This document shows, in pieces, positions 1 through 64,000 of a stretch of DNA of 64,000 nucleotides. Every line of letters begins with the position of its first letter. The first letter of the stretch is position 1. The translations under genes and the position numbers were made by a program. The stretch spans positions 71,355 through 135,354 of the forward strand of contig JARGPH010000007.1 of assembly GCA_029213065.1 (NCBI GenBank), written 5' to 3'. The notes under the pieces were generated by a model. It ran no database searches. It saw nothing but the letters and a program-made list of their open reading frames with translations, and was not told the origin of the DNA. Origin of the DNA: Verrucomicrobiales bacterium. Its GTDB lineage: Bacteria > Verrucomicrobiota > Verrucomicrobiia > Verrucomicrobiales > DEV007.

Positions 1-975
1 CATGATCGTGAATCCGCCCACGATCATGATCATGAAAAGGATCAGATACATCGCCTGCCGCTCCGCTGCTACGGCATCAAAGATGAGCTTGTTCATCTCC
101 GACCAGGTCACTGCCTGATACTTTTCCGGAAGGAGCTCGTGGAAGGTTTTCTGAAATTCATTCGCCCTGAAGCCGTCAACCGTTCTCACGCCGATCCCGT
201 GGCACTGATCGAGGTCAAAATTGTAAAGGACCTGCGCCGTTTCGAGATGAACAAAAACGATGTTGCTGTCAAAATCCCAATGCCCCGAGTCAAAGATCCC
301 CGTGACGGTGACCTCCTGCGGAGCGGTCATTTCACGAATTTCGTTGAGTCCTTCCTTTCTCTTTGTCTCCGAATCGGAATCCTCGGCGCGATCCAGTGAA
401 TCGAGCAGTCTCGTCACGTCGGCTGTGGAATAGAGAAGGATCGTATCGCCGACCTCAATCCCGTGGGCTTCAGCAAGGCCATCTCCCACCACGGCTGAGT
501 AGAAGCCATTCACATCAAAATCTCCACGCGGGACGGTTTTCTCAAGATCGGTGGGGAATTCAGGATCCTGGCGCTGCGCGAGCTTCCCTCTCATCCGCTC
601 CAGCTCGTCGCCTTCAGGAGGAAGGATTCCGCGAATCATCGGTGCTTTTCGGAAAGTGCCGCGCTCGTTCGTGACCTCCATGATGACCTGGCCGGTGACG
701 AAAGGAGATAGCGAGGTGACGCCCTCGACCTCCTTCAGTATTTCGTAGGGCTCGGGCCAATTGTCGATAATGCCGCCCGCTCCGACGACAAGGTGGGGCT
801 CGAATCCGAGAATACTGTCCTTAATTCGCTCCCCGTAGCCGGTGAAAACGGCGATCACGACAGCGAGAAGCCAGACGCCGAGAGCTACGCCGAGAATCGA
901 AATAACGGTGATGATGGAGACAAACGTCCGCTTCGGTTTGAGGTAGCGGGACGCAAGAAAAGGGCTGAAAGGCAT
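1..975 (-). CDS. LolC/LolE-like lipoprotein-releasing ABC permease (FtsX family), truncated by the window edge
   Basis: Reading the minus strand from the ATG at 975 gives 325 open codons running off the left edge. A short basic N-terminus (FLASRYLKPKR) is followed by one long hydrophobic segment at about residues 18-44. A large, mostly polar periplasmic domain comes next, and a second membrane segment begins at about residue 311 and is cut off. This layout (N-terminal helix, periplasmic MacB/LolC-type domain, then C-terminal helices) is that of LolC/LolE permeases, which with the LolD ATPase extract lipoproteins from the inner membrane for transfer to LolA. The opening FLASRYLK pattern is common in this family. 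The partner ATPase would lie to the left, outside the window. MacB-type or other FtsX permeases are the alternative. The start is 84 bp from the divergent adenylate kinase gene. Confidence 0.8.
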   Translation of the reverse strand, partial: MPFSPFLASRYLKPKRTFVSIITVISILGVALGVWLLAVVIAVFTGYGERIKDSILGFEPHLVVGAGGIIDNWPEPYEILKEVEGVTSLSPFVTGQVIMEVTNERGTFRKAPMIRGILPPEGDELERMRGKLAQRQDPEFPTDLEKTVPRGDFDVNGFYSAVVGDGLAEAHGIEVGDTILLYSTADVTRLLDSLDRAEDSDSETKRKEGLNEIREMTAPQEVTVTGIFDSGHWDFDSNIVFVHLETAQVLYNFDLDQCHGIGVRTVDGFRANEFQKTFHELLPEKYQAVTWSEMNKLIFDAVAAERQAMYLILFMIMIVGGFTIM

Positions 976-1059
976 AGCTTCGGGAAAAATTTACAATAAT
1001 GTTACGCTTTTCTAAGGAATTCGATAGTGTAATTCCCTTTTTCGATCCATTGACAGAAT

Positions 1060-1692
1060 ATGATTGGCGAACGCCCTGACAAATACAAAGCCGTGATTTT
1101 CATGGGCGCCCCCGGTTGCGGGAAAGGCACTCAGGGAGGCATTCTCGGAATCATCCCGCGTTTCTATCATTTCTCGATGGGCGACGCCTTTCGTTCGATG
1201 GACACGAGAACTCCGATCGGGCAGGAATTTGTCTCCTACTCGCGAAAAGGGGAGCTCGTTCCCGACGAGTTGACGGTTCGCTATTTTAAAACCCAGATCG
1301 ATGCGCGTGCCGATTTACACATGTTCAAGCCGGACATCGATGTGCTCATCCTCGACGGGATTCCCCGCAGTGTGAGCCAGGCGAGGTTGCTCGAAGAGCA
1401 CATTGAAGTGGTGCAGCTCTTTCACCTCTCCTGCCCCAATCGCGAGGAGCTCATCACCCGGATTCGGAAGCGTTCCCTCAAGGAGGGGCGCATGGACGAC
1501 GCGAGCGAAGAAACGATCAAGCGCCGCATCCAGACCTACGAGGAAGAGACCAAAGAACTTCTCGAGTATTACTCCGACCGGCGCGCCGACATCAACGCGA
1601 ACCAGACCCCGATCAAAGTCACTCACGATATTCTCGGCACCATCCTCGAACAGCCCGAGTGGCAGCACTTCGTGAAGGCGGGGGCCGAGTGA
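1060..1692 (+). CDS. adk: Adenylate kinase family protein, short-LID type
   Basis: The 210-residue protein converts ATP + AMP to 2 ADP if it is a true adenylate kinase. The P-loop GAPGCGKGT spans residues 16-24, followed by HFSMGDAFR where the family has the AMP-binding StGdmlR segment. DGIPRS stands in for the family DGFPRT, and GRMDD matches the GRxDD motif after the LID. The LID is short and has no four-cysteine zinc site. Ile and Ser replace Phe and Thr in the DGFPRT motif, so some divergence from the canonical enzyme is visible. The ATG at 1060 leaves nine residues before the first beta strand, and no strong ribosome-binding site is seen. It is transcribed alone, with two hairpins followed by T-runs just downstream. 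A related nucleoside monophosphate kinase cannot be excluded. Confidence 0.87.
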   Translation: MIGERPDKYKAVIFMGAPGCGKGTQGGILGIIPRFYHFSMGDAFRSMDTRTPIGQEFVSYSRKGELVPDELTVRYFKTQIDARADLHMFKPDIDVLILDGIPRSVSQARLLEEHIEVVQLFHLSCPNREELITRIRKRSLKEGRMDDASEETIKRRIQTYEEETKELLEYYSDRRADINANQTPIKVTHDILGTILEQPEWQHFVKAGAE

Positions 1693-1714
1693 GTCGATGA
1701 ATGGTCTGAGGTAG

Positions 1715-1740
1715 ATGCCTTTTGCCAAAAGGCATTTTTA
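1715..1740 (+). terminator. Rho-independent terminator of adk
   Basis: ATGCCTTTT and AAAAGGCAT form a perfect 9-bp stem (1715-1723 / 1727-1735) around a 3-nt loop, followed by TTTTTA. It starts 22 bp after the adk stop codon. Confidence 0.7.
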
Positions 1741-1746
1741 TTGAAA

Positions 1747-1776
1747 ACGCCTCCTGGTAAGGAGCGTCTATCTTTT
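1747..1776 (+). terminator. Second terminator-like hairpin after adk
   Basis: ACGC-c-TCCT pairs with AGGAGCGT (1747-1755 / 1760-1767) around the loop GGTA with one bulged C. A CTATCTTTTT tract follows. It probably backs up the hairpin at 1715. Confidence 0.45.
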
Positions 1777-1796
1777 TAAGTTTCATGGTGCGATCT

Positions 1797-1827
1797 AACC
1801 CTGTTGGGTCCAGGACCTGACAGGGTA
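1797..1827. repeat. Nested palindrome sharing a 13-mer with the element at 17297-17332
   Basis: ACCCTGT (1798-1804) pairs with ACAGGGT (1820-1826), and GGTCC/GGACC pair inside it. The 13-mer aaccctgttgggt (1797-1809) occurs again at 17320-17332, where it is also one arm of an inverted repeat. Both copies sit in short intergenic spaces at gene 3' ends, which suggests a REP-like repeated palindrome. Confidence 0.5.
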
Positions 1828-1891
1828 TGATGCAGCCTTTTCTCATCAGGTTCCCACTTGCGGCCACCTCTCGAAAATCGTATCCAATAGC

Positions 1892-4456
1892 GTGAACTCT
1901 GACCGCGCTTTTTATGACAGCTTGCACCCGACGGTGGGGAAGTGGTTCCGTAAGACATTTCGGAAACCGACCGAGGCGCAGCGGCTTTGTATTCCTGACA
2001 TTGCGCGAAAGGAATCGGTTCTTCTCTCTTCGCCGACGGGTTCGGGGAAGACACTTGCGGGGTTTCTCGGGATCATTGATCGACTTGCGCGTGAGCATTT
2101 TGCCGGTGAGCTGAAGCCGCACGGGATTCGCTGCGTTTATGTGTCTCCGCTGCGGGCGCTGGCATACGACATTGAGAAAAATCTCCGCGGTCCACTCGAA
2201 GGTCTCGGATTGCAGGATGTCATCACCGTGGGGATGCGGACGGGCGATACCTCTGCCTCGGAGCGCCAGAAGCAGCGCCGCAAGCCGCCGCATATTTTGA
2301 TCACAACGCCGGAGAGTCTTGCGATTGTGCTCCCGCAAAAGGGGTATCGCGATGCTCTTGAGCGATGTGAATTTGTCATCGTTGACGAGCTACACGCTTT
2401 CGCGGAGAACAAGCGGGGTGTGCATCTCACCGTTTCGCTCGAAAGGCTGGAACGTTTGCGCAAAGCAAAGGAGCCGCTCTGCCGCATTGGGCTCTCGGCG
2501 ACGGTGGCTCCGATGGATGTGGTCGGGCAATACCTGAGTGGATCGGGGCCGAAGTGTCATCTGCGCGAAGCGGCGTTGGGGCGGCAGTCCATCATCGAAG
2601 TGCTCACACCGATCCGGAAGCATGCCTATCCGCCTGCGGGTTACACCGCAACGCGAGTGATCACTGACATCGCGGCCATCGTCGACAAAAACCGGGCGAC
2701 GCTCATTTTTACAAACACGAGATCCGGCGCCGAGCGCATTGCTCACCGACTGAAGCTGGCGCTCCCGAAACTGAATGCGGTGATCGAGGCGCACCATTCC
2801 TCTCTGGACAGGGACATTCGTCAGGAAGTTGAGGACAGGCTCAAAATGGGGGAACTGCGAGCGGTGGTTTGCTCGACCAGTCTTGAACTGGGAATTGATA
2901 TCGGTCACATCGACACGGTGATCATGGTGAGCACTCCGAAGGGAATTTCGCGGGCGCTTCAACGTGTGGGCCGCTCAGGGCATTCGATTGATCAAATGAG
3001 CCACGGGGTTCTCGTCGCGACGAACATCAACGATCTCATCGAGTGCGTCGTCTGCGCGCGGCTCACTCACGAGCGGAAGCTCGATCCCATTGAAATGCTG
3101 GACTATGCGCCTGATGTCATCATTCAGCATCTCATGGGAATGGCGATGGACGACGGTGTCACTGCTGAGGAGGCTTTCGAAACCATTCGCGCGGCCTGGC
3201 CGTTTCGAAATCTGGATCGCGAATTGCTCGATCGCATTATCGAGTATCTCGAGGGAGGTGGTCGATCCCTGCAGAATCAGTACCGCGAAACCTTCGGCAA
3301 GATCATCGAAAAAGACGGCGCTTTTCACACCGTCTCGAAAAAGGTCGAGCGGGAGTATCTCGTCAATGTGGGAACGATTCACGCCGACGGGATGGTGAGC
3401 GTTCTCCTGAATCGTCGGCGCCTCGGCTCGGTTGAGGAGCGCTTCGTGAAGGGGCTCAAGCCGGGGGATGTTTTTGTATTGGCAGGAAAAACCGTCAAGT
3501 TGATCGATAGCTCTCCCACTGAAGTGACGGTGGAGAACGCGGCGGGAAGGATGCCGACGGTTCCGAGCTGGAATGCGAATAAGATGCCACTCGCTTCGGG
3601 GATCGCGAATGAGGTCGCGCGACTCCGCACCGAGATGGACCGTCGCATGAATGTTGCTGTTGAGTCGAGGGACGATCTCGCTGACTGGCTCGTAGAGGAA
3701 TGGTCAATCTCGCAAACCAATGCGCTTGCGATCATTGATCATTTTGAGAATCAGATGCTGCTCTCAAAGATCCCGACGGAGAAACGGTTTTTGATCGAGC
3801 GGTTTGAAGATCCGGAGGAAGCGGAGGAGGAGCGGGTTCATTTTTTCTTCCACAGTCTCATCGGGCGAAGTGCCAATGATGCCCTTTCCCGCATCATCAG
3901 TCGCCGGCTCAAGGAGGCGGTCGGCGGGAACACTCTCGTGACGATTGATGATTACGGCTTTCTCCTCAGCTTGAAATCTTTTCAGGCGCTCGAGGTCGAA
4001 GATTGGAAAGAGCTTTTTGAAAAAGGCGATCCTGACAAAGATCTCAATGACGGTCTTGAAGGTTCCCAGTTGATGAAGTGGCAGTTCTCAGGGATCGCCC
4101 AGACCGGTCTCATGATTCCGCGCAATCTCCCCGGGGGAGAGCGCAAGATGAAACAGATTCGCTGGAGTTCTGAGATTCTCTTTAAGGTCCTTTCTCAGCA
4201 TGAGCCGGATCACCCCCTGATGCGCCAGGCGTTGCACGAAGCGAAGCACACCTTCCTCGATGTCGAACGCGCGAAAACTTTTCTCAAGGACGTCGGCGGG
4301 AGGCAGTGGGAGTTGGTCGAGGTGCCTGCTGTGTCACCTTTTGCCTTCGGTCTCTTTGCCAGCAAGATTAAAGAGGGGATGATGATGGAATCGCCCGAGG
4401 AGGCGATCGAAAGACTCTACTCGGCGATGCAGCGAAAGTTGGGGCGCGCGGAGTGA
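1892..4456 (+). CDS. Lhr-like superfamily 2 DEAD/DEAH helicase
   Basis: The 854-residue cytosolic helicase has the two RecA domains of the Lhr group. Motif I is SPTGSGKT at about residues 45-52. Motif II is DELH at about 165. SAT follows as motif III, TSLELGIDIGHID sits in the second RecA domain, and motif VI is QRVGRSGH at about 355. About 490 residues follow, the size of the winged-helix and accessory region of Lhr-core enzymes; several blocks are rich in charged residues. Lhr proteins are ATP-dependent 3'-5' DNA translocases linked to repair. The reading frame opens at a GTG (1892), since no ATG gives a complete motif I. Three palindromes or terminator hairpins separate it from adk, and it ends 7 bp from the convergent kinase gene. 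I do not assign it to a named Lhr subclass. Confidence 0.85.
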   Translation: MNSDRAFYDSLHPTVGKWFRKTFRKPTEAQRLCIPDIARKESVLLSSPTGSGKTLAGFLGIIDRLAREHFAGELKPHGIRCVYVSPLRALAYDIEKNLRGPLEGLGLQDVITVGMRTGDTSASERQKQRRKPPHILITTPESLAIVLPQKGYRDALERCEFVIVDELHAFAENKRGVHLTVSLERLERLRKAKEPLCRIGLSATVAPMDVVGQYLSGSGPKCHLREAALGRQSIIEVLTPIRKHAYPPAGYTATRVITDIAAIVDKNRATLIFTNTRSGAERIAHRLKLALPKLNAVIEAHHSSLDRDIRQEVEDRLKMGELRAVVCSTSLELGIDIGHIDTVIMVSTPKGISRALQRVGRSGHSIDQMSHGVLVATNINDLIECVVCARLTHERKLDPIEMLDYAPDVIIQHLMGMAMDDGVTAEEAFETIRAAWPFRNLDRELLDRIIEYLEGGGRSLQNQYRETFGKIIEKDGAFHTVSKKVEREYLVNVGTIHADGMVSVLLNRRRLGSVEERFVKGLKPGDVFVLAGKTVKLIDSSPTEVTVENAAGRMPTVPSWNANKMPLASGIANEVARLRTEMDRRMNVAVESRDDLADWLVEEWSISQTNALAIIDHFENQMLLSKIPTEKRFLIERFEDPEEAEEERVHFFFHSLIGRSANDALSRIISRRLKEAVGGNTLVTIDDYGFLLSLKSFQALEVEDWKELFEKGDPDKDLNDGLEGSQLMKWQFSGIAQTGLMIPRNLPGGERKMKQIRWSSEILFKVLSQHEPDHPLMRQALHEAKHTFLDVERAKTFLKDVGGRQWELVEVPAVSPFAFGLFASKIKEGMMMESPEEAIERLYSAMQRKLGRAE

Positions 4457-4463
4457 GCGTCTC

Positions 4464-5675
4464 TCAGACGTGTGTGCGAATTCCTTTGCCGGTCTTAAAA
4501 TAGAGACTGACCCGCAGGCCGTTCTCTCCATCCTCCCTGCCGGATACCCGGATGATGCCTTTGTGAAGATCGACGATTTTACGGGTTACGGTCAGTCCGA
4601 GGCCGGTTCCGACTCCGGTTGCCCGTGTTGTGAAGAACGCATCAAAGACCCGGTCTACGTCGCCTTTGGATAACCCCGGCCCCGAGTCGATGATGTGGAG
4701 GGCGACGACTTCGTCTCCGTCCCGCATCCGGTTTCCGGAGCGTGCTCCCTCGTTGGAGCCAATGCCTGAAAGGTTTGACAGTTCTGATTGAAATGTCAGG
4801 GTTCGATCATCTCCTCCTTCAACCTTCATCGCCTGAATTGCATTCTCGACAATCTCGCCGAGTCCACGGCGAAACTCCTCCGAGGCCAGCGGCACGAGAG
4901 GGATCGACTTATCCAACTGGAAGGAGACTTTTACTTCAGCTTCACTGAGTTGCGTGCGAAACTCCTTCGCGAGAGTTTTGATTTCCGCGTTGAGATCTGT
5001 GGGAATTAATTCGAGTTGCTGGTCAGCTGAAGCCCGCATCAGCTCTTTCACGATGAGGTCTGCCGCTTTGACCGAATCACGAATCGTATCGGTAATGATT
5101 TTTCCCGTTTCCTGATCAGATTCCGCGAGACTGCCGAGGAGCGTTTCGAATCCCGCCGCGGCCATTTCGATTCGGCCGAGAGGGTTCCGGATTTCGTGTG
5201 CCACTCCCGCGGCGAGAAGACCGACAGATTCGATTCGCGCGGCATTTACGAGTGATTGCTGGGCCCGCTTCAGTTCCTCGTGTGTTTTCTTCAGTGCGAG
5301 GTGGGAATTGAGCCTCGCGAGGAGAATTTGAAGATCGAGAGGTTTTGAGACGAAATCATTGGCCCCGGCTTCGAGTGCGGCGAGGACGTCTTCCCGCTCG
5401 TCCTTTGCCGTGGCCATGATCACGGGTAACTGAATGCTGCTCCACCGCTTACGGATGTGGTCGAGCACCTCCATGCCGTCAATGTCCGGCATCATGATGT
5501 CCAGGAGCACGGCCATGACCGGCGGATGCTGGTCATCACTATCTAAATGGAGGATCTCAAGAGCTTCTGCACCGTCGTTAGCGAGAACGACTTCAAACCC
5601 GGCGTCGGTGAGTTTTGTTTCGGCGACAGTCCGGTTCACCAGTGAGTCATCCACTACCAAAATAGGTTGGGACAT
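4464..5675 (-). CDS. Soluble hybrid protein: receiver domain plus histidine kinase
   Basis: The 403-residue protein has a CheY-like receiver first: acidic pocket D9-D10, phospho-acceptor D59 in LLDIMMPD, conserved K111 in SKPLD. A linking helix follows (about residues 125-150), then a HisKA domain with H160 in GVAHEIRNP. The HATPase domain carries the N box (EIVENAIQA), G1 box (DSGPGLS) and G2 box (GTGLGL). There are no membrane segments, so it is cytosolic. Such REC-HK proteins usually take phosphate from, or are tuned by, another kinase. The partner is not visible nearby, because the gene stands alone between the convergent helicase and the divergent DUF1592 gene. The receiver at the N-terminus separates it from classic hybrid kinases with a C-terminal receiver. 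Confidence 0.93.
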   Translation of the reverse strand: MSQPILVVDDSLVNRTVAETKLTDAGFEVVLANDGAEALEILHLDSDDQHPPVMAVLLDIMMPDIDGMEVLDHIRKRWSSIQLPVIMATAKDEREDVLAALEAGANDFVSKPLDLQILLARLNSHLALKKTHEELKRAQQSLVNAARIESVGLLAAGVAHEIRNPLGRIEMAAAGFETLLGSLAESDQETGKIITDTIRDSVKAADLIVKELMRASADQQLELIPTDLNAEIKTLAKEFRTQLSEAEVKVSFQLDKSIPLVPLASEEFRRGLGEIVENAIQAMKVEGGDDRTLTFQSELSNLSGIGSNEGARSGNRMRDGDEVVALHIIDSGPGLSKGDVDRVFDAFFTTRATGVGTGLGLTVTRKIVDLHKGIIRVSGREDGENGLRVSLYFKTGKGIRTHV

Positions 5676-5813
5676 ATAGTATTGTCTCTGAAAGCGGGGG
5701 AAGTGTCAATAGTAGTCGGGAGTCCTGAACCGCTAGAGCAGAGGGGCGAAAAGTGGTTACGTGATCTCGCGGAATGACATTTTGCGAGAGGAGTCCAGTG
5801 TCTCGGGACACCA

Positions 5814-8228
5814 ATGAATTTTTTCAGGCTACTTTTTTTGATCTCGTTTTTAACGGTTTCGCTTACGGCGGAGGACAAGGCTGATCCCGTCGCCGATGCT
5901 GTTGAGCCGTTTTTCAAAGAGCATTGTATCCGATGCCACGGCGAGGATAAGCAGAAGGGGGATTTTCGGATCGACACCCTGTCGCGGGATTTTCAAAGTG
6001 GCCGGGATACGGATCTCTGGTTCGAAGTCGTTACCCGTATGGGTGCAGGTGAGATGCCGCCGGATGATGAGGAGGTTCTGCCAAGCCCGGAAGAGTCGGA
6101 TTTCGTGGTCGGTTGGCTCACTGACCGCATCCGCGAGGGGGAAGCGGTTCGGCTCGCGAAGCGCGCGCCTGTGGAGCATTATCGGCTCAGTCGTGAGGAA
6201 TATTCGAATACGATCTATGATCTTCTCGGAGTCGAGTACGACACGCGGGCTCCGGGAGCGTTTTCGGAGGACCCGGAGTGGCATGGAATTGAGCGGCTCG
6301 GTTCGGAGCTTTCGCTGTCGCCCTCGCATGTTGAAAAGTATTTGAAAGCTGCCTCGGCGGTGATCGACAGGGCTTTCCCTGACAAAGAGCCAAGGAAGCT
6401 GGAAACGCACCGAACCGCACTTGAGATCGATTGGCATAACCGCGCAAAAGTAAAAGAACTCACTGAGATTGGCGTGGCGGAGCACGTTCGCACCCTGATC
6501 TGGGCAGATCATAAATTGAGCTACCTGCGCCCGCACGGAGGTCATGGGCACAGCCCCGGTTTATATCGAGCGAGGATCAAGGTGAGTGGGCTGACTCCGG
6601 AGGGATCCCGTCCTCCTCACATGACCCTGTACTCGAAGAAACTCGATCGGATGATTTTCGAGACGGATGTTCTCGCGCCGGAAGACGAGCCGGTTATCTT
6701 TGAATTTGAGACTTACCTTCCGGATGGTCAGGTCGATATTTCGATTAATAACGAGGTGCCGGGTCCTTCCAATTCGGGGCGTTCCGGTCGTCCCGGCGAT
6801 TTTGTTTTCACGACTCTGGACGATCCGAAGGCGCGTGCTCCCTGGCAGCGCAAAATGACCGATGATGAGGGCAAACCACTCTATCCCTTTTTGATCTTTG
6901 ACTGGATTGAATGGGAGGGGCCAATCTCAAAGCCGGAGGATCTCAAAAAACGCGAAGGGATTTTTCCGGCGGAGAACGACCCGCAAAAAGTGAAAGCCGC
7001 ATTGCGGACTTTTGCTGAACGGGCCTGGCGGAGACCGGTGACGGATTCTGAGCTGGGGCGCTACCTCGCGATTATTAATCAGCAGATCGAGTCCGGTGCG
7101 GAGTTCCGTCAGGCATATAAGGCGGGTATGTTAGGGCTGTTGGCCTCGAAGAATTTCAATTATCTCGTCGAAGGCACCGCCGGCGGGAAACGTCAGGAAT
7201 TGAACGGTTTTGAGCTCGCCTCCCGCCTGTCCTATTTTCTCTGGGGTTCGATGCCGGACGCGGCTCTTTTTGAACTCGCCCGGACCGGGGAATTGAATCA
7301 ACCCGAGGTTCTCTCTGCGGAATTTGACCGGATCATTGCCGACCCGAAAATTCAACGATTCACTGAGTCGTTTCCTCACCAGTGGTTGCAGCTGCAGAAA
7401 GTGGGGATGTTTCCGCCCGATGAAAAGTTGTATCCCGATTACGACAAGTGGCTTGAGCAAAGCATGGTGCTGGAAACCACGAAATACTTTGAGCAGGTTT
7501 TCAAAGAAAATTCTCCCATAGGCGAGCTGATTGACTCGAGCTGGACGATGCTCAATCCGCGTCTTGCTGATCACTACGGATTGCCAGCGCCGAAGCAGGC
7601 CGGTTTTCAAAAGGTGTCTCTCAAGCCGGAGGACAAGCGCGGTGGCATTCTCACGCATGGTTCGATTCTTTCGCTGACATCCGACGGGACGCGGCATCGT
7701 CCGGTGCATCGCGGAATCTGGGTGTCTGAGGTGATTTTCGGAAAGACCCCGCCTCCGCCGCCCCCTAACGTTGATGCAATTGCTCCCAATCCGATTGATG
7801 AGCCCAAGGCCACGATTCGTCAGAAGCTGGCGGCGCACATTGCCGATTCCAGCTGCGCGAGTTGTCATGCGAGGATCGATCCCCTCGGGCTTGCCTTTGA
7901 CAACTACGATGCGATCGGTCGCTGGCGGACTGAAGAGATCGTTCAAAAAGGGACAGGCGCGAATCCTCCCGTCGACGCGAGCGGAACCCTTCCTGATGGC
8001 AAATCGTTCGCCGATGTCGATGAGTTCAAGCAGCTCCTTGCAGGAAGAGAAAAGGAGTTTGCTCATACCCTGGTTGAGAAACTGGCGACCTACGCGCTGC
8101 GCCGGCGCATGGCATTTGATGACGCTGCGGAAATGAAGGCAATCGTCGAGAAGGCGAAAAAGGACGACTACCGGTTGCGGAGTCTCGTGCGGGAGTTGGT
8201 GATGTCAGAATTGTTCCTGAAGAGGTGA
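5814..8228 (+). CDS. Secreted DUF1587/1595/1592/1588/1585 haem protein (planctomycete-type cytochrome), copy 1
   Basis: The 804-residue protein starts with a signal peptide (about residues 1-19). A haem-binding CIRCH motif follows at residues 38-42. Then come blocks matching the usual order of this family: DUF1587 (HYRLSREEYSNTIYDLLG), DUF1595 (ERAWRRPVTDSELGRY), DUF1592 (ELASRLSYFLWGSMPD), DUF1588 (RGGILTHGSIL, with a second haem-type motif CASCH) and DUF1585 at the C-terminus. The biochemical role of these proteins is not established. They are taken to be periplasmic redox or carbohydrate-degradation factors of Planctomycetes and Verrucomicrobia. The usual partner, a DUF1552 protein, is encoded downstream but is separated here by a GxxExxY cassette that begins one base after this stop codon. 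A paralogue lies at 45834-48143. Confidence 0.92.
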   Translation: MNFFRLLFLISFLTVSLTAEDKADPVADAVEPFFKEHCIRCHGEDKQKGDFRIDTLSRDFQSGRDTDLWFEVVTRMGAGEMPPDDEEVLPSPEESDFVVGWLTDRIREGEAVRLAKRAPVEHYRLSREEYSNTIYDLLGVEYDTRAPGAFSEDPEWHGIERLGSELSLSPSHVEKYLKAASAVIDRAFPDKEPRKLETHRTALEIDWHNRAKVKELTEIGVAEHVRTLIWADHKLSYLRPHGGHGHSPGLYRARIKVSGLTPEGSRPPHMTLYSKKLDRMIFETDVLAPEDEPVIFEFETYLPDGQVDISINNEVPGPSNSGRSGRPGDFVFTTLDDPKARAPWQRKMTDDEGKPLYPFLIFDWIEWEGPISKPEDLKKREGIFPAENDPQKVKAALRTFAERAWRRPVTDSELGRYLAIINQQIESGAEFRQAYKAGMLGLLASKNFNYLVEGTAGGKRQELNGFELASRLSYFLWGSMPDAALFELARTGELNQPEVLSAEFDRIIADPKIQRFTESFPHQWLQLQKVGMFPPDEKLYPDYDKWLEQSMVLETTKYFEQVFKENSPIGELIDSSWTMLNPRLADHYGLPAPKQAGFQKVSLKPEDKRGGILTHGSILSLTSDGTRHRPVHRGIWVSEVIFGKTPPPPPPNVDAIAPNPIDEPKATIRQKLAAHIADSSCASCHARIDPLGLAFDNYDAIGRWRTEEIVQKGTGANPPVDASGTLPDGKSFADVDEFKQLLAGREKEFAHTLVEKLATYALRRRMAFDDAAEMKAIVEKAKKDDYRLRSLVRELVMSELFLKR

Positions 8229-8257
8229 ACCACGGATGAACACAGATTGACGCGGAT
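8229..8257. repeat. Left inverted repeat of the GxxExxY cassette
   Basis: Begins accacggatgaacacagatt and continues to 8257. It is built of loosely repeated ggatgaacac-like units and is the inverted partner of 8635-8663. Confidence 0.8.
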
Positions 8258-8266
8258 CAGGGCATC

Positions 8267-8632
8267 ATGAAATTTGAAAAAGAGACAGGTGAGATATTGA
8301 GTTGTGCCTTTGAAGTGGCCAATTCCCTCGGTCATGGTCTCCTCGAGAAGCCCTACGAGAATGCGCTCGTGGTTGAAATGGCTCTTCGGGAGATTCCTGT
8401 TGAGCAGCAAAAGCGGTTTGATGTCGTCTTTAAGGACGTGGTTGTGGGAGAGTATATTCCGGATCTGATCGCGTTCGGAAATATCATCGTTGAGGTGAAA
8501 ACCATTGAATCAATTTCTGACAGCGAGCTCGGCCAGGTCATCAATTACCTTAAGATTTCGGGTTTTGAAGTTGGACTGATCGTAAATTTTAAACATCCAA
8601 AAGTAACTTGGAAGCGAGTAATCAATTATTAA
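8267..8632 (+). CDS. GxxExxY family protein (PD-(D/E)XK nuclease-like fold)
   Basis: The 121-residue protein carries the family signature as GHGLLEKPYENAL at about residues 24-36, where Gly, Glu and Tyr are spaced as in G-x-x-E-x-x-Y. A PD-(D/E)XK-like arrangement follows: DLIAFGNIIVEVKTI gives an Asp, then Glu and Lys after a beta strand (E-V-K). It ends in a helix with Gln and Asn (GQVINYLK). The family is known for small, patchily distributed, often multicopy genes; its function is not established. It may be a nuclease-fold protein or a remnant selfish element. It lies wholly within the inverted-repeat cassette, and its base composition looks more AT-rich than its neighbours. The ATG at 8267 begins 10 bp after the left repeat. 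Confidence 0.88.
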   Translation: MKFEKETGEILSCAFEVANSLGHGLLEKPYENALVVEMALREIPVEQQKRFDVVFKDVVVGEYIPDLIAFGNIIVEVKTIESISDSELGQVINYLKISGFEVGLIVNFKHPKVTWKRVINY

Positions 8633-8634
8633 TA

Positions 8635-8663
8635 ATCCGTGTCGATCCGCGTTCATCTGTGGT
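8635..8663. repeat. Right inverted repeat of the GxxExxY cassette
   Basis: Runs from atccgtgtcgatccgcgttc to tctgtggt. It starts 3 bp after the GxxExxY stop codon and ends 12 bp before the DUF1552 start codon. Confidence 0.8.
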
Positions 8664-8675
8664 CTCTCATTTCCT

Positions 8676-10040
8676 ATGAATATTCAATCCGAAAAATGGC
8701 TTCTCTCACGCCGGCATCTTTTGCGGGGGCTTGGGGCGTCGATCGCGCTTCCGATGCTTGATTGCATGCGACCGCTCCGGGCGGCGGGCAGGGCGGCAGG
8801 GCCGAAGCCGAAGCGCAGCGTTTTCATCTACCTGCCCAATGGCGTCAATACTCTCGACTACCAGATTCTTGAGGACGGCGCTGATTATACTTTCAGCCGG
8901 AGCCTTAAGCCGCTTGAAAAGCACCGAGCTAACATTACGCCTATTTCAGGGCTGCATCACCCGCACGGGCTGGGGCATCACCACGGCTGTCAGTCGATCT
9001 GGCTGACGGGTGGGGAGATCGGGCCGGGCAAGCGGAACAGTGTTTCGCTCGACCAGTTGATTGCTGAAAAAACGGCCCCTTTTACGCGGTTCTCGTCGTT
9101 GCAGTTGAGCAACACCGGTCGATCACTTTCCTACAATCGTGATGGAATTCAGCTGCCGGCGGAGACGAAACCGGCGCAGATTTTTGCGAGGCTCTTTGAA
9201 GCCCCCGAGGGCGGGATCGAAAAAGAGCGGGCCGGGTTGGCTCGTCAGGGAAGTATTCTCGATGCGGTGCTCAGTGAGGCGAAGGAGCTGGAACGTCAAA
9301 TAGGGAGCGAGGACAGAACCCGGCTGGATCAGTATTTGACCTCGGTTCGCGAAGTGGAGATTCGAACGGAGCGTTCCAACGAGTGGCTCGATATACCCCG
9401 TCCGGAAATTGACGATGAATCACGGCGTAAGATTACGAGAGCGGTTTCGCAGGGCGATCCCGGAGACTATTTCCGGACGATGTATGATCTCATGATACTT
9501 GCCTTTGAAACTGATGTGACACGGGTGATCACCTTCAGTTCCGGGGACGAGGGCAAGGGGCTTCCCATCCCTGAGCTGGGGATCAATCAGACGAGGCACG
9601 CGCTATCTCACCACAACGGCGATGCGGATCAGCTGGACCGGCTCACGCAGAGCGACGCCTTCAACTTCGAGCAGTTCGGCTATCTGCTGGACCGTCTCGC
9701 GGAGGTCGAGGACGAAAATGGAACGTTACTCGATTCGACCATCGCGATGTATGGCAGCGGAATGGCTTACGGACACAGTCACGGAAACGCGAACGTCCCC
9801 ACCCTCGTTGCCGGAGGGAAAAAGCTCGGCCTTAAGCACGGCCGACATGTTGATTTTAACAAAGGGCATTTCGATGGCTATAATCTCAGTGAGCCGAAAG
9901 CGCACTACCAGATTTGCTCCCGCCCGGTGAACAGTGATGCCCGTGTTAGTAATTTGTTAGTGACGCTGGCTCAAAAGATGGACGTCGAAGTGGAAAGCTT
10001 TGCCGACAGTGTGAAGCCCCTTTCAGAGATCGAGGCATAA
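8676..10040 (+). CDS. DUF1552 protein, Tat-exported, copy 1
   Basis: The 454-residue protein begins with a twin-arginine-like signal: LSRRHLLRGLGASIALPML at about residues 10-28. It is therefore probably exported folded, perhaps with a cofactor. The body has the DUF1552 pattern: VFIYLPNGVN near the N-terminus, GLHHPHGLGHHHG with clustered histidines, then SLDQLIAEK, and near the C-terminus GSGMAYGHSHGNANVPTLVAGG. The histidine clusters suggest metal binding, but that is inference. DUF1552 genes almost always follow DUF1592 genes in Verrucomicrobia and Planctomycetes, as here, except that a GxxExxY cassette intervenes. No biochemical activity is established. The paralogue is at 44599-45825. 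Confidence 0.9.
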   Translation: MNIQSEKWLLSRRHLLRGLGASIALPMLDCMRPLRAAGRAAGPKPKRSVFIYLPNGVNTLDYQILEDGADYTFSRSLKPLEKHRANITPISGLHHPHGLGHHHGCQSIWLTGGEIGPGKRNSVSLDQLIAEKTAPFTRFSSLQLSNTGRSLSYNRDGIQLPAETKPAQIFARLFEAPEGGIEKERAGLARQGSILDAVLSEAKELERQIGSEDRTRLDQYLTSVREVEIRTERSNEWLDIPRPEIDDESRRKITRAVSQGDPGDYFRTMYDLMILAFETDVTRVITFSSGDEGKGLPIPELGINQTRHALSHHNGDADQLDRLTQSDAFNFEQFGYLLDRLAEVEDENGTLLDSTIAMYGSGMAYGHSHGNANVPTLVAGGKKLGLKHGRHVDFNKGHFDGYNLSEPKAHYQICSRPVNSDARVSNLLVTLAQKMDVEVESFADSVKPLSEIEA

Positions 10041-10051
10041 AGGAAAGCGTC

Positions 10052-11323
10052 ATGAGGAATTTTGCTGCGGTAGTGTTGGTGGGAGTGAGTGCGGTCCTGG
10101 TGCCGTTGTCAGCGGACGAGAAGAAGGACGATCCGCGGATTGCTCTGGATGAAGTGTTTCCCGATCCCGGGAGCGCGAAGTATTTTGGTGGAGAGATTAC
10201 CCTCGTCGAGCACGTTAACCGGCGGGGGATTCTCAGACTCGACCGGGACGGGACGATCAATAAGTATTTCTGGGATTTACCGCACGAGTTTCGAATGCTC
10301 CCATACGGGGCGATCTATATGAATGGCGCTCCCGCCGAGCTTCGGGACGTTCCGATTGGAACTCATCTCCATGGCGAGTTCTATTTGGGGCCGGAAGGGG
10401 ACTTTGAAGTGACGCCTCCGGAGTCCGGATACGCGTCGGGGAATATGCCCCGACCGGACTTGAGATCGGTAGAGTCAAAATACTCCAGAGTCTTTTTGCT
10501 CGAAGATGATTTCACTTTTTACCGGCGCAACGGATCCGGTTGGAAAGTGAAAGAGATCGTCGACGGGAAGAATCAGATCGTGGTCGAGCGTGTTTCTCTG
10601 GAGACAGGCGAAGTGCAGGCGGGGGTTCTCAAAGGAATGGTCGGGGAAGCGACGATCCGTCTCAATGAGGGAACCCGCTGCTGGAAAGGAAGTGGCTACG
10701 CGGAGATTGATGATCTCGCAGTCGGTCAGGTCGTTCAAATGAATCTGGGCTGGGTCTCTCTTCTGGGAACGCAGAAGCAGGATGCGCTCGCCCGTGATAT
10801 CTGGATTGATGAAGCGAGTTGTCAGCAGGCTGAAAAGATTCAGAGAGGACGTTACCTCGCTCATGCCAAATTGCGGGGCGTCGGGGCAAAGGTGATGAAG
10901 ACGGAGCACACGCCCGGGAAAGGCGCCGAGGGTGATGTCACGATTCAACTGCACGCAGGGATCGCAACGGAACTGATTGAAGAGCTCGCGGCGACAAAGC
11001 GGATCGTGGTGAGGGCAGCGGAGCCGTCGCTGCGCATTTATGACATCAACGACAAGAAGCCTGCGACGATCGTGGAGGTGAAGCGAATCGGGAATCCGCC
11101 GACGGGGAGCAGCGGTCTTGAAATTCGGTTTCACATTTACGAAATGTTTGAAGGGCTTCGCAAGGGCCGCACGATACGGGTCGCCAATGAGTCGTGGGAT
11201 ATTCCGGTGGCACCGCGGGAGGAGAAGCTCTGGCCGAATGATATTCGTATTTTTGAAGTGGGGCCGCCTTACATCAACTGGCGCGACGGGCCGCCTCCGG
11301 GAGTGGATGAGGAGAAGAAGTAA
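10052..11323 (+). CDS. Secreted protein of unknown function
   Basis: The 423-residue protein has a clear signal peptide (hydrophobic residues 5-20, likely cleavage before DEKKDD). The mature part contains HLHGEFYLGPEGD, beta-rich stretches and a C-terminal segment ending DGPPPGVDEEKK. I do not recognise a named domain. Repeated strand-turn patterns (GTRCWKGSGYAEIDDLAVGQ; GTHLHGEF) suggest beta-barrel-like modules. The ATG at 10052 is preceded by AGGAAAG at a sensible distance and lies 11 bp after the DUF1552 stop, so it is probably the third gene of that operon. The second DUF1592/DUF1552 locus lacks a counterpart. A periplasmic role beside the haem/DUF1552 pair is inferred from context only. 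Confidence 0.7.
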   Translation: MRNFAAVVLVGVSAVLVPLSADEKKDDPRIALDEVFPDPGSAKYFGGEITLVEHVNRRGILRLDRDGTINKYFWDLPHEFRMLPYGAIYMNGAPAELRDVPIGTHLHGEFYLGPEGDFEVTPPESGYASGNMPRPDLRSVESKYSRVFLLEDDFTFYRRNGSGWKVKEIVDGKNQIVVERVSLETGEVQAGVLKGMVGEATIRLNEGTRCWKGSGYAEIDDLAVGQVVQMNLGWVSLLGTQKQDALARDIWIDEASCQQAEKIQRGRYLAHAKLRGVGAKVMKTEHTPGKGAEGDVTIQLHAGIATELIEELAATKRIVVRAAEPSLRIYDINDKKPATIVEVKRIGNPPTGSSGLEIRFHIYEMFEGLRKGRTIRVANESWDIPVAPREEKLWPNDIRIFEVGPPYINWRDGPPPGVDEEKK

Positions 11324-12785
11324 ATTCCGGTTTGAGTCACCGGCGATGCATTCTGTTTCGGGGCGCGGGGATTCACGGGCGAATCCATGGTGGCTGTTGA
11401 TAATCGCTGCCGGTTTGGGTGCTGCCGTGCAGGGGCAGGAAGCGCCCGCGAAACTGGGCGTTGTTCTCGATACGTCGCCGGAGATGGGATTCCTCGTTCC
11501 TCAGGCAAGGAAGGAGATTCGGATTTTAAATCGTCGGCTTCAGGAAGCTGGGCAACCACTGGTCAAATACACCGAGGTCGACGGGGCGGGGCTCGACAAA
11601 GAGGGCTCATTCTCCGTGGGGGCGAGTCGCAACAATCTCTATGCGATGCAGAAGCTTTTCAGGGAAAAGGAGGTCGACACGGTTTACTGGATCACTTCAA
11701 TGAAAGGGATGCAAACGCCCGCAGGGATGGGGGCGCTTACCGAATTGCTCAATGAGGATGAAGCGTCGGATAGTAGAACACTTGTGATTCGAAATGCCTG
11801 GCAGGAGCAGTTGGTTGCAGGAGCGGATTGGGTCTCGTTCCCTCCGTCGGCGGATGAAGACAGGCTCGATCCCGCGAGTCGTCCCGGTGACTGGTATGAG
11901 ATGTTGGAAGCGACCGGAGGGATCGTGATCCGATCGTGGCAGACACCGCCTCTGAATTCTCAGGCTCAATTCGGGTTTCCGTTCAGGATTCGCAGCAGTG
12001 CCATCGCAAAGCGAATGCAGATTGAATCAAGTGAGGTTCATTTCGACATCTCGTGGGCAGGGAGGCTCGAGGCGAAGCATGGATTGAATTGGATGCGGTC
12101 GGATGAAGAATGGTTGCCTTCGATTTCGGGGCGGCGCTGGATTTCAGACGCCACCTTGATTCCCTTTTTTGATTCCGGGTCGAAGAAGGTGCGGGATGCT
12201 GCCGTATTTGAAGCTCTCTCTGAGCGGCCCTCGATCGAAGCGGATCTTCAAGGGATCGCCCTTGAGAAACTCGGAGTGCTTTTCAGCTTCGGGTTCCTCG
12301 AAAAGGATGTCCTTCGGTTCAAGGAATTCGATGGTAAAGGACTTCCCCGCTATGTCTCCGGTTACATGGAAGACTTCGAGCGAATTCTGCATGAAGTTCG
12401 CCAACACAACGAAGCAGCAGCGGGCTCCGACCGTGTCTACCTGAATCGCATGGCCGAATTGACCAGCCGGAACCGGCCGCCCGGGGGAACTGCTGATCCA
12501 CACATCGCCGGTCTTGCTGAACTGATCACTCAGCATCATCCCGAGGCGATTTACTGGTTCACGAACGGCTATTGGGGCAAAGGTGACTACGGGAAGTTTG
12601 GCGTCGATCTGGAGGTTTTGTCAGAGGGGATTCTGAACTCCGGGGTGAAACTGTACATTCGGATTCCTTTTGAGTTTGGCGTTGCGCCCTCCGCTCTTGA
12701 AGAACTTGCCAGTCGCTCCGGTGGTGCCGTTCTCAAAGGTTCTCACGAAGACGAAGGCTGGAGTTTTGAACCAGTTCGGGATTGA
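11307..12785 (+). CDS. Secreted protein of unknown function, VWA-like appearance
   Basis: A start at the ATG of 11307 gives 492 residues and overlaps the preceding gene by 17 bp, with GGGAG just upstream. An ATG at 11346 is the alternative. The N-terminus is basic, then hydrophobic (WWLLIIAAGLGAA), a signal peptide or anchor. LGVVLDTSPEMGFLV resembles the first strand of von Willebrand A domains but lacks the DxSxS metal site. A second alpha/beta segment near the C-terminus (EAIYWFTNGYWG; GVKLYIRIPF; LEELASRSGGAVLKG) resembles the strand-helix pattern that ends VWA folds. The central region is not recognised. It lies in a tail-to-head run with the upstream secreted protein and the downstream PBP4-type gene. 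Confidence 0.7.
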   Translation: MRRRSKFRFESPAMHSVSGRGDSRANPWWLLIIAAGLGAAVQGQEAPAKLGVVLDTSPEMGFLVPQARKEIRILNRRLQEAGQPLVKYTEVDGAGLDKEGSFSVGASRNNLYAMQKLFREKEVDTVYWITSMKGMQTPAGMGALTELLNEDEASDSRTLVIRNAWQEQLVAGADWVSFPPSADEDRLDPASRPGDWYEMLEATGGIVIRSWQTPPLNSQAQFGFPFRIRSSAIAKRMQIESSEVHFDISWAGRLEAKHGLNWMRSDEEWLPSISGRRWISDATLIPFFDSGSKKVRDAAVFEALSERPSIEADLQGIALEKLGVLFSFGFLEKDVLRFKEFDGKGLPRYVSGYMEDFERILHEVRQHNEAAAGSDRVYLNRMAELTSRNRPPGGTADPHIAGLAELITQHHPEAIYWFTNGYWGKGDYGKFGVDLEVLSEGILNSGVKLYIRIPFEFGVAPSALEELASRSGGAVLKGSHEDEGWSFEPVRD

Positions 12786-12815
12786 ATGCCGCGGTATTTA
12801 AGGTTTCTTTAACAA

Positions 12816-14261
12816 ATGCGATTCCAAGTTTTTCTTTCCTGCCTGCTTCTGGGGTTTTCTGTTCCCGGGGCAGCCGATGATTCACTCTCCGAGTTAGTTT
12901 CGGCGATCCAGAAGGAAAAGGGAACCCGCACCGCTTCGATCGGGGTTTGTCTCGTTCCGCTCGATGGTGAGCCGGGTGATGCCTTCGGATATCAAATTGA
13001 TCAGGGGCTCGTTCCGGCGTCGACGATGAAGGCGATCACTACCGCGACGGCGAATGAAATCCTCGGGAGTGACTACCGCTTTAAAACCGAATTACAGACT
13101 GCCGGCGTTCTCGGTGAAGACGGAACCCTGAAAGGCAATGTCGTGATCCGCGGAGGTGGCGACCCCACCCTCGGTGATTCTCAGATTTCGCGAACCTTTG
13201 CGGTTTGGCAGGGTGCGCTTGCGAAGGCCGGGGTAAAAAAGGTGGAAGGTTCCGTCGTGGGGGATGCTTCCATCTTCGGGACGAAACTGATCCCCGATTC
13301 CTGGCAGTGGAATGACATTGGCAACTATTACGGAGCGGGCGCCTGCGGTCTCACCTTCCACCAGAATCAGTTTTTCTGTTCTTTCCGCACCTCGAAGGTG
13401 GGAGGTCTTGCCGCGTTTATCGGGACAGATCCGAAACTGCCCGAGGTTGAGTTTATCAATGAAATGCGTGTCGGCAGTTCCGGTTCGGGAGATCAGGGCT
13501 ACATTTACGGCGTGCCTTACGGGAAGGTTTTTTACCTGAGAGGTTCCGTCCCTGCGGGCAGCAGCTCCTTCACGATTAAGGGGGCACTTCCCGACCCGGC
13601 ATTCTTTTGCGCGCGCGCCTTCACAAAGCATCTCAATCAGGGGGGGCTTGAGGTCACCGGAGAGCCGACCACGGTCCGACTCATGATGGTCGCGGGCGAG
13701 TCACTTGCGGCGCGGAAAGTGATTCACGAGCAGTCATCGGATTCGCTCAAGTCGCTCATGGTTCTGACGAATCATAAATCGGTGAATCTGCGGGCCGAGT
13801 GCATGCACCGCGCCATTGGATTGAAGGCGAAAAACAAGGGCACCACCCTCGCCGCCTCTGATGCCGTCACTGAGCATTGGGCCGGCAAGGGGATCGATAT
13901 GACCGGTTTCTACATGGCTGATGGCTGCGGGCTTTCGCGCTCCAACACGGTCACAGCGAAGCAAATGGCGTTGATTCATTATCACGCCGCGAAGGGGGAG
14001 GATTTCGCCGCCTTTCATGATTCCCTTCCCGTGGCGGGTCGATCCGGCACTTTAAAGAGCATCGGTGGCGGCACATCAGCTGAAGGGCGGGTGCGGGCCA
14101 AAAGCGGGACTCTCGATCGCGTCAAAACCTACGCGGGCTACGTGAACGCCCGTTCCGGAAAGCGCTACGCTTTCGCGGTTTTTATCAACAATTACTCCGG
14201 TAGCTCCTGGGATGCGAAGTCCAAAATCGTCCGCATCTGGACGAAGATGGTCGCCCTGTAG
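12816..14261 (+). CDS. dacB: D-alanyl-D-alanine carboxypeptidase/endopeptidase, PBP4 type (peptidase S13)
   Basis: The 481-residue periplasmic serine peptidase trims D-Ala-D-Ala stem peptides and can cut peptide cross-links of murein. A signal peptide covers about residues 1-20. The three active-site motifs are intact: S69-T-M-K72 (SxxK), S322-V-N324 (SxN) and K429-S-G-T432 (KTG-type). GGGDPTLGD and DGCGLSRSNTVT are also typical of this family. Length and motif spacing fit PBP4 (about 470-490 residues). It starts 30 bp after the preceding secreted protein and may share its transcript. An inverted-repeat-rich region separates it from the AraC-type gene downstream. Confidence 0.93.
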   Translation: MRFQVFLSCLLLGFSVPGAADDSLSELVSAIQKEKGTRTASIGVCLVPLDGEPGDAFGYQIDQGLVPASTMKAITTATANEILGSDYRFKTELQTAGVLGEDGTLKGNVVIRGGGDPTLGDSQISRTFAVWQGALAKAGVKKVEGSVVGDASIFGTKLIPDSWQWNDIGNYYGAGACGLTFHQNQFFCSFRTSKVGGLAAFIGTDPKLPEVEFINEMRVGSSGSGDQGYIYGVPYGKVFYLRGSVPAGSSSFTIKGALPDPAFFCARAFTKHLNQGGLEVTGEPTTVRLMMVAGESLAARKVIHEQSSDSLKSLMVLTNHKSVNLRAECMHRAIGLKAKNKGTTLAASDAVTEHWAGKGIDMTGFYMADGCGLSRSNTVTAKQMALIHYHAAKGEDFAAFHDSLPVAGRSGTLKSIGGGTSAEGRVRAKSGTLDRVKTYAGYVNARSGKRYAFAVFINNYSGSSWDAKSKIVRIWTKMVAL

Positions 14262-14297
14262 GTGGTCAATTCGAGCCGATCCTGCCTCCCGGATCGG

Positions 14298-14367
14298 GAT
14301 TAGCGCTAAAAGGATGACAAAAGAACGCTAATCGAGCGACTTGATTTATTAATGAGATAGTGTCTCA
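14298..14367. promoter_or_regulatory. Likely operator/promoter region of the AraC-type gene
   Basis: GATTAGCG (14298-14305) and CGCTAATC (14326-14333) are a perfect inverted repeat. TTAGCGCTAA (14300-14309) is itself palindromic. The string gcgctaaaaggatgac (14303-14318) nearly recurs as gcgctaaaatgac before the gene starting at 16917. A third element, TGAGA-tagtg-TCTCA (14353-14367), lies just before the TTG start at 14376. Autoregulation by the AraC-type protein is inferred. Confidence 0.45.
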
Positions 14368-14375
14368 ATAAGAGG

Positions 14376-15272
14376 TTGAATGCTCCTTTGGAAACGACCG
14401 GGACTCTTTTCGGCACTATCAATCGTTCTCCTGTGTGGGCATTTGATGGTGCCGCTATCGATAGCGGTGTTACTTCGCTTCCTATCGAGTCGGATCAGCT
14501 GATCTGTGTGTTGCATCAGAGTGGCATTCTGCATGTCCTCAAGGATGGCGGTCCCTTTCTATCCATCGAAGCAGGGCATATCCTTTTTCTGAGGAATGAG
14601 AAGGGTGGCACTTTGACATTTGAGTGGGGCGGGCCGGGGCAGAGCGACTTTCTCGTTTTCGGTTTCGAAACAAGGCTGATTCAGAGCACTCTTCGAAGCT
14701 CGAGCTCGGAATTGACGACCGAGCTTTCAAATCTTGTCTTCGAAGAGGGACGGAAGTTCAATCCTGTTCAGACTTTGATGTCGAAATTGATCAGTGAGCG
14801 GATCTTTTCCGATTTGAGGAATCCTCCTGTCTCCGGTAAGGCGGTCCATCTGTGGAATGAGGGGCGGATCCGCGATGTCATCGCCCTGTGTTTTTATCAC
14901 GCACCGGAATCCGGAGAGCAGTTTTTCTGCACCCGTCAGAAAAGACTGGGACAGGAAAGGGTCGCGAAGACGAAATCGTACATTCTCGCAAACCTCGATG
15001 AGTCGCTTGATCTGAAAGCGGCGGCCCGCTACGTCGGATGCAGCCCGCATTATCTGAGCCGGACTTTCTCTGAGTGCGAGGGTTACACGATTCTCCAGTA
15101 TGTGCGAAAAGCGCGCATCGAGAAAGCAGCTGAACTCCTTTCGACGGGGAAATACAACGTCAGCGAAGCGGCTGTCGAGGTGGGCTATCAGAGTCTCAGT
15201 CACTTCAGCAAAGCGTTTCAGCAGGAGAAAGGAATGCTGCCTTCACGCTACGAAAGTAACGGACGGAAGTGA
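14376..15272 (+). CDS. AraC-family transcriptional regulator
   Basis: The 298-residue cytosolic protein has an N-terminal effector-binding region: cupin-like strands at about residues 30-110, with AGHILFLRNEKGG as a typical AraC-type jelly-roll turn. A linker follows. The C-terminal pair of helix-turn-helix motifs covers about residues 205-295: LKAAARYVGCSPHYLSRTF, then VSEAAVEVGYQSLSHFSKAF. The effector cannot be told from sequence. The only in-frame start is a TTG at 14376 beside AGAGG, because an upstream in-frame ATG is followed by a stop codon. The inverted repeats at 14298-14367 are the likely operator. A matching motif before the convergent unit at 15369-16917 suggests that unit as a target. 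Confidence 0.92.
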   Translation: MNAPLETTGTLFGTINRSPVWAFDGAAIDSGVTSLPIESDQLICVLHQSGILHVLKDGGPFLSIEAGHILFLRNEKGGTLTFEWGGPGQSDFLVFGFETRLIQSTLRSSSSELTTELSNLVFEEGRKFNPVQTLMSKLISERIFSDLRNPPVSGKAVHLWNEGRIRDVIALCFYHAPESGEQFFCTRQKRLGQERVAKTKSYILANLDESLDLKAAARYVGCSPHYLSRTFSECEGYTILQYVRKARIEKAAELLSTGKYNVSEAAVEVGYQSLSHFSKAFQQEKGMLPSRYESNGRK

Positions 15273-15368
15273 GCGGAGAGCCTGTTGTAGGTGCCGCCTT
15301 GCGTGGTGAACCGCCACGTCCTCTCCTGTCTTGGAATACGGAAGAGAGTGGGCATGTCAGGCTCCGGT

Positions 15369-16193
15369 TCAGGAGTCCTGAGGTGATTCGCTGAAGATGC
15401 GATCCCAGCGGGCCGCCGCTTCACGACCGGGTGTGGTGAACTGGAAGTTCATGTTGCCGTGGGAGTCGTAAATCGAAGCGATGGAGCTGAGTTCGTCGTC
15501 GATGCGCTTCACCCCGATCTGAACGGCATGAACCAATTCCATGTTGAGATGGAGGATGCTGAATTCAAAGGTATCCGTGAGGACGAGGTAGCCGGGTTTT
15601 ACATCAAGGCGTTTCGGGGAAAGCCTGCTGACGAAGTCGACGTGCTCCGAGAAGAGCTGGATTCGAATGGAGTCGCCATTCTCGATCACCTCTGAGAAAA
15701 GGGTGTGGAGCGCATGAGCCTCCGGATTCCTGCCGCGTTTCGCAGCCGCTTCCTGACAGCATTCACACATCCCGAATTCATAACCGAGCTCCTCCCTCCA
15801 TTGCACCAGTTCATCATCGCTGATAGGCACGCATTGCTGATCGCGGACGAAATCGGCGATTCCGCCTGCTCCGGGAAGTTCCGGCATGGAAACAAGTGAA
15901 AGACCAGCCGGGAAACACCCGAATTCAAAGTCGATTCGCTCGCAAAGCTCGGGAAATTCCTGATTGATAAAATGCGATGAGACATACTCATCGAGGGAGA
16001 AGGCGAGGCCGGAATCGGGATCGACCGCGTAGGTCATGTCCGGAATGAGAAGCGGTTGGAACTGATTCAGGCGTCGTCCCAGTCCGCCGCCCCTGTTTCT
16101 TGCCTGGAGGTAAACCGGCCCAATCGACCCGAGGCTTTCGATGAATTTCTGTTGGCAGCCGCCGAGCCGATAAATGTATTCAATTTCTTGCAT
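15369..16193 (-). CDS. Protein of unknown function, possibly distantly related to HemS/ChuX haem proteins
   Basis: The 274-residue protein is cytosolic by sequence: no signal peptide or membrane helix. It contains CECC at about residues 147-150. The C-terminus (SIASIYDSHGNMNFQF, then AAARWDRIF) loosely resembles the HemS/ChuX pattern in which a strand plus D-x-x-G turn is followed by a helix with aromatic residues. That is a weak match and the haem ligand cannot be identified. The ATG at 16193 lies inside the end of the upstream gene (14-bp overlap), so the two are translationally coupled. The gene is convergent with the AraC-type regulator. Profile comparison with the haem-degradation/transport family would decide the assignment; other folds are possible. 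Confidence 0.5.
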   Translation of the reverse strand: MQEIEYIYRLGGCQQKFIESLGSIGPVYLQARNRGGGLGRRLNQFQPLLIPDMTYAVDPDSGLAFSLDEYVSSHFINQEFPELCERIDFEFGCFPAGLSLVSMPELPGAGGIADFVRDQQCVPISDDELVQWREELGYEFGMCECCQEAAAKRGRNPEAHALHTLFSEVIENGDSIRIQLFSEHVDFVSRLSPKRLDVKPGYLVLTDTFEFSILHLNMELVHAVQIGVKRIDDELSSIASIYDSHGNMNFQFTTPGREAAARWDRIFSESPQDS

Positions 16194-16917
16194 GAGAGTG
16201 GAGCGTTTTGTTTTGGTTAGGGTAATTAATCACCGTGTTGTCAGCGAAAATATGAGTTCGACCGTCACGGGCCGTGATGCGGTGGATATCGGAATCGGGG
16301 AAATCACTGAGCGTTTCGCCACTGGCGCGGAATCGAAATCCCCGTCCCTCAAATGCAGCGGTGAAACAGTTCAATGCATCCCGGTGGAGCGTGCCGCGGC
16401 TGTGAACGTGCTGCCATTCATCGAGCCATGCCCCCGCTCCGGCGTTTCGCAAGACTGCCGGGGCGATTTTGGAGGAGGCGTAACTTTCGATGAGGTGCCT
16501 TAAGATGAAGTCGCTATAGGCCGAGTTGTCCGGTTCGATCGAGACCGCGAAACCATCTTCTCTGAACAGAATCTCAATCGAGGGGCCTGATGAGCCTTCT
16601 CCGAGAAGGAAGACATCGTCGACCGCATTCATGTCAATGGTGAGGCCGCTGACTTCATCGGTGAAAACAGTCCCGCTCCGATCGGGGGCGACGGGGCGGA
16701 AGGGACCGAAGGAAGTGATTCGACTGCAGGAAATTCTCCGGGCTCTGACGACGAGGATGGAGTTTTCAAAGTGTATTAACTGATCGAAAATTTCCCGTAT
16801 GTTTGGGTAGAGGCGATGGGCGGGAGGCTCCGGTTGCCGCGAGTAAACTGAGCGGCTTCCCGGCCTCATTGAGGAAGGTGGCGAAAACGGGGGAAGGGGA
16901 AGTGCTGTCTGCCGCAT
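16180..16917 (-). CDS. Protein of unknown function, first gene of the AraC-linked pair
   Basis: The 245-residue protein has no signal peptide or membrane helix. A Pro/Ser-rich N-terminus precedes a globular region (LYPNIREIFDQLIHF, ILVVRARRIS, SIEILFREDGFAVSI), and the tail is basic. Its alternation of long strands and a D-x-x-x-turn (DEVSGLTIDMNAVDDVFLLG) is similar in style to its partner. Both could be halves of one duplicated fold, but that is inference. I do not recognise a named family. The ATG at 16917 has AGG seven bases upstream. An ATG at 16869 would remove the odd N-terminus. Upstream, gcgctaaaatgac matches the AraC promoter motif, consistent with control by that regulator. Confidence 0.6.
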   Translation of the reverse strand: MRQTALPLPPFSPPSSMRPGSRSVYSRQPEPPAHRLYPNIREIFDQLIHFENSILVVRARRISCSRITSFGPFRPVAPDRSGTVFTDEVSGLTIDMNAVDDVFLLGEGSSGPSIEILFREDGFAVSIEPDNSAYSDFILRHLIESYASSKIAPAVLRNAGAGAWLDEWQHVHSRGTLHRDALNCFTAAFEGRGFRFRASGETLSDFPDSDIHRITARDGRTHIFADNTVINYPNQNKTLHSHARN

Positions 16918-16950
16918 GAATAGACCTAGCGCGGAAGCGATTCCCTGCTT

Positions 16951-16973
16951 GCGCTCAAGTGCGCTAAAATGAC
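16951..16973. promoter_or_regulatory. Candidate AraC-type operator upstream of the two-gene unit
   Basis: gcgctcaagt followed by gcgctaaaatgac gives two GCGCT half-sites 10 bp apart, one helical turn. The second half-site matches the block gcgctaaaaggatgac at 14303-14318. The tandem arrangement is typical of AraC-family binding sites. The link is inferred. Confidence 0.35.
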
Positions 16974-17058
16974 GGCGATATACAATATAGTCACTTCACC
17001 GCGAGATCGGCGCATTCAGTCGCGAGCGACGCCCTGCGATGGATCGAGGGTGGCGTTG

Positions 17059-17196
17059 ATGACAATAAACAATTTTGATCAACGAGTCAGCGGCAGCTTT
17101 TCGATTCCTCAGGAGCGTTGGGAGTATCTGCGCGATCTGGAGCGGCGCTTGAAGGCGAGCCGTGCAAAGAAGTCGAAAGCGAAGAGCGACGGATAA
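17059..17196 (+). CDS. Possible small basic protein of unknown function
   Basis: A 45-residue reading frame from the ATG at 17059, with GAGGGTGG upstream, ends in a lysine-rich tail (SRAKKSKAKSDG). The middle (FSIPQERWEYLRDLERRLKA) could form an amphipathic helix. An upstream in-frame ATG at 16969 would give 75 residues. I do not recognise it. The frame is short and could be chance, but the visible ribosome-binding site and the charged helix make it worth listing. Without it, 16918-17333 would hold no gene. Confidence 0.3.
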   Translation: MTINNFDQRVSGSFSIPQERWEYLRDLERRLKASRAKKSKAKSDG

Positions 17197-17255
17197 GTAG
17201 ACACTGCTTCGAAGTGGTTGAAGTCGCCCTGTGATCCTCCGGGCCGGGCTTCGTA

Positions 17256-17274
17256 AACAGGTTGCAAACCTGTT
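17256..17274. repeat. Perfect 8-bp hairpin (aacaggtt / aacctgtt)
   Basis: AACAGGTT (17256-17263), loop GCA, AACCTGTT (17267-17274). No T-run follows, so it is not a classical terminator. It lies in a convergent intergenic stretch beside a second palindrome (17297-17329). Confidence 0.5.
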
Positions 17275-17296
17275 CTGCAATGTTCGGTCTTAAATT

Positions 17297-17332
17297 CAAC
17301 AGGGTCAGGTCATCGACTTAACCCTGTTGGGT
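17297..17332. repeat. Inverted repeat sharing a 13-mer with the element at 1797
   Basis: CAACAGGGT (17297-17305) and ACCCTGTTG (17321-17329) are perfect 9-bp arms around a 15-nt loop. The arm extends to aaccctgttgggt (17320-17332), which is identical to 1797-1809. It sits 1 bp beyond the stop codon of the minus-strand gene at 17334, so it may be a bidirectional terminator or a REP-like element. Confidence 0.55.
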
Positions 17333-17333
17333 T

Positions 17334-19286
17334 TCAGAGTTTCACCTTGGCGAGGTAGATGCAGGTTTTTTCTTCGTGTGAGGAGTAATAACTGACCCAG
17401 AGAAGGCCGTCTTTGAGGACCAGTCCCGCGTAGCTGGTGTCGCCGCCGGAAGGAAGTTTCAGGCATTCGGTCAGGGTCGCTGTTTTCGGGTCGAGCCAGC
17501 AAAGCGAGGTTCGCGCCTTTTTGTCGTAAAGTCTTACCGCGGCAATGATTCTTCCGTCGGGGAGTTGGATCATGTTAGGGCCTCCTATCCGCTTGTTCAT
17601 CGAGGTCCAGTCCCATTGATCGTAGGGCGGTTTGGATTTTCCGAGATAGGCCATTTTGTCTCCCGTTTCATGGCGAAAGAGGCAGAGCGCGGAGTCGTCT
17701 TCGAGGAAAAGAATCGTGTCCTCGCCGACGCCGTTGGGGAGGTTCACTTTTGGAATGAGTGTCTCGTAGGTTTTACCGTCGTCGCTGCGGTAAAAGCGGG
17801 TCGTTCTCTGCTCGCGGTCACGGTTCGTTTCGTAGCCCATTGTGTAGCTCTTTCCTTTGTGCCACTGAGCCCGCCAGAGCCAGAATCCGGGATCGCCGAT
17901 GGGGTGTTCTTTGCTCCACGTTTTTCCATCATCGTTCGAGAACCATGAGAAAGAATGGTATCGAATTTCCTCCTCCGCCTGCATTCCCGCTCCATTGATC
18001 ATGAGGTTCCCATCGGGAGTTACCGTGATTTTGGCGTCGCGTAGATCCTCGATGTCGTGCGTGATGAGGGCGAGCGATTCCCAGTTTTCCCCGTCGGTCG
18101 AGGTGATCACGCGGATCGATCCATCGGGGGAAACGTGCGCGCTGCCTTCACGGAAGACACAATACCATTTCCCTTTGTGGAAAAGCAGGTCGGTGAAAGC
18201 GTTGTGTGGTGCCTTGTCCCAAATGCGTTTGGATTCGATCAGTTCCAGTGCGGCGGGGCCGACAGCCTCTCTTGAAGCCTCGTATTGGTGGGCCGATTTT
18301 TTGGCTTTTGTGATTGCGAAGGGGGCGCGCTTTCCGAAGTCATCGGCGACTTTTTCTGCTTTAACCGCATCATAGGCACCGGAGTGGGCATGGAGGAGGT
18401 AGCGCAGTGTCAGGGGCTTTTCCGCGGTCGCAACAAAGCCCTCATCGAGGCAGAAGGCGGCACCCATCCAGCCGTCGGATCGCACATGCCATTTCGACGG
18501 GTAGCGCGGATTCCCGGGGTGATCAAAGTAGGTGATGCCCTCGGTGACTGAGTTCCGGTCTTCCCCTTCGCCGGTAATGACGGAGCCGGAGTAATCCATC
18601 CATTTGGAGGCTTTTCCAAAAATGTCTTTCTCACCGACGACGCCGTCACTGTTCGTGAGGTTGCCGTCGCCGAAGCGATTCGAAAGCGATTTGGCGACCC
18701 GAACCGCAAAAAGTCCGAAGTTGGTTTTCTCAAAATTCACACTCTCGCGACCTTCTGCGGGCCTCATCGTGAGTTGAACTTCGAGAGCATGGTCTTCATC
18801 CCCGACGGGACGGAGAGCGAGAACGAGATCCTGCTCTGCTATTTCGTTCCCATCCTCGTCGTACCAGCCGAGGAGCGCCGCCATGACCGCTTCGTCGGCG
18901 CCATCTTCATAGCGATACCATTGCTTCTGTCGGATCGTGGCTTTCGAGCTGTTCGACCAGAAGCTGATTCCGTCGACAATATGGTGGGCGAACCAGATCG
19001 ACTGATGGTGATCGTGATCGGGTGCTCCGGGATGCCCCATGCGAGTGAGTGATTCTCCGGAAGGGCCGTTGAATGGGAAAACATAGGGCCGCGGGTAGTT
19101 TTCACCGAAGTGCCACCGGAGCTTCTCGAGACCATCGATTCGCATCGAGACCTCTTTGTTGGCCATCGGGATTACCTCACAACGGGGGATTGAAAAGGCA
19201 GTCTCGCCATCCCAGGCATGGGAGAGGGAGGGAACGAGTAAGAAAAGTGAAACCGCTAGCGGAATGAGTGTGGCGCGCATCGACAT
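17334..19286 (-). CDS. Secreted DUF6807 (PmoA-like) and sialidase-like propeller fusion protein
   Basis: A start at 19286 gives about 650 residues beginning with a clear signal peptide (MSMRATLIPLAVSLFLLV, cleavage after LSHA). In-frame ATGs up to 19322 would lengthen it but spoil the signal. The N-terminal half matches DUF6807, the family annotated as PmoA-like: RPYVFPFNGPSG and GHPGAPDHDHHQSIWFAHH with a histidine-rich loop. The C-terminal half, about 320 residues, is a sialidase/BNR-type six-bladed propeller with repeated strand-turn units such as STDGENWES, SNDDGKTWS and YRSDDGKTYE. These are Asp-box-like motifs (S-x-D-x-G-x-x-W). The two domains in one chain suggest one enzyme or binding protein acting on a glycan, but the substrate is unknown. 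Catalytic sialidase residues were not assigned. Confidence 0.85.
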   Translation of the reverse strand: MSMRATLIPLAVSLFLLVPSLSHAWDGETAFSIPRCEVIPMANKEVSMRIDGLEKLRWHFGENYPRPYVFPFNGPSGESLTRMGHPGAPDHDHHQSIWFAHHIVDGISFWSNSSKATIRQKQWYRYEDGADEAVMAALLGWYDEDGNEIAEQDLVLALRPVGDEDHALEVQLTMRPAEGRESVNFEKTNFGLFAVRVAKSLSNRFGDGNLTNSDGVVGEKDIFGKASKWMDYSGSVITGEGEDRNSVTEGITYFDHPGNPRYPSKWHVRSDGWMGAAFCLDEGFVATAEKPLTLRYLLHAHSGAYDAVKAEKVADDFGKRAPFAITKAKKSAHQYEASREAVGPAALELIESKRIWDKAPHNAFTDLLFHKGKWYCVFREGSAHVSPDGSIRVITSTDGENWESLALITHDIEDLRDAKITVTPDGNLMINGAGMQAEEEIRYHSFSWFSNDDGKTWSKEHPIGDPGFWLWRAQWHKGKSYTMGYETNRDREQRTTRFYRSDDGKTYETLIPKVNLPNGVGEDTILFLEDDSALCLFRHETGDKMAYLGKSKPPYDQWDWTSMNKRIGGPNMIQLPDGRIIAAVRLYDKKARTSLCWLDPKTATLTECLKLPSGGDTSYAGLVLKDGLLWVSYYSSHEEKTCIYLAKVKL

Positions 19287-19425
19287 GGATGCATGGCAAC
19301 ACATTCGGTCATGAATCCACAATCACGTCTTCGAGGAGAATGAAAGAGTGCGGGCAATTCCGGCTGGGGAAGGAGGTTCGATTGAACGCTAATGGATCTC
19401 AACACACAAAGTTCTCCGGATAATC

Positions 19426-20391
19426 ATGAGAAACGTTACGACATTAGATCGCCTCTTCATTTTGGGATTGGGGGTAATTGCCTCTGCGGTATGCCTCTAC
19501 GGATACTCCAGTGAAGAAACTTCGGGGCCGCCGGATGCCGACCGTGAGGCGATTCTGGCGATGGCAGGCGAGTATGAAGTGACGTTTAACTTCAAAGAGG
19601 AGGTCGCTCTTCAGGAAGGCTACGAGCTCACGGAGGAATACAACGAAGATGCGAATGAGCTGGTTCTGGTCGTTGAAGACACGCCCACTAAAATTGCGCT
19701 TCAGCACATTCTGCTTTCCGGGAACCGGGTCGTGAAGCATTGGCGGCAGGTCTGGACCTGGGAAGATACCCGGATTGTGGAGTTTCAGGGCCGTAATCAA
19801 TGGATCGTGAAAACGCTGGATCCTGAACTGGTAAAAGGCACCTGGAGCCAGTTGGTGACTCAGGTCGACGACAGTCCCCGATACGAGAGCTACGGAGCGT
19901 GGGATCATTCCGGCGGTTATTCGCGCTGGGAGTCATTGCCTACCGCTCGTCCCCTTCCGCGACGAGAATACACGAAGCGTGATGATTACGAGATCCTGCT
20001 CGGTGTGAACCGTCATGCGATTACTCCCGCCGGTTGGGTTCACGGTCAGGACAATCTCAAGAAAGTCATCTCCGAGTCGGGTGAGTTGGTCAAGTTCATC
20101 GCCCGTGAAGATGGCCTCAATTACTACGACAGAGTGGATGACGCTGATTTTACGAAAGCGAAAGCGTATTGGGATTCCACCAAAGAGTTCTGGGCGATGG
20201 TGGTGAAATTCTGGGACGGGGTTGAGGCCGGGGAAAGTGCGTTCAGTCTCGCGAAAGCGACAAAAGAAAAGTCGCTTCCGAAGGCGATGTTCGCGATCGC
20301 TGACGGGATTCACGAAGATGGAAAATCCGTTCCGACAGCGGAGGAAGTTGAGAAGGTGATTCGTGAATACTACACCCCGTCCGCGGAATGA
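19426..20391 (+). CDS. DUF6607-like protein with an N-terminal export signal
   Basis: The 321-residue protein starts with an apolar segment (LFILGLGVIASAVCLYGY, residues about 10-27), then becomes soluble. The block RVVKHWRQVWTWEDTRIVEF and a Ser/Trp/Arg-rich stretch follow. I recall the VVKHWRQ-type motif from DUF6607. Function is not known. The 139-bp upstream space is divergent from the DUF6807 fusion gene and may hold both promoters. The assignment rests on one block, so I give it moderate weight. The gene stands alone before a 288-bp region. Confidence 0.65.
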   Translation: MRNVTTLDRLFILGLGVIASAVCLYGYSSEETSGPPDADREAILAMAGEYEVTFNFKEEVALQEGYELTEEYNEDANELVLVVEDTPTKIALQHILLSGNRVVKHWRQVWTWEDTRIVEFQGRNQWIVKTLDPELVKGTWSQLVTQVDDSPRYESYGAWDHSGGYSRWESLPTARPLPRREYTKRDDYEILLGVNRHAITPAGWVHGQDNLKKVISESGELVKFIAREDGLNYYDRVDDADFTKAKAYWDSTKEFWAMVVKFWDGVEAGESAFSLAKATKEKSLPKAMFAIADGIHEDGKSVPTAEEVEKVIREYYTPSAE

Positions 20392-20679
20392 TAGCCGCCG
20401 GGTGTGACTTGGTCAGGTTGAACTCAAATAGGTTTCGGGTAGGGCGAATCGTCCCGATGAGCCGCGTGGTCCGATGCAATGAAAATTCCCGCCCTGTCGC
20501 TTCGCTGCCGAAGTTTGGTTTGAGCATTCCATAGGACAACGCTGATCATAGTTCTCGGATCGGCGGGGACGCCTCTCTCACCGGCCCCTGGATAAGAATT
20601 TGCTAACCGGGCTTTCAGCCTATTGAGAACACCCCGCAACCTGACGCGAATGGGACGCCTCTCTCTACCCGAAGTAGCG
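20392..20679. other. 288-bp region without a gene, with a 14-bp direct repeat
   Basis: I see no convincing gene. gggacgcctctctc occurs at 20566-20579 and again at 20652-20665, 86 bp apart. The first copy lies in a GC-rich stretch and the second ends 14 bp before the stop codon of the deacetylase gene. No hairpin with a T-run is visible. Confidence 0.4.
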
Positions 20680-21621
20680 CTATGCCTTGAGCGCTTTGAC
20701 GTGCCTTGCGACGGCTTTGGCAAGGCCTTCTTGATTGTAACCGCCTTCGAGAACGGAAACGAGTTTTCCGCCCGCGTATTCCCCTGCGATATCGAGGAGG
20801 ATGCCGGTGAGTGATCCAAAATCGTCGTCGGTCAGGGTGAGTTGACCGAGGGGATCTCCCTCACGGCTGTCGAAGCCGGCTGAGATGATGACGAGATCCG
20901 GTTTGAAATCAGCCATTTTCTTCGTAAAGGCCCCGCGAAAGACTGCGCCGATTTCCTTCATCCCCGAGCCGGCGGGAAGAGGGGCGTTCAAGGTCGTCCC
21001 GCGCCCCTTACCCGCGCCGGTTTCGTCCTTCGATCCCGTTCCCGGATACCAGGGCGATTGATGAGTGGAGAAGTAAAAAACGCTTCCGTCTTCGTAGAAA
21101 ATATCCTGGGTCCCGTTGCCGTGATGGACATCCCAATCGATGACCGCAACCCGTTCGAGTCCGTGCGCTTTCTGAGCGTAGCGGGTGGCGATGGCGGCGT
21201 TGTTGAAAATGCAGAATCCCATTCCGCGGTCAGGCGTGGCATGGTGGCCCGGCGGGCGAACCGCGCAGAAGGCGTTGTCGTAAGCGCCTTTGACGACATC
21301 GTCGACGGCGTTGAGCAGGCCACCTGCGGCACGCCGGGCGACTTCGAGGGAGTGGGGGCCGAAATTCGTGTCACCCGTGCTGAGTTGTCCGGGGCCCTTT
21401 CCGTCAATTTCCCTGAGCACGGTTTTGAGATACTTGTCGGTGTGGGCGAGGAGGACTTCATCGTCATTGAGCGAGCGGTCGGCGATTCGATGGAGGTCGG
21501 CAATGAGAGGGGATGATTCGAGGGCATCGGCGATGGCAAGGATTCGTCCCGGGGCTTCCGGATGATGGGAGCCGGTTTCGTGGCCGGTAAAGTAGCGATC
21601 CAGAAGAATTCCTGTTTCCAT
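20680..21621 (-). CDS. Histone deacetylase family protein (class II-like, HDAC/AcuC superfamily)
   Basis: The 313-residue cytosolic protein has the zinc-dependent deacetylase core. RPPGHHATP gives the two active-site histidines. DWDVHHGNGTQ supplies the Asp and His metal ligands. ISAGFDSREGDPLG carries the second Asp ligand, and VLEGGYN ends the fold. Known members act on acetyl-lysine, acetylpolyamines or acetylated small molecules. The substrate here cannot be told. Length fits the bacterial HDAC-like family (about 300-350). It is transcribed alone, divergently from the 195-residue gene. Confidence 0.93.
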   Translation of the reverse strand: METGILLDRYFTGHETGSHHPEAPGRILAIADALESSPLIADLHRIADRSLNDDEVLLAHTDKYLKTVLREIDGKGPGQLSTGDTNFGPHSLEVARRAAGGLLNAVDDVVKGAYDNAFCAVRPPGHHATPDRGMGFCIFNNAAIATRYAQKAHGLERVAVIDWDVHHGNGTQDIFYEDGSVFYFSTHQSPWYPGTGSKDETGAGKGRGTTLNAPLPAGSGMKEIGAVFRGAFTKKMADFKPDLVIISAGFDSREGDPLGQLTLTDDDFGSLTGILLDIAGEYAGGKLVSVLEGGYNQEGLAKAVARHVKALKA

Positions 21622-21719
21622 AGTGAACTATAGGGGAGGACTTAGAGTGTGTCTCGGGGCGCGATTTTCAGATACGTCCCCCCAATTGAGTTGATTCCCC
21701 GCCGGAGCAGGGTAAGCAA

Positions 21720-22307
21720 ATGCACGATATTATGAGCGCATCTTTTCAGCCTGTTTCCAGCACCTTGGGTCAATTGCTTTCGGAGTCTCCTGACACGGGA
21801 GGTAAGCCTCAGTTGGGTTTTTTTATAGAGATCGAATTTGCAGAGGTTGAGCTCGACGATGAGTTGGTGAAGCCGTTTTTCCGGGCGAGCAATATTATCG
21901 TTCCGGTTGATAGCTGGAAGGCTCTGGCGGGATCGAAGTATGAATTTCCCTGGATGCCGAAACCCGGATCGATTGATGCAGGAGTCCTCGCCTTCGGGAT
22001 GCGGAATCCGGCGGATGTGATTGCGCTGGAATTTGGGGAAGTGAAGGAAGGCAAGCTCACCGTCTCATTTGAAACCGAGATCGACTTCGAGATCGAGGCA
22101 GACCGTGATGAATTGGGGCAGGTCAAAGTCGCGCTGACAGATCTGCCACTTGAGCTCGCACCTTTAAAAATCGGGACGAGCATCGTGAAGCAGTGCGAAG
22201 ATGATCCCGATCAACTCGCGAACGTGGTATCGGGAATCATCAACACCTCCGATTACGGGGCGATTACGAAGGTTCCGGGAGGTTTTGAAATGGGAGTATC
22301 CTCTTAG
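21720..22307 (+). CDS. Acidic cytosolic protein of unknown function
   Basis: The 195-residue protein has no signal or membrane segment and is rich in Asp and Glu. FEIEADRDELGQVKV and LDDELVKPFF suggest beta strands alternating with acidic turns. I recognise no family. In-frame ATGs at codons 1 and 5 (MHDIMSAS) make the exact start uncertain. It starts 98 bp from the divergent deacetylase gene and is followed by the convergent DUF3592 gene 10 bp downstream. Fold prediction is the only realistic way to a function. Confidence 0.65.
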   Translation: MHDIMSASFQPVSSTLGQLLSESPDTGGKPQLGFFIEIEFAEVELDDELVKPFFRASNIIVPVDSWKALAGSKYEFPWMPKPGSIDAGVLAFGMRNPADVIALEFGEVKEGKLTVSFETEIDFEIEADRDELGQVKVALTDLPLELAPLKIGTSIVKQCEDDPDQLANVVSGIINTSDYGAITKVPGGFEMGVSS

Positions 22308-22317
22308 GCCCTCGCCC

Positions 22318-22833
22318 TCAATTTTTCCGGAAGAGGGCTGAGAAAATCATCCCGAGGCCGCCGAAGATGAACAGAAAGGGAAACCAGATCGCGTAGAGGG
22401 CTGCTTTCGAGTCTTTTTTCAAGACCGCTTCTGACGGAGCCTCCGGATTGACATAGCAGGTGGTCTGGGTGCCTTCAGGATAGGCTTCGATGTACTTTTT
22501 GAGTTTTCTCGGGTCACTTGCTTCGGTCGGGAGGCGCTTGATCCGTGTGCCTTCGAATTTGCTTCCGTCGAACTCATAATCGTAGGCGACGACCATGAGA
22601 TATTTGGTCATTCCCCGCTGATTGAGATGGGAATCGTCGACCTCCCGTTTCGTGATCGTGCAGGGCACTTCTTTCCAGGCGTCCATGAGGGCGGCGCGCT
22701 CGTGCGACTGCCACAGGTATTGCACGAGAACCCAGGCGATCGCGATGATGAAGGCGCCCATCGCGATCTTCCAGAGGCGTCCGGGAAGGTTCAAGGAAGG
22801 GCGGGTTTGAGGGGAAGAAGTTTCTTTTTTCAC
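22318..22833 (-). CDS. DUF3592 family membrane protein
   Basis: The 171-residue protein has two membrane helices: about residues 22-42 and, near the C-terminus, IWFPFLFIFGGLGMIFSALF. The central soluble part contains WKEVPCTITKREVDDS, the DUF3592 opening (VPCTI), then VVAYDYEFDG and YVNPEAPSEAVL. Such proteins are found in many bacteria; their role is unknown. The start is GTG at 22833. It is divergent from yqeY by 36 bp. Confidence 0.85.
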   Translation of the reverse strand: MKKETSSPQTRPSLNLPGRLWKIAMGAFIIAIAWVLVQYLWQSHERAALMDAWKEVPCTITKREVDDSHLNQRGMTKYLMVVAYDYEFDGSKFEGTRIKRLPTEASDPRKLKKYIEAYPEGTQTTCYVNPEAPSEAVLKKDSKAALYAIWFPFLFIFGGLGMIFSALFRKN

Positions 22834-22869
22834 GTCTCGCGAAAGTTAGGATCGTTGCTACTTTACCCC

Positions 22870-23325
22870 ATGAGCGAACTATCCCAACAGATTACGGAAG
22901 ATATGAAGACAGCGATGCGTGAGAAAAACGCCGTTGCTCTCGGAACGATCCGTATGCTGAAGTCATCGATCAAAAACGCCGCCATCGAAAAAGGCGGTGC
23001 CGATGCCGAACTGAGCGACACCGAATTGGTCGCAGTGATCCGGAAAGAGGTCAAAAAGCGTCAGGACTCCATTGAGCAATACGAGTCCGCGGGGCGTCCT
23101 GAGCTTGCTGAGAAAGAAAAAGAGGAGATGGCGGTTTTGAACGGTTATTTGCCTGAGCCTCTCAGTGAAGAGAAAATTGCCGCGATTATCGATGCCGCGA
23201 TCGCAGAGGTCGGTGCCACTTCCCGCAAGGAAATGGGCCAGGTCATGAAACTGGTTCAGGAGCAGACCGCCGGGCGCGCTGACGGGAAAACGCTTTCTCA
23301 GGCGGTGATGGCCAAGCTCAGCTGA
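22870..23325 (+). CDS. yqeY: GatB/YqeY domain protein
   Basis: The 151-residue all-helical protein matches the YqeY family: MREKNAVALGTIRMLKSSIKNA near the N-terminus, then a polar helix, YLPEPLSEEKI, and GRADGKTLSQAVM at the C-terminus. The family resembles the C-terminal tRNA-binding domain of amidotransferase subunit GatB. Its independent role is not established. Upstream in-frame codons would extend the frame without matching the family, so I place the start at the ATG of 22870. It is followed 23 bp later by ispD. Confidence 0.92.
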   Translation: MSELSQQITEDMKTAMREKNAVALGTIRMLKSSIKNAAIEKGGADAELSDTELVAVIRKEVKKRQDSIEQYESAGRPELAEKEKEEMAVLNGYLPEPLSEEKIAAIIDAAIAEVGATSRKEMGQVMKLVQEQTAGRADGKTLSQAVMAKLS

Positions 23326-23348
23326 TCAGCGATTCGAGCCGTTACCGC

Positions 23349-24050
23349 ATGAAAATTTCGGCGATCATTGTCGCGGCTGGAAGCAGCCGTCGCATGGGCT
23401 TTGACAAGCTGGAGGCCGATCTCGACGGTGAATCCGTTCTCACAAGATCGCTCCTCGTCTTTCAAGCCTGTCCCGAGGTTGGCGAGATTTGGGTGGTGAC
23501 CAATCCGGAGAAATTCGACGCGATCGAAGCGACCGCAGCGCGGCTCGAAATCAACCGGTTCGCCGGAACGATTGAGGGAGGGGCGGAACGCCATCTTTCG
23601 GTGAGTGCCGGCCTGGAGCGCGTCGGAGATGATTTTGACCTCGTTGCGGTTCACGACGGGGCTCGTCCGCTTGTCTCTGCGGCGGCGATTGCCCGCTGTG
23701 CGAACGAAGCTTCCCGTGTTGGAGCGGCGACCCTGGCGCACCGCGTCGCTGATACGCTGAAGCGTGGCAATGACGATCTCGAAGTGTGCGGTGCTGTTTC
23801 CCGTGAGAATCTCTGGGCGATGGAGACCCCCCAGATTTTTCAGCGTGAGCTGCTTCGAAAGGCCTACGCCAAAGTGCTCGCTGACGGAGAGATAGTGACA
23901 GACGAGGTCTCCGCGATGGAAGCGATCGGGGTATCCGTCAGTCTCGTCGAAAATACCGAGCCCAATTTGAAGATCACCGTTCCGGGTGATCTCGTCGTCG
24001 CCGCTGCAATTCTCAGGGGAGGAGCGGAATCCTTTCCGACTGTAGCGTAA
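23349..24050 (+). CDS. ispD: 2-C-methyl-D-erythritol 4-phosphate cytidylyltransferase
   Basis: The 233-residue cytosolic enzyme joins CTP and 2-C-methyl-D-erythritol 4-phosphate in the non-mevalonate isoprenoid pathway. The nucleotide-binding motif AAGSSRRMG is at about residues 9-17, followed by K20. VHDGARPLV is the second signature, at about residue 100. ETPQIFQRELL at about 160 matches the ETPQ motif for CTP-binding. Length fits the family (about 230). IspF is not next door. The gene ends before a hairpin at 24076. Confidence 0.94.
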   Translation: MKISAIIVAAGSSRRMGFDKLEADLDGESVLTRSLLVFQACPEVGEIWVVTNPEKFDAIEATAARLEINRFAGTIEGGAERHLSVSAGLERVGDDFDLVAVHDGARPLVSAAAIARCANEASRVGAATLAHRVADTLKRGNDDLEVCGAVSRENLWAMETPQIFQRELLRKAYAKVLADGEIVTDEVSAMEAIGVSVSLVENTEPNLKITVPGDLVVAAAILRGGAESFPTVA

Positions 24051-24075
24051 GATCGGGCGAGTGAGGGCTGATCGC

Positions 24076-24095
24076 AGTCGCAGGGGACTGCGACT
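24076..24095. terminator. Perfect 8-bp hairpin between convergent genes
   Basis: AGTCGCAG (24076-24083), loop GGGA, CTGCGACT (24088-24095), in the gap between ispD and the FG-GAP gene. No long T-run follows. It could be a bidirectional Rho-independent-like terminator or a repeated palindrome. Confidence 0.4.
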
Positions 24096-24126
24096 CTCCA
24101 CGGTTAAGCGGAATCCCGGCGTGCCT

Positions 24127-25293
24127 CTATTTGCTGAAGAAAATCTTCAGGTTCTTCGTCTGCCTTGCCGCTGCAACGATGTCGGCTTTGCCATCCCCGT
24201 TGAGGTCGGCTGACTTGATGTCTTCGACCGCGACTTCTTCGGCGGAAATTTGGTGTTCGCGCCATTTTGTGCCCGAGTCATCGAGTGGGGTGAAAAACTT
24301 GATCCCCGGATCGCTCTTAGGTTCTTTCGGGTGCATCGCCCGCCATCCCACGACAATCTGGTCAGATCCGATCCCGAGGTAATCGTCGATCGCGACGGCG
24401 TGACCATCGACAAGCGCGTCACTGAGAATCGAACTCTGCTCCCAGAGACCTTTGCCGTCTTCGGGCTCAAGATACACGGCAGAGCGGGTTCCGTGCATCG
24501 GTTCGACCGTCGCGATGAAGCGGCGTCCCCCGGGAAGTTTCCCGTCACGGAGTTCACCGGCGAAATCTTCGGTGAGCTGTCGGGTTTCCCATTTGCCATC
24601 GACTCTATCAAAATACCAAACGCCTTCTTTCGCGGCGACGATGAGTTCTTCCTCGGGATCGTCGTCCCAGTTCACGGGATGGAAATTGTGGGAGAGGTGG
24701 AGCTGGTCTCCGACGACGCGGGTTTTCCACTCGCTGGTGGGATCTTCCGGTTTGAAATACTCGAGGATTCGCAGCCCTTTCCCGACGCCGTCGAGAGTGC
24801 CCTTTCCGCGGAGCGGCTTCACGATGAGGGTGTAGGAATCGTCGGCTCCCTTGATCCAGTGCATCCGGTGGGTGCTGGGATCGTGTTGAAGTGAAATCGG
24901 CGTCCACGCCTGAGTCCGGTCCTCCGGCGCGACGAGGTAGGTGACCGCGCCATCCTTGATCGTCTCTTTGAAATTCCACTGCCCACCGATAGCGATCTCA
25001 CATTTTCCGTCGCCATCGATATCCTGCGCTGCGATGCAGACATTGTCACGTTCGGTGAGGTCCCGGGCGATGATGTGTTTTTCCCAGCCGGGATTCGCAT
25101 ACCACTGCACCGTTGATTTGTCGGCGAGGATGATATCGATGTCCTTATCACCGTCGACGTCTCTGAGGGCGAGGCCGTAGCCGATTTCGATCTCGTCGAT
25201 CTCCACCTCATCCCACTCGTACTTCGGTGGCTCGTCTGAGAAGCCAATCGCGGGGGTGAGAAAAAGCAGAGCTGAAAGAGTCAGAATTTTCAT
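24127..25293 (-). CDS. Secreted FG-GAP/VCBS repeat protein
   Basis: The 388-residue protein has a signal peptide (MKILTLSALLFLTPAIGF) and at least three FG-GAP-type calcium-binding turns: DVDGDKDIDII, DIDGDGKCEIAI and DLNGDGKADIV. These are DxDGDxxxD loops of a beta-propeller. The middle is less regular but keeps strand-turn spacing. Extracellular or periplasmic location is likely. The start codon ATG overlaps the stop of the preceding NYN-LOTUS gene as ATGA, so the two are translationally coupled although the products act in different compartments. Function beyond ligand or carbohydrate binding cannot be told. Confidence 0.87.
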   Translation of the reverse strand: MKILTLSALLFLTPAIGFSDEPPKYEWDEVEIDEIEIGYGLALRDVDGDKDIDIILADKSTVQWYANPGWEKHIIARDLTERDNVCIAAQDIDGDGKCEIAIGGQWNFKETIKDGAVTYLVAPEDRTQAWTPISLQHDPSTHRMHWIKGADDSYTLIVKPLRGKGTLDGVGKGLRILEYFKPEDPTSEWKTRVVGDQLHLSHNFHPVNWDDDPEEELIVAAKEGVWYFDRVDGKWETRQLTEDFAGELRDGKLPGGRRFIATVEPMHGTRSAVYLEPEDGKGLWEQSSILSDALVDGHAVAIDDYLGIGSDQIVVGWRAMHPKEPKSDPGIKFFTPLDDSGTKWREHQISAEEVAVEDIKSADLNGDGKADIVAAARQTKNLKIFFSK

Positions 25294-26039
25294 GGTTTGG
25301 CAGATTTTTGGCGGACTTGATAGACCTGTTGAGTTCCGTGTTTGACCTTTCTCATTTCAAAGCGGTCAATCGCCTTGAAAAGGTCGGTGAGCTTACTGAA
25401 TCCGTAGGTGCGGTGATCGAAGGGGCCCTGGTTCGCGATGTAGGCTCCGACCGGCCCGAGGGTTGCCCAGCCATCGTCGTCGGCCGCGGCATCGACCGCA
25501 CTGCGGAGCGTGTTCATCAGCTTGGTGTTTCCTTTGAGCTGGTTGCCAGAGACTTTGGTGTTTTTGCGAACTTCCGCTGCAGCGGCGTCATCGTCGAGAT
25601 AGAGAAAGCGGGTGCAGGCGTTGATAAACGGAGCCGGTGTGTTCTGGCCGCCGAAGCCGATGACCTGTTTGCCCTCGGCGCGGATTCGAATACAGAGTGG
25701 GGTGAAATCGCAATCGGAGGAAACCACCGCGAAGGTCTGCACGTCTTTCGTGTAGAGCATGTCCATCGCATCGATGAGCAATTTCATGTCGGTCCCGTTC
25801 TTTCCCTTCACCATGTCGAAGAGCTGCACCGGTTCGATTGCATTTTCGTGCAGCACTTTGGTCCATCCCGAGAGCCCCCGTTTCACCCAGTTGCCGTAGG
25901 CCCTTCGGATGTTGACGATCCCGTGGGTCGCGAGTTCGGTGATGATGAAATCGATCTTCGCAGCGGGAGCATTGTCCGCATCGATAAGGAGGGCGATGGA
26001 GTCGTCGGGTTCTTGAGGCATGAGACTGAGGATGGGCAC
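25290..26039 (-). CDS. NYN nuclease-domain protein with C-terminal OST-HTH/LOTUS domain
   Basis: The 249-residue cytosolic protein has an N-terminal NYN (PIN-like) domain of the LabA/DUF88 type. Acidic residues that should hold the metal are D20 and D22, then D84 and the D109/D111 pair (SSDCDF). The C-terminal part, about 175-245 (GWATLGPVGAYIANQGPF, then SKLTDLFKA), has the OST-HTH/LOTUS pattern. This domain binds RNA, including G-rich or structured RNA in known cases. Together they suggest an RNase or RNA-binding regulator. An ATG at 26021 is an alternative start. It lies between a sugar dehydrogenase gene 21 bp upstream and an FG-GAP gene overlapping by 4 bp. Confidence 0.9.
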   Translation of the reverse strand: MPILSLMPQEPDDSIALLIDADNAPAAKIDFIITELATHGIVNIRRAYGNWVKRGLSGWTKVLHENAIEPVQLFDMVKGKNGTDMKLLIDAMDMLYTKDVQTFAVVSSDCDFTPLCIRIRAEGKQVIGFGGQNTPAPFINACTRFLYLDDDAAAAEVRKNTKVSGNQLKGNTKLMNTLRSAVDAAADDDGWATLGPVGAYIANQGPFDHRTYGFSKLTDLFKAIDRFEMRKVKHGTQQVYQVRQKSAKP

Positions 26040-26060
26040 TGATTAGACAACAGAAGGGAA

Positions 26061-28718
26061 TCAGCGATCAAGTGTGATCGAGTCTAAATTCATGAGGTGT
26101 GCTTTGCCGGGATTGGCAAAACGAATGTAAAGGTCGCCGCGCGAGGGCGCTGGCTTGATATCAAAGGTGAGTGTCTTCTGCTTGTTCCAATCTTTCGTGG
26201 GCGCCGCCTCTATGCTGCCGAGGAGTTCGCCGTCTGCCGATCCGTGTCGAATTTCAATGGTTCCCCCGGGGCCGCCCGATGAGTAGGTGACGCTCGCTTT
26301 GGTTCTGTCAGTCAGGTTGACTCCCGAAAATTTGAGCCATCCCTTGTCCATGATTGCCCCCGCCCGGGTTCCGGAAAGGCTCAGTCCCTCGAAGGCATCT
26401 GCTTCGGCTGGCAGGAGGGTTGAGTTGCGGAGTCGGATGCTGTGGCTGCCGCTCAAGGGGGCAATGGGAGGCGCTCCTCCGTCGAGGTAGCTTGCTTCGA
26501 TCACGAGAACACCGGGGCCTTTTTGTTTGTCCGATTTCTTCGGTTTCGCGATGCTGAATTCACCGGTCAATCCCGAAAGGACTGAGCCGGATTCCTCTTC
26601 TCCAAGCGAGAAAATCCATTCGGCCATTTGGCGGGATTGCTCGATCCCGTGTTGGGGGTGGGGGATCATCGGTATTTCTCCCCAGATCCCGCTGGAGCCG
26701 GTCACGATACGCTTCGCGACTTCGTCGAGGGCGTGCTCCTGATCTTTGTATTTCGCGGCGACTTCGAGATAGGAAGGACCCACCAGTTTGCGGTCTACGA
26801 CATGACAATTGAAGCAGTCGCTTTTCTTCATCAGTTCGAGTCCGGGGGGAAGTGTTTCCGCTCCGGTGAGGGAGGCCTCGGTGTCTTTGAAGTTTCCGGG
26901 GATGAGCTGATGGAAGATCTTCACACGTTCGGAAACGGGCTCGCCGTCTTCCGGATCGCTCACTGAGAGATCCCACGAAATCGGTTTTCCGAAATCGTAG
27001 AAGTCGCCGTCCTGCGGCGATTTGAACTCAACAGACGGCGGGTCGTTTCCAACGAGGACGGGTGTGGAAGCGGTTGCCGAGGCGCCGTGTTCGTCGGTAA
27101 CGGTGAGGACCGCCTGGTAGGAACCGATCGTCCCGAAAGCGAGGGTCGGGTTGGCCCGTTCGTCTTTGAATGAGTCGCTGCCGGGAACGATCTTCCATTC
27201 ATAAGAGAGGGCGTCGCCATCGGGATCGACAGTTCCCTCGCTGGAAAAGGCAACATCAAGCGGTGGTTTGCCAACGGCGTCTTTCGCGGTGAGCTTGATC
27301 TTCGGAGGGCGGTTCCCGCGGATGTAGTCGATCCGGATGAGTTTGCAGTCAGCGTTCACTCCCCAGGTCTCGCCGTATTCGATCACGTAAAGCGAGCCGT
27401 CAGGACCGAAGTCCATGTCTACGGGCCTGACAAAGCCATAGTCCGGCATGAATTCCTCCAGCGAATCGATATCGGATTCGGCGTCGAGTTTCACTCCGAA
27501 AATCCAGTGTCGTGACCATTCGTAGATGAACAAAGTCTTGTCGAAATGCTCGGGGAACTTGGTGGGGCTTTTCAGGTCTTTGTCGTAGTGATAGACAGGG
27601 CCGGCGCAGGCGGTTCTCCCTCCCGTGCCAAGCATCGGGAAATCTTCGGTTTCATTGCGATGGTAGTAAACGAAAGCCGGTTGAGCCGGCGGCAATGTCT
27701 GAACGCCTTTGCTGTTCGGCGAATTGTTCACCGGCGCGTCGGGCGATTGGTTTGCTCCGATTTCCCCCGTTTCAAAGTTCACATCGGGGTAGGCGAGATT
27801 GGGTCCGACGAAATAAGGCCACCCGAAATTCCCCGGCTTGCGGGCCTGATTGATCTCATCGTGACCGGCCGGTCCACGATCGCCGGGAGTGCCCGCATCG
27901 GGGCCGACTTCGCCCCAGTAAAGGTAGCCGGTCTCCTCATCAACGCTGATGCGCCAGGGGTTGCGGCAACCCATCACGTAGATTTCCGGTATGCCTTCGG
28001 AGCCGTCTTTTGGGAAAAGGTTTCCCTCGGGGACTTCGTAAGTGCCATCGATTTTCGGCTTAATCCGGAGGACCTTGCCGTTGTAGCTGAACTTGTTCGA
28101 AGCCGATTTTTGCGCATCCCAGGGCATGCGGTCGGGGCGCTCATCAATGGGAGCGAAGCCTTTTGAATCTCCTCCGGGATGGGTGTTGTCGCCGGTGGCG
28201 ATAAAGAGGCAGCCGTCTGGGCCGAACTCGAGTGATCCTGCGTGGTGGCAGCATTGGAGGCGCTGCTCTTCAAATTTGAGTAACTGTTTCTCGGATGAGA
28301 GGTCGAGGGTGTCGCCCTTCATCGTGAACCGGCTCACGTGTTGTCCTGAAAAATTCGGGGGCGAATACTGGAGAAAAATGTGCTGGTTCTCCGCAAAGTC
28401 GGGATCGAGCGCGATTCCGATGAGCCCGTTTTCCTGCTGCGTCGCTACTTCGAGCGTTCCTGCCTCGGTGATTTTCTGTGAATCAGGGTGAAAAATCCGA
28501 AGCTTCCCATCAATCTCGATAAAAAAGACGCGTCCATCAGGGGCGACTTCCAGCTCCATCGGGCGGATCAGGCCGGCAGCGAGTGTCGTCGGTGTGAGAC
28601 GACCGGGATCGAAATCTTCGTCCTTAGCTTCCAATGCTGTCGAAAACAACACGGTCAGAGAAAGGAGGGAAGCAATTTTGAAGAGAGATAAAAGGGTGAT
28701 TCGATTGGACTCGAGCAT
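26061..28718 (-). CDS. Secreted PQQ-type sugar/sorbosone dehydrogenase with PKD and cytochrome c domains
   Basis: The 885-residue protein begins with a signal peptide (about residues 11-31). It continues with a glucose/sorbosone dehydrogenase six-bladed propeller: LIRPMELEVAPDGRVFF, GIALDPDF, HHAGSLEFGPDGCLFIATGD, SYNGKVLRIKP and GCRNPWRISVD, all typical. A PKD-like Ig domain follows (GDALSYEWKI and SYQAVLTVTDEHG). A class I cytochrome c domain carries CFNCH and VGPSYLEVAAKY. The C-terminal module of strands ends with a likely carbohydrate-binding fold. Electrons from sugar oxidation could pass to the haem domain. PQQ dependence is inferred from family membership. It is the third gene in the run from 31117 to 24127. 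Confidence 0.9.
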   Translation of the reverse strand: MLESNRITLLSLFKIASLLSLTVLFSTALEAKDEDFDPGRLTPTTLAAGLIRPMELEVAPDGRVFFIEIDGKLRIFHPDSQKITEAGTLEVATQQENGLIGIALDPDFAENQHIFLQYSPPNFSGQHVSRFTMKGDTLDLSSEKQLLKFEEQRLQCCHHAGSLEFGPDGCLFIATGDNTHPGGDSKGFAPIDERPDRMPWDAQKSASNKFSYNGKVLRIKPKIDGTYEVPEGNLFPKDGSEGIPEIYVMGCRNPWRISVDEETGYLYWGEVGPDAGTPGDRGPAGHDEINQARKPGNFGWPYFVGPNLAYPDVNFETGEIGANQSPDAPVNNSPNSKGVQTLPPAQPAFVYYHRNETEDFPMLGTGGRTACAGPVYHYDKDLKSPTKFPEHFDKTLFIYEWSRHWIFGVKLDAESDIDSLEEFMPDYGFVRPVDMDFGPDGSLYVIEYGETWGVNADCKLIRIDYIRGNRPPKIKLTAKDAVGKPPLDVAFSSEGTVDPDGDALSYEWKIVPGSDSFKDERANPTLAFGTIGSYQAVLTVTDEHGASATASTPVLVGNDPPSVEFKSPQDGDFYDFGKPISWDLSVSDPEDGEPVSERVKIFHQLIPGNFKDTEASLTGAETLPPGLELMKKSDCFNCHVVDRKLVGPSYLEVAAKYKDQEHALDEVAKRIVTGSSGIWGEIPMIPHPQHGIEQSRQMAEWIFSLGEEESGSVLSGLTGEFSIAKPKKSDKQKGPGVLVIEASYLDGGAPPIAPLSGSHSIRLRNSTLLPAEADAFEGLSLSGTRAGAIMDKGWLKFSGVNLTDRTKASVTYSSGGPGGTIEIRHGSADGELLGSIEAAPTKDWNKQKTLTFDIKPAPSRGDLYIRFANPGKAHLMNLDSITLDR

Positions 28719-28786
28719 GCCCGAACCTTGCCTCTCCTCTTGAATTTGTCACTGGCGTGACTGCGAAAAAATGAATTCAGCGAGAG

Positions 28787-29995
28787 TCAGGGCGCAGCGC
28801 TTTCCAGTTTCACCGCAATGAGATCTCCCTCAGCAGTGCTGCAGTAGACTTGTCCATTTGCGAGGACGGGGACGGTCCAGCATTTTCCTTCGGCGAGCTT
28901 TTGCTCGAGGAGCGGTTTGTAGCCATCGGGCGAGGCGCGGAACAGGATGAGGCTTCCCTTGTCAAAGAGGAAGACGGTGTCTCCTGCTGCGGTGACGGCA
29001 CCGTTCCCGAAGCCCTCTTCGGCCCAGATCGTTTTGCCGGTTTTGAGTTCGGTGCAGATCAGTTCGGTTGGCTTGTGAGTGGTTCCATGTATGGAATAAA
29101 TGTGATCGTCGATGACGACTCCGGCGTTGAAATACCACTTCAGATCATGCTGCTCCCAGAGGACTTCAGGAGTCTCTCCCGCGGCAGTCGGTTGCAGCAT
29201 CCTCGTGCCGCCGCTCGATGAAACGACGATGCCTTCCGGGGTGACGATGGGATCGGCGGCGTTGACATCGCGGCTCGATTTCCAGGGGAAGCTCCAGTGC
29301 TGCTCACCGGTTTTCGAATCGAAGGAAATCAGTGCTTTCGCGGAAAAAAGGAGATGATTCGGTTCGGCCCGGTTCGACGCGTAGGGAACCACCGTCGCAT
29401 AACCGGAAGTCCCGGTATCAGGCATCCAGAGGGTTTCGCCGGTCTCGGCAGAGAGAGCAAGGCCACCGCGTCCCACATTGTAGAGGACGCGCGGTCCATC
29501 GATATACGCGGAGCTCGAAAAACTCCATTCGGGCAGCTCGAACCCGTGATCAGCGACGAGGTCCCGTGTCCACAGTGGTTTTCCGCTTTCGAGATCGAGG
29601 CACCGGGCGTGGCCCATTTTGCTGAGGGTGTAGACTTTGCCTTCGTGAATCGTAGGGGTCGCGGTCGGGCCTCCTTCGTAGTAGCGGTCCGCGAGATCGC
29701 AGTCGTAGCGGTGCTTCCAGAGAACTTTTCCGCTTTCCGCACTGAGGCACCAAACGGTGTCCTTCGCATCTGCGTTTCCCATCGTGAGAACGCGGTCTCC
29801 GACGACGGAAACGGTGCTGAATCCGATGCCGACTTTGGCCTCCCACGCGACGGGCAGCTTCTCCGGAAGCGTTTCGGGAACGCTCTCCTTTGAGGTCCCG
29901 TCGAAGGCGGGGCCGCGCCAGTGAGGCCAATCTTCCGCGATGGAGAGGAGCGGAAGGGAAAGGAACAGAGCGACAGTGAAAAGACGGGGGTTCAT
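28787..29995 (-). CDS. Secreted PQQ-like beta-propeller protein (BamB-like fold)
   Basis: The 402-residue protein has a signal peptide (about residues 1-20). Then come repeated blades with an aromatic-rich motif: WCLSAESGKVLWKHRYD, RCLDLESGKPLWTRDL and LALSAETGETLWMPD. These are PQQ/quinoprotein-type 8-bladed propeller repeats. BamB-like outer membrane assembly proteins share this fold, but the DWPHWRGPAFDGTSKES opening is typical of PVC-group secreted propellers, so I do not call it bamB. It lies 68 bp upstream of the sugar dehydrogenase and 24 bp downstream of the lactonase gene, consistent with one operon. Confidence 0.9.
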   Translation of the reverse strand: MNPRLFTVALFLSLPLLSIAEDWPHWRGPAFDGTSKESVPETLPEKLPVAWEAKVGIGFSTVSVVGDRVLTMGNADAKDTVWCLSAESGKVLWKHRYDCDLADRYYEGGPTATPTIHEGKVYTLSKMGHARCLDLESGKPLWTRDLVADHGFELPEWSFSSSAYIDGPRVLYNVGRGGLALSAETGETLWMPDTGTSGYATVVPYASNRAEPNHLLFSAKALISFDSKTGEQHWSFPWKSSRDVNAADPIVTPEGIVVSSSGGTRMLQPTAAGETPEVLWEQHDLKWYFNAGVVIDDHIYSIHGTTHKPTELICTELKTGKTIWAEEGFGNGAVTAAGDTVFLFDKGSLILFRASPDGYKPLLEQKLAEGKCWTVPVLANGQVYCSTAEGDLIAVKLESAAP

Positions 29996-30019
29996 GCTCA
30001 GAGCGGGGGCGGTTGACGT

Positions 30020-31117
30020 TTACCAGGCGATCAGATCAGAGATTTTTGCATCCCAGGCAAAGGTTCCGGCGCGCTTGAGATCGCCCTGTTCGGTGATGGA
30101 AAAAGCCATGAGGGTCCCCGCTTCGAACCCGGTCGCGAGGAGGTAGGTGCCGTCAGGTGATAGAGCGAGCCCCCAGGGGATTTTGTCGGCGGGGGTGAGT
30201 CCGAGATGTTTCACGGTTCCGTCATCCAGTATTCGGTAGCGGGAGATGAAATCGAAGTCGTGCTTGTGGCCGCGAATCCCCGCGAAAAGAAATCGGCCGT
30301 CGGCGGTGATGACAATATCGGAGGAACTGACGCCATCCTCCGGAGGTGTCGGACCGGTGAGGTCGCAGACCTGCTTGATCGTGAGCTGTCCGTCTTCGGC
30401 TCGATCATACACCGAGACTCCGAGCTGTTGTTCGTTGCTGAAATACTGGATCGGCAGGGTGGGGTGGTAGGCGAGGTGACGTGGTCCGGTGCCTTCGGGC
30501 GGTTCCGCGTTGAGTTTCTCCAGTGCGGAAAGTGCGCCGGTGTCCTCATTGAAGTGGTATTGATAGAGAGCGTTCGTTTCCTTCACGTAGGGAATGTAGA
30601 TGAAGCGGTTGTCGGGCGTCGGGAGGACACAGTGCGCGTTCTTTCTGCCTTCGTTGAGAGTCGCGACGCGGGCGGTCGGGTTGCCGTCAGCATCCAGAGA
30701 GTAAACATCGACGATCCCTTCGCCGTAGTTGCATCCGAGGAGGAATTGGTTTTTCCGGTCGAGGCTGAGATAGGAATAGCTGTTCTCCGCAGCGAATGGG
30801 TGGATCACGGCTTTCCCGGTAGTGAAGTCGACGGTGACGCCGCCGGAGACATTTTTGACGGGGCGGGTCGAGGTGACGTAGAGTTTTTTCGTGAGAGGAT
30901 GGGCAGTGATCGTGGCGGGGGAGAAATCGAGGGGGATGTTTTTCCCTGCCTCAAGAGCGAGGCCGTCTTTTCCCGGGGTCGCGCGGACTTCCCAAATTTG
31001 ATTGCTCTCGCGACTGGGAGCATAGACCGTGAACGGTTCCGCTGCGGAAAGAGGGGCAGTGGAGGCGTGTGCGGCAATGAAAAGCAGGAGCGTGAAAAAA
31101 AGGCAGAGTGGTTTCAT
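30020..31117 (-). CDS. Secreted lactonase-family (6-phosphogluconolactonase-like) beta-propeller
   Basis: From the ATG at 31117 the protein has 365 residues with a clear signal peptide (MKPLCLFFTLLLFIAAHAS). An ATG at 31141 with GAGGGT next to it is an alternative. A seven-bladed propeller of the Pgl/lactonase type follows, with GTGPRHLAYHPTLPI, NAHCVLPTPDNRFIYIP and IPWGLALSPDGTYLLATG as typical blade ends. Because it is exported, cytosolic phosphogluconolactonase activity is unlikely. A sugar-lactone hydrolase or binding role is inferred. It is the first gene of the probable five-gene run to 24127. Confidence 0.88.
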   Translation of the reverse strand: MKPLCLFFTLLLFIAAHASTAPLSAAEPFTVYAPSRESNQIWEVRATPGKDGLALEAGKNIPLDFSPATITAHPLTKKLYVTSTRPVKNVSGGVTVDFTTGKAVIHPFAAENSYSYLSLDRKNQFLLGCNYGEGIVDVYSLDADGNPTARVATLNEGRKNAHCVLPTPDNRFIYIPYVKETNALYQYHFNEDTGALSALEKLNAEPPEGTGPRHLAYHPTLPIQYFSNEQQLGVSVYDRAEDGQLTIKQVCDLTGPTPPEDGVSSSDIVITADGRFLFAGIRGHKHDFDFISRYRILDDGTVKHLGLTPADKIPWGLALSPDGTYLLATGFEAGTLMAFSITEQGDLKRAGTFAWDAKISDLIAW

Positions 31118-31289
31118 CAATAGGGTTTGATCAGTGATCATACCCTCTTCAGTGAAATGGGGGAAAGTAGGTGTTCCCGCCAAAAAAACTACTGCACCAA
31201 CTTCGATTTGCCGCCCTTCGTCTCCGGTGGGGGAGACTACTCGCCGACCGTATAGGGAAGGCTCAGTTGAGATTCAGCCTGAGCGAGGC

Positions 31290-31568
31290 CTACTGGGAAG
31301 CGCGGACCTTCTCCTTCGCTGCTTCGCAATCCGCTTTGAGGCTCGCGATCTCGCGGGCCTTTTGCGTTTCGAGCTGGGTCATCTCATGATAGTTGCCTTC
31401 CATCCGCGCTTTCATGAGAAGGTCGGCGAGAAAGACTTCCCGCTCGGCCATTTTCGCTCTGAACTTTTCATCAATGGCCGCAATCTCCGCCTTTTGTTCG
31501 TCGGAGATTTTCGCCTGAGGAGAGGACTCCTCAAGCCGTTCCATCGCAAGTTCGTAAGCGCTTTTCAT
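31290..31568 (-). CDS. Small coiled-coil protein of unknown function
   Basis: The 92-residue protein is almost entirely charged helix (AMERLEESSPQAKISDEQK; ETQKAREIASLKADCEAAKE), with heptad-like spacing of Leu, Ile and Ala. No signal or membrane segment is seen. It follows the next gene upstream by 8 bp. I do not recognise it beyond a Verrucomicrobia-like small protein. Its helical nature suggests a scaffold or adaptor, but that is inference. Confidence 0.65.
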   Translation of the reverse strand: MKSAYELAMERLEESSPQAKISDEQKAEIAAIDEKFRAKMAEREVFLADLLMKARMEGNYHEMTQLETQKAREIASLKADCEAAKEKVRASQ

Positions 31569-31576
31569 CGGGGGAA

Positions 31577-32227
31577 TTACTTCTCCTCGTCACCTGATTT
31601 CTTAGGTTTGGCAGCGGCCGCTTTTTTGGTCGCTGCCGTTTTAGCGGGTGCTTTTTCTGCCGGAGCGGCGTCTTCAGCCTTTTCCGCTTCAGGCTCTTCC
31701 GTCGCGTCAGGGGTTTGAGCCGGAGGGGGCTCGCCAAACTGGAGTTCAGGAGTCGCTGCAATCAACTCGGTGATTTCAGGCCATCCCTCGTAGCGTTGGA
31801 GCTGGAAAACGTGAATGTAAGCTTTTACGATTTCAGCATCGTGGTCCTTGAGGAGTTTTTCGACAGTGCTTTTCAGCTTCTTCTTGTCGAACTCGTCAGG
31901 GATATCGTCAGCAGCGCCTTCGCCGTCGTGCTCGATGCCAAGACCGTCGAGGAAACCAACGAGGACATCCTGGTGGCCTTTCATGAGCCACAGTTGGATG
32001 ACGTGTTCGGCGATCTCGCCGGAGCCGCGAAGTTTCACATTTTTAACGAGCCACTCGATCTGAGCAGGAGCCGGTTTCCGCTGAATAAAGACAGGGCGGA
32101 GTTTTCGATTTGCGGCGAGTGAGGAAAGTGACGCGGTGTAAACTTCACGCTGTTCGTCGCGAAGATATTGAAAGACAGACGCTGCTGTCTCCGGCTTAAG
32201 TTCCTGAAAAATTTCGTAGGCTTTCAT
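31577..32227 (-). CDS. Protein of unknown function with helical body and Lys/Ala-rich tail
   Basis: The 216-residue protein has a helical N-terminal body: LKPETAASVFQYLRDEQREV resembles the start of MgtE_N/helical-repeat segments, though the match is loose. A Pro/Glu/Ala/Lys-rich disordered tail of about 45 residues follows (EKAPAKTAATKKAAAAKPKK). Such basic tails occur on nucleic-acid-binding or membrane-associated proteins. It overlaps nothing, and 8 bp separate it from the 92-residue coiled-coil gene, so the two are probably co-transcribed. I do not recognise the family. Confidence 0.65.
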   Translation of the reverse strand: MKAYEIFQELKPETAASVFQYLRDEQREVYTASLSSLAANRKLRPVFIQRKPAPAQIEWLVKNVKLRGSGEIAEHVIQLWLMKGHQDVLVGFLDGLGIEHDGEGAADDIPDEFDKKKLKSTVEKLLKDHDAEIVKAYIHVFQLQRYEGWPEITELIAATPELQFGEPPPAQTPDATEEPEAEKAEDAAPAEKAPAKTAATKKAAAAKPKKSGDEEK

Positions 32228-32311
32228 TTAGAGACTAATAGAGCGGTCATATCCACTCAAAATTAGGAGGTGGGAGACTGTGCCAGCTTTGAGCGTTGAC
32301 GCAACAGCGAA

Positions 32312-34204
32312 TCAGGATTTCGAATTTTCCGAAAATTGCAGATCGTAGAGCTGTTTGTATTCGGGGCAGCGCTTGATGAGGGTCTCGTGAGGCGCTGCAT
32401 CGACGATCCTGCCTTCCTTCATCACGACGATTTCATCGGAATCGAGGATCGTGGAGAGTCGGTGGGCGATAGCGATGACTGTCTTCCCTTTCGATAGCTT
32501 ATCGAGGGCTTTCTGGATGCCGCGTTCGGATTCGGAATCGAGTGCGGAGGTCGCTTCGTCGAAGAAGAGGATAGGTGGATTCCTGAGGATCGCCCGGGCA
32601 ATGGAGATACGCTGCTGCTGTCCGCCGGAAAGGGTGCAGCCTTTGTCGCCGAGCATGGTTTCGTAGCCGTTGGCCTGCTCCATGATGAAGTCGTGGGCGA
32701 AGGCGTTCTTCGCGGCTTCTTCGATCTCCTTATCGGTCGCGTCGAGCTTGCCGTAGCGGATGTTGTTCCGGATTGTGTCGTGGAAAAGGAAGGTGTCCTG
32801 ACTCACGAGACCGATCTGGTTGCGCAGCGAAACCTGTTTGAGGTTTCTGATGTCGACGCCGTCGAGTTCGATGCCGCCGCTTTCGGGGTCGTAGAACCGG
32901 AGGAGAAGAGAGAGCATCGTCGATTTGCCGGAGCCGCTCTGGCCGACGAGAGCGTATTTTTTGCCCTCTTCGAATTTCATGGAGACGCCGTTGAGCGCGT
33001 TGCGATCGCCGGTGTAGGAGAAAGCGACATCCTGCATCTCGAGGTTGCCCCGGCATTTTTCGACTGCGACGGGATTGATCGGATCCTGAATTTCCGGTGA
33101 GGCATCGATGTAGCCGAAGACTTTTCGAGCTGCTACGAAACACTTCTGAAGCTGGATTTGCATCCGGCTGAGCGCTTTCGCATGCGGGTAGATGCTCATG
33201 AGCCCGAGGTTCAGGGTTAAAAAGGTTTCCGGCGCCATTTGCGTCCACCAGGCATAAGCCATCCCGATGGCGACACCGAGTGATCCCACGATTTCGACCA
33301 TGGGGCTGGAGATTTCCATCGCCTTGCGCCAGCGGATGATGAATTTCACGATTCTCCGACTCGCGCGGTTGAATTGCTCACGCTGAAAATCCTCCCGTCC
33401 ATTGGCTTTGACGAGGCGGATACCGGCAAAACTCTCGTGCAGGGTCACCATGAGACCCTCCGATTCCTCTTCCTCGCGTCCGCCTGCTTTCCTGACCCTG
33501 CGACTGATCAGGGCAACGGGAACGATGCAGAGAGGGAAGACGACGAGTGCCCCCAGGGTGTAGATGGGATCCATGATCACGACAATGGCAATGATGGAAA
33601 TAATCCCGGCGGGATGCTGGATCAGGGCGCTGAGAAGCTGACTCGCAGCATCGGCCGTGGTCCGGGTCTGGTTGGCGACGGTCTGAATAATCTCGCCCTG
33701 CTTCACGTGGTTGAAGAACGAGAGCGATTGCTTGAGGAGGCTGGAAAAGGACTCATCACGGAGGCGATAGAGAACCCGCATGTTGATCCAGAGCATGCAG
33801 TATTGATGCAGAAAGTAGAAGATGCCGCGGATCAGAAACAGGACCGGAATGCTGAGGCAGACGAGAAGCACGAAAAGCCATTCCGGAATCGGCGGCGGCG
33901 TGATCGTGAAATCGGTGAAGACAGGCAGGTCTTTGAACGGATAATACTTATCGGGAATCGGTTCTCCCTGGGCTCCCGGCAGGACCACCGTGAAAACGGA
34001 TTTGCAGACAAGGAGAAGGACCCCGTTGAAGACGCCCGCCATAATCCCGCAGAAAATTCCCCAGGCCAGCCGTGTCCGATAGGGGCGGATGTAGCTGAGA
34101 AGACGTTTGAAAACATCGCTGCGATCTTCGGCGAGGTCGTCCGACGAAGTTTTAGCGAGATCAAGCGCGCGAGCCGTTTTTTTCGGTTCTATCGGAGTAG
34201 ACAT
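32312..34204 (-). CDS. ABC transporter with fused permease and ATPase (MsbA/lipid A exporter-like)
   Basis: From the ATG at 34204, 630 residues. An N-terminal region with about six membrane helices is followed by an ATPase domain: Walker A GQSGSGKS, signature LSGGQQQR, Walker B ILFFDEATSALD and the H-loop IAHRLS. Such half-transporters act as dimers that flip or export lipids, lipid A precursors, peptides or drugs. The substrate cannot be told from sequence. An upstream in-frame ATG at 34276 would add 24 residues of non-family sequence, so I chose 34204. The neighbouring NusG-like and glycosyltransferase genes make an envelope or polysaccharide role plausible. Confidence 0.93.
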   Translation of the reverse strand: MSTPIEPKKTARALDLAKTSSDDLAEDRSDVFKRLLSYIRPYRTRLAWGIFCGIMAGVFNGVLLLVCKSVFTVVLPGAQGEPIPDKYYPFKDLPVFTDFTITPPPIPEWLFVLLVCLSIPVLFLIRGIFYFLHQYCMLWINMRVLYRLRDESFSSLLKQSLSFFNHVKQGEIIQTVANQTRTTADAASQLLSALIQHPAGIISIIAIVVIMDPIYTLGALVVFPLCIVPVALISRRVRKAGGREEEESEGLMVTLHESFAGIRLVKANGREDFQREQFNRASRRIVKFIIRWRKAMEISSPMVEIVGSLGVAIGMAYAWWTQMAPETFLTLNLGLMSIYPHAKALSRMQIQLQKCFVAARKVFGYIDASPEIQDPINPVAVEKCRGNLEMQDVAFSYTGDRNALNGVSMKFEEGKKYALVGQSGSGKSTMLSLLLRFYDPESGGIELDGVDIRNLKQVSLRNQIGLVSQDTFLFHDTIRNNIRYGKLDATDKEIEEAAKNAFAHDFIMEQANGYETMLGDKGCTLSGGQQQRISIARAILRNPPILFFDEATSALDSESERGIQKALDKLSKGKTVIAIAHRLSTILDSDEIVVMKEGRIVDAAPHETLIKRCPEYKQLYDLQFSENSKS

Positions 34205-34357
34205 AATGCATGAGGCCGATGCCGGAGGGGGGAAGCATTCCAGCGAACTGATAAAGGCAGATTTCCCATTCTGCAAGAAGTCCTGCGTGACAGGAAAACC
34301 GTCTGTTGAACCTGATTGCTGAGGCTCTATAGTAGCCGTTCCCCCCTGTTTTTTTCT

Positions 34358-34915
34358 ATGTTACAATCCAGTCAAGAGGCCGAAAGTGGCTGGTTTTGCG
34401 TCCGGACAAAGCCGAAAACCGAGCACGTTGCGGCTCGGAATCTTCTCACCTACGCCAAACTGGAGGAAGTTTTCTGCCCCCGAATTCGCTATGAAAAGGC
34501 GACGCGGCGGGGGAAGGCCTGGTTTGTTGAGGCGCTCTTCCCCGGGTATATCTTCGCGAAGTTTAATCTCATTGAGGATCTCAGGACCGTCAATGCGACC
34601 ACGAATGTCACCGGGGTGCTTCGATTTGCGGATCGCTATCCCACGATCGAAGATGCCTTGATCACTGCGCTTCAGGGAGAGTTTCCCGAGGAGGATGGAT
34701 CGGTTCGCGTTCTCGAAACCTCCATCAACGAGGGCGACGAGGTCGTGATCGATGAGGGCGTCCTCAAAGGGATGACCACGATCGTGAGCCGGATCAGCCT
34801 GAACGGGGACCGGGTTGCGGTCCTCATGGACTGGTTGGGACAGGAGCGTGAGGTCGAAGTTTCGGTGAAGTCCATTTCACCGGTCGACGGGGCAACGAGG
34901 GTTCTTAAGAAGTAA
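34358..34915 (+). CDS. NusG/RfaH-like transcription antitermination factor
   Basis: The 185-residue protein from the ATG at 34358 has the N-terminal NGN domain: GWFCVRTKPKTEHVAARNL followed by EEVFCPRIRYEK and FPGYIFAKFNL, the VxPxxxP-type block. A C-terminal KOW domain follows, with VVIDEGVLKGMTTIVSRIS. RfaH-type paralogues act on specific long operons for polysaccharide or secretion genes; general NusG is normally found beside secE and rplK, which are absent here. I therefore favour a specialised paralogue. Codons upstream to 34316 are excluded because they lie outside the fold. It is divergent from the ABC exporter and convergent with the glycosyltransferase unit. Confidence 0.9.
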   Translation: MLQSSQEAESGWFCVRTKPKTEHVAARNLLTYAKLEEVFCPRIRYEKATRRGKAWFVEALFPGYIFAKFNLIEDLRTVNATTNVTGVLRFADRYPTIEDALITALQGEFPEEDGSVRVLETSINEGDEVVIDEGVLKGMTTIVSRISLNGDRVAVLMDWLGQEREVEVSVKSISPVDGATRVLKK

Positions 34916-34925
34916 GCCTCCCGAC

Positions 34926-35999
34926 TCAGCTTGCTGCAGTTGCTTTGAAAAAATCGCAGAGCGCCTTTGCTTCGCGTTCGATCGTGTAATGCTGCTCGAT
35001 CTTGAGTCGACCTTTCCGCCCCATCGTTTCGAGCTCGTCGGGTGATTCCAGCATATCCCCGAGAGCCTTTTGCGTCGCGTCGAGGTCGTCGCAGGGAACA
35101 ATCCGGCCGTCAATGCCGTCATCGACGATGTCTTTCCAGGCACCCGCTTCCGAGGCGAGCACGGCGGTTCCGCTCGCCATCGCTTCGGGAACGGTGAGCC
35201 CGAAGCCTTCGTTTCGGCTCAGAGCCGCGACAATCGTCATGGAGCGGAAGAGAAGCGGGATTTCTTCAAAGGGGCGCTTCCCGAGAAAGGCGAATCGATC
35301 TTCAAGCCCCGCCGCTTTGGTTTCTGAAATGAGCTTTTCCTGAAAGAGTTTCTGATCGGGCGTGGTTTCCCCGCAGATCACGACGGTGTAGTCCGGGTGA
35401 GCATTCAGAAGCGGGAGCGCTGCGCGAACGAGGAGGTCGACGCCCTTCTGTTCGCGGACGCGACCAAAGATGCCGATGCCTTTTTTTCCGGGAAGTCCCA
35501 ACTGGTTCCAGTCGGCTTCTCGGTCTTCCGAGGGAAAGTATGTCGCGAGGTCGATGCCGTGAGGGACCAGCAATGCCGGCGGTGTGCGGAGGTATGACGC
35601 CGCCGCGGTGCAGGTGCTGATGACCTCATCCATTTGCCCCATAAGCCACCTCGTGAAACCGGAGTGATAACGCTGCGCCGTTGAGGTGAAGACGATTTTG
35701 ATCTTTGCTCCGAAAATGCGCTTGAGGAGCAGGGCCTGAATCATCTCGTTGTTGCGGCGGGCGTGGAAAATCCGGGGACGACCGTCCGGGAGCGGATCGC
35801 GGCAAAGGCGGATCAATCCCCGAAACGTCACTACGGGTACGCCTTCGGGGAGGTGGTGTTCTCCGAGCACCGCCAGTTTCATGAATTGCTGCTGGTGTTG
35901 CAGCACCTGGAGCATGGTCGAGGTCACCCCGGAGAAACGCCGGTTCGAATTGCCGAGAATCAGCTCCACGTCTTCGAGTCTCTTTGCCGGATCGCTCAT
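34926..35999 (-). CDS. Glycosyltransferase family 4-like protein
   Basis: The 357-residue GT-B protein has a C-terminal nucleotide-sugar domain: GIFGRVREQKGVDLLVRA, TVVICGE, SRNEGFGLTVPEAMASG, whose Glu pair (EGFGLTxxEA) is the GT4 E-x7-E donor-binding motif, and VPCDDLDATQKAL. The N-terminal acceptor domain (HARRNNEMIQALLLKRIF) is typical of polysaccharide transferases. It overlaps the upstream glycosyltransferase by 4 bp (ATGA), so they are coupled. Likely cytosolic or membrane-associated sugar transfer to a lipid-linked glycan, but donor and acceptor are unknown. Confidence 0.92.
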   Translation of the reverse strand: MSDPAKRLEDVELILGNSNRRFSGVTSTMLQVLQHQQQFMKLAVLGEHHLPEGVPVVTFRGLIRLCRDPLPDGRPRIFHARRNNEMIQALLLKRIFGAKIKIVFTSTAQRYHSGFTRWLMGQMDEVISTCTAAASYLRTPPALLVPHGIDLATYFPSEDREADWNQLGLPGKKGIGIFGRVREQKGVDLLVRAALPLLNAHPDYTVVICGETTPDQKLFQEKLISETKAAGLEDRFAFLGKRPFEEIPLLFRSMTIVAALSRNEGFGLTVPEAMASGTAVLASEAGAWKDIVDDGIDGRIVPCDDLDATQKALGDMLESPDELETMGRKGRLKIEQHYTIEREAKALCDFFKATAAS

Positions 36000-36949
36000 G
36001 GGTGCAGGATTCCTTTCACGGTCCGGGCGAGTGTTTCACGAAATTGCTGATCATTGGAGGCGAACCACTCCTTCGCAGCGTCGCCTGTTTTCTTCAACGA
36101 TTCGGGCGGGCTTTTGAAAAGGGCCTCAAGCTTCGATTCGAGCGCGTCGGGATCGACGAAGAAGTTCGTCCCGAGGTGTCGCGGTTCGCTTTTGTGAAAG
36201 GGCACTGTGACGCCTCTCTTTTCGGTGATGAGCTCGTTCATGGGAGGCCCGTCCGTGGTTACGACGACGGCTCCGCAGCTCATCGCTTCGACGATGTAGT
36301 GGCCCCATCCCTCGGAAAGCGACGGGCAGAGGTGAATCGGATTCGCATTGAGATGACGCCGGATTTCCTCATCGCTCAGGTAATCGGTGAGCAGCGTGAC
36401 ATTGTCAGGCACTGATTCGGGTGCGTTCTCCCTGCACTGGATCAGCGTCAGTTGCGGCCATTCCGGGTGTTTTTTCCAGAGCGCGAGAACTGTTTCCGTT
36501 CCCTTCAGGGTGCTTCGTCCCGCCAGATGAAGACAGGAGTGGGACTCGTTTTTTGAAACGGCCGGGTCGAAAAGGTCGGGCGAGGAGAATCGGACGAGAT
36601 GCGTCTCAGGCACGTGTCTTGAGAAAATCTCATCTCCGTGGGCGGTTTTCGCGAGGACGTGATCCATCCGTCTAAGAAGAGGGAGGTGGCGTTTCGGAAA
36701 GCGTTCCTGATTGGGGATCACGATATTGACGGGGGCACTTCCGAACCAGCGGGGAAAGATTCGTTCAACGAAGAGGTTGGCGTCAAATTCTGCCTTCCGG
36801 GGAAAGAGGTGGCGGAAAGGGGAGATGCCCCGGCAGTGGCTGATCGTGACTTCAAATCCGGCCGCGCTGAGCACGTCGTGCAGGAGATCGACATCGCGAT
36901 CGAGGCCGACGCCGTTTCGTCGCGCAATGATGTTAATTTTTCCAGACAC
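35996..36949 (-). CDS. Glycosyltransferase family 4-like protein
   Basis: The 317-residue protein has the GT4 signature LCPSLSEGWGHYIVEAMSCG, with the donor-binding E-x7-E, after LHLAGRSTLKGTETVLAL. The N-terminal domain is shorter than in its neighbour, giving a compact GT-B protein. The start is GTG at 36949, 20 bp after the dynamin-like gene; the stop overlaps the next glycosyltransferase start. It is the middle gene of a three-gene unit. The sugar and acceptor are unknown. Confidence 0.9.
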   Translation of the reverse strand: MSGKINIIARRNGVGLDRDVDLLHDVLSAAGFEVTISHCRGISPFRHLFPRKAEFDANLFVERIFPRWFGSAPVNIVIPNQERFPKRHLPLLRRMDHVLAKTAHGDEIFSRHVPETHLVRFSSPDLFDPAVSKNESHSCLHLAGRSTLKGTETVLALWKKHPEWPQLTLIQCRENAPESVPDNVTLLTDYLSDEEIRRHLNANPIHLCPSLSEGWGHYIVEAMSCGAVVVTTDGPPMNELITEKRGVTVPFHKSEPRHLGTNFFVDPDALESKLEALFKSPPESLKKTGDAAKEWFASNDQQFRETLARTVKGILHP

Positions 36950-36969
36950 CGTTTCTCAGCCGGGTTCGG

Positions 36970-38730
36970 CTACTTACGAGAATTAAGCGCTTTCTCCACC
37001 GGTGCAAGAATATGCTCCAGTTCCGCGAGAGTTTTTTCCGCTACGGTGATCACTTTGAGCTGAGGCTCATATTTTTCGCGGTGCTCGCGACAGACATTTC
37101 GAAGCGGCTCAAAAAGGGCTACAAAGTCGTGGTAGAAAGCAGCGGTTCCTTCGGAAAAGGCGGCTCGCTGGGCTTCGGCGACTTTTTTGCGATGGGTTTC
37201 AATTGTCGTCGTGTAAAACTCGCGCGTCGTCTTGACCGAGCGGGCTCCGACAACCGCACCGAGCGCCAGACAGAGCGCGGCGACACCGAAGCTGACCGCA
37301 TTCCACGGTGCGAGATCCAGCATCATGAGAATGACTCCCCCGAGTGAGGCGATAATCGCAGAGAAAATGAATCCCCAGATCAATTTGCTTCGGCGTGAAA
37401 AAAGGAGGCCGAGTTGATCTTTGAGTTGTAGATCACGAAGTGCTTTCGAGGTAGCTGCTTCGACTTTCTCTTCGAGCTTGCTCCTCGATTCCGTCCAATC
37501 GGGGCTTCCTTCCTCTCCCACGCTCAGTTCGAGGTTGAAGGCTGCCTGCATCTCGTCGCCGACGCGTTCCCAGAAGTGCTGCACGTCCTCTTCCACTGCG
37601 CCTGCGCCCGATCCGATGCTGCGGCGGACCGCTTTCATCGTCGTCGCGAAAATCAATCCTTCGATCTCCTCGGAGCGCTGTCGCTGCGGGATCAGCGCGG
37701 ACATCACGCTGAACTCGGATTCGAGAAGGGGCTCTGCCTGCAGTCCGGCTGCCATGAAGCTCTGGTCGAACGCTTCGAAAAGGGGTTCACACTTTTTCAG
37801 GGTTCGCATCTGCTGCGCGGCGCTCGCCGGCTCAAGTTCGCTCAGCAGTTCGCTGTCGGCCCGGATGATCTCCGAGGCAGCGCCGAGCTTTTCCTTAATG
37901 TCATTGAGGACATAGCAGGAGGCTCTCCACGCGTGGATCAGTTTGATGAGTCGGGGTTCCGAAGATTCGACGACGCCTGAAATGTAGCGTTCGAGGCCGC
38001 CGATCTGGCTCGTCTCCGAGAGCTCCTCGTTCTTCAGTCCTGAGGTTTTCGCAAGGAAGGCCTGCTTCGCGGAAATCGCAAAGGTCGGGAAATGCTGCCC
38101 GAAGCGGTGATGGGCTGTCGTTTGGAGGTGCTCCAAAATGGCGGAAACTTCCTCCTCGGTTCGCAGGTCGCACTGCTGGAGAACAAAAACGATCTTCTTT
38201 TTCCACTGGTGATGGATTCGGTCGAGGAAATCCCAGGTTGTCGCTCCCCACGGATTCGTTACCGAAAAGACAAAGAGCACGAGATCCGCCATCGGCAGGA
38301 ACTGTTCGGTGATCTGCTGGTGCTTCGACTCAATCGAGTTCGTTCCCGGGGTATCGACGATGTTGAAATCTTTGAGGAACGCGTTCGGTCGGAAAACCTC
38401 GATGATCTCGTCGGAAAAATCGAACTCGTGCGACTCGGCCCCGTGTTTGAAAAACGCGATCCGCTCCGTCGTGGGAATAACGTCGGACTTGCAAAAGTCC
38501 TCTCCGAAAAGTGCGTTCAGCAAAGTTGACTTCCCTGCGTTGACTTCACCGGCGACGACAAAGAGAAACGGATCCTCCAGGTTCGCCATGAGGTTTTGAA
38601 GAAGTGACAGCCTCGCCGGATCGACGCCGCAATCGCTCCCGAGCTCGTTCAAAAGTGAGATTGTCTCACTGAGCTTTTCGCGTGTTTGGAAATAATTTTT
38701 TCCGGGCAGTTCTGTGGGGCTGTTGGGCAA
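36970..38730 (-). CDS. Bacterial dynamin-like GTPase with C-terminal membrane segments
   Basis: The 586-residue GTPase has a dynamin-type P-loop GEVNAGKST at residues 61-69, switch I around PTTER (86-90), DTPG at 126-129 and QQCD at about 185-188 in the place of N/TKxD. That last motif is degenerate, so nucleotide specificity is uncertain. A helical middle and stalk-like region follow. Two membrane segments at about 451-471 and 477-496 precede a C-terminal helical tail. Bacterial dynamin-like proteins remodel or tether membranes. It heads a probable operon with two glycosyltransferase genes, and a repeat-containing promoter region lies upstream (38731-38838). A membrane role in glycan or envelope assembly is inferred. 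Confidence 0.88.
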   Translation of the reverse strand: MPNSPTELPGKNYFQTREKLSETISLLNELGSDCGVDPARLSLLQNLMANLEDPFLFVVAGEVNAGKSTLLNALFGEDFCKSDVIPTTERIAFFKHGAESHEFDFSDEIIEVFRPNAFLKDFNIVDTPGTNSIESKHQQITEQFLPMADLVLFVFSVTNPWGATTWDFLDRIHHQWKKKIVFVLQQCDLRTEEEVSAILEHLQTTAHHRFGQHFPTFAISAKQAFLAKTSGLKNEELSETSQIGGLERYISGVVESSEPRLIKLIHAWRASCYVLNDIKEKLGAASEIIRADSELLSELEPASAAQQMRTLKKCEPLFEAFDQSFMAAGLQAEPLLESEFSVMSALIPQRQRSEEIEGLIFATTMKAVRRSIGSGAGAVEEDVQHFWERVGDEMQAAFNLELSVGEEGSPDWTESRSKLEEKVEAATSKALRDLQLKDQLGLLFSRRSKLIWGFIFSAIIASLGGVILMMLDLAPWNAVSFGVAALCLALGAVVGARSVKTTREFYTTTIETHRKKVAEAQRAAFSEGTAAFYHDFVALFEPLRNVCREHREKYEPQLKVITVAEKTLAELEHILAPVEKALNSRK

Positions 38731-38789
38731 AGCGGGCGTCGAGCAGGAGTGGATAGAATTTAGCTATAAACTCTATAGATAGTGAAGCG

Positions 38790-38820
38790 AATTATTTCAC
38801 TTTGCCAAACTAATTATTTC
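38790..38820. promoter_or_regulatory. Two direct 9-bp half-sites two helical turns apart upstream of the dynamin-like gene
   Basis: aattatttc occurs at 38790-38798 and 38812-38820, with a 22-bp repeat distance, close to two helical turns. It lies in the 108-bp space before the minus-strand dynamin-like gene, beside ctata-aactc-tatag (a palindrome). This may be an operator. Confidence 0.3.
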
Positions 38821-38838
38821 GCGGATATGAGCGTCGCT

Positions 38839-39441
38839 TTAATCGGGCCGTTTCATCTCAAAACGGTCCGCAGTCCGGCAGTAACCTGAGGGAACCTCCA
38901 TCCGGCCGATCGGGGCAAAGGCCTCCGGATTCACGAGAAGTGTCTCAGGATCAAGGACGCCGTCCTCTGTGAAGACACGATCAATCAATCCGATCACGAG
39001 TCGATTTTGGCCGATCTCAAGGGTCGACCACTCGCGACACTCCAGCGCAACGGGTGCAGAGGCGATGCGGGGAACCTTGATCGAAACGCCCGGTTCGGTT
39101 TTTAATTCTGCCAATTCCACTTCACTCACCCCTGCGGCGACTTCACTTGAAGTGAGGTTCATCTGCTCCGCGCAGGCTTCGTCGACGAGATTGACGACGA
39201 ACTCGCCGGTTCGCCGGATGTTCCGCGCGGTGTCCTTGGGGATGCCCGGTTCTTTGTCTCCGGGCGCAAACCCGAGGATGGGTGGTCTCGTTCCGAAGAC
39301 GTTGAAAAAGCTGAAGGGTGCGGCGTTAACTGAACCGTCCTCGTTCAGGGTCGTGACCCAGGCGATGGGTCGGGGTGTGACAAGCCCCGCGAGAAGTTTG
39401 TAGGCGTAACGTGAGTGCTCGCCGGTGAGGTCGAATTCCAT
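38839..39441 (-). CDS. Flavin reductase-like/flavoprotein oxygenase (split-barrel FMN-binding)
   Basis: The 200-residue protein from the ATG at 39441 has the flavin reductase-like split barrel: RPIAWVTTLNEDGSVNAAPFSFFNVF with PF/SFF, GFAPGDKEPGIPKDTARNI, GEFVVNLVDE and SAPVALECREW. Such proteins bind FMN and use NAD(P)H, or serve as oxygenase partners. The frame extends further upstream without family resemblance, so I use 39441. It is downstream of a small secreted-protein gene by 40 bp on the same strand. Confidence 0.9.
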   Translation of the reverse strand: MEFDLTGEHSRYAYKLLAGLVTPRPIAWVTTLNEDGSVNAAPFSFFNVFGTRPPILGFAPGDKEPGIPKDTARNIRRTGEFVVNLVDEACAEQMNLTSSEVAAGVSEVELAELKTEPGVSIKVPRIASAPVALECREWSTLEIGQNRLVIGLIDRVFTEDGVLDPETLLVNPEAFAPIGRMEVPSGYCRTADRFEMKRPD

Positions 39442-39481
39442 CGACGTGTTTTTCGAAGCGGTGAATTCGCTCCGGTTCAAC

Positions 39482-39859
39482 TCACTTGGAGACGAGTGCG
39501 GGAGTGACAAGCGTTGCTTCTTTGCGGTAGGTCCGCTGGAATTTTTTACCCCAGGCTCCATTCGCGTAGACGGGTCGGTAGGTGATCACGACCGCTTCGT
39601 AGGTCTCGTAGTTGCCGCAGTCATCGCGCTCTGTGATCGTGACATCCTCGCGGCACCATTCGATGTTTCCGAGCTCTCCCGGAGCAGGATTGCAGATTTT
39701 GTGACGGAGAGAGAAGTTAGGGAAAACCTTGCAGAAACTCATGTCCTTACGCGGGTAATGACATTTCAGTTCCGGTTTAATTTTGGCATATTGCTCAGCC
39801 AAAGCCGATGAGCCAAAAAAGAAAGTCAGAGCCAAAAAAGCAAAAGTAAAGCGTCTCAT
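39482..39859 (-). CDS. Small secreted cysteine-containing protein of unknown function
   Basis: The 125-residue protein from the ATG at 39859 has a signal peptide (MRRFTFAFLALTFFFGSSALA) and a mature part with five cysteines (KCHYPRKDMSFC, KICNPAP, EWCREDV, DDCGNYE), so disulfides are likely in the periplasm. It is otherwise unrecognised. It sits on the minus strand 188 bp from the divergent carB start and may precede the flavin reductase in one transcript. Confidence 0.7.
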   Translation of the reverse strand: MRRFTFAFLALTFFFGSSALAEQYAKIKPELKCHYPRKDMSFCKVFPNFSLRHKICNPAPGELGNIEWCREDVTITERDDCGNYETYEAVVITYRPVYANGAWGKKFQRTYRKEATLVTPALVSK

Positions 39860-40047
39860 ATCCTGTCGTGTGGTTGCTGCATCATTGAAGGATTTGGAGG
39901 CGAATTCAAGCGGAAACTTAGGTAAGTCAGACCGTGGCGGGCTTCCCAAACGACAAAAGAATCGTCGATCAATGAGGAAAAATCGCTATCCATCGTTGCA
40001 ACCTCGCCCGGGCCATGCAAACGGTGAGAAATTTTACACTCAGGAAT

Positions 40048-43000
40048 ATGCCGCGTGACACTTCGATTCACAAAATTCTTCTGATCGGTTCGGGCCCCAT
40101 TGTTATTGGGCAGGGATGCGAATTTGATTACTCCGGGGTTCAGGCCTGTAAAGCTCTTCAGGAAGAAGGCTATACGGTCGTTCTCTTAAATTCCAATACG
40201 GCCACGATCATGACAGATCCGGAATTCGCCTCGAAAAACTACGTAGAGCCGATCACCGCGGAGGTCGTGGAAAAGATCATTGAGAAAGAGAAGCCCGATG
40301 CGCTCCTTCCCACTCTTGGCGGTCAGACCGCTCTCAATACAGCGATGGATCTGGTTCGATCCGGTTACCTCGAAAAATCCGGCGTAAAGCTGATCGGGGC
40401 AAACGCGGACGCGATTGAAAAAGGCGAAGACAGGCAGCTCTTCAAAGATGCCATGATGAAGATCGGGCTCGACATGCCGCGTTCCGGCGTTGGCAGCACC
40501 ATGAGCGAGTGTTTTGATATTGCGGCTGAGATCGGAACCTACCCGCTCATTATCCGTCCCGCTTACACCCTCGGTGGGACTGGTGGAGGAATCGCCTATA
40601 ACCGCGAAGAACTCGAAACGATCTGCCGACGCGGCATCGATCTCTCTCCCGTGGATGAAGTCCAGATCGACGAATCCCTCCTCGGCTGGAAAGAATACGA
40701 GATGGAAGTCATGCGTGACCACGCCGACAACTGCGTCGTGATTTGTTCGATTGAGAACTTCGATCCCATGGGCGTGCACACCGGTGATTCGATCACAGTG
40801 GCTCCCGCCCAGACTCTGACCGATCGCGAGTATCAGCTCATGCGTGATGCCTCATTCGCCGTCATCCGTGAAATCGGCGTCGAAACAGGAGGATCCAATA
40901 TCCAGTTTTCGATCAATCCCGAGAACGGTCGTATGATCGTCATCGAGATGAATCCGCGGGTTTCCCGCTCCTCGGCACTCGCCTCGAAAGCGACCGGATT
41001 CCCCATCGCGAAAATCGCAGCCAAGCTCGCCGTCGGTTACACCCTCGACGAGATCCCGAACGACATCACTCGCGAGACTCCCGCGAGCTTTGAGCCGACG
41101 ATCGATTACTGTGTTGTGAAACTTCCCCGTTTCACCTTCGAGAAATTTGCCGATGCGGACCCCACTCTCACCACTCAGATGAAGAGTGTCGGTGAAGCCA
41201 TGGCAATTGGCCGGACCTTTAAAGAGTCACTCCAGAAAGCACTGCGCTCTCTCGAGGTTGGTCGCTTCGGCCTCGGTGCCGATGGCAAAGACGGCAATCC
41301 TGACATCAGCTACATTCGCGAGCGCCTCGCGACACCGAATGCCGAGCGGATTTTCTTCGTGCGCCTCGCCTTCGAAGCCGGTCTCACCCTCGAGGAAATT
41401 TTTGACCTCTCCGCAATCGATCCCTGGTTCCTTCGCAACATCGAAGACCTCCTCGAAGCCGAGAAAGGATTGGGCACCGATCTCGAAGGACTCGACTTTC
41501 TCCGTGCAAAGCGACTCGGCTATTCCGATATGCAGCTCGCGCACATCACCGGGACAACGCATGACGAAGTGCGCGCGGCACGAAAAGCAGCCGGCGTCAT
41601 TCCGACTTACCGACTCGTCGACACCTGTGCCGCTGAGTTCGAGGCCTACACTCCTTACTACTATTCCACCTACGGAATCGAGAACGAGACTCGCAAGAGC
41701 GACAAGAAAAAGGTCATGATTCTCGGTGGCGGTCCCAACCGGATCGGACAGGGGATCGAATTTGATTACTGCTGTGTCCACGCCGCATTCGCACTGAAAG
41801 AGATCGGGTTTGAAACCATCATGGTGAACTCGAATCCCGAAACTGTTTCGACCGATTACGATACCAGTGACAAACTCTACTTCGAGCCGCTTACCCTTGA
41901 GGACGTTCTCAACATTTACGAGGAAGAGGAAGCCTGGGGCATCATCGTTCAGTTCGGTGGTCAAACCCCACTCAACCTCGCTGCGGATCTGGAAGAGCAC
42001 GGCTGCAACATCATCGGAACCTCTCCGAAAAACATCGAACTCGCCGAGGACCGGAAATTTTTCTCCGCCCTCCTCGACAAGCTCGGCCTCCAGCAGGCAC
42101 CTGCCGGAACCGCGGTTTCTCCTGAGGAAGCCGTCGTGATCGCGCAGCGGATCGGTTACCCCGTTCTCGTGCGTCCCTCTTTCGTTCTCGGCGGTCGCGC
42201 CATGATGATCGTCTACACTGACGAAGAACTGAGCCACTACATGCAGAACGCCGTCGACGTCAGTCCGGCCCGTCCTGTCCTCATCGACCGGTTCCTCGAA
42301 GACGCCACCGAAGTCGACGTCGACTGTATTTCCGATGGCGACACCACCGTGGTGGGATCGATCATGGAGCATATTGAGGAAGCAGGCATTCACAGCGGCG
42401 ACAGCGCCTGTGTGATTCCATCCTTCTCCCTCAGCGATCCGATGCGGGTGAAAATTTCCGACGCAGCCAAAGACCTTGCCAAAGAGCTCGGCGTGCGTGG
42501 CCTCATGAACATTCAGTTCGCGGTCAAAGACGAAGAACTCTACGTCATCGAAGTGAACCCTCGGGCCTCACGAACCGTCCCGTTTGTTTCCAAAGCAATC
42601 GGGGTTCCCCTCGCGAAGCTCGCCGCCAAAGTCATGGCCGGTGAGAAACTCGTCGACCTCGGTTTCACCGAACCCGTTTATCCGGAGCATTACTCGGTCA
42701 AAGAAGCCGTTTTTCCTTTTGCTAAATTCCCCGGCATCGACATCAGCCTCGGGCCTGAAATGAAATCGACCGGTGAGGTCATGGGAATCGATGCTGATCT
42801 CGGTAAAGCCTACGCCAAAGCGCAGATGGCCGCCTCTTCGGCGCTTCCGCTCAGTGGCAAAATGTTCATCAGCGTTAAAGATTCGCACAAAGAGGAAGCG
42901 ATTGAGTTGGCCCGCCAATTCAGCGAGCTCGGATTTACGATTTACTCGACTTCCGGAACGGCGAAGCGGATCAAAGAAGCCGGCGTTCCCGTGACCCGAC

Positions 43001-43254
43001 TCCACAAACTTGCCGAAGGTCGTCCCAACGTTCTCGACATGATCAAAAACGGCGAGATCGCCATGGTCATCAACACACCGGGCGGACGGATTCCCCGTCG
43101 TGATGAAGTGCGCATCCGAAGCGGAGCCCTCGCCAACCGTGTCCCCATCATCACAACGATGCGCGGGGCGCAGGCAAGCCTTCGTTCGATCAAGTCTCTC
43201 ATCGAAACACCCATGGGCGTTGAGCCTCTCCAATCTTACCACCCGCAGGATTAG
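40048..43254 (+). CDS. carB: Carbamoyl phosphate synthetase large subunit
   Basis: The 1068-residue protein makes carbamoyl phosphate for arginine and pyrimidine synthesis together with CarA (not in the window). Two homologous ATP-grasp halves are visible. The first opens with [22 protein letters not shown], with [11 protein letters not shown] and [14 protein letters not shown]. The second repeats the pattern: [31 protein letters not shown] and [15 protein letters not shown]-terminal MGS-like regulatory domain follows ([17 protein letters not shown]). The ATG at 40048 has AGGA upstream. The length is as expected (about 1070). It is transcribed alone from a 188-bp upstream region. Confidence 0.97.
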
Positions 43255-43273
43255 TGTGTTGGGCGTCTCCCGA

Positions 43274-43390
43274 ATCCTTTTTCTTTAACTTTATCCTTAT
43301 CCTTTTCTACCGCCCGGAAATCGACGGGTTCCGTGCTCCGCATGGGCTCTGCCTGAGATAAAGAAAAAGATAACGATAACGAAAAAGAAT
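43274..43390. repeat. Imperfect inverted repeat of TTATC-type hexamers around about 49 bp
   Basis: 43274-43307 and the reverse complement of 43357-43390 agree at about 26 of 34 positions. Both are built from degenerate (c/g)ttat/ctttat hexamers. No gene fits between the arms. It follows carB and precedes the degenerate HNH gene, in a 290-bp intergenic region. It may be a terminator, or a decayed or empty element of the kind flanking small genes elsewhere. No other structure is seen in 43255-43544. Confidence 0.5.
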
Positions 43391-43544
43391 CATAAACCCT
43401 CGCCTGAGAAATGTGGCGGCGAGCGCCCGGCGAGTGGTATCGGCTGTCGCGCGGGATGAGTCTTCCCCCTTCTCAAAAAAACTCTCAACAATCTTCTAGC
43501 ACTCCCGAAAAAACTGGATACAATAACTGTTCAAATTAGCAGTT

Positions 43545-43976
43545 ATGTTTTACGACAAAAGCGATTCAGAATTTCCGCAGTGGAGAGAGCAACTCGACGG
43601 GGAGGAATCGCGAGGCATCAGTTCCTCTTCCTCCACCGATTGCTGTGACAATGGCGGATCTGAGGGAAACTCGGGAAGCAAAGAATCCGTGAACCGCTCC
43701 GACGAGCCCCAAAGCATTCCTGCGAGGGCCGCCTACGACCTCGAAGTGATCGCAAGCGTCTGGGAATGCGCCGAAACCGTTCCCGGAACCGATCCCGTGA
43801 TTTGGCGGAAAGACGAATACGGCTCCTGGATTCATCGTGCTGACTACGGGCGTCGCACCTCTGAATTCGGCTGGGAGATTTTCGATCCAGGTGTCGGTCG
43901 ACACAGTCAGGGCGTCTACGCAATGCGTCCGATGCAGTGGCAAAGCTACATCAGCCAGTATTCGACTTTGCTGTAG
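43545..43976 (+). CDS. Degenerate HNH-nuclease-like protein lacking the catalytic core
   Basis: The 143-residue protein has a low-complexity N-terminus (Ser- and Cys-rich, about residues 20-55). The rest follows a recurrent HNH-type endonuclease sequence I know from many bacteria: VWECAETVPGTDP, then VIWRKDEYGSWIHRADYG, then GWEI, ending MRPMQWQSY. In that family GWEI is followed by DHI (the catalytic Asp-His) and LQPLQWQNN. Here FDPG replaces the DHI, and RPMQWQS keeps the last block. The middle is also shortened. So the fold may survive but nuclease activity should not. The carB gene and a repeat lie upstream; the promoter is unclear. Confidence 0.65.
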   Translation: MFYDKSDSEFPQWREQLDGEESRGISSSSSTDCCDNGGSEGNSGSKESVNRSDEPQSIPARAAYDLEVIASVWECAETVPGTDPVIWRKDEYGSWIHRADYGRRTSEFGWEIFDPGVGRHSQGVYAMRPMQWQSYISQYSTLL

Positions 43977-44155
43977 AGGTTTTCAGTGGTGAGTGGAGGC
44001 ATCGTCTCTGTAACTATTTCCTATGGCTTGAAGCGTTCGGGTGCAGGGGAATCCATTTAACAAGTTACGTGCCCAATTGAGCGGCACGCCTGGCGCTCCA
44101 CTGTGCCAAAGTTTACTTGCCCGACTTCGACCTCATGAGTTAGGCTCAAAACACC

Positions 44156-44548
<393 letters not shown>

Positions 44549-44598
44549 GTTAACAGGGACGAGTTAACAGGCGCAGATGTCCAGGGGCGCATTCGCCT

Positions 44599-45825
44599 TC
44601 AAGCTAATCCGGTCATGGTGCTTTTTCCGGTGGCGAAGGTTTCCTCCTCGAGGCCCATTTGCTGCATCATGCTGACGAAGAGGTTCGCGAAGGGATAGTT
44701 CTCTTCGCCTTCGAATTTGAGGTGTTGGCCGTGCTTCCAACTTCCTCCGGCGAGGAGGATGGGAAGGTCTTTGGTGATGTGTCCGCTCGCGCTTCCGAGG
44801 TTGCTGCCCATCATGATCTGGGTGGTATCGAGAAGGGTTCCCTCACCATCGGGAGTCGATTGGAGGGCGCGGATGAACTCGGCCCATTCGTGGATCATTT
44901 CCCGTTCGATGATTTCAAGCTGACTGATCATCTCGGGATTTTGGCCGTGGTGAGTGAGGGCGTGATATCCCATCGTGACGCCCGGGAGGGGCGGAACCTG
45001 GCTATGTCCTGCTCCGGCCATCGCGACGACCCGGGTGGAGTCGGTTTGGAGGGCGAGGCGGATTACCTGGAAATGTTCGCGGAGCCAGTTTTTGACGTCG
45101 GAGCGGGGAGCGCCTTTCGGGGCTGGTTCGGGCACTGCCGGCTTGGGGGTGTCGAGCCACTTCTGTGCCTTCGTGAGGCGGCTTTCGGTTTCGCGGACGG
45201 CGGTGAAATACTGATCGAGCTTTTCCCGGTCGAGGCGGCTCGCCCGCTTCGCGACTGACTCGGCTTCGGCTCTGACGACATCGAGAATGCTGTGCCCGCT
45301 CTGGAGCTGTTGTTTTTGTCTGCTGATTTCGGTCTGACTTCCGCTGAGAAAGAGCTTCGCGAAAAGCTGATCGGGACGGGACTCGCCGGGCACTTCGACG
45401 CCGGTGGCGGTCCAGGAGATGCGCTCCCGTCCCACGGTGAGAGATGCATGGCGTGTCACCTCGCCGATCTTGCCGGCGATATACTGATCGAGGGAGACCG
45501 TGTTTTTAAAACCCCGTGAGGCGGGATGAGGAGCCGCTGTCAAAAAACTTGCTTCAGCTTCATGTCCGCCGTCGACCTCGGGGTGGCTCACTCCGGAAAT
45601 CACGGTGAAGCGATCTCTGAGGTCTTCGACTGGTGTCAGATAGGGGCTGAGTTGGTACCCTGTCCCTGCATCGATGGGGAAAAAGTTCGGGGGGTGGAAT
45701 CCGAGGGGCATGTTGATGCAGACGATGCGCTTGGGCGATTCCGGTGTCTTTTCAGCGTAGAGGTCCAATGCGGGAAGGGCGAGGCTGATCCCGGCGCCTC
45801 TCAGAAACTGTCTTCTTTTGATCAT
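44599..45825 (-). CDS. DUF1552 protein, Tat-exported, copy 2
   Basis: The 408-residue protein from the ATG at 45825 starts with a Tat-like signal (IKRRQFLRGAGISLALPALDL). The mature part has GVSHPEVDGG, NTVSLDQYIAGKIGE, MAGAGHSQVPPLPG and GSNLGSASGHITKDLPILLAGG. These correspond to the segments of copy 1 (VSLDQLIAEK and VPTLVAGG). The GLHHPHG cluster of copy 1 is absent here. An upstream frame start at 45996 would add a non-family N-terminus. It begins 8 bp after the stop of the DUF1592 gene, i.e. it is co-transcribed. Paralogue: 8676-10040. Confidence 0.9.
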   Translation of the reverse strand: MIKRRQFLRGAGISLALPALDLYAEKTPESPKRIVCINMPLGFHPPNFFPIDAGTGYQLSPYLTPVEDLRDRFTVISGVSHPEVDGGHEAEASFLTAAPHPASRGFKNTVSLDQYIAGKIGEVTRHASLTVGRERISWTATGVEVPGESRPDQLFAKLFLSGSQTEISRQKQQLQSGHSILDVVRAEAESVAKRASRLDREKLDQYFTAVRETESRLTKAQKWLDTPKPAVPEPAPKGAPRSDVKNWLREHFQVIRLALQTDSTRVVAMAGAGHSQVPPLPGVTMGYHALTHHGQNPEMISQLEIIEREMIHEWAEFIRALQSTPDGEGTLLDTTQIMMGSNLGSASGHITKDLPILLAGGSWKHGQHLKFEGEENYPFANLFVSMMQQMGLEEETFATGKSTMTGLA

Positions 45826-45833
45826 GGATTCTT

Positions 45834-48143
45834 CTAGGGGGTTCTGAAGAGGTCGCTTCCGACGATGAGTTTGAGGAGGGTCTTTAATCCACCGCCCCGG
45901 TTTTGTGCCTGCTCGACAAGTGTCTCGACGGCTTGGCGATCTGAAAATCCCAGTTCGCGCCCAAGGCCATAGGTGAGAAGGCGATCGGTGAGGCATCGAA
46001 GGAAGCGCTCCTCGTCTTTGAGAAGGAGGGCTTTGAATTCACGGATTTCCTTGAACGTTTCCCCGCTGCTGAGCTCGCCCGAGGCGTCGACTTCTTTTGC
46101 CTGGATTACTTTGCCCCAGCTTTTGCCGGGGGTGGGAATGAACTGCAGATAGTTTTCACGGAAGCCTCCGATGGGATCGAAGCTTTCGAGGGCGAATCCC
46201 GGCGGGTCGATATACTGGTGGCAGGATCGGCAACTTTCATTGTTGCGGTGGAGATCGAGTTGCTCACGCACGGTTGTCGCCTCGCGGATGTCCGGTTCGA
46301 TTCCGGCAATGTTAGGAGGTGGTGGCGGAACGTGGTGTCCTAGGATGTTTTCGAGGACCCAGACGCCCCGGAGAACCGGTGAAGTGTTCGTGCCGTTCGC
46401 GGTCACTTTGAGGATGCCCGCCTGAGTGAGGAGCCCTCCGCGAACGCTCCCGGGAGGGAGGGGGACCGGTCTCATCGCGAGGCCGCTTACACCGGAGATC
46501 CCGTAGTGTTCGGCAAGGCGTTCGTTGGCGATGATGAAATCCGAATCGAGAAAATTCCGAACCGGCAGGTCATCGTGGAGCACTTTTCGGAAAAAGGATT
46601 CTCCTTCTTCAACCATTGCGGTTTGGAGGAGTTCGTCGAACTCTTTATACAAATTGGAGTCGGGAGTGGTTTCGTTGATTTTTCTGAGACCGAGCCACTG
46701 GCCGGTGAAATGTTTGATGAAGCGTTCGCTCTTCGGGTTGTTGAGGAGACGGTCGAGCTCCTGCTCGATTCTTCCGGGTGCGCTCAGGGTTCCTGATTCG
46801 GCAAGGTCCAGTAGTTGTTTGTCAGGGCCACTGCTCCTGATGAAATAGGACAGTCGCGATGCCAGTTCGTAGTCGGAGATGAAACCGTCACCGCCGGTTT
46901 CGCTGAGGGTGAGGAAGTTGGTGGAACAGAGGATGGCCTCCATTGCGGTGCGCAGGCTTTCGCCCGCTGAAAGCCCCGACTGTTTTTGCCGTTCGAAAAG
47001 GGCGGTGTATCGGAGCAGCTCAGGATCTGTGACGGGACGGCGAAAGGCACCTGTCGCTAACTTTCGCAGAATGTTCCGGGCTTGGTCATCGGAGAGTGTG
47101 GCGAGATCGATCGTTCCAACGAGGTTTCGGTGGCTTGGCGGCGGCCATTCTTCAGCGAGTGGTCCGGTGATCTCCACTTCGCTGAATCCAATTCCGGTGA
47201 ACCCGTTCAGGTCGGGATCTTTTCCCCAGGTAGGCAATCCAAGGGCGAAGAACTGAATCGATTCGTTTGGGGCTAGTCGTGTTTCGAGTTCGAAGGGCTC
47301 CGGCCGGGTTCCCACCTCGAAGTAGCCGAGAATTTGATCTGCGGATTCAGGTCCGGATTTCATGACCGAGAAGACTTCTTTTCTCTCTGTGTTCCTCGCG
47401 ACGGCTGAGAAGCGGAACCGGTACCTTCCGGGTTTTGTGATCCGGGTTTTCCGTGTTGAAATTTTACTGTAGCTTTGTCGGTCTGTCAGGTAGGAGAAGA
47501 CAAATCCATCGTGGTAACCGTATTGCTTTCCGAAATAGGGTTTCGGCTCTTCGGCCAGAGTGTTGATGATCGATTCCGTTTCGGGGCGTGGTCCGTCGAT
47601 GAGTGCGGCGTCGAGGGCGATGCGGGCGGTTTTCAGATAGCTCTCAATCAGTTCTGAAGAGATCGCGAGGGCGGCGCCATTGTTGTCGAATCCCCCGGCC
47701 TTCTGGTCGGGGGGGAGGTGTTGTTTGAGCTCGATATCGATCCCGAGGAGATCCTGTATGGTATGCTCATACTCGATCCGGTTGAGTCTTCTCTGAACCA
47801 CTTCACGAAGCTCCCGATCCGCCTTATCGAGACGAGGGGCCAGGGTTTCGAGAAACAAGGCGACGTCTTCGGCTGACAGGTCGCCCCGTTTCTTTTCGGG
47901 GGGCATTTCGCCGTTTTTGACGCGGTCGAAGATGTGAGTCCACTGACCGACGTCACTTATTCCGGAAATGGAGCCCGGATCAACATTGTAGAGATTGAGC
48001 CCGCCTTTGCTGACGTCGTCATCGTGGCATTCGACGCAATGCGATTCGAAAAAGCTCTCAAGGTTCGACAATTCGTCGTCGCCGACGACTGCTCCGACGC
48101 TCAGAATAGCGGTCAGGAGAATCACTGAGAACGAACGTGTCAT
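45834..48143 (-). CDS. Secreted DUF1587/1595/1592/1588/1585 haem protein, copy 2
   Basis: The 769-residue protein has a signal peptide (MTRSFSVILLTAILSVGAVVG) and the first haem motif CVECH near residue 40. DUF1587 (EVVQRRLNRIEYEHTIQDLL), DUF1595 (LATGAFRRPVTDPELLRY), DUF1592 (ELASRLSYFIRSSGPDK), DUF1588 (GSVRGGLLTQAGIL; second haem-type motif CRSCH) and DUF1585 follow in the expected order. Sequence identity to copy 1 (5814-8228) is clearly limited outside conserved blocks, so the two copies are old or separately acquired. Its DUF1552 partner starts 8 bp downstream, giving the tight arrangement lost at the first locus. Confidence 0.92.
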   Translation of the reverse strand: MTRSFSVILLTAILSVGAVVGDDELSNLESFFESHCVECHDDDVSKGGLNLYNVDPGSISGISDVGQWTHIFDRVKNGEMPPEKKRGDLSAEDVALFLETLAPRLDKADRELREVVQRRLNRIEYEHTIQDLLGIDIELKQHLPPDQKAGGFDNNGAALAISSELIESYLKTARIALDAALIDGPRPETESIINTLAEEPKPYFGKQYGYHDGFVFSYLTDRQSYSKISTRKTRITKPGRYRFRFSAVARNTERKEVFSVMKSGPESADQILGYFEVGTRPEPFELETRLAPNESIQFFALGLPTWGKDPDLNGFTGIGFSEVEITGPLAEEWPPPSHRNLVGTIDLATLSDDQARNILRKLATGAFRRPVTDPELLRYTALFERQKQSGLSAGESLRTAMEAILCSTNFLTLSETGGDGFISDYELASRLSYFIRSSGPDKQLLDLAESGTLSAPGRIEQELDRLLNNPKSERFIKHFTGQWLGLRKINETTPDSNLYKEFDELLQTAMVEEGESFFRKVLHDDLPVRNFLDSDFIIANERLAEHYGISGVSGLAMRPVPLPPGSVRGGLLTQAGILKVTANGTNTSPVLRGVWVLENILGHHVPPPPPNIAGIEPDIREATTVREQLDLHRNNESCRSCHQYIDPPGFALESFDPIGGFRENYLQFIPTPGKSWGKVIQAKEVDASGELSSGETFKEIREFKALLLKDEERFLRCLTDRLLTYGLGRELGFSDRQAVETLVEQAQNRGGGLKTLLKLIVGSDLFRTP

Positions 48144-48227
48144 CTTCCCATTGTTTGGGAGATCACGGTCTCCGTCAAACCCGCAATGCCATCGCGGCCT
48201 TTAACTCGAAAGAGTATCCGAGCGGGA

Positions 48228-49703
48228 TCAGTTTGGACCGGGTGCCTTGAGGTGCCAGAGGGTAAGGTCGCCTGCTTCTATTTTTTTAATGGAGGACGCC
48301 GTGAGTCCCGGCTCCCAATCATAGGTGCGGTTGGCAAGATCCAGAAACCAAATATCTCCATCGAGTTGTTCGACTCGACCCGGTAGATCATCCGGAAGTA
48401 CAAAATGCGCTGCTATGAACTGGCCGGCGACATCTTTCGCCTGGGTGAGGTCGGTTTCGGTAATATACCAAACGTTCTCTCCAAAGTAGAATTCCAAACT
48501 CGGGCGAAACCGGTCGCTGATTAGAAAGTCGGCTCCTTGTTCTTTTGCAATGGCGACCGCTTTCCGGATGCTGGAGCTTCTCCCCACCTGGTCCTCGAAC
48601 CGGGGCATCAGGGTTCCGGCGATAAGCAGTGTGATCCCGGCGGCGAAGAAAAGGATTACGCACTTTTTGCGGAACGCCTCAGACTGCTCTGAAATCATCA
48701 ATCCGGTCCAGGCGGCAATCAGCGGGACTCCGGGTAATGAATAGGTGATGAGTTTAGAGGAGACGCAGGAAAAGATCACAAGGACGAGGGTTGCTGCGAC
48801 AATCTCCCAGGGAAGCTTGAGTCTGCGTTCGTTCCAACTGAGATTCTTCCAGGTGTCTTTGAGTTGGCGGCAACGAATGATCCAGAACGGCCACCAGGGG
48901 AGCCAGACAACCGAGGCGACGGCGAAGTGAAAACCGAAAAAGCCGGTTCTACCGTCTTCGTGACCGGTGATTCGCCCTGCCACTTCCCGGACAAAGAAAA
49001 AGGAGAATAGTTCTTCGTGCCGGTTCATCATGATGATGTACCACGGGCTGCCGAGAAGAAGAATGACGAGAAGGAGGCGAAGAGGTCGCAGCCTCGAAAG
49101 AAGATCTTTTTCGCCACAGATCAGAAGCGCTCCGGTAATGGCCCCGAGGGGAACGAGGGCCGCCGTTGCCTTGGTCCACCATGCCAGTGCCCAGAAGAGG
49201 GCTCCGACAAACCAGAGCCATCCTTTTTTCTGCAGGACAAGAGCGGTGCCCAGAGTGTAGAATCCACATAGTAGAATGTCAGGAGAGAGAAATCGGGACA
49301 TGGCCCAGAATTGAATGGTCGTGGCGCAGGCTGCTACGGCCCAGAACGCGGCTTTTTCTCCCCCTTTACGAAAGGCGATCAACCCCACGCCTACCAGTGT
49401 AAGGATGCCACCGAGGAGTGCGGGAAGTCGTGCTGCTAAATCTGTTTCACCAAAAGTGAGCAATGAAATACCGGTGACCCAGTAGATCAGGGGCGGCTTG
49501 TCGAAGTGCCCTACATCGCTCAGGACCGGGTCGAGCCAGTTGTGTTCGCCGAATTCAGTCCACTCCAATGCCATGTTAGCGTAGCGGCCTTCGTCCGGTT
49601 CAATGAGGCCATGATTTCCGAGTGCGTAGACGGCAAGCGTCGCGACGATGAGAATCAGAAAGCTCCAGCGGGTCGATGGCCTGATGATCTCGGAGGATGT
49701 CAT
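48228..49703 (-). CDS. ArnT/PMT-like glycosyltransferase family 39 membrane protein
   Basis: The 491-residue membrane protein has about eleven or twelve apolar segments. Near the N-terminus, GLIEPDEGRYANMA and HFDKPPLIYWVTG are the luminal/periplasmic signature of GT39/ArnT transferases (D-E after a helix, then a DKPP loop). Such enzymes move sugars from polyprenyl-phosphate carriers onto lipids or proteins at the periplasmic face. ArnT adds aminoarabinose to lipid A, but the acceptor cannot be told here. It is the last gene of a minus-strand run with the PrsW-like gene, 108 bp apart. Confidence 0.9.
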   Translation of the reverse strand: MTSSEIIRPSTRWSFLILIVATLAVYALGNHGLIEPDEGRYANMALEWTEFGEHNWLDPVLSDVGHFDKPPLIYWVTGISLLTFGETDLAARLPALLGGILTLVGVGLIAFRKGGEKAAFWAVAACATTIQFWAMSRFLSPDILLCGFYTLGTALVLQKKGWLWFVGALFWALAWWTKATAALVPLGAITGALLICGEKDLLSRLRPLRLLLVILLLGSPWYIIMMNRHEELFSFFFVREVAGRITGHEDGRTGFFGFHFAVASVVWLPWWPFWIIRCRQLKDTWKNLSWNERRLKLPWEIVAATLVLVIFSCVSSKLITYSLPGVPLIAAWTGLMISEQSEAFRKKCVILFFAAGITLLIAGTLMPRFEDQVGRSSSIRKAVAIAKEQGADFLISDRFRPSLEFYFGENVWYITETDLTQAKDVAGQFIAAHFVLPDDLPGRVEQLDGDIWFLDLANRTYDWEPGLTASSIKKIEAGDLTLWHLKAPGPN

Positions 49704-49811
49704 TGCAAAGCAGTGTCTGAATTCGAACCGGGCGAATCTTCAAGTGCACCTGAAGTCCCGCCATGTGTAAATCTAGACAGGGTTTGCCGGTTGAGGCAAC
49801 AGGGTTGCGTC

Positions 49812-50891
49812 TCAGATTAGGGGGCCGGATCGCGGTATCGGAGGTGGGAGGATACGCACGGGAGGCAGGGGAGGGGGGAGCAGTCGACCCGGTTGAATTG
49901 TTCCGGAAATCACGAGTGGATCGAGCCTGCTCAACCGGCGGACGTCTTCTCTCAGTTTGATGACGTCGTCCTCTCTTTCGGGATTGGAGCCCAGATTCAG
50001 GATGCGCTGCTTCTTGTAAGCGAGTTCGGTGGCCTGGTGGAGAAGGCGCTTTCGTTGAAACACGGTTTTGAATCCCTGATTGAATACGCTGAGGCTGCTT
50101 CTTGTCCAGAAGGCGGCGGCGTCGAGTGCCTGCTCTGCGTAGAGGACGCCGTCGGCGACTTCGGAGGAGAGCTGGATGCGAATCCAGCGGTTCTCGTGTA
50201 TGAGGCACACCACGACAGTGACGGCGAACCAGATCGTTCCGAGGCTGATCCCGAGCACGGCGTAGGCAATGTTTTCCCCGCCGAGGGTCGCGAAATAGTT
50301 GTGCAGAGCGTGGGTGAAAATGGCGAGGGACAATCCGAGGAGCGGCCAGAGGATTTTCATGGCCGGTCTTCCTGAGAACTTGCCGAGGGCAAAGCCGACA
50401 CCGGTCAGTCCGGTGAACAGAGCGTGCAGCATTCCGAAGATAAACGCTCTCATGAAAAAGAGGAGCATGAGGCTTGCTGCATCGGGTTGGCCTGAAAAGT
50501 AGAGGATGTTTTCAATCGCCGAGAATCCGAATCCGACCATGCTGCCGTAGATCAGGCCATCGAGGATGGAGTCGACTTCTTTGCGAAAGAGGACAAGAAT
50601 GAGCCAGACGCCGAGGCCCTTCAGTAGTTCCTCAGTGACGGGGGCGACGAGGCTGGCCTGATAGAGTTCGGTCATTATGGAAACCGGTTCGCCCTCTGCA
50701 GGGAGGACAGGGAAACTCAAGACATTCTGAGCGATGATGGCGAAAAGCACGGAGGGGATGGCTCCCCAGCAGAAAGCGGCCAGCATGAGGGGAAATGGCT
50801 CTTTTTCCCACCTGTCGAGACGCCATACGATGAGGGCGTAAATGACCATCGGGACGATTCCGAGAACGACGGAGGCGAGGAAAAGAGTCAT
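49812..50891 (-). CDS. PrsW-family intramembrane glutamic metalloprotease-like protein
   Basis: The 359-residue protein has about eight membrane helices in its first 250 residues. The PrsW motifs are present: VTEELLKGLGVW (the catalytic-like EE pair), GFSAIENILY (conserved Glu in a helix), a His in MLHALFTGLTG and another in THALHNYFATL. PrsW proteins cut anti-sigma factors in known cases. The C-terminal about 100 residues are soluble and end in a proline-rich tail (RLLPPPLPPVRILPPPIP). No anti-sigma gene is adjacent. The substrate is unknown. Confidence 0.9.
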   Translation of the reverse strand: MTLFLASVVLGIVPMVIYALIVWRLDRWEKEPFPLMLAAFCWGAIPSVLFAIIAQNVLSFPVLPAEGEPVSIMTELYQASLVAPVTEELLKGLGVWLILVLFRKEVDSILDGLIYGSMVGFGFSAIENILYFSGQPDAASLMLLFFMRAFIFGMLHALFTGLTGVGFALGKFSGRPAMKILWPLLGLSLAIFTHALHNYFATLGGENIAYAVLGISLGTIWFAVTVVVCLIHENRWIRIQLSSEVADGVLYAEQALDAAAFWTRSSLSVFNQGFKTVFQRKRLLHQATELAYKKQRILNLGSNPEREDDVIKLREDVRRLSRLDPLVISGTIQPGRLLPPPLPPVRILPPPIPRSGPLI

Positions 50892-51106
50892 GATGGCAGT
50901 GCCCGACTGTAGAGGACTGCCATTTTAAAGCAAGTCGGTGACCTTTGAAAAACGACTGTGTCAGAGCGCTTCGGCTGTCCGATTCTTTTGGGGGGAGTAA
51001 TCGTCGGGGAGGCAGCCCGGGAGGAGCGAGCGCCATTATTTCGCTGCAGGAAGCGTGATGGGCTCTGCCGGTAAAACGACAGGGCTGGGCGGCGAATTTA
51101 CCGCAA

Positions 51107-51952
51107 TCAGTTGGCGTTCTCCATCGCGATGAGCTGCGTCACGGTTACAAATTGAAACCCTTTCTGCTTCAGTTGGTCAACCGCTGAAGGGATCGCGTCA
51201 ATGGTGGGGGCGTGAATGTCGTGAACGAGCAGAATCCCACCGGGCTTTGCTCCTGAAACGAGTCGCGATGCGACGACGGATGAGCCGGGACGTTTCCAGT
51301 CCTCCGGATCCACCGACCAGAGAATGGATGGATAATTGAACTCGCGACGAATCCAGGTTTTCTGAGCCTGGGTGATCGATCCGTAAGGGGGGCGCATTGT
51401 TCTCGGTGCCACACCGGTTGCTGAAAGGATCGTCTGATGGGAATCGGTTAGCTCCTTGCGGACCTGGGCCTCAGACATCTTCTTGAGGTCACCGTGTGTG
51501 ATGGTGTGATTCCCGATTTCGTGTCCTTCAGAGATGATCCGACGCAGAATCTCTGGATAGCGCTTTGCGTTCGTGCCAACCACGTAGAAGGTGGCCTTGA
51601 CGTCACGGGCCTTCAGGATATCGAGAAGCCTGGGAGTGTTTGTCGGGTGGGGGCCGTCATCAAAGGTGAGAGCAAGGAATGGCAGGTTGGTGCTGACGCT
51701 CGAGTAGGAATCCTTCGTTCCGATGGAGGTGGGGAGAGGTGGGCGTTGCCCCGGGGTATCTCCGACCGCTCCCGAATTGGGAAGCGATTCAGCGTCCTTC
51801 TTCTTCCCTAAGCCCTGGCAGCCAGTGAGAAGAGAAGCAAGGAGGAGGATGGACAACGAAGGAACGAGAATGAAACGGAGATTTTTCAAAATTGCAGGGC
51901 TGCTGTTGAAGGGGGAGGTCCTCAAGTTTAAGAAAGTTTTATAAAACTGCAA
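51107..51952 (-). CDS. NodB-type polysaccharide deacetylase, probable lipoprotein
   Basis: The 281-residue frame opens at a TTG (51952); an inner TTG at 51889 is another possible start. A hydrophobic segment ends in the lipobox LLTGC at about residues 41-45, so it is probably a lipoprotein. The NodB homology domain is complete: TFDDGPHPTN (metal-binding and catalytic Asp), HEIGNHTITHGD (two metal-binding His), MRPPYG and VHDIHAPT. The likely substrate is murein or another N-acetylated glycan. A 215-bp space separates it from the PrsW-like gene, and the MTAP gene is upstream by 19 bp. Confidence 0.9.
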   Translation of the reverse strand: MQFYKTFLNLRTSPFNSSPAILKNLRFILVPSLSILLLASLLTGCQGLGKKKDAESLPNSGAVGDTPGQRPPLPTSIGTKDSYSSVSTNLPFLALTFDDGPHPTNTPRLLDILKARDVKATFYVVGTNAKRYPEILRRIISEGHEIGNHTITHGDLKKMSEAQVRKELTDSHQTILSATGVAPRTMRPPYGSITQAQKTWIRREFNYPSILWSVDPEDWKRPGSSVVASRLVSGAKPGGILLVHDIHAPTIDAIPSAVDQLKQKGFQFVTVTQLIAMENAN

Positions 51953-51971
51953 CGCAAAATTGAAAGAAAGG

Positions 51972-52859
51972 TTAACTTTTTATAAATCTTTTGAGAATGG
52001 GGCGCAGATTTTCGGTAGTTTCCTGAGGCCAGAATTCAGCCGGAGTGAACAGAGCGGTGTCGAGTGAGCTGTGTTCCGGCCAGGTGGGGTGTTCCGGTAT
52101 TTGGGGGATTACCTTCTCTAAAATGGCTTTAGCGCTGGCGGCATTGGCCTGAACGTGCTCGATCACAGCGTGGGCATTGACGGCCTCTTCCTCGATTTTC
52201 CAACAGTCGTAATCGGTGATCATCGCCAGTGTCGCGAGGGCGATTTCAGCCTCGCGGGCAAGCTTCGCTTCGGGGAGATTGGTCATGCCGATGACATCGA
52301 ATCCGAGTTTGCGATTGGTTTCTGATTCCGCGCGGGTTGAAAAAGCCGGGCCGTCCATGCAGACATAGGTGCCGCCGTCGTGAACGTTCTTTCCGCAGTC
52401 GGTTGCAGCAGATTTCAAGAGGGCCCGCAGGGATTCCGAGATGGGGTCCGCGAAGGAGATGTGCGCTACAATGCCTTTCCCGAAGAAGGTATTGTTGGCT
52501 CTCTGGCTGGTTCGATCGAAAAACTGGTCGGGAAGAACGATGTCCCGGGGAGGGTATTCCTCGCGAAGTGAGCCCACTGCGGTGACGGCGATAATCCAGC
52601 GTACATTCAGTGAGCGCAGGGCCCAGATGTTGGCCCGGTGGTTCAGTTCGGTCGGGAGGATGCGGTGTCCTTTACCATGTCTCGGAAGAAAGCAGACTTT
52701 CCGGCCGTTGAGCGTTCCTGAGATGATCGCGTCAGAAGGCGGGCCAAAGGGTGTCTCGATCGTCAATTCTTCGACGTCGGTGAGGCCTTCAAGTTCGTAG
52801 AGGCCGGAGCCGCCGATGACACCGATGGCGGCGGGGGATGATGAATCAGTTTGCGACAT
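51972..52859 (-). CDS. mtnP: S-methyl-5'-thioadenosine phosphorylase
   Basis: The 295-residue cytosolic enzyme phosphorolyses 5'-methylthioadenosine to adenine and a methylthioribose 1-phosphate, recycling methionine and polyamine by-products. GVIGGSGLYELEGL (phosphate loop) starts it. The centre has LNHRANIWALRSLNVRWI and VGSLREEYPPRDIVLPDQFFDRT, and YVCMDGPAFSTRAES is typical of the base site. The MTAP family's GMTNLPEAKLAREAEI is present. A related purine nucleoside phosphorylase cannot be fully excluded. It is head-to-head with the dead L,D-transpeptidase gene, 124 bp away. Confidence 0.94.
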   Translation of the reverse strand: MSQTDSSSPAAIGVIGGSGLYELEGLTDVEELTIETPFGPPSDAIISGTLNGRKVCFLPRHGKGHRILPTELNHRANIWALRSLNVRWIIAVTAVGSLREEYPPRDIVLPDQFFDRTSQRANNTFFGKGIVAHISFADPISESLRALLKSAATDCGKNVHDGGTYVCMDGPAFSTRAESETNRKLGFDVIGMTNLPEAKLAREAEIALATLAMITDYDCWKIEEEAVNAHAVIEHVQANAASAKAILEKVIPQIPEHPTWPEHSSLDTALFTPAEFWPQETTENLRPILKRFIKS

Positions 52860-52983
52860 AACTTCAAAGTAGAAACGAATTCGTTAATTCCAAGCGTCAA
52901 TGCGGTGGATCGGTCGAAATTGCGAAACGGAAAATGAAGTATTGAGTTCTTGATTATTATAAAAACTTAACTAAACTTTTTAA

Positions 52984-53955
52984 ATGTTTTTGCGGACGGG
53001 CCTGGGGGCGGCGGCTCCCTGGTTGGTGCAGGATTGGCTGAACGTGAAATCTGATCAGGAGCGCGCGGGGCGTCTTTATTCTGCGGTGGATGGATTGAAG
53101 TCAAAGGTCGCCGGAGACTCTGTCGTGCCGGATGAGAAGCCGAAGGTGGGTCCTCCCGCAGGCCGGGGTGATACCGCATCCGGGTTGCCGCGCTATCCTG
53201 TGGCGACGACGACGGTTCGACTTTTGCAGGGATTGTTTCCGCCTTCGCTGGGTGGTTCTTCAACGGGTGGATTTGCTATGCTAAACGCGAGCAAGGTTCC
53301 CACGACTTCCCGTTCGCTATCGATCATGGAAAGCACCCGCTCCCGACTCGACGCCGGGTTGAAGAGAATTGATCTCAAGGTCGGGGATCCTGTTTTCCTG
53401 CGCCTCTTCAAAGAGGAACGGGAACTGGAGGTGTGGATGCGACCGGAAGGGGAGCGTTCCTACACGCTTTTCAAGGTGTATCGAATGAGCGACGTGGAGG
53501 GGAAGATCGGCCCTAAAATACGAGAAGGCGACGGCCAGGCGCCTGAAGGGTTTTATTATGTTTCCCCGTCACGCTTCATTCCGGAGACTCAGCACCATCT
53601 CGGATTGGATCTGGGTTACCCGAATGATTACGATAAATACCACGGAAGGACGGGGGGGAATCTGATGATCCACGGGGGGAATCGCGCCGCGGGTGCGTTT
53701 GCGGTTCCTAAAAAAGGAATGGAAGAGGTCTACACGCTGGCCGCTGCGGCGGTCGCCAATGGTCAGCGTTTTTTCAGGGTGAATGTTTTTCCTTTCCGGA
53801 TGGATGACAAGCGGATGGATTCGGAGTTTAAAAGGAACTCGAAGTGGCTGGATTTCTGGATCAATCTCAAGGAGGGATACGACTTTTTTGAGAATGCTCA
53901 TTTTCCGCCAGATGTTGCCTTGTCAGGCGGTGATTATGACTACCGTTTGAAATAG
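52984..53955 (+). CDS. YafK-type L,D-transpeptidase homologue with Ala in place of the catalytic Cys
   Basis: The 323-residue protein has the YkuD/YafK-type fold: FKVYRMSDVEGKIGPKIREG, EGFYYVSPSRFIPETQHHLG, LDLGYPNDYDKYHGRTGG, then LMIHGG (H230) and ending VNVFPFRM. In active members the sequence after HGG is C-x-S-A-G-C-F-A, where the second Cys is catalytic. Here it reads N-R-A-A-G-A-F-A, with A238 (codon gcg at 53695-53697) in place of that cysteine. The lost residues are coding, not a frameshift. An ATG at 52984 directly follows a TAA and no signal peptide is clear. A binding or regulatory role on murein is possible. A sequencing error cannot explain both Cys losses easily. Confidence 0.85.
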   Translation: MFLRTGLGAAAPWLVQDWLNVKSDQERAGRLYSAVDGLKSKVAGDSVVPDEKPKVGPPAGRGDTASGLPRYPVATTTVRLLQGLFPPSLGGSSTGGFAMLNASKVPTTSRSLSIMESTRSRLDAGLKRIDLKVGDPVFLRLFKEERELEVWMRPEGERSYTLFKVYRMSDVEGKIGPKIREGDGQAPEGFYYVSPSRFIPETQHHLGLDLGYPNDYDKYHGRTGGNLMIHGGNRAAGAFAVPKKGMEEVYTLAAAAVANGQRFFRVNVFPFRMDDKRMDSEFKRNSKWLDFWINLKEGYDFFENAHFPPDVALSGGDYDYRLK

Positions 53956-54144
53956 TGGAATCACTGGTAGAGGCGGTTTTGACGGCGTGAAACCGGGCTG
54001 CGGGCGCATATCACGTGATTTTCAAAAAAATCCGGTAACGAATTTGTAGTTTCGTCATTTTTTTACTTCACGTCGTGAGTCAATTCCTCTAGCTTCACTG
54101 ACCCGACGTGTGCTTCGACCAGCAGACCCGGGTGATTTACTGAA

Positions 54145-54174
54145 TTGAGCTCCTTCATTGGGGCTTTTTAAAAT
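54145..54174 (+). promoter_or_regulatory. Candidate sigma70-type promoter of the pilus/secretion gene cluster
   Basis: TTGAGC (54145-54150) and TAAAAT (54169-54174) are 18 bp apart and 24 bp upstream of the TTG start of the first PilB-like gene. It lies in the 243-bp gap after the L,D-transpeptidase homologue. Sequence likeness only. Confidence 0.35.
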
Positions 54175-54198
54175 ACCATCGCAAACAACTCTCCTCCC

Positions 54199-55875
54199 TT
54201 GTACTCCAACGAAACCTACCTCCTTGACCTCCTGCGTGAAGCGAATGTTTTTGATGAGGCGGCCCTCGAGGACGTCAATCATAAGAAGAAAAACCAGGAA
54301 TCCGTTTTAGAGGGACTTATCTCTCTCGGTCTCGTCACCGACGAGAAAATTGCTGAGATTTTGGCAGTCAACTCCGGTATGGAATACGTGGAGTTATCCA
54401 AGATGGAAATTGATCCATCGGTGGCCACGCAGGTTCCTGCTGATTCGGCGGTTCGCTTCAAGATCGTCCCCATCGCATATGGTAGTGGTAGTCTCGTCAT
54501 TGCGGTGACTGATCCGCTCGACTTTGACTCTCTGGATTCGGTCAGGCACGTGCTTTCGGTAGAGCCCGAATTCGTGGTCGCTTCCGATTCCGCGATCAGA
54601 CAGCGGCAGCTTGATTTCTATCAGGCTGAGCTCGATTCGGATCAGCTCGCAAAATTGGATTCAAATGCGATTTCAATGGTCGAGGCTGAGGGAGAGGGCG
54701 GTGATGCCCCCATCATCAAGATGGTCTATCAGATTCTTCAGGAGGCCTATCAAAATCGTGCTTCCGATATTCATATCGAGCCTCTCGAGGAGGAATTGCG
54801 AGTCCGGTATCGAATTGACGGCGCTCTGCACAAAGTTCAGAGTCACCCCCCCCGATTGCTTCCTTCTATCGTCAGCCGGATCAAGATCATGACCGGAACG
54901 ATGTCCATTGCTGAGAAGCGTATTCCTCAGGATGGCCGAATCCAGGCCAAGTTTGGCAGTGGCGACCTTGATCTTCGTGTTTCGACAGTCCCCACGAGTT
55001 GTGGCGAGAGCGTTGTCATGCGTATTCTCGATAAGAGTTCACTGACTCTCGGTCTTCCCCAGCTGGGCTTTTTCACTGATGATCAGGCCAATATGGAGGA
55101 GCTGATCAGGTTGCCTGATGGTATCATTCTCGTTACCGGTCCAACGGGTTCAGGTAAGACGACGACGCTCTACGCGTGTTTGAATACGATCAACAAACCG
55201 GATCGCAAGATCATCACGGTGGAGGATCCGGTTGAGTATCTGCTCTCGGGCATCAATCAGGTTCAGGTGAAGGAGTCCATTGGGATGAGCTTCGCAGCGG
55301 CGCTGCGGGCGATTCTGCGACAGGCGCCGAACATCATCATGATCGGGGAGATTCGAGATCTTGAAACGGCTTCGATTGCGATCAACGCCAGTCTCACCGG
55401 TCACTTGGTTTTCAGTACTCTTCACACCAATGACGCTCCCTCATCGGTCGCTCGACTTGCAGACATCGGAGTGAAGAAATTTCTTATTGCGAGTGCGGTG
55501 CGTTCCGTTCTCGCTCAGCGTCTTGTCAGGAACATTTGCCCCGATTGTGGTGAGGACGCAGAGATTACGCCGAAAGAAGTGAATGCTTTGCGTTTGTCTT
55601 CTGAACAGCTTTCCAAGGCTCAGATTCGAGCAGGCGCCGGGTGCCGGACCTGTCGGATGACGGGGTATAAGGGACGAAAAGGTCTTTTCGAAGTGTTTAA
55701 TATCGAAGAGGAGATCCGGCTGCTGATCAATGATGATGCTTCCTCGAATGTGTTGCGCAAAAGAGCGCGTGAACTGGGGATGCGGACGCTCCGTGAGGAT
55801 GGCGTAAGGAAGGTGCTGGCTGGTATTACCACCGCTGAGGAGGTCCTTCGGGTGACGATGGGAGACGAGGATTAA
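54199..55875 (+). CDS. Type II secretion/type IV pilus assembly ATPase (GspE/PilB family), copy 1
   Basis: The 558-residue hexameric ATPase has an N-terminal T2SSE_N/MshEN-type region, then the secretion ATPase core. Walker A GPTGSGKT is at about residues 312-319, the Asp box is near ITVEDPVEY and the Walker B/His region reads MIGEIRDLETA and STLHTND. The C-terminus has two CxxC pairs (CPDC, CRTC), a zinc motif usual in PilB/GspE. The start is TTG at 54199. It powers filament assembly or secretion. It is followed 38 bp later by a second ATPase of the same type, which is unusual unless one serves another filament. Confidence 0.93.
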   Translation: MYSNETYLLDLLREANVFDEAALEDVNHKKKNQESVLEGLISLGLVTDEKIAEILAVNSGMEYVELSKMEIDPSVATQVPADSAVRFKIVPIAYGSGSLVIAVTDPLDFDSLDSVRHVLSVEPEFVVASDSAIRQRQLDFYQAELDSDQLAKLDSNAISMVEAEGEGGDAPIIKMVYQILQEAYQNRASDIHIEPLEEELRVRYRIDGALHKVQSHPPRLLPSIVSRIKIMTGTMSIAEKRIPQDGRIQAKFGSGDLDLRVSTVPTSCGESVVMRILDKSSLTLGLPQLGFFTDDQANMEELIRLPDGIILVTGPTGSGKTTTLYACLNTINKPDRKIITVEDPVEYLLSGINQVQVKESIGMSFAAALRAILRQAPNIIMIGEIRDLETASIAINASLTGHLVFSTLHTNDAPSSVARLADIGVKKFLIASAVRSVLAQRLVRNICPDCGEDAEITPKEVNALRLSSEQLSKAQIRAGAGCRTCRMTGYKGRKGLFEVFNIEEEIRLLINDDASSNVLRKRARELGMRTLREDGVRKVLAGITTAEEVLRVTMGDED

Positions 55876-55913
55876 TTCGGGGGGAACAAACTTTAAATTT
55901 TTAACTACGTTAT

Positions 55914-57611
55914 ATGACGGTAGACAGTGTAATCGATCTCTTGATTTCAAGAGGACTGATAGACGAATCGCAGCGAGGTGACTACATCGTAGCCGCTCAC
56001 GAGAGCGGGAAGGATATCACCTTTGCGGTGGAGGAGATGGGAATCATTCAGAGAGATCAGCTCTTTCAGTTGGTCGCTCAGGATATTGGAGGCGAGTATT
56101 ATGACCTCAGTGAATTTGAGCCGGAGGAAGTGGTTTTGCGTTCTGTTCCCGCGGGAACAGCGAAGCTTTATCAGGCAATGCCGATTCAGTTTCTTGAGGG
56201 CGGGCTCCAGGTCGCGATCGCGAACCCGCTTGATCCTCAGAATCTGGAGGAACTCGGTTTCTCATTGAATCAGCAGATCATTCCCGCAGTTGCTCCGCCT
56301 GAGCAAATTGCCGAGTTGATTCAGCGTTGTTACTACGGAGGTGGTGATGCTGCCGACGGTGGCCCCGGGCCCGGGGCCGGTGAAAGTGATGCGCTTGCCT
56401 CAATTCGAGCTGAGGTCGCGGCCCTTTCGGAAGATGATCTTGAGGAGGAGTCAAACTCAGCTCCGATTATTCGTTACGTGGATTTGGTTCTTTTCCAGGC
56501 GATTAAAGAGAAGGCTTCCGATATTCACTTTGAGCCGTTTGAGGACGATTTTAAAATTCGCTATCGTGTCGATGGTGCTCTCTATGAGATGGCGCCTCCG
56601 CCGCAGCATTTGAAACAGGCGATCACCTCCCGTATCAAGGTGATGTCGGGACTGAATATTGCAGAAACGCGTATTCCACAGGATGGCCGTATCACTCAGG
56701 AGGTCAATGGCCAGCCGATCGATATGCGTGTTTCGTGTATGCCGACGGTTTTCGGTGAGAGTGTCGTTTTGCGGGTTCTCGATCGATCCAACGTAAACCT
56801 TGATCTCGAGGCGCTGAACCTTCAGCCGCACATTTACGAATATGTCATAGACGCGATTCATAAGCCCAACGGCATCTTTATCTGTACGGGGCCGACCGGT
56901 GCAGGGAAGACAACAACGCTCTATGCGTGTCTTCGCAAGATTAACACGGAGGACTCCAAGCTGCTCACGGCTGAGGATCCCGTGGAGTATGACATCGATG
57001 GTATCATGCAGGTTCCGGTTCAGGAATCTATCGGGATGAGCTTCGCCAAGGTGCTGCGAGCCTTCCTTCGTCAGGATCCTGACAGAATCCTGGTGGGGGA
57101 GATGCGTGACCTTGAGACGGCGCAGATCGCGATTCAGGCTTCCCTGACCGGTCACCTTGTCCTTTCCACGCTTCACACGAATGATTCGCCCGGTGCGGTT
57201 ACCCGTTTGATTGATATGGGGTGCGAGCCTTTCATGGTTTCGGCGACACTTGAGGGGATTTTAGGTCAGCGACTTTTGAGGCGGATTTGTCCCGATTGTA
57301 AGGTCGCCTACAAGCCCACTGCTGCCGTGCTTGCCCAGTTGGGGCTGTCTCAGGCTGATATCGGTGCGAACGAGTTTTATACCGGTCAAGGCTGTGACGC
57401 CTGTAACGACACCGGTTACAGAGGGCGTCAGGGGCTCTTCGAGCTGCTCGACATGTCCAATGCGATTCGGGAGCTGATTGCTCAGCGGGCCGCGACGGTT
57501 GTGATTAAGAAGAAGGCGGAGGAACTCGGGATGAAGACTCTCCGTGAGGATGGTATTAGAAATATTTTTGAAGGGATCACGACCATTGAAGAGGTGTTGA
57601 AATACACTTGA
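55914..57611 (+). CDS. Type II secretion/type IV pilus assembly ATPase (GspE/PilB family), copy 2
   Basis: The 565-residue ATPase has the same domain order as its neighbour: an N-terminal MshEN-type region, a Gly/Pro/Asp-rich linker (about residues 145-160), then the core with Walker A GPTGAGKT at about residues 325-332, TAEDPVEY, LVGEMRDLETA and STLHTND. Zinc-type CxxC pairs (CPDC, CDAC) are at the C-terminus. It is 38 bp after copy 1 and about 90 bp before the PilC/GspF gene, so all three are probably co-transcribed. The two copies differ enough that they are not a recent duplication. Confidence 0.93.
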   Translation: MTVDSVIDLLISRGLIDESQRGDYIVAAHESGKDITFAVEEMGIIQRDQLFQLVAQDIGGEYYDLSEFEPEEVVLRSVPAGTAKLYQAMPIQFLEGGLQVAIANPLDPQNLEELGFSLNQQIIPAVAPPEQIAELIQRCYYGGGDAADGGPGPGAGESDALASIRAEVAALSEDDLEEESNSAPIIRYVDLVLFQAIKEKASDIHFEPFEDDFKIRYRVDGALYEMAPPPQHLKQAITSRIKVMSGLNIAETRIPQDGRITQEVNGQPIDMRVSCMPTVFGESVVLRVLDRSNVNLDLEALNLQPHIYEYVIDAIHKPNGIFICTGPTGAGKTTTLYACLRKINTEDSKLLTAEDPVEYDIDGIMQVPVQESIGMSFAKVLRAFLRQDPDRILVGEMRDLETAQIAIQASLTGHLVLSTLHTNDSPGAVTRLIDMGCEPFMVSATLEGILGQRLLRRICPDCKVAYKPTAAVLAQLGLSQADIGANEFYTGQGCDACNDTGYRGRQGLFELLDMSNAIRELIAQRAATVVIKKKAEELGMKTLREDGIRNIFEGITTIEEVLKYT

Positions 57612-57701
57612 TCAGCAGTGATCGCTTTTTTCCATCGACATCAATGTCGTGGAGTGACTAATCTTAGGAAATTTAAACGTTAAGACACTAACAGATACGC
57701 T

Positions 57702-58976
57702 ATGGCGAATTTTGAATACATTGCTCTCGATGCGAAGGGCGAAGAGACGACTGGATCGATCAGCGCGAAGGACGAGGCGGATGCCATCGGTCAGCTGAGG
57801 AAGAGCGGTCTCTATCCGACTCAAGTGGCTGCTGCCGGAAAGGGCGGCGTCTCAGGCTCTGCGAAGCGGAAAGCGAAAAAGGGGCAGAAAGCGAACGGTA
57901 AGAAGGGCAGCGGTGCCGGTGGCAAGGTGAAGGGTAAAATCCTCATGATTTTCACGCGCCAGCTCGCGACTCTGGTTGATGCAGGTCTTCCCCTTCTGCG
58001 TGGGCTTTCCGTTCTCGGAAAACAGGAGAAAAACCGGGTCATGGCAGGAACGATTAATCACCTTGCCGATTCCGTTGCGGGTGGTTCCACTTTCTCGGAA
58101 AGTCTCGGACAGCATCCGAAAATCTTCGATAAACTTTATGTGAACATGGTGAAGGCCGGCGAGCTCGGCGGTGTTCTTGAGCTGGTTCTGATTCGTCTGG
58201 CTGAGTATCAGGAAAAGGCTCAAAAGCTGAAGAACCGGATTGTTGCGGCGATGGTTTATCCGATCATCGTGATCGTGATCGCTGTTGCGATTTTGATCTT
58301 CCTCATGGCGGTCATCGTTCCACGATTCGAGAAGATTTTCGCGGAGATGCTCGGGGACAAGCCGTTGCCCGGAATTACTCAGTTTGTGATCGGGATTTCC
58401 CGCTTCGTGCAGGGGAACATGATCATTATCGTGGTGGGTTCCGCCGTCTTCTACGCGGCCTGGATTGCCTTCAGTAAAACCAAGGGTGGTCGCAAAATTA
58501 TCGATCGCTGGAAGCTGTTTATTCCCGTGTTTGGTCCCGTTGCTCTCAAAGGTGGTATTTCCCGCTTTACCCGAACTCTCGGAACGCTCGTCACCAGTGG
58601 TGTTCCAATTCTTCAGGCGCTTAATATCACACGGGATACGGCAGGAAATGTTGTCATCTCGGATGCGATTGACAAGGTTCACGAAGCGGTTCGTGAAGGT
58701 GAATCAGTGGTCGCCCCGCTCGAGGCGAGTAAGATCTTCCCTCCCATGGTTATCAGTATGGTCGATGTTGGCGAAGAGACCGGTCAGTTGCCTGACATGC
58801 TTCTTAAGATCGCCGACGTTTACGATGATGAAGTCGATAACGCTGTTGATGCAATGACGGCGATGATCGAGCCCATCATGATTGTCTTTCTTGCAGGAAT
58901 TGTCGGAACGATCGTGGTTGCCCTTTTCATGCCGATGATCTCTATCATCACAGAAATGAACAATGCGGCTGGCTAA
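57702..58976 (+). CDS. Type IV pilus/type II secretion inner-membrane platform protein (PilC/GspF)
   Basis: The 424-residue platform protein opens with the short N-terminal YIALDAKGEETTGSISAKDE motif. Its middle and C-terminal halves each carry a T2SSF repeat: FTRQLATLVDAGLPLLRGLS and FTRTLGTLVTSGVPILQALN. Membrane helices are near AMVYPIIVIVIAVAILIFLM, at about residue 245, and at the C-terminus (MIVFLAGIVGTIVVALFM). A basic Lys/Gly-rich linker (residues about 45-78) is unusual. It connects the ATPases at 54-57.6 kb to the pseudopilin gene downstream. Confidence 0.94.
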   Translation: MANFEYIALDAKGEETTGSISAKDEADAIGQLRKSGLYPTQVAAAGKGGVSGSAKRKAKKGQKANGKKGSGAGGKVKGKILMIFTRQLATLVDAGLPLLRGLSVLGKQEKNRVMAGTINHLADSVAGGSTFSESLGQHPKIFDKLYVNMVKAGELGGVLELVLIRLAEYQEKAQKLKNRIVAAMVYPIIVIVIAVAILIFLMAVIVPRFEKIFAEMLGDKPLPGITQFVIGISRFVQGNMIIIVVGSAVFYAAWIAFSKTKGGRKIIDRWKLFIPVFGPVALKGGISRFTRTLGTLVTSGVPILQALNITRDTAGNVVISDAIDKVHEAVREGESVVAPLEASKIFPPMVISMVDVGEETGQLPDMLLKIADVYDDEVDNAVDAMTAMIEPIMIVFLAGIVGTIVVALFMPMISIITEMNNAAG

Positions 58977-59015
58977 TCTGAGGAAAAGAAAAGCCGGTGA
59001 ATGTTTTACAATGTA

Positions 59016-59045
59016 TTGACATAGTGAATCCCGCCTTGCTACACT
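59016..59045 (+). promoter_or_regulatory. Strong promoter-like sequence directly before the pseudopilin gene
   Basis: TTGACA (59016-59021), 18 bp, TACACT (59040-59045). The ATG of the pseudopilin follows 6 bp after the -10 element, at the expected transcription start. No ribosome-binding site is present, so a leaderless transcript is possible. Confidence 0.5.
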
Positions 59046-59051
59046 GATAAA

Positions 59052-59648
59052 ATGAAATTGACTCGTCGTTCAAAAGGCTCACGCGGCTTCAGCTTGATTG
59101 AGCTGATGGTCGTGGTTGCCATCATGGTGGTTCTCGCAGGACTCCTCATCGGCTCATTGCCCGGAATTCAAACCAGAATCAACCGGGGGAAAGTGGAGGC
59201 GTTTATTGCAGAGCTGGAATCGGGACTTTCGCGTTATCAGATCGATAACGGGGCTTATCCTCAGAATCCGCCTACCGGCACCAGTGCTGATGCTCGCGAT
59301 TCGAGTGGAATTGAAGGCGCGAAAGTGCTCTACAAACATCTCTCCGGAGATTGGGGGGAGACCGGTTCTGCTGTCGATGAAACGAACAAAGACGAGAAGA
59401 TTTACGTGAACAAGTTGGATTACGAGGGCAATAAGAATTCGAAAGAGCCCCGAGCTATCAGCATCGGTGGTGCTTTCATGGTGGTTGATTCCTACGGCAA
59501 CCCTATTCGTTATCTGGCTCAGCCGCCGAACATCACGGTGGATGAGAGGAAGACTTATAATCCGACCTATGATATCTGGTCGATCACAGATGCTGATCCC
59601 ATTTCAGAGGAGGAACAGTCCCGTCACATCACAAACTGGCAAAACTAG
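59052..59648 (+). CDS. GspG/type II secretion major pseudopilin-like protein
   Basis: The 198-residue protein has a prepilin-type leader ending SRG, then FSLIELMVVVAIMVVLAGLL. The G/F cut site and Glu at +5 match the PilD/GspO substrate motif. The rest resembles GspG: KVEAFIAELESGLSRYQIDNGAYPQNPPTG, NPIRYLA, and a C-terminal stretch around PTYDIWSITD similar to its Ca-binding loop. Secreted or assembled into a short pseudopilus. It is 75 bp after PilC/GspF, and a promoter-like sequence just ahead of the start (59016-59045) suggests extra expression. Confidence 0.93.
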   Translation: MKLTRRSKGSRGFSLIELMVVVAIMVVLAGLLIGSLPGIQTRINRGKVEAFIAELESGLSRYQIDNGAYPQNPPTGTSADARDSSGIEGAKVLYKHLSGDWGETGSAVDETNKDEKIYVNKLDYEGNKNSKEPRAISIGGAFMVVDSYGNPIRYLAQPPNITVDERKTYNPTYDIWSITDADPISEEEQSRHITNWQN

Positions 59649-59714
59649 GTTCTGCGAAACGACGGGCGGGGCTTTTACCGGCTTCCGGGCATCGTCTTTT
59701 AAGAACGAATTGCG

Positions 59715-61361
59715 CTACGGTATCGTCATGACTTCCTCCGCCAGCTGGAGGAACTTCTGTCGCTGAGGGGCATCCTTTTCGTTCAAATGAGTTCCCGCCA
59801 TTTGGAGCAGTGTATTCATTTTTGACTCCCAGTTGAAGGGCTCGTCATCGAGACTTCCGCTGTGATCGTTGATCCAGGTGAATCGTTTCCAGTCAAACAT
59901 CCAGGCGGCCAGCGACGGGAAAAATTTGGAGCTGAGGCGTTCGAGGATTGAATGCCAACTGTTTCGCGTGAGATAGTGTTCGGGTGGGGTTTCCACGCGG
60001 ATGCGGATATCCCAGGCGGGCCACTTCTCGAAATTCTCTTCCAACACACTTTGCCATCGAGGCTTACTTTCCGCGGTGTCGAAGTGCAGTTGAATTTGCC
60101 AGGGGGATCGGAGTTCCAGTGGAAAGTCGGCGGTCTCGAACTGGGCAATGGCGCGATGAATCCGATGAAGGATAGAAAGCGCTTCTTCGGGTGCTATTCC
60201 CGACTTCGCCATCATCAGAGAGGGCAGCGGGATCCCGAATTCCCCGTCAGAAACGAGGCTGGTGTATTCCGCTTCGCATGTCATTGAGCGGATCCGGATT
60301 CCATTGTGGTGCGTCTTGAGAAACGGGATCGTCATTTTGCGATTGATGGTCTCAATGACGGAATGAGAGAACCAGTGTTCGGGAGTGGTGAAGTATATCA
60401 CGGTGTCGGCGGCACCTTTCGCAGCCGGTGATCTCCCCAAGGCAACAAAGCCTGAAAAGGATTCCTGAATCTGGCTGGTCGAGATTTTAAACGACGCATC
60501 ATCGCCGGCGGCCTTCGTGTATTCCTTTCGAATCAGGCTGGTTACTGAGGTTCTCGGGAACTCGAATTCAGTCAGAATTCTCGGGATCTGTGTGGGGAGT
60601 TTTTGTTCAAGGTCTTTGAGCTCCTGACGAAGAAGGGATTCAAGTTGTCCGAATTTTTGAGGGAGGTTCAGTTCGCTGTGTTGAGCGAATGATTTGAAAA
60701 GCGCGCTCATTTTCCGTGTCAGAGCGGTGAGGGGATTCTTACGGTCGCGCCTCGATGCGCTGCTGGAAAAGAGAAGCGAATTGGAAATGAAGCGGGTCAG
60801 CTCATCTCTCCAGAATTCCCAGAGGCGGAAATCGCTCATGGGGGACTCCTCCCGCAACACTGCGTAGGCGATCCTGAGGCGGGCACGCAGTCTAATTCCG
60901 TCTTCCGCATAGACTGCGAAATCCTGCAGCCGGATGTTGGAGAGTATTCTCGGGTAGTCGACAAAGACTTTCAGATTGCCGGCGAGATCGAGGAGCAGCT
61001 TGATCGCGCTTCCGCTTTCGAGTTTGTTCTGCCGCGGGACGAACTCCATGATGGGTTCCCCGTCGATGTAGTTGCAGGCGAGCTCAGCCCCGGCTTTTTC
61101 GATACTGAAGTTGAATGAGAGAGCCGGTTTTCTGTCGCGCTTCTCTGCCGCATTGGCGAGTCGAACCCGCTGCTCGATGGATTCGAGATAACGTTTCTCA
61201 AGAGTCGAAACACTCCCGGTGTAGAACCGGAGTCCCGGTGTTTCCGAGTCTCGCTCTCTGACCAGTCTCGCTTTCCAGGGGAGGGGGAGCTTCCCGGCAT
61301 TGCAGAAGTCATCGTTAAGCTCATCATGTAGAATGATGAGATCGGTGGATGACTCCGGCAT
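59715..61361 (-). CDS. Protein of unknown function, possible pseudokinase-like N-terminal region
   Basis: The 548-residue protein has no signal or membrane segment. It is rich in Arg, Glu and Leu. Around residues 125-175 the order of an LLLDLAGNLKVFV helix, DYPRILSNIRLQDFAVYAED and RLRARLRIAYAV loosely follows the catalytic-loop region of serine/threonine kinase folds (helix, loop with N, strand), but no HRD, DFG or P-loop is present. The C-terminal region is unrecognised. It is encoded opposite the pilus cluster and convergent with the pseudopilin gene. A kinase-fold origin is only a guess. Confidence 0.6.
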   Translation of the reverse strand: MPESSTDLIILHDELNDDFCNAGKLPLPWKARLVRERDSETPGLRFYTGSVSTLEKRYLESIEQRVRLANAAEKRDRKPALSFNFSIEKAGAELACNYIDGEPIMEFVPRQNKLESGSAIKLLLDLAGNLKVFVDYPRILSNIRLQDFAVYAEDGIRLRARLRIAYAVLREESPMSDFRLWEFWRDELTRFISNSLLFSSSASRRDRKNPLTALTRKMSALFKSFAQHSELNLPQKFGQLESLLRQELKDLEQKLPTQIPRILTEFEFPRTSVTSLIRKEYTKAAGDDASFKISTSQIQESFSGFVALGRSPAAKGAADTVIYFTTPEHWFSHSVIETINRKMTIPFLKTHHNGIRIRSMTCEAEYTSLVSDGEFGIPLPSLMMAKSGIAPEEALSILHRIHRAIAQFETADFPLELRSPWQIQLHFDTAESKPRWQSVLEENFEKWPAWDIRIRVETPPEHYLTRNSWHSILERLSSKFFPSLAAWMFDWKRFTWINDHSGSLDDEPFNWESKMNTLLQMAGTHLNEKDAPQRQKFLQLAEEVMTIP

Positions 61362-61402
61362 CGTTAATCAATGGCTCTGCGCAACAATAATGAATCACCA
61401 AC

Positions 61403-61789
61403 CTAGTCGCGAGGGGTGTAGTCAAATACGAACACTTTTTCGAGGCGTGGTTTAATCAATTCGACGAATTTTTTGTGCTCGGGATGTGGCAGGTAAACTT
61501 CGAGACCTTCCTTGTTTCTAAAGGTAACGAGAAAGGAATGTGTGAAGCCGTCGTTGAGCGGTTCGATGTTCTCAGAGGTTCCCCATTCGATGTCGACGAT
61601 TGTATCAATCTTGTTTTTAAGCTCCATGAATTCACCAATGATCTCCATATACTGATGTTCAGTGGTGTCCTCTTTGAACTGGAATGAAACGAAATGGCGG
61701 AAGGTTTCCTCTGCATTGGCGCTCTGAAGAGTGAGCGAAGCAGCGATGGCAAGTGAAACGATTATAACCAGCGATTGAATTTTTTTCAT
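61403..61789 (-). CDS. Dabb (stress-responsive A/B barrel) protein with signal peptide
   Basis: The 128-residue protein from the ATG at 61789 has a signal peptide (MKKIQSLVIIVSLAIAASL, ending SANA) followed by the Dabb domain: RHFVSFQFKEDTTEHQ, DIEWGTSENIEPLNDGF, HSFLVTFRNKEGLEVYLPH and PEHKKFVELI. These are the dimeric alpha/beta barrel blocks. Exported Dabb proteins are common in PVC bacteria; their ligands are unknown. It is 52 bp from the divergent pgi gene, so the two share a short promoter space. Confidence 0.92.
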   Translation of the reverse strand: MKKIQSLVIIVSLAIAASLTLQSANAEETFRHFVSFQFKEDTTEHQYMEIIGEFMELKNKIDTIVDIEWGTSENIEPLNDGFTHSFLVTFRNKEGLEVYLPHPEHKKFVELIKPRLEKVFVFDYTPRD

Positions 61790-61841
61790 AGCGAAACCCT
61801 TTGCCAAAGGGGATGGTCTGTCGATCATAAAAGCACAAATC

Positions 61842-63413
61842 ATGAGCACTTGGGACACCTACAAAAATTCCGTTATTCGTTACCCTGAGCTGGGTTTCGC
61901 CCTCGATTACAGCCGTATGGATGCGCCGGCGGAATGGTCGAGTGAGATGCAGTCAAAAATTGACCGGGCTTTTGCTGATCTTGTCGCAATCGAGAGGGGC
62001 GACATCATGAACCCGGACGAAGGTCGTGCGGTTGGTCACTACTGGTTGAGAAATACGGCGATTGCCCCTGAAGAGGAAGGCAAGTGGATTGAAGCGGTGA
62101 ACGCGAAAGTGAAGGACTTTGCTTCCGCCGTTCTGTCCGGTGAGATTACGGCTCCCAACAATAAGACCTTCCGTCATATTCTTCTCGTTGGCATTGGTGG
62201 CTCCGCTCTGGGGCCTCAACTGATTTCAAAAGCGTTGCTTCCTCCAAATGCACCTCTCGATATCCGTTTCCTCGATAACACTGATCCGGGCGGTATTGAT
62301 GACGTCGTTGCAGAGCTCGGTGCGGGTCTCGCTGAGACGCTCGTCATTGTGATTTCAAAGTCCGGGGGGACGGCCGAAACCCGGAATGGAATGCTCGAAA
62401 CAGAAGCTGCGTTCAAGGCGCGTGGGCTCGATTTCTCCAAGCACGCTGTCGCTGTCACGGGAGAGGGGAGCAAGCTCGACAAACACGCCGGGGCGGAAGG
62501 ATGGATCACCCGGATTCCGATGTCGGACTGGATCGGTGGCCGGACTTCAATCATGAGCGCTGTGGGCCTTCTTCCCTCTGCGCTGCTCGGGCTCGACATC
62601 GATGGTTTCCTCGAAGGTGCTGCGCAGATGGACGCGAAGACCCGTGTCGCTGATCCTGCGGTCAACGCCTCGATGATTCTTGCTTTGATGTGGTATCACG
62701 CCGGTGATGGTGTCGGGAAAAAAGACATGGTGATCTTGCCTTACAGTGACCGCCTTGATCTCATGAGCAAATACCTCCAGCAGCTCGTTATGGAATCGCT
62801 CGGGAAAGAGTTCGAGCTCGGAAACGAGAAGCGGGTAAATCAGGGGATTGCCGTCTATGGAAACAAGGGTTCCACCGATCAGCACGCCTACGTGCAGCAG
62901 CTCCGCGATGGTTTGAATAACTTTTTTGCGACCTTCATCGAAGTTCGGCAGACCCGTTCCGGCGAGTCGATGCAAGTCGATGATATGGGGGCAACGAGTG
63001 CCGATTACCTGCAGGGATTTCTGCGCGGAACCCGCGATGCCCTCTACGAAAGCGGGCGTCTCTCCCTGACTCTCTCCCTCGACAAAGTCGATTCCCGTTC
63101 GCTGGGTATGCTCATCGGTCTGTTCGAGCGGGCTGTTTCGTTTTACGCCAGTCTCGTGAACATCAATGCCTATCACCAACCGGGCGTTGAAGCGGGTAAG
63201 AAAGCCGCCGGCGATTTTCTCGATCTCCTTTCACGGGTGAAAAATCACCTCGCTGAGACAGGTTCAAGCGGCGTCACTGCCGCGGCGATGGCGTCCAATC
63301 TCGGCGAGAGTGACATCGAGCAAGTTTATCATGCCTTGAATCACCTCGCCGCGAATGGCTTTTGCAATCGTGATGAGGCCGGAGCTCCTGACGAAGATAC
63401 CTTCAGGTGTTAG
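61842..63413 (+). CDS. pgi: Glucose-6-phosphate isomerase
   Basis: The 523-residue cytosolic enzyme interconverts glucose 6-phosphate and fructose 6-phosphate. ILLVGIGGSALGPQL and VIVISKSGGTAETRNGM form the first SIS domain. The second SIS domain includes ILPYSDRLDLMSKYLQQLVM, NQGIAVYGNKGSTDQHAYVQQ (the sugar-phosphate His/Lys region) and a Glu/His-containing catalytic region near GSTDQHAYVQQLRDG. The C-terminal region is shorter than in plant-type enzymes. The start at 61842 has no clear ribosome-binding site. It is followed by a stem-loop terminator. Confidence 0.95.
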   Translation: MSTWDTYKNSVIRYPELGFALDYSRMDAPAEWSSEMQSKIDRAFADLVAIERGDIMNPDEGRAVGHYWLRNTAIAPEEEGKWIEAVNAKVKDFASAVLSGEITAPNNKTFRHILLVGIGGSALGPQLISKALLPPNAPLDIRFLDNTDPGGIDDVVAELGAGLAETLVIVISKSGGTAETRNGMLETEAAFKARGLDFSKHAVAVTGEGSKLDKHAGAEGWITRIPMSDWIGGRTSIMSAVGLLPSALLGLDIDGFLEGAAQMDAKTRVADPAVNASMILALMWYHAGDGVGKKDMVILPYSDRLDLMSKYLQQLVMESLGKEFELGNEKRVNQGIAVYGNKGSTDQHAYVQQLRDGLNNFFATFIEVRQTRSGESMQVDDMGATSADYLQGFLRGTRDALYESGRLSLTLSLDKVDSRSLGMLIGLFERAVSFYASLVNINAYHQPGVEAGKKAAGDFLDLLSRVKNHLAETGSSGVTAAAMASNLGESDIEQVYHALNHLAANGFCNRDEAGAPDEDTFRC

Positions 63414-63434
63414 GGCGGGGGGCTAACCTTTTTT
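63409..63434. terminator. Terminator hairpin overlapping both stop codons of convergent genes
   Basis: GTTAG (63409-63413) pairs with CTAAC (63423-63427) around a 9-nt G-rich loop, then C and TTTTTT (63429-63434). The left arm contains the pgi stop TAG and the right arm contains the stop (TAG on the minus strand) of the next gene. The T-run suits the plus strand. Confidence 0.55.
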
Positions 63435-63848
63435 GAAAGTGAGCCGGTTACAATATGGCTTTCTTCCTGAGTCATCGGTGAACTCGGTAAACATCTGCAC
63501 TTTCAGATAGCCTCCATCCAGTTCGAGGGTGAAGAGGATTTTTGAAAAGTTCGTTTTGTGGACTGCGGTTCCGAAGGCCGGCGGCTGATGGTCGCCTACG
63601 CTTTTCCCGTAAAGTTTCAGATCGAAAGGACCGTATCTGGAATCCTCCGGGTGGGTTTTCCCCCACCAGAAAAATGTGCCCTTCCCATCGTCGTCGATTT
63701 CGATCTCGATTCCGGGAGCACTCTGCGTCTCAGGATCGGTGTTGACCCAGTTTCCCTCCAGTGGTGAGGGCTCATCGGCGGACAGAGTTCCAGAACTGAG
63801 AAGCAGAAAGGTGAGAAGGACGGCGGCCGGGAGCGTGTATTTGGTCAT
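63423..63848 (-). CDS. Small secreted protein of unknown function
   Basis: The 141-residue protein from the ATG at 63848 has a signal peptide (MTKYTLPAAVLLTFLLLSSGTLSA) and a mature beta-rich body: LEGNWVNTDPETQSAPGIE, GKGTFFWWGKTHPED and KILFTLELDGGYLKVQMF. The pattern resembles small lipocalin-like or DUF-type secreted proteins of PVC bacteria, but I recognise no family. In-frame codons upstream to 63992 are excluded because the signal peptide begins at 63848. It is convergent with pgi across a hairpin. Confidence 0.75.
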   Translation of the reverse strand: MTKYTLPAAVLLTFLLLSSGTLSADEPSPLEGNWVNTDPETQSAPGIEIEIDDDGKGTFFWWGKTHPEDSRYGPFDLKLYGKSVGDHQPPAFGTAVHKTNFSKILFTLELDGGYLKVQMFTEFTDDSGRKPYCNRLTFKKG

Positions 63849-63951
63849 GGTGTATGACCGTAGCGCTTTCTCAGAACAGTGTGTGAACTCCGTGTAGAGG
63901 CGTCGTAAAAGTTTCGTAAAACTTCCTCCCTGTCCGATCCCGGTTCGAACT

Positions 63952-64000
63952 ATGGCAGGTCGGCTACTTCCCCGGGCGGACCGGGATGTCAAACTTCGCG
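63952..64000 (+). CDS. Possible start of a further plus-strand gene, cut by the window edge
   Basis: An ATG at 63952 opens a frame (Met-Ala-Gly-Arg-Leu-Leu-Pro-Arg...) that stays open for 16 codons to the edge. It could be a basic N-terminus, but nothing else supports it and no ribosome-binding site is seen. The 103 bp before it probably holds the promoter of the small secreted protein on the minus strand. Confidence 0.2.
   Translation, partial: MAGRLLPRADRDVKLR

Follow-up and report, generated by a model that had tools for sequence, protein, structure and literature searches.

In the window, by which we mean the whole 64,000-nucleotide stretch of Verrucomicrobiales DNA analysed here, a small GxxExxY gene framed by two inverted arms lies between a DUF1592 gene and a DUF1552 gene. 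The locus, and a second gene pair located elsewhere in the window, comprise the following features:

5814..8228, plus strand: upstream host gene, encoding a PSCyt1/DUF1587/DUF1592/DUF1588/DUF1585 protein of 804 amino acids
8227..8257, plus strand: left arm with its probable GA edge, the edge being taken from the GAACC consensus
8230-8237, 8240-8247 and 8250-8257, plus strand: left-arm units CCACGGAT, ACACAGAT and ACGCGGAT, respectively
8267..8632, plus strand: GxxExxY gene, encoding a protein of 121 amino acids (PD-(D/E)XK nuclease superfamily 3)
8635..8663, minus strand: right arm, inverted
8662-8655, 8652-8645 and 8642-8635, minus strand: right-arm units CCACAGAT, ACGCGGAT and ACACGGAT, respectively
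8676..10040, plus strand: downstream host gene, encoding a DUF1552/HXXSHH protein of 454 amino acids, with its ATG 12 bp past the right arm
44632..48131, minus strand: paralogous DUF1592-DUF1552 pair without cassette, located by tblastn; outside the element and listed for comparison only

The left arm (8229-8257) reads ACCACGGATGAACACAGATTGACGCGGAT, and the right arm (8635-8663) reads ACCACAGATGAACGCGGATCGACACGGAT when reverse-complemented. The first-pass annotation had described the two arms as matching at 24 of 29 positions in inverted orientation, with all differences being transitions. A recount bears this out: the mismatches fall on arm positions 6, 14, 16, 20 and 24, and five of five are transitions. 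The placement of the arms is likewise as described, with the DUF1592 stop codon (8226-8228) abutting the left arm and the right arm ending 12 bp short of the DUF1552 ATG at 8676. Each arm is built from three 8-bp units at an exact spacing of 10 bp. An ungapped scan of the 64-kb window for inverted 29-mer pairs matching at 24 or more of 29 positions (outer span about 60-600 bp) returned a single pair, the arms of the cassette, and a chance inverted repeat was ruled out because of this uniqueness. Related elements mostly start with GAACC and finish with GGTTC (G precedes AACC in 52 of 65, and C follows GGTT in 46 of 65), which places the edge of the window element probably at 8227. The TGA stop codon of the DUF1592 gene would then probably consist of a T contributed by the host and a GA supplied by the element, because the best-matching relatives (L009-L012) have TAA at the DUF1592 stop. 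We are highly confident that the feature is a mobile cassette of roughly 437 bp (about 8227-8663).

The paralogous DUF1592-DUF1552 pair at 45.8 kb, which had been put forward as lacking the unit, is indeed cassette-free and lies on the minus strand (by tblastn, the DUF1592 match ends at 45846 and the DUF1552 match starts at 45834). Its best DUF1592 and DUF1552 matches are 38% and 32% identical to the window genes, respectively. As a distant paralog the pair is weak evidence for an empty site, and relatives provide the better comparison. DUF1552 matches were present in 27 of the 56 genomes searched (relatives plus the genome of the window itself); 30 loci were fetched, and 28 junctions were readable. 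The search for an empty allele in close relatives succeeded at the best-matching junctions, orthology being judged by identity: L009 (76%), L010 (71%), L011 (63%), and L012 and L035 (62-63%) are all cassette-free. A small gene is present in 10 of the 28 readable DUF1592-DUF1552 junctions, that of the window included. It encodes a GxxExxY protein in four of them (L008, L025, L029, L036) and an S23/IVP protein in the other six (L013, L015, L017, L019, L023, L030). Several further junctions, read by eye, apparently hold repeat arms only. The GxxExxY proteins in the DUF1592-DUF1552 gaps of L025, L029 and L036 are of double length (about 243 amino acids), and these genes have their own arms, built around CTCCAGCAGATTCAGG.

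A genome-wide search for further arms found a gene-less inverted doublet of 92 bp (L003), located directly after a stop codon, and a half site (L005). A second GxxExxY gene of this genome (L002; 38% identical) lies between two other host genes, and its arms have the same design as the window arms and different letters. Empty alleles in relatives and arms elsewhere in the genome thus support the original proposal of a small, arm-bounded mobile unit that sits precisely in an intergenic gap. GxxExxY genes occur in 35 of the 56 genomes and S23/IVP genes in 41, and both are often present in multiple copies.

Over its full length the window protein belongs to the families TIGR04256 (GxxExxY; E 1.8e-37, 128.3 bits, cut-off 35) and PF13366 (PDDEXK_3; E 1.5e-34, 119.3 bits, cut-off 22), whose descriptions are silent on any mobile cassette. 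Residues E27, D66, K78 and Q90 are invariant across 29 aligned proteins. Position 76, read by eye, is either E or D in the alignment (E76 in the window protein) and is presumably the PD-(D/E)XK residue. An AlphaFold2 model of the window protein (pLDDT 95.7) matches the structures of lambda exonuclease (E 8.6e-4), the Cas4-like SSO0001 (1.3e-3) and a Holliday junction resolvase (0.018), with R2 as a weaker match (0.09); a sequence search of the PDB gave no match at E 1. Based on this model the GxxExxY protein has a PD-(D/E)XK DNA-nuclease fold, and enzyme activity is predicted. For four related cassette pairs, dN/dS values of about 0.04-0.10 indicate that the protein is under selection.

A phage or viral origin was dropped because tblastn found no match to the GxxExxY protein in phages and a profile search found no confirmed relative in viral contigs. 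Seven plasmid records in PLSDB contain GxxExxY. The flanks of all seven regions were read by eye, and inverted arms are plain in the three that were judged (L287, L289 and L291). In L287 (Bacteroides finegoldii NZ_OY725952.1) a cassette with CACAGAGG-type arms lies between radA and the gene for an FAD-dependent protein, starting a few bp past the radA stop codon. This record is labelled a plasmid, yet it holds chromosomal-type genes.

Arms are a widespread attribute of GxxExxY genes. From 94 distinct genes in relatives, eight were left out because their E value exceeded 1e-20 or a flank was short, and inverted flanks were detected in 56 of the remaining 86, as compared with 12 of 268 control ORFs (Fisher 3e-31) and with 4.6% of mismatched flank pairs. 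Long ORFs from these loci, some of them adjoining cassettes, served as controls. The 30 genes without detected arms include one clade of ten in which no arms exceed the threshold (L066, L133, L134, L136, L137, L139, L140, L141, L144, L145), and the GxxExxY protein can therefore exist without arms. Arms vary between loci, and left and right arms agree within a locus. Their period is 9-10 bp (44 arms; z 13 at lag 10). Where flanks are unrelated, arm similarity tracks protein similarity, the correlation being weak in size (44 loci, Spearman 0.18, p 0.0006), and 912 of 946 flank pairs have no BLAST match. Other protein clades use other arms.

Beyond these relatives, a scan of named genomes covered 80 of the 187 relatives listed (56-66% identity), and the titles of these 80 records name more than 10 high-level groups. 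Here the arms follow the pattern GAACCACGGAT-GGACACGGAT-GAACACGGAT with variations. They exceed the threshold in 45 of 78 loci when the naive gene start is used (2 of the 80 being short), and in other loci, inspected by eye, the ATG lies inside an arm. In L063, L115, L118 and L122, which come from four genomes and have common flanks, the arms differ in concert (ATTTGCGG, ATTCGCGG, ATCTGCGG), such that every unit in the two arms apparently changes along with the others.

That the moving unit ends at its arms, as had been proposed for the window, is also evident from other genomes. Two 428-bp copies in the Terriglobia chromosome OX638355.1 are 87.6% identical exactly from arm to arm, and their flanks are unalignable. 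A contiguous empty copy of the Terriglobia repeat was not found, the hits being half matches only. Gene-less Terriglobia copies are composite because sequence outside the arms is also common to them. Among loci L157-L236, the range covered by pairwise alignment (search limited to 72% identity and E 1e-20), 35 locus pairs align as one piece of 330-520 bp with at least 75% identity. In 24 pairs the start of the alignment lies about 10 bp or less from AACCAC in each of the two loci, and in nine its end lies near GTGGTT. Both edges coincide in eight pairs (L168/L169, L168/L196, L174/L185, L177/L207, L183/L211, L185/L225, L187/L189, L188/L215), whose alignments run from arm to arm with unalignable flanks, and were not seen in 27 of the 35. 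L169 is an isolate, Desulfobulbus alkaliphilus, and L168 is titled Opitutales. Common host flanks are found in several loci that derive from metagenomes and bear different group names (L163/L188/L189, L177/L206, L191/L225); some group labels are therefore probably misbinned, and cross-phylum transfer is weakened as a proof.

One junction, found in the genus of G083, exists in several allelic states. This junction, between lgt-like and radical-SAM-like genes (named by eye), was readable in 10 of 18 matching genomes, and its states were read by eye. The full cassette is present in G083, G088 and G239, whereas the gene is internally deleted and the arms are kept in G236. G207 has arms only, as has G211 with another arm type, and G200, G204, G214 and G227 have a gap without arms. 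A tree of the flanks, which has weak support, sets the gene-deleted G236 apart from the full alleles.

It could be argued that the arms are not mobile ends at all but punctuate transcription or translation of a resident gene, as an attenuator, a terminator or a binding site, given that they are close to the gene and that the upstream ORF can have its stop codon inside them. Such a function would not predict homology that runs from arm to arm between unrelated flanks, copies that lack the gene, or presence/absence alleles. In its general form it is contradicted by the Terriglobia copies, the junction alleles and the aligned locus pairs, and we consider it most improbable. Judged by their sequences, the loci taken together show an arm-to-arm mobile unit, decay to arms, multi-copy arms accompanying the gene, and no target duplication. 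That the element is a mobile cassette bounded by its arms is, in our view, very probably correct.

Some loci deviate from the simple organization. A short palindromic element lies within an arm in L375 and L377 (two genomes of one genus), which amounts to nested small elements. The Methylococcaceae loci L200, L201, L202 and L216 contain apparent tandem GxxExxY cassettes whose copy number varies between genomes. An apparent insertion in L149 proved to be a run of N.

The relation between arms and gene was assessed in 115 sampled genomes of the phylum, 49 of which are GxxExxY-positive and 66 negative by a profile search at E 1e-10. Counted by hand, the three-unit arm pattern is present in 34 of the 49 positive but only 3 of the 66 negative genomes. 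At least two matches are found in 32 of 49 versus 0 of 66, a comparison in which the Fisher test ignores relatedness; within six families holding both kinds of genome the figures are 5 of 8 and 0 of 42. The reversed arm pattern has no match in the 115 genomes. The three-unit pattern is lacking in 15 of the 49 positive genomes. It is present in 31 of the 34 named genomes listed (of the 80 loci), all of which had been chosen for having the gene. Co-occurrence of arms and gene could stem from a third, unseen factor.

Gene-less copies outnumber the gene in G037, the one genome that represents its genus, with 68 two-unit arm matches and one GxxExxY gene. Twelve inverted doublets measured there are 69-93 bp long. 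Their loops are mostly unrelated (mean pair score 5.6 versus 5.1 for shuffled loops; two share a stretch), and internal deletion of a gene cassette thus does not account for them. Either conversion may keep the arms alike while the loops drift, or the arms may be written anew. Some of the G037 doublets (L324-L361), whose arms are conserved, pair an AGAT-type with a GAAT-type arm. Another arrangement is found in the Acidobacteria-titled G089 (the genome of L235), where arms form tandem rows with a regular spacing of about 225 bp in one direction, almost CRISPR-like (e.g., at C70:957-1883 and C86:109-1266).

Taking the comparisons of loci and genomes into account, we lean towards a model in which the GxxExxY nuclease itself moves its cassette and the gene-less doublets. 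The protein would recognize the repeated units in the arms of its own cassette, whether present as duplex, hairpin or cruciform, and would cut at the arm edges. Such cuts would allow both the cassette and gene-less doublets to be copied or to move, in cis as well as in trans. This would resemble the RAYT transposase thought to act on REPINs, but with another enzyme class. In the mRNA the arms can pair into a long stem, from which RNase III may excise the cassette, as in the intervening sequence (IVS) of 23S rRNA. The cassette would persist because host operons carry it and neither gene is broken.

Alternatively, the cassette might be moved by another enzyme, such as a DDE transposase or an HUH/RAYT enzyme acting in trans, with GxxExxY as a passenger that serves, for instance, as a nuclease in defence or regulation. 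To our knowledge the GxxExxY protein has no known activity, which is compatible with a passenger role, as are the persistence of gene-less doublets, the allele that lost part of the gene and kept its arms, and the existence of an arm-less GxxExxY clade. The restriction of two or more arm matches to genomes with GxxExxY (32 of 49 versus 0 of 66) and the correspondence of arm type with protein similarity argue against it. Moreover, most DDE enzymes leave a target duplication, unlike what is seen here. We regard the passenger role as rather unlikely.

Most cassettes are found between genes of one direction, and many touch or complete the stop codon of the gene upstream. With gene neighbours called by a simple ORF-based procedure and only co-directional neighbours counted, the cassette gene has the same direction as its neighbours at ratios of 50:10 in relatives, 51:4 in named genomes and 23:3 for IVP (pooled, 124:17). 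Ordinary long ORFs give a baseline of 5:1 (10 ORFs); the sense bias thus indicates residence in operons and need not imply a special mode of insertion, and sense orientation is weakened as proof of an RNA step. An edge was readable in 67 of the 80 named-genome loci. For 54 of these 67 cassettes, an upstream co-directional ORF of at least 90 codons ends between -120 and +40 bp relative to the edge; the element completes or contains the stop codon of 21 of these 54 ORFs. Evidence for target duplication was not obtained, direct repeats of at least 5 bp being present at 1 of 65 sites versus 2.9% by chance (mismatched flanks). Nor was a palindromic target detected (at least 5 inverted bp at 3 of 65 sites versus 3.1% by chance), and a perfect palindrome around L285 does not generalize. 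RNA folding of the window cassette predicts a long stem that joins its two ends (z -3.67).

The S23/IVP genes offer a parallel. Of the IVP matches, the minority that lie in the fetched loci were considered; two items were dropped, and 29 of the remaining 35 genes have inverted arms. The arm period is 7 bp (20 arms; z 9.4 at lag 7 and 9.7 at lag 14). S23 proteins are known from 23S rRNA IVSs. The IVS of Coxiella has 428 nt, a 28-bp terminal stem and a small ORF, and transposition of IVSs is discussed only as a hypothesis (PMC4990558). The window cassette resembles such an IVS in its size of about 430 bp, its terminal inverted repeats of about 28-29 bp, its one small ORF and its sporadic horizontal spread, and IVP cassettes of equal design occupy DUF1592-DUF1552 gaps of relatives. 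It differs in that it lies between the protein genes DUF1592 and DUF1552 and not in an rRNA helix, that its gene encodes an unrelated nuclease, and that its arm units measure about 10 bp as opposed to 7 bp for IVP.

This resemblance raises the question of whether the cassette is an RNA-level intervening sequence, whose arms pair in the transcript, which is excised by RNase III and which re-inserts via reverse transcription or RNA-guided events. Sites beside stop codons of transcribed genes would be accounted for in this way, and the long stem of the predicted RNA, the anatomy shared with the Coxiella 23S IVS (PMC4990558), and the like architecture of the S23/IVP family in a like gap are in line with it. 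However, sense orientation does not clearly exceed the 5:1 baseline (10 ORFs), and the encoded protein has, by its model, a DNA-nuclease fold. An RNA route appears improbable to us.

The nuclease-driven model invites comparison with further known systems. As described in PMC3116915 and PMC8266576, REPIN/RAYT systems likewise consist of inverted short-repeat doublets in extragenic space, with numerous gene-less copies alongside a single gene or a few genes that the repeat flanks, and with enzyme and repeat varying together. The numerical excess of doublets over the gene in G037 (68 two-unit matches to one gene) is a further likeness. By contrast, GxxExxY is a PD-(D/E)XK nuclease and not an HUH (Y1) tyrosine transposase, its repeat comprises three tandem units, each about 10 bp long, and not one palindrome, and the loops of gene-less copies can be unrelated. 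Pairs of insertion sequences (IS) and MITEs also include gene-bearing and gene-less copies with common inverted ends, but the GxxExxY cassette has neither a transposase nor a detectable target duplication. Unlike a homing endonuclease element, it has no single conserved target, since for 912 of the 946 pairs of loci BLAST finds no match between the flanks. Because enzyme class and location fail, respectively, the cassette is a member of neither the REPIN/RAYT systems nor the IVSs; by analogy, it works like the former and looks like the latter.

Among the open-access papers searched, PMC8934634 and PMC11270868 included, we found no description of a GxxExxY cassette, no occurrence of the arm sequences and no function for GxxExxY or S23/IVP proteins. 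It is conceivable, and we suggest it tentatively, that the cassettes form a separate class of bacterial miniature elements. Such elements would have ends of iterated units (about 10 bp for GxxExxY, 7 bp for the four-helix S23/IVP proteins), would be moved by these proteins, and would insert between operon genes and leave gene-less doublets in trans. The rRNA IVSs would then be a branch that landed in rRNA genes.

Cassettes with and without a gene in distant bacteria point to a little-noticed kind of mobile DNA. Linking GxxExxY and S23/IVP proteins to cassettes with their own arm grammars gives each of them a testable function, and the spread of rRNA intervening sequences becomes testable in ordinary operons. 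The cassette offers a REPIN-like system on a nuclease fold, and would account for short intergenic repeat families that recur in many bacteria.
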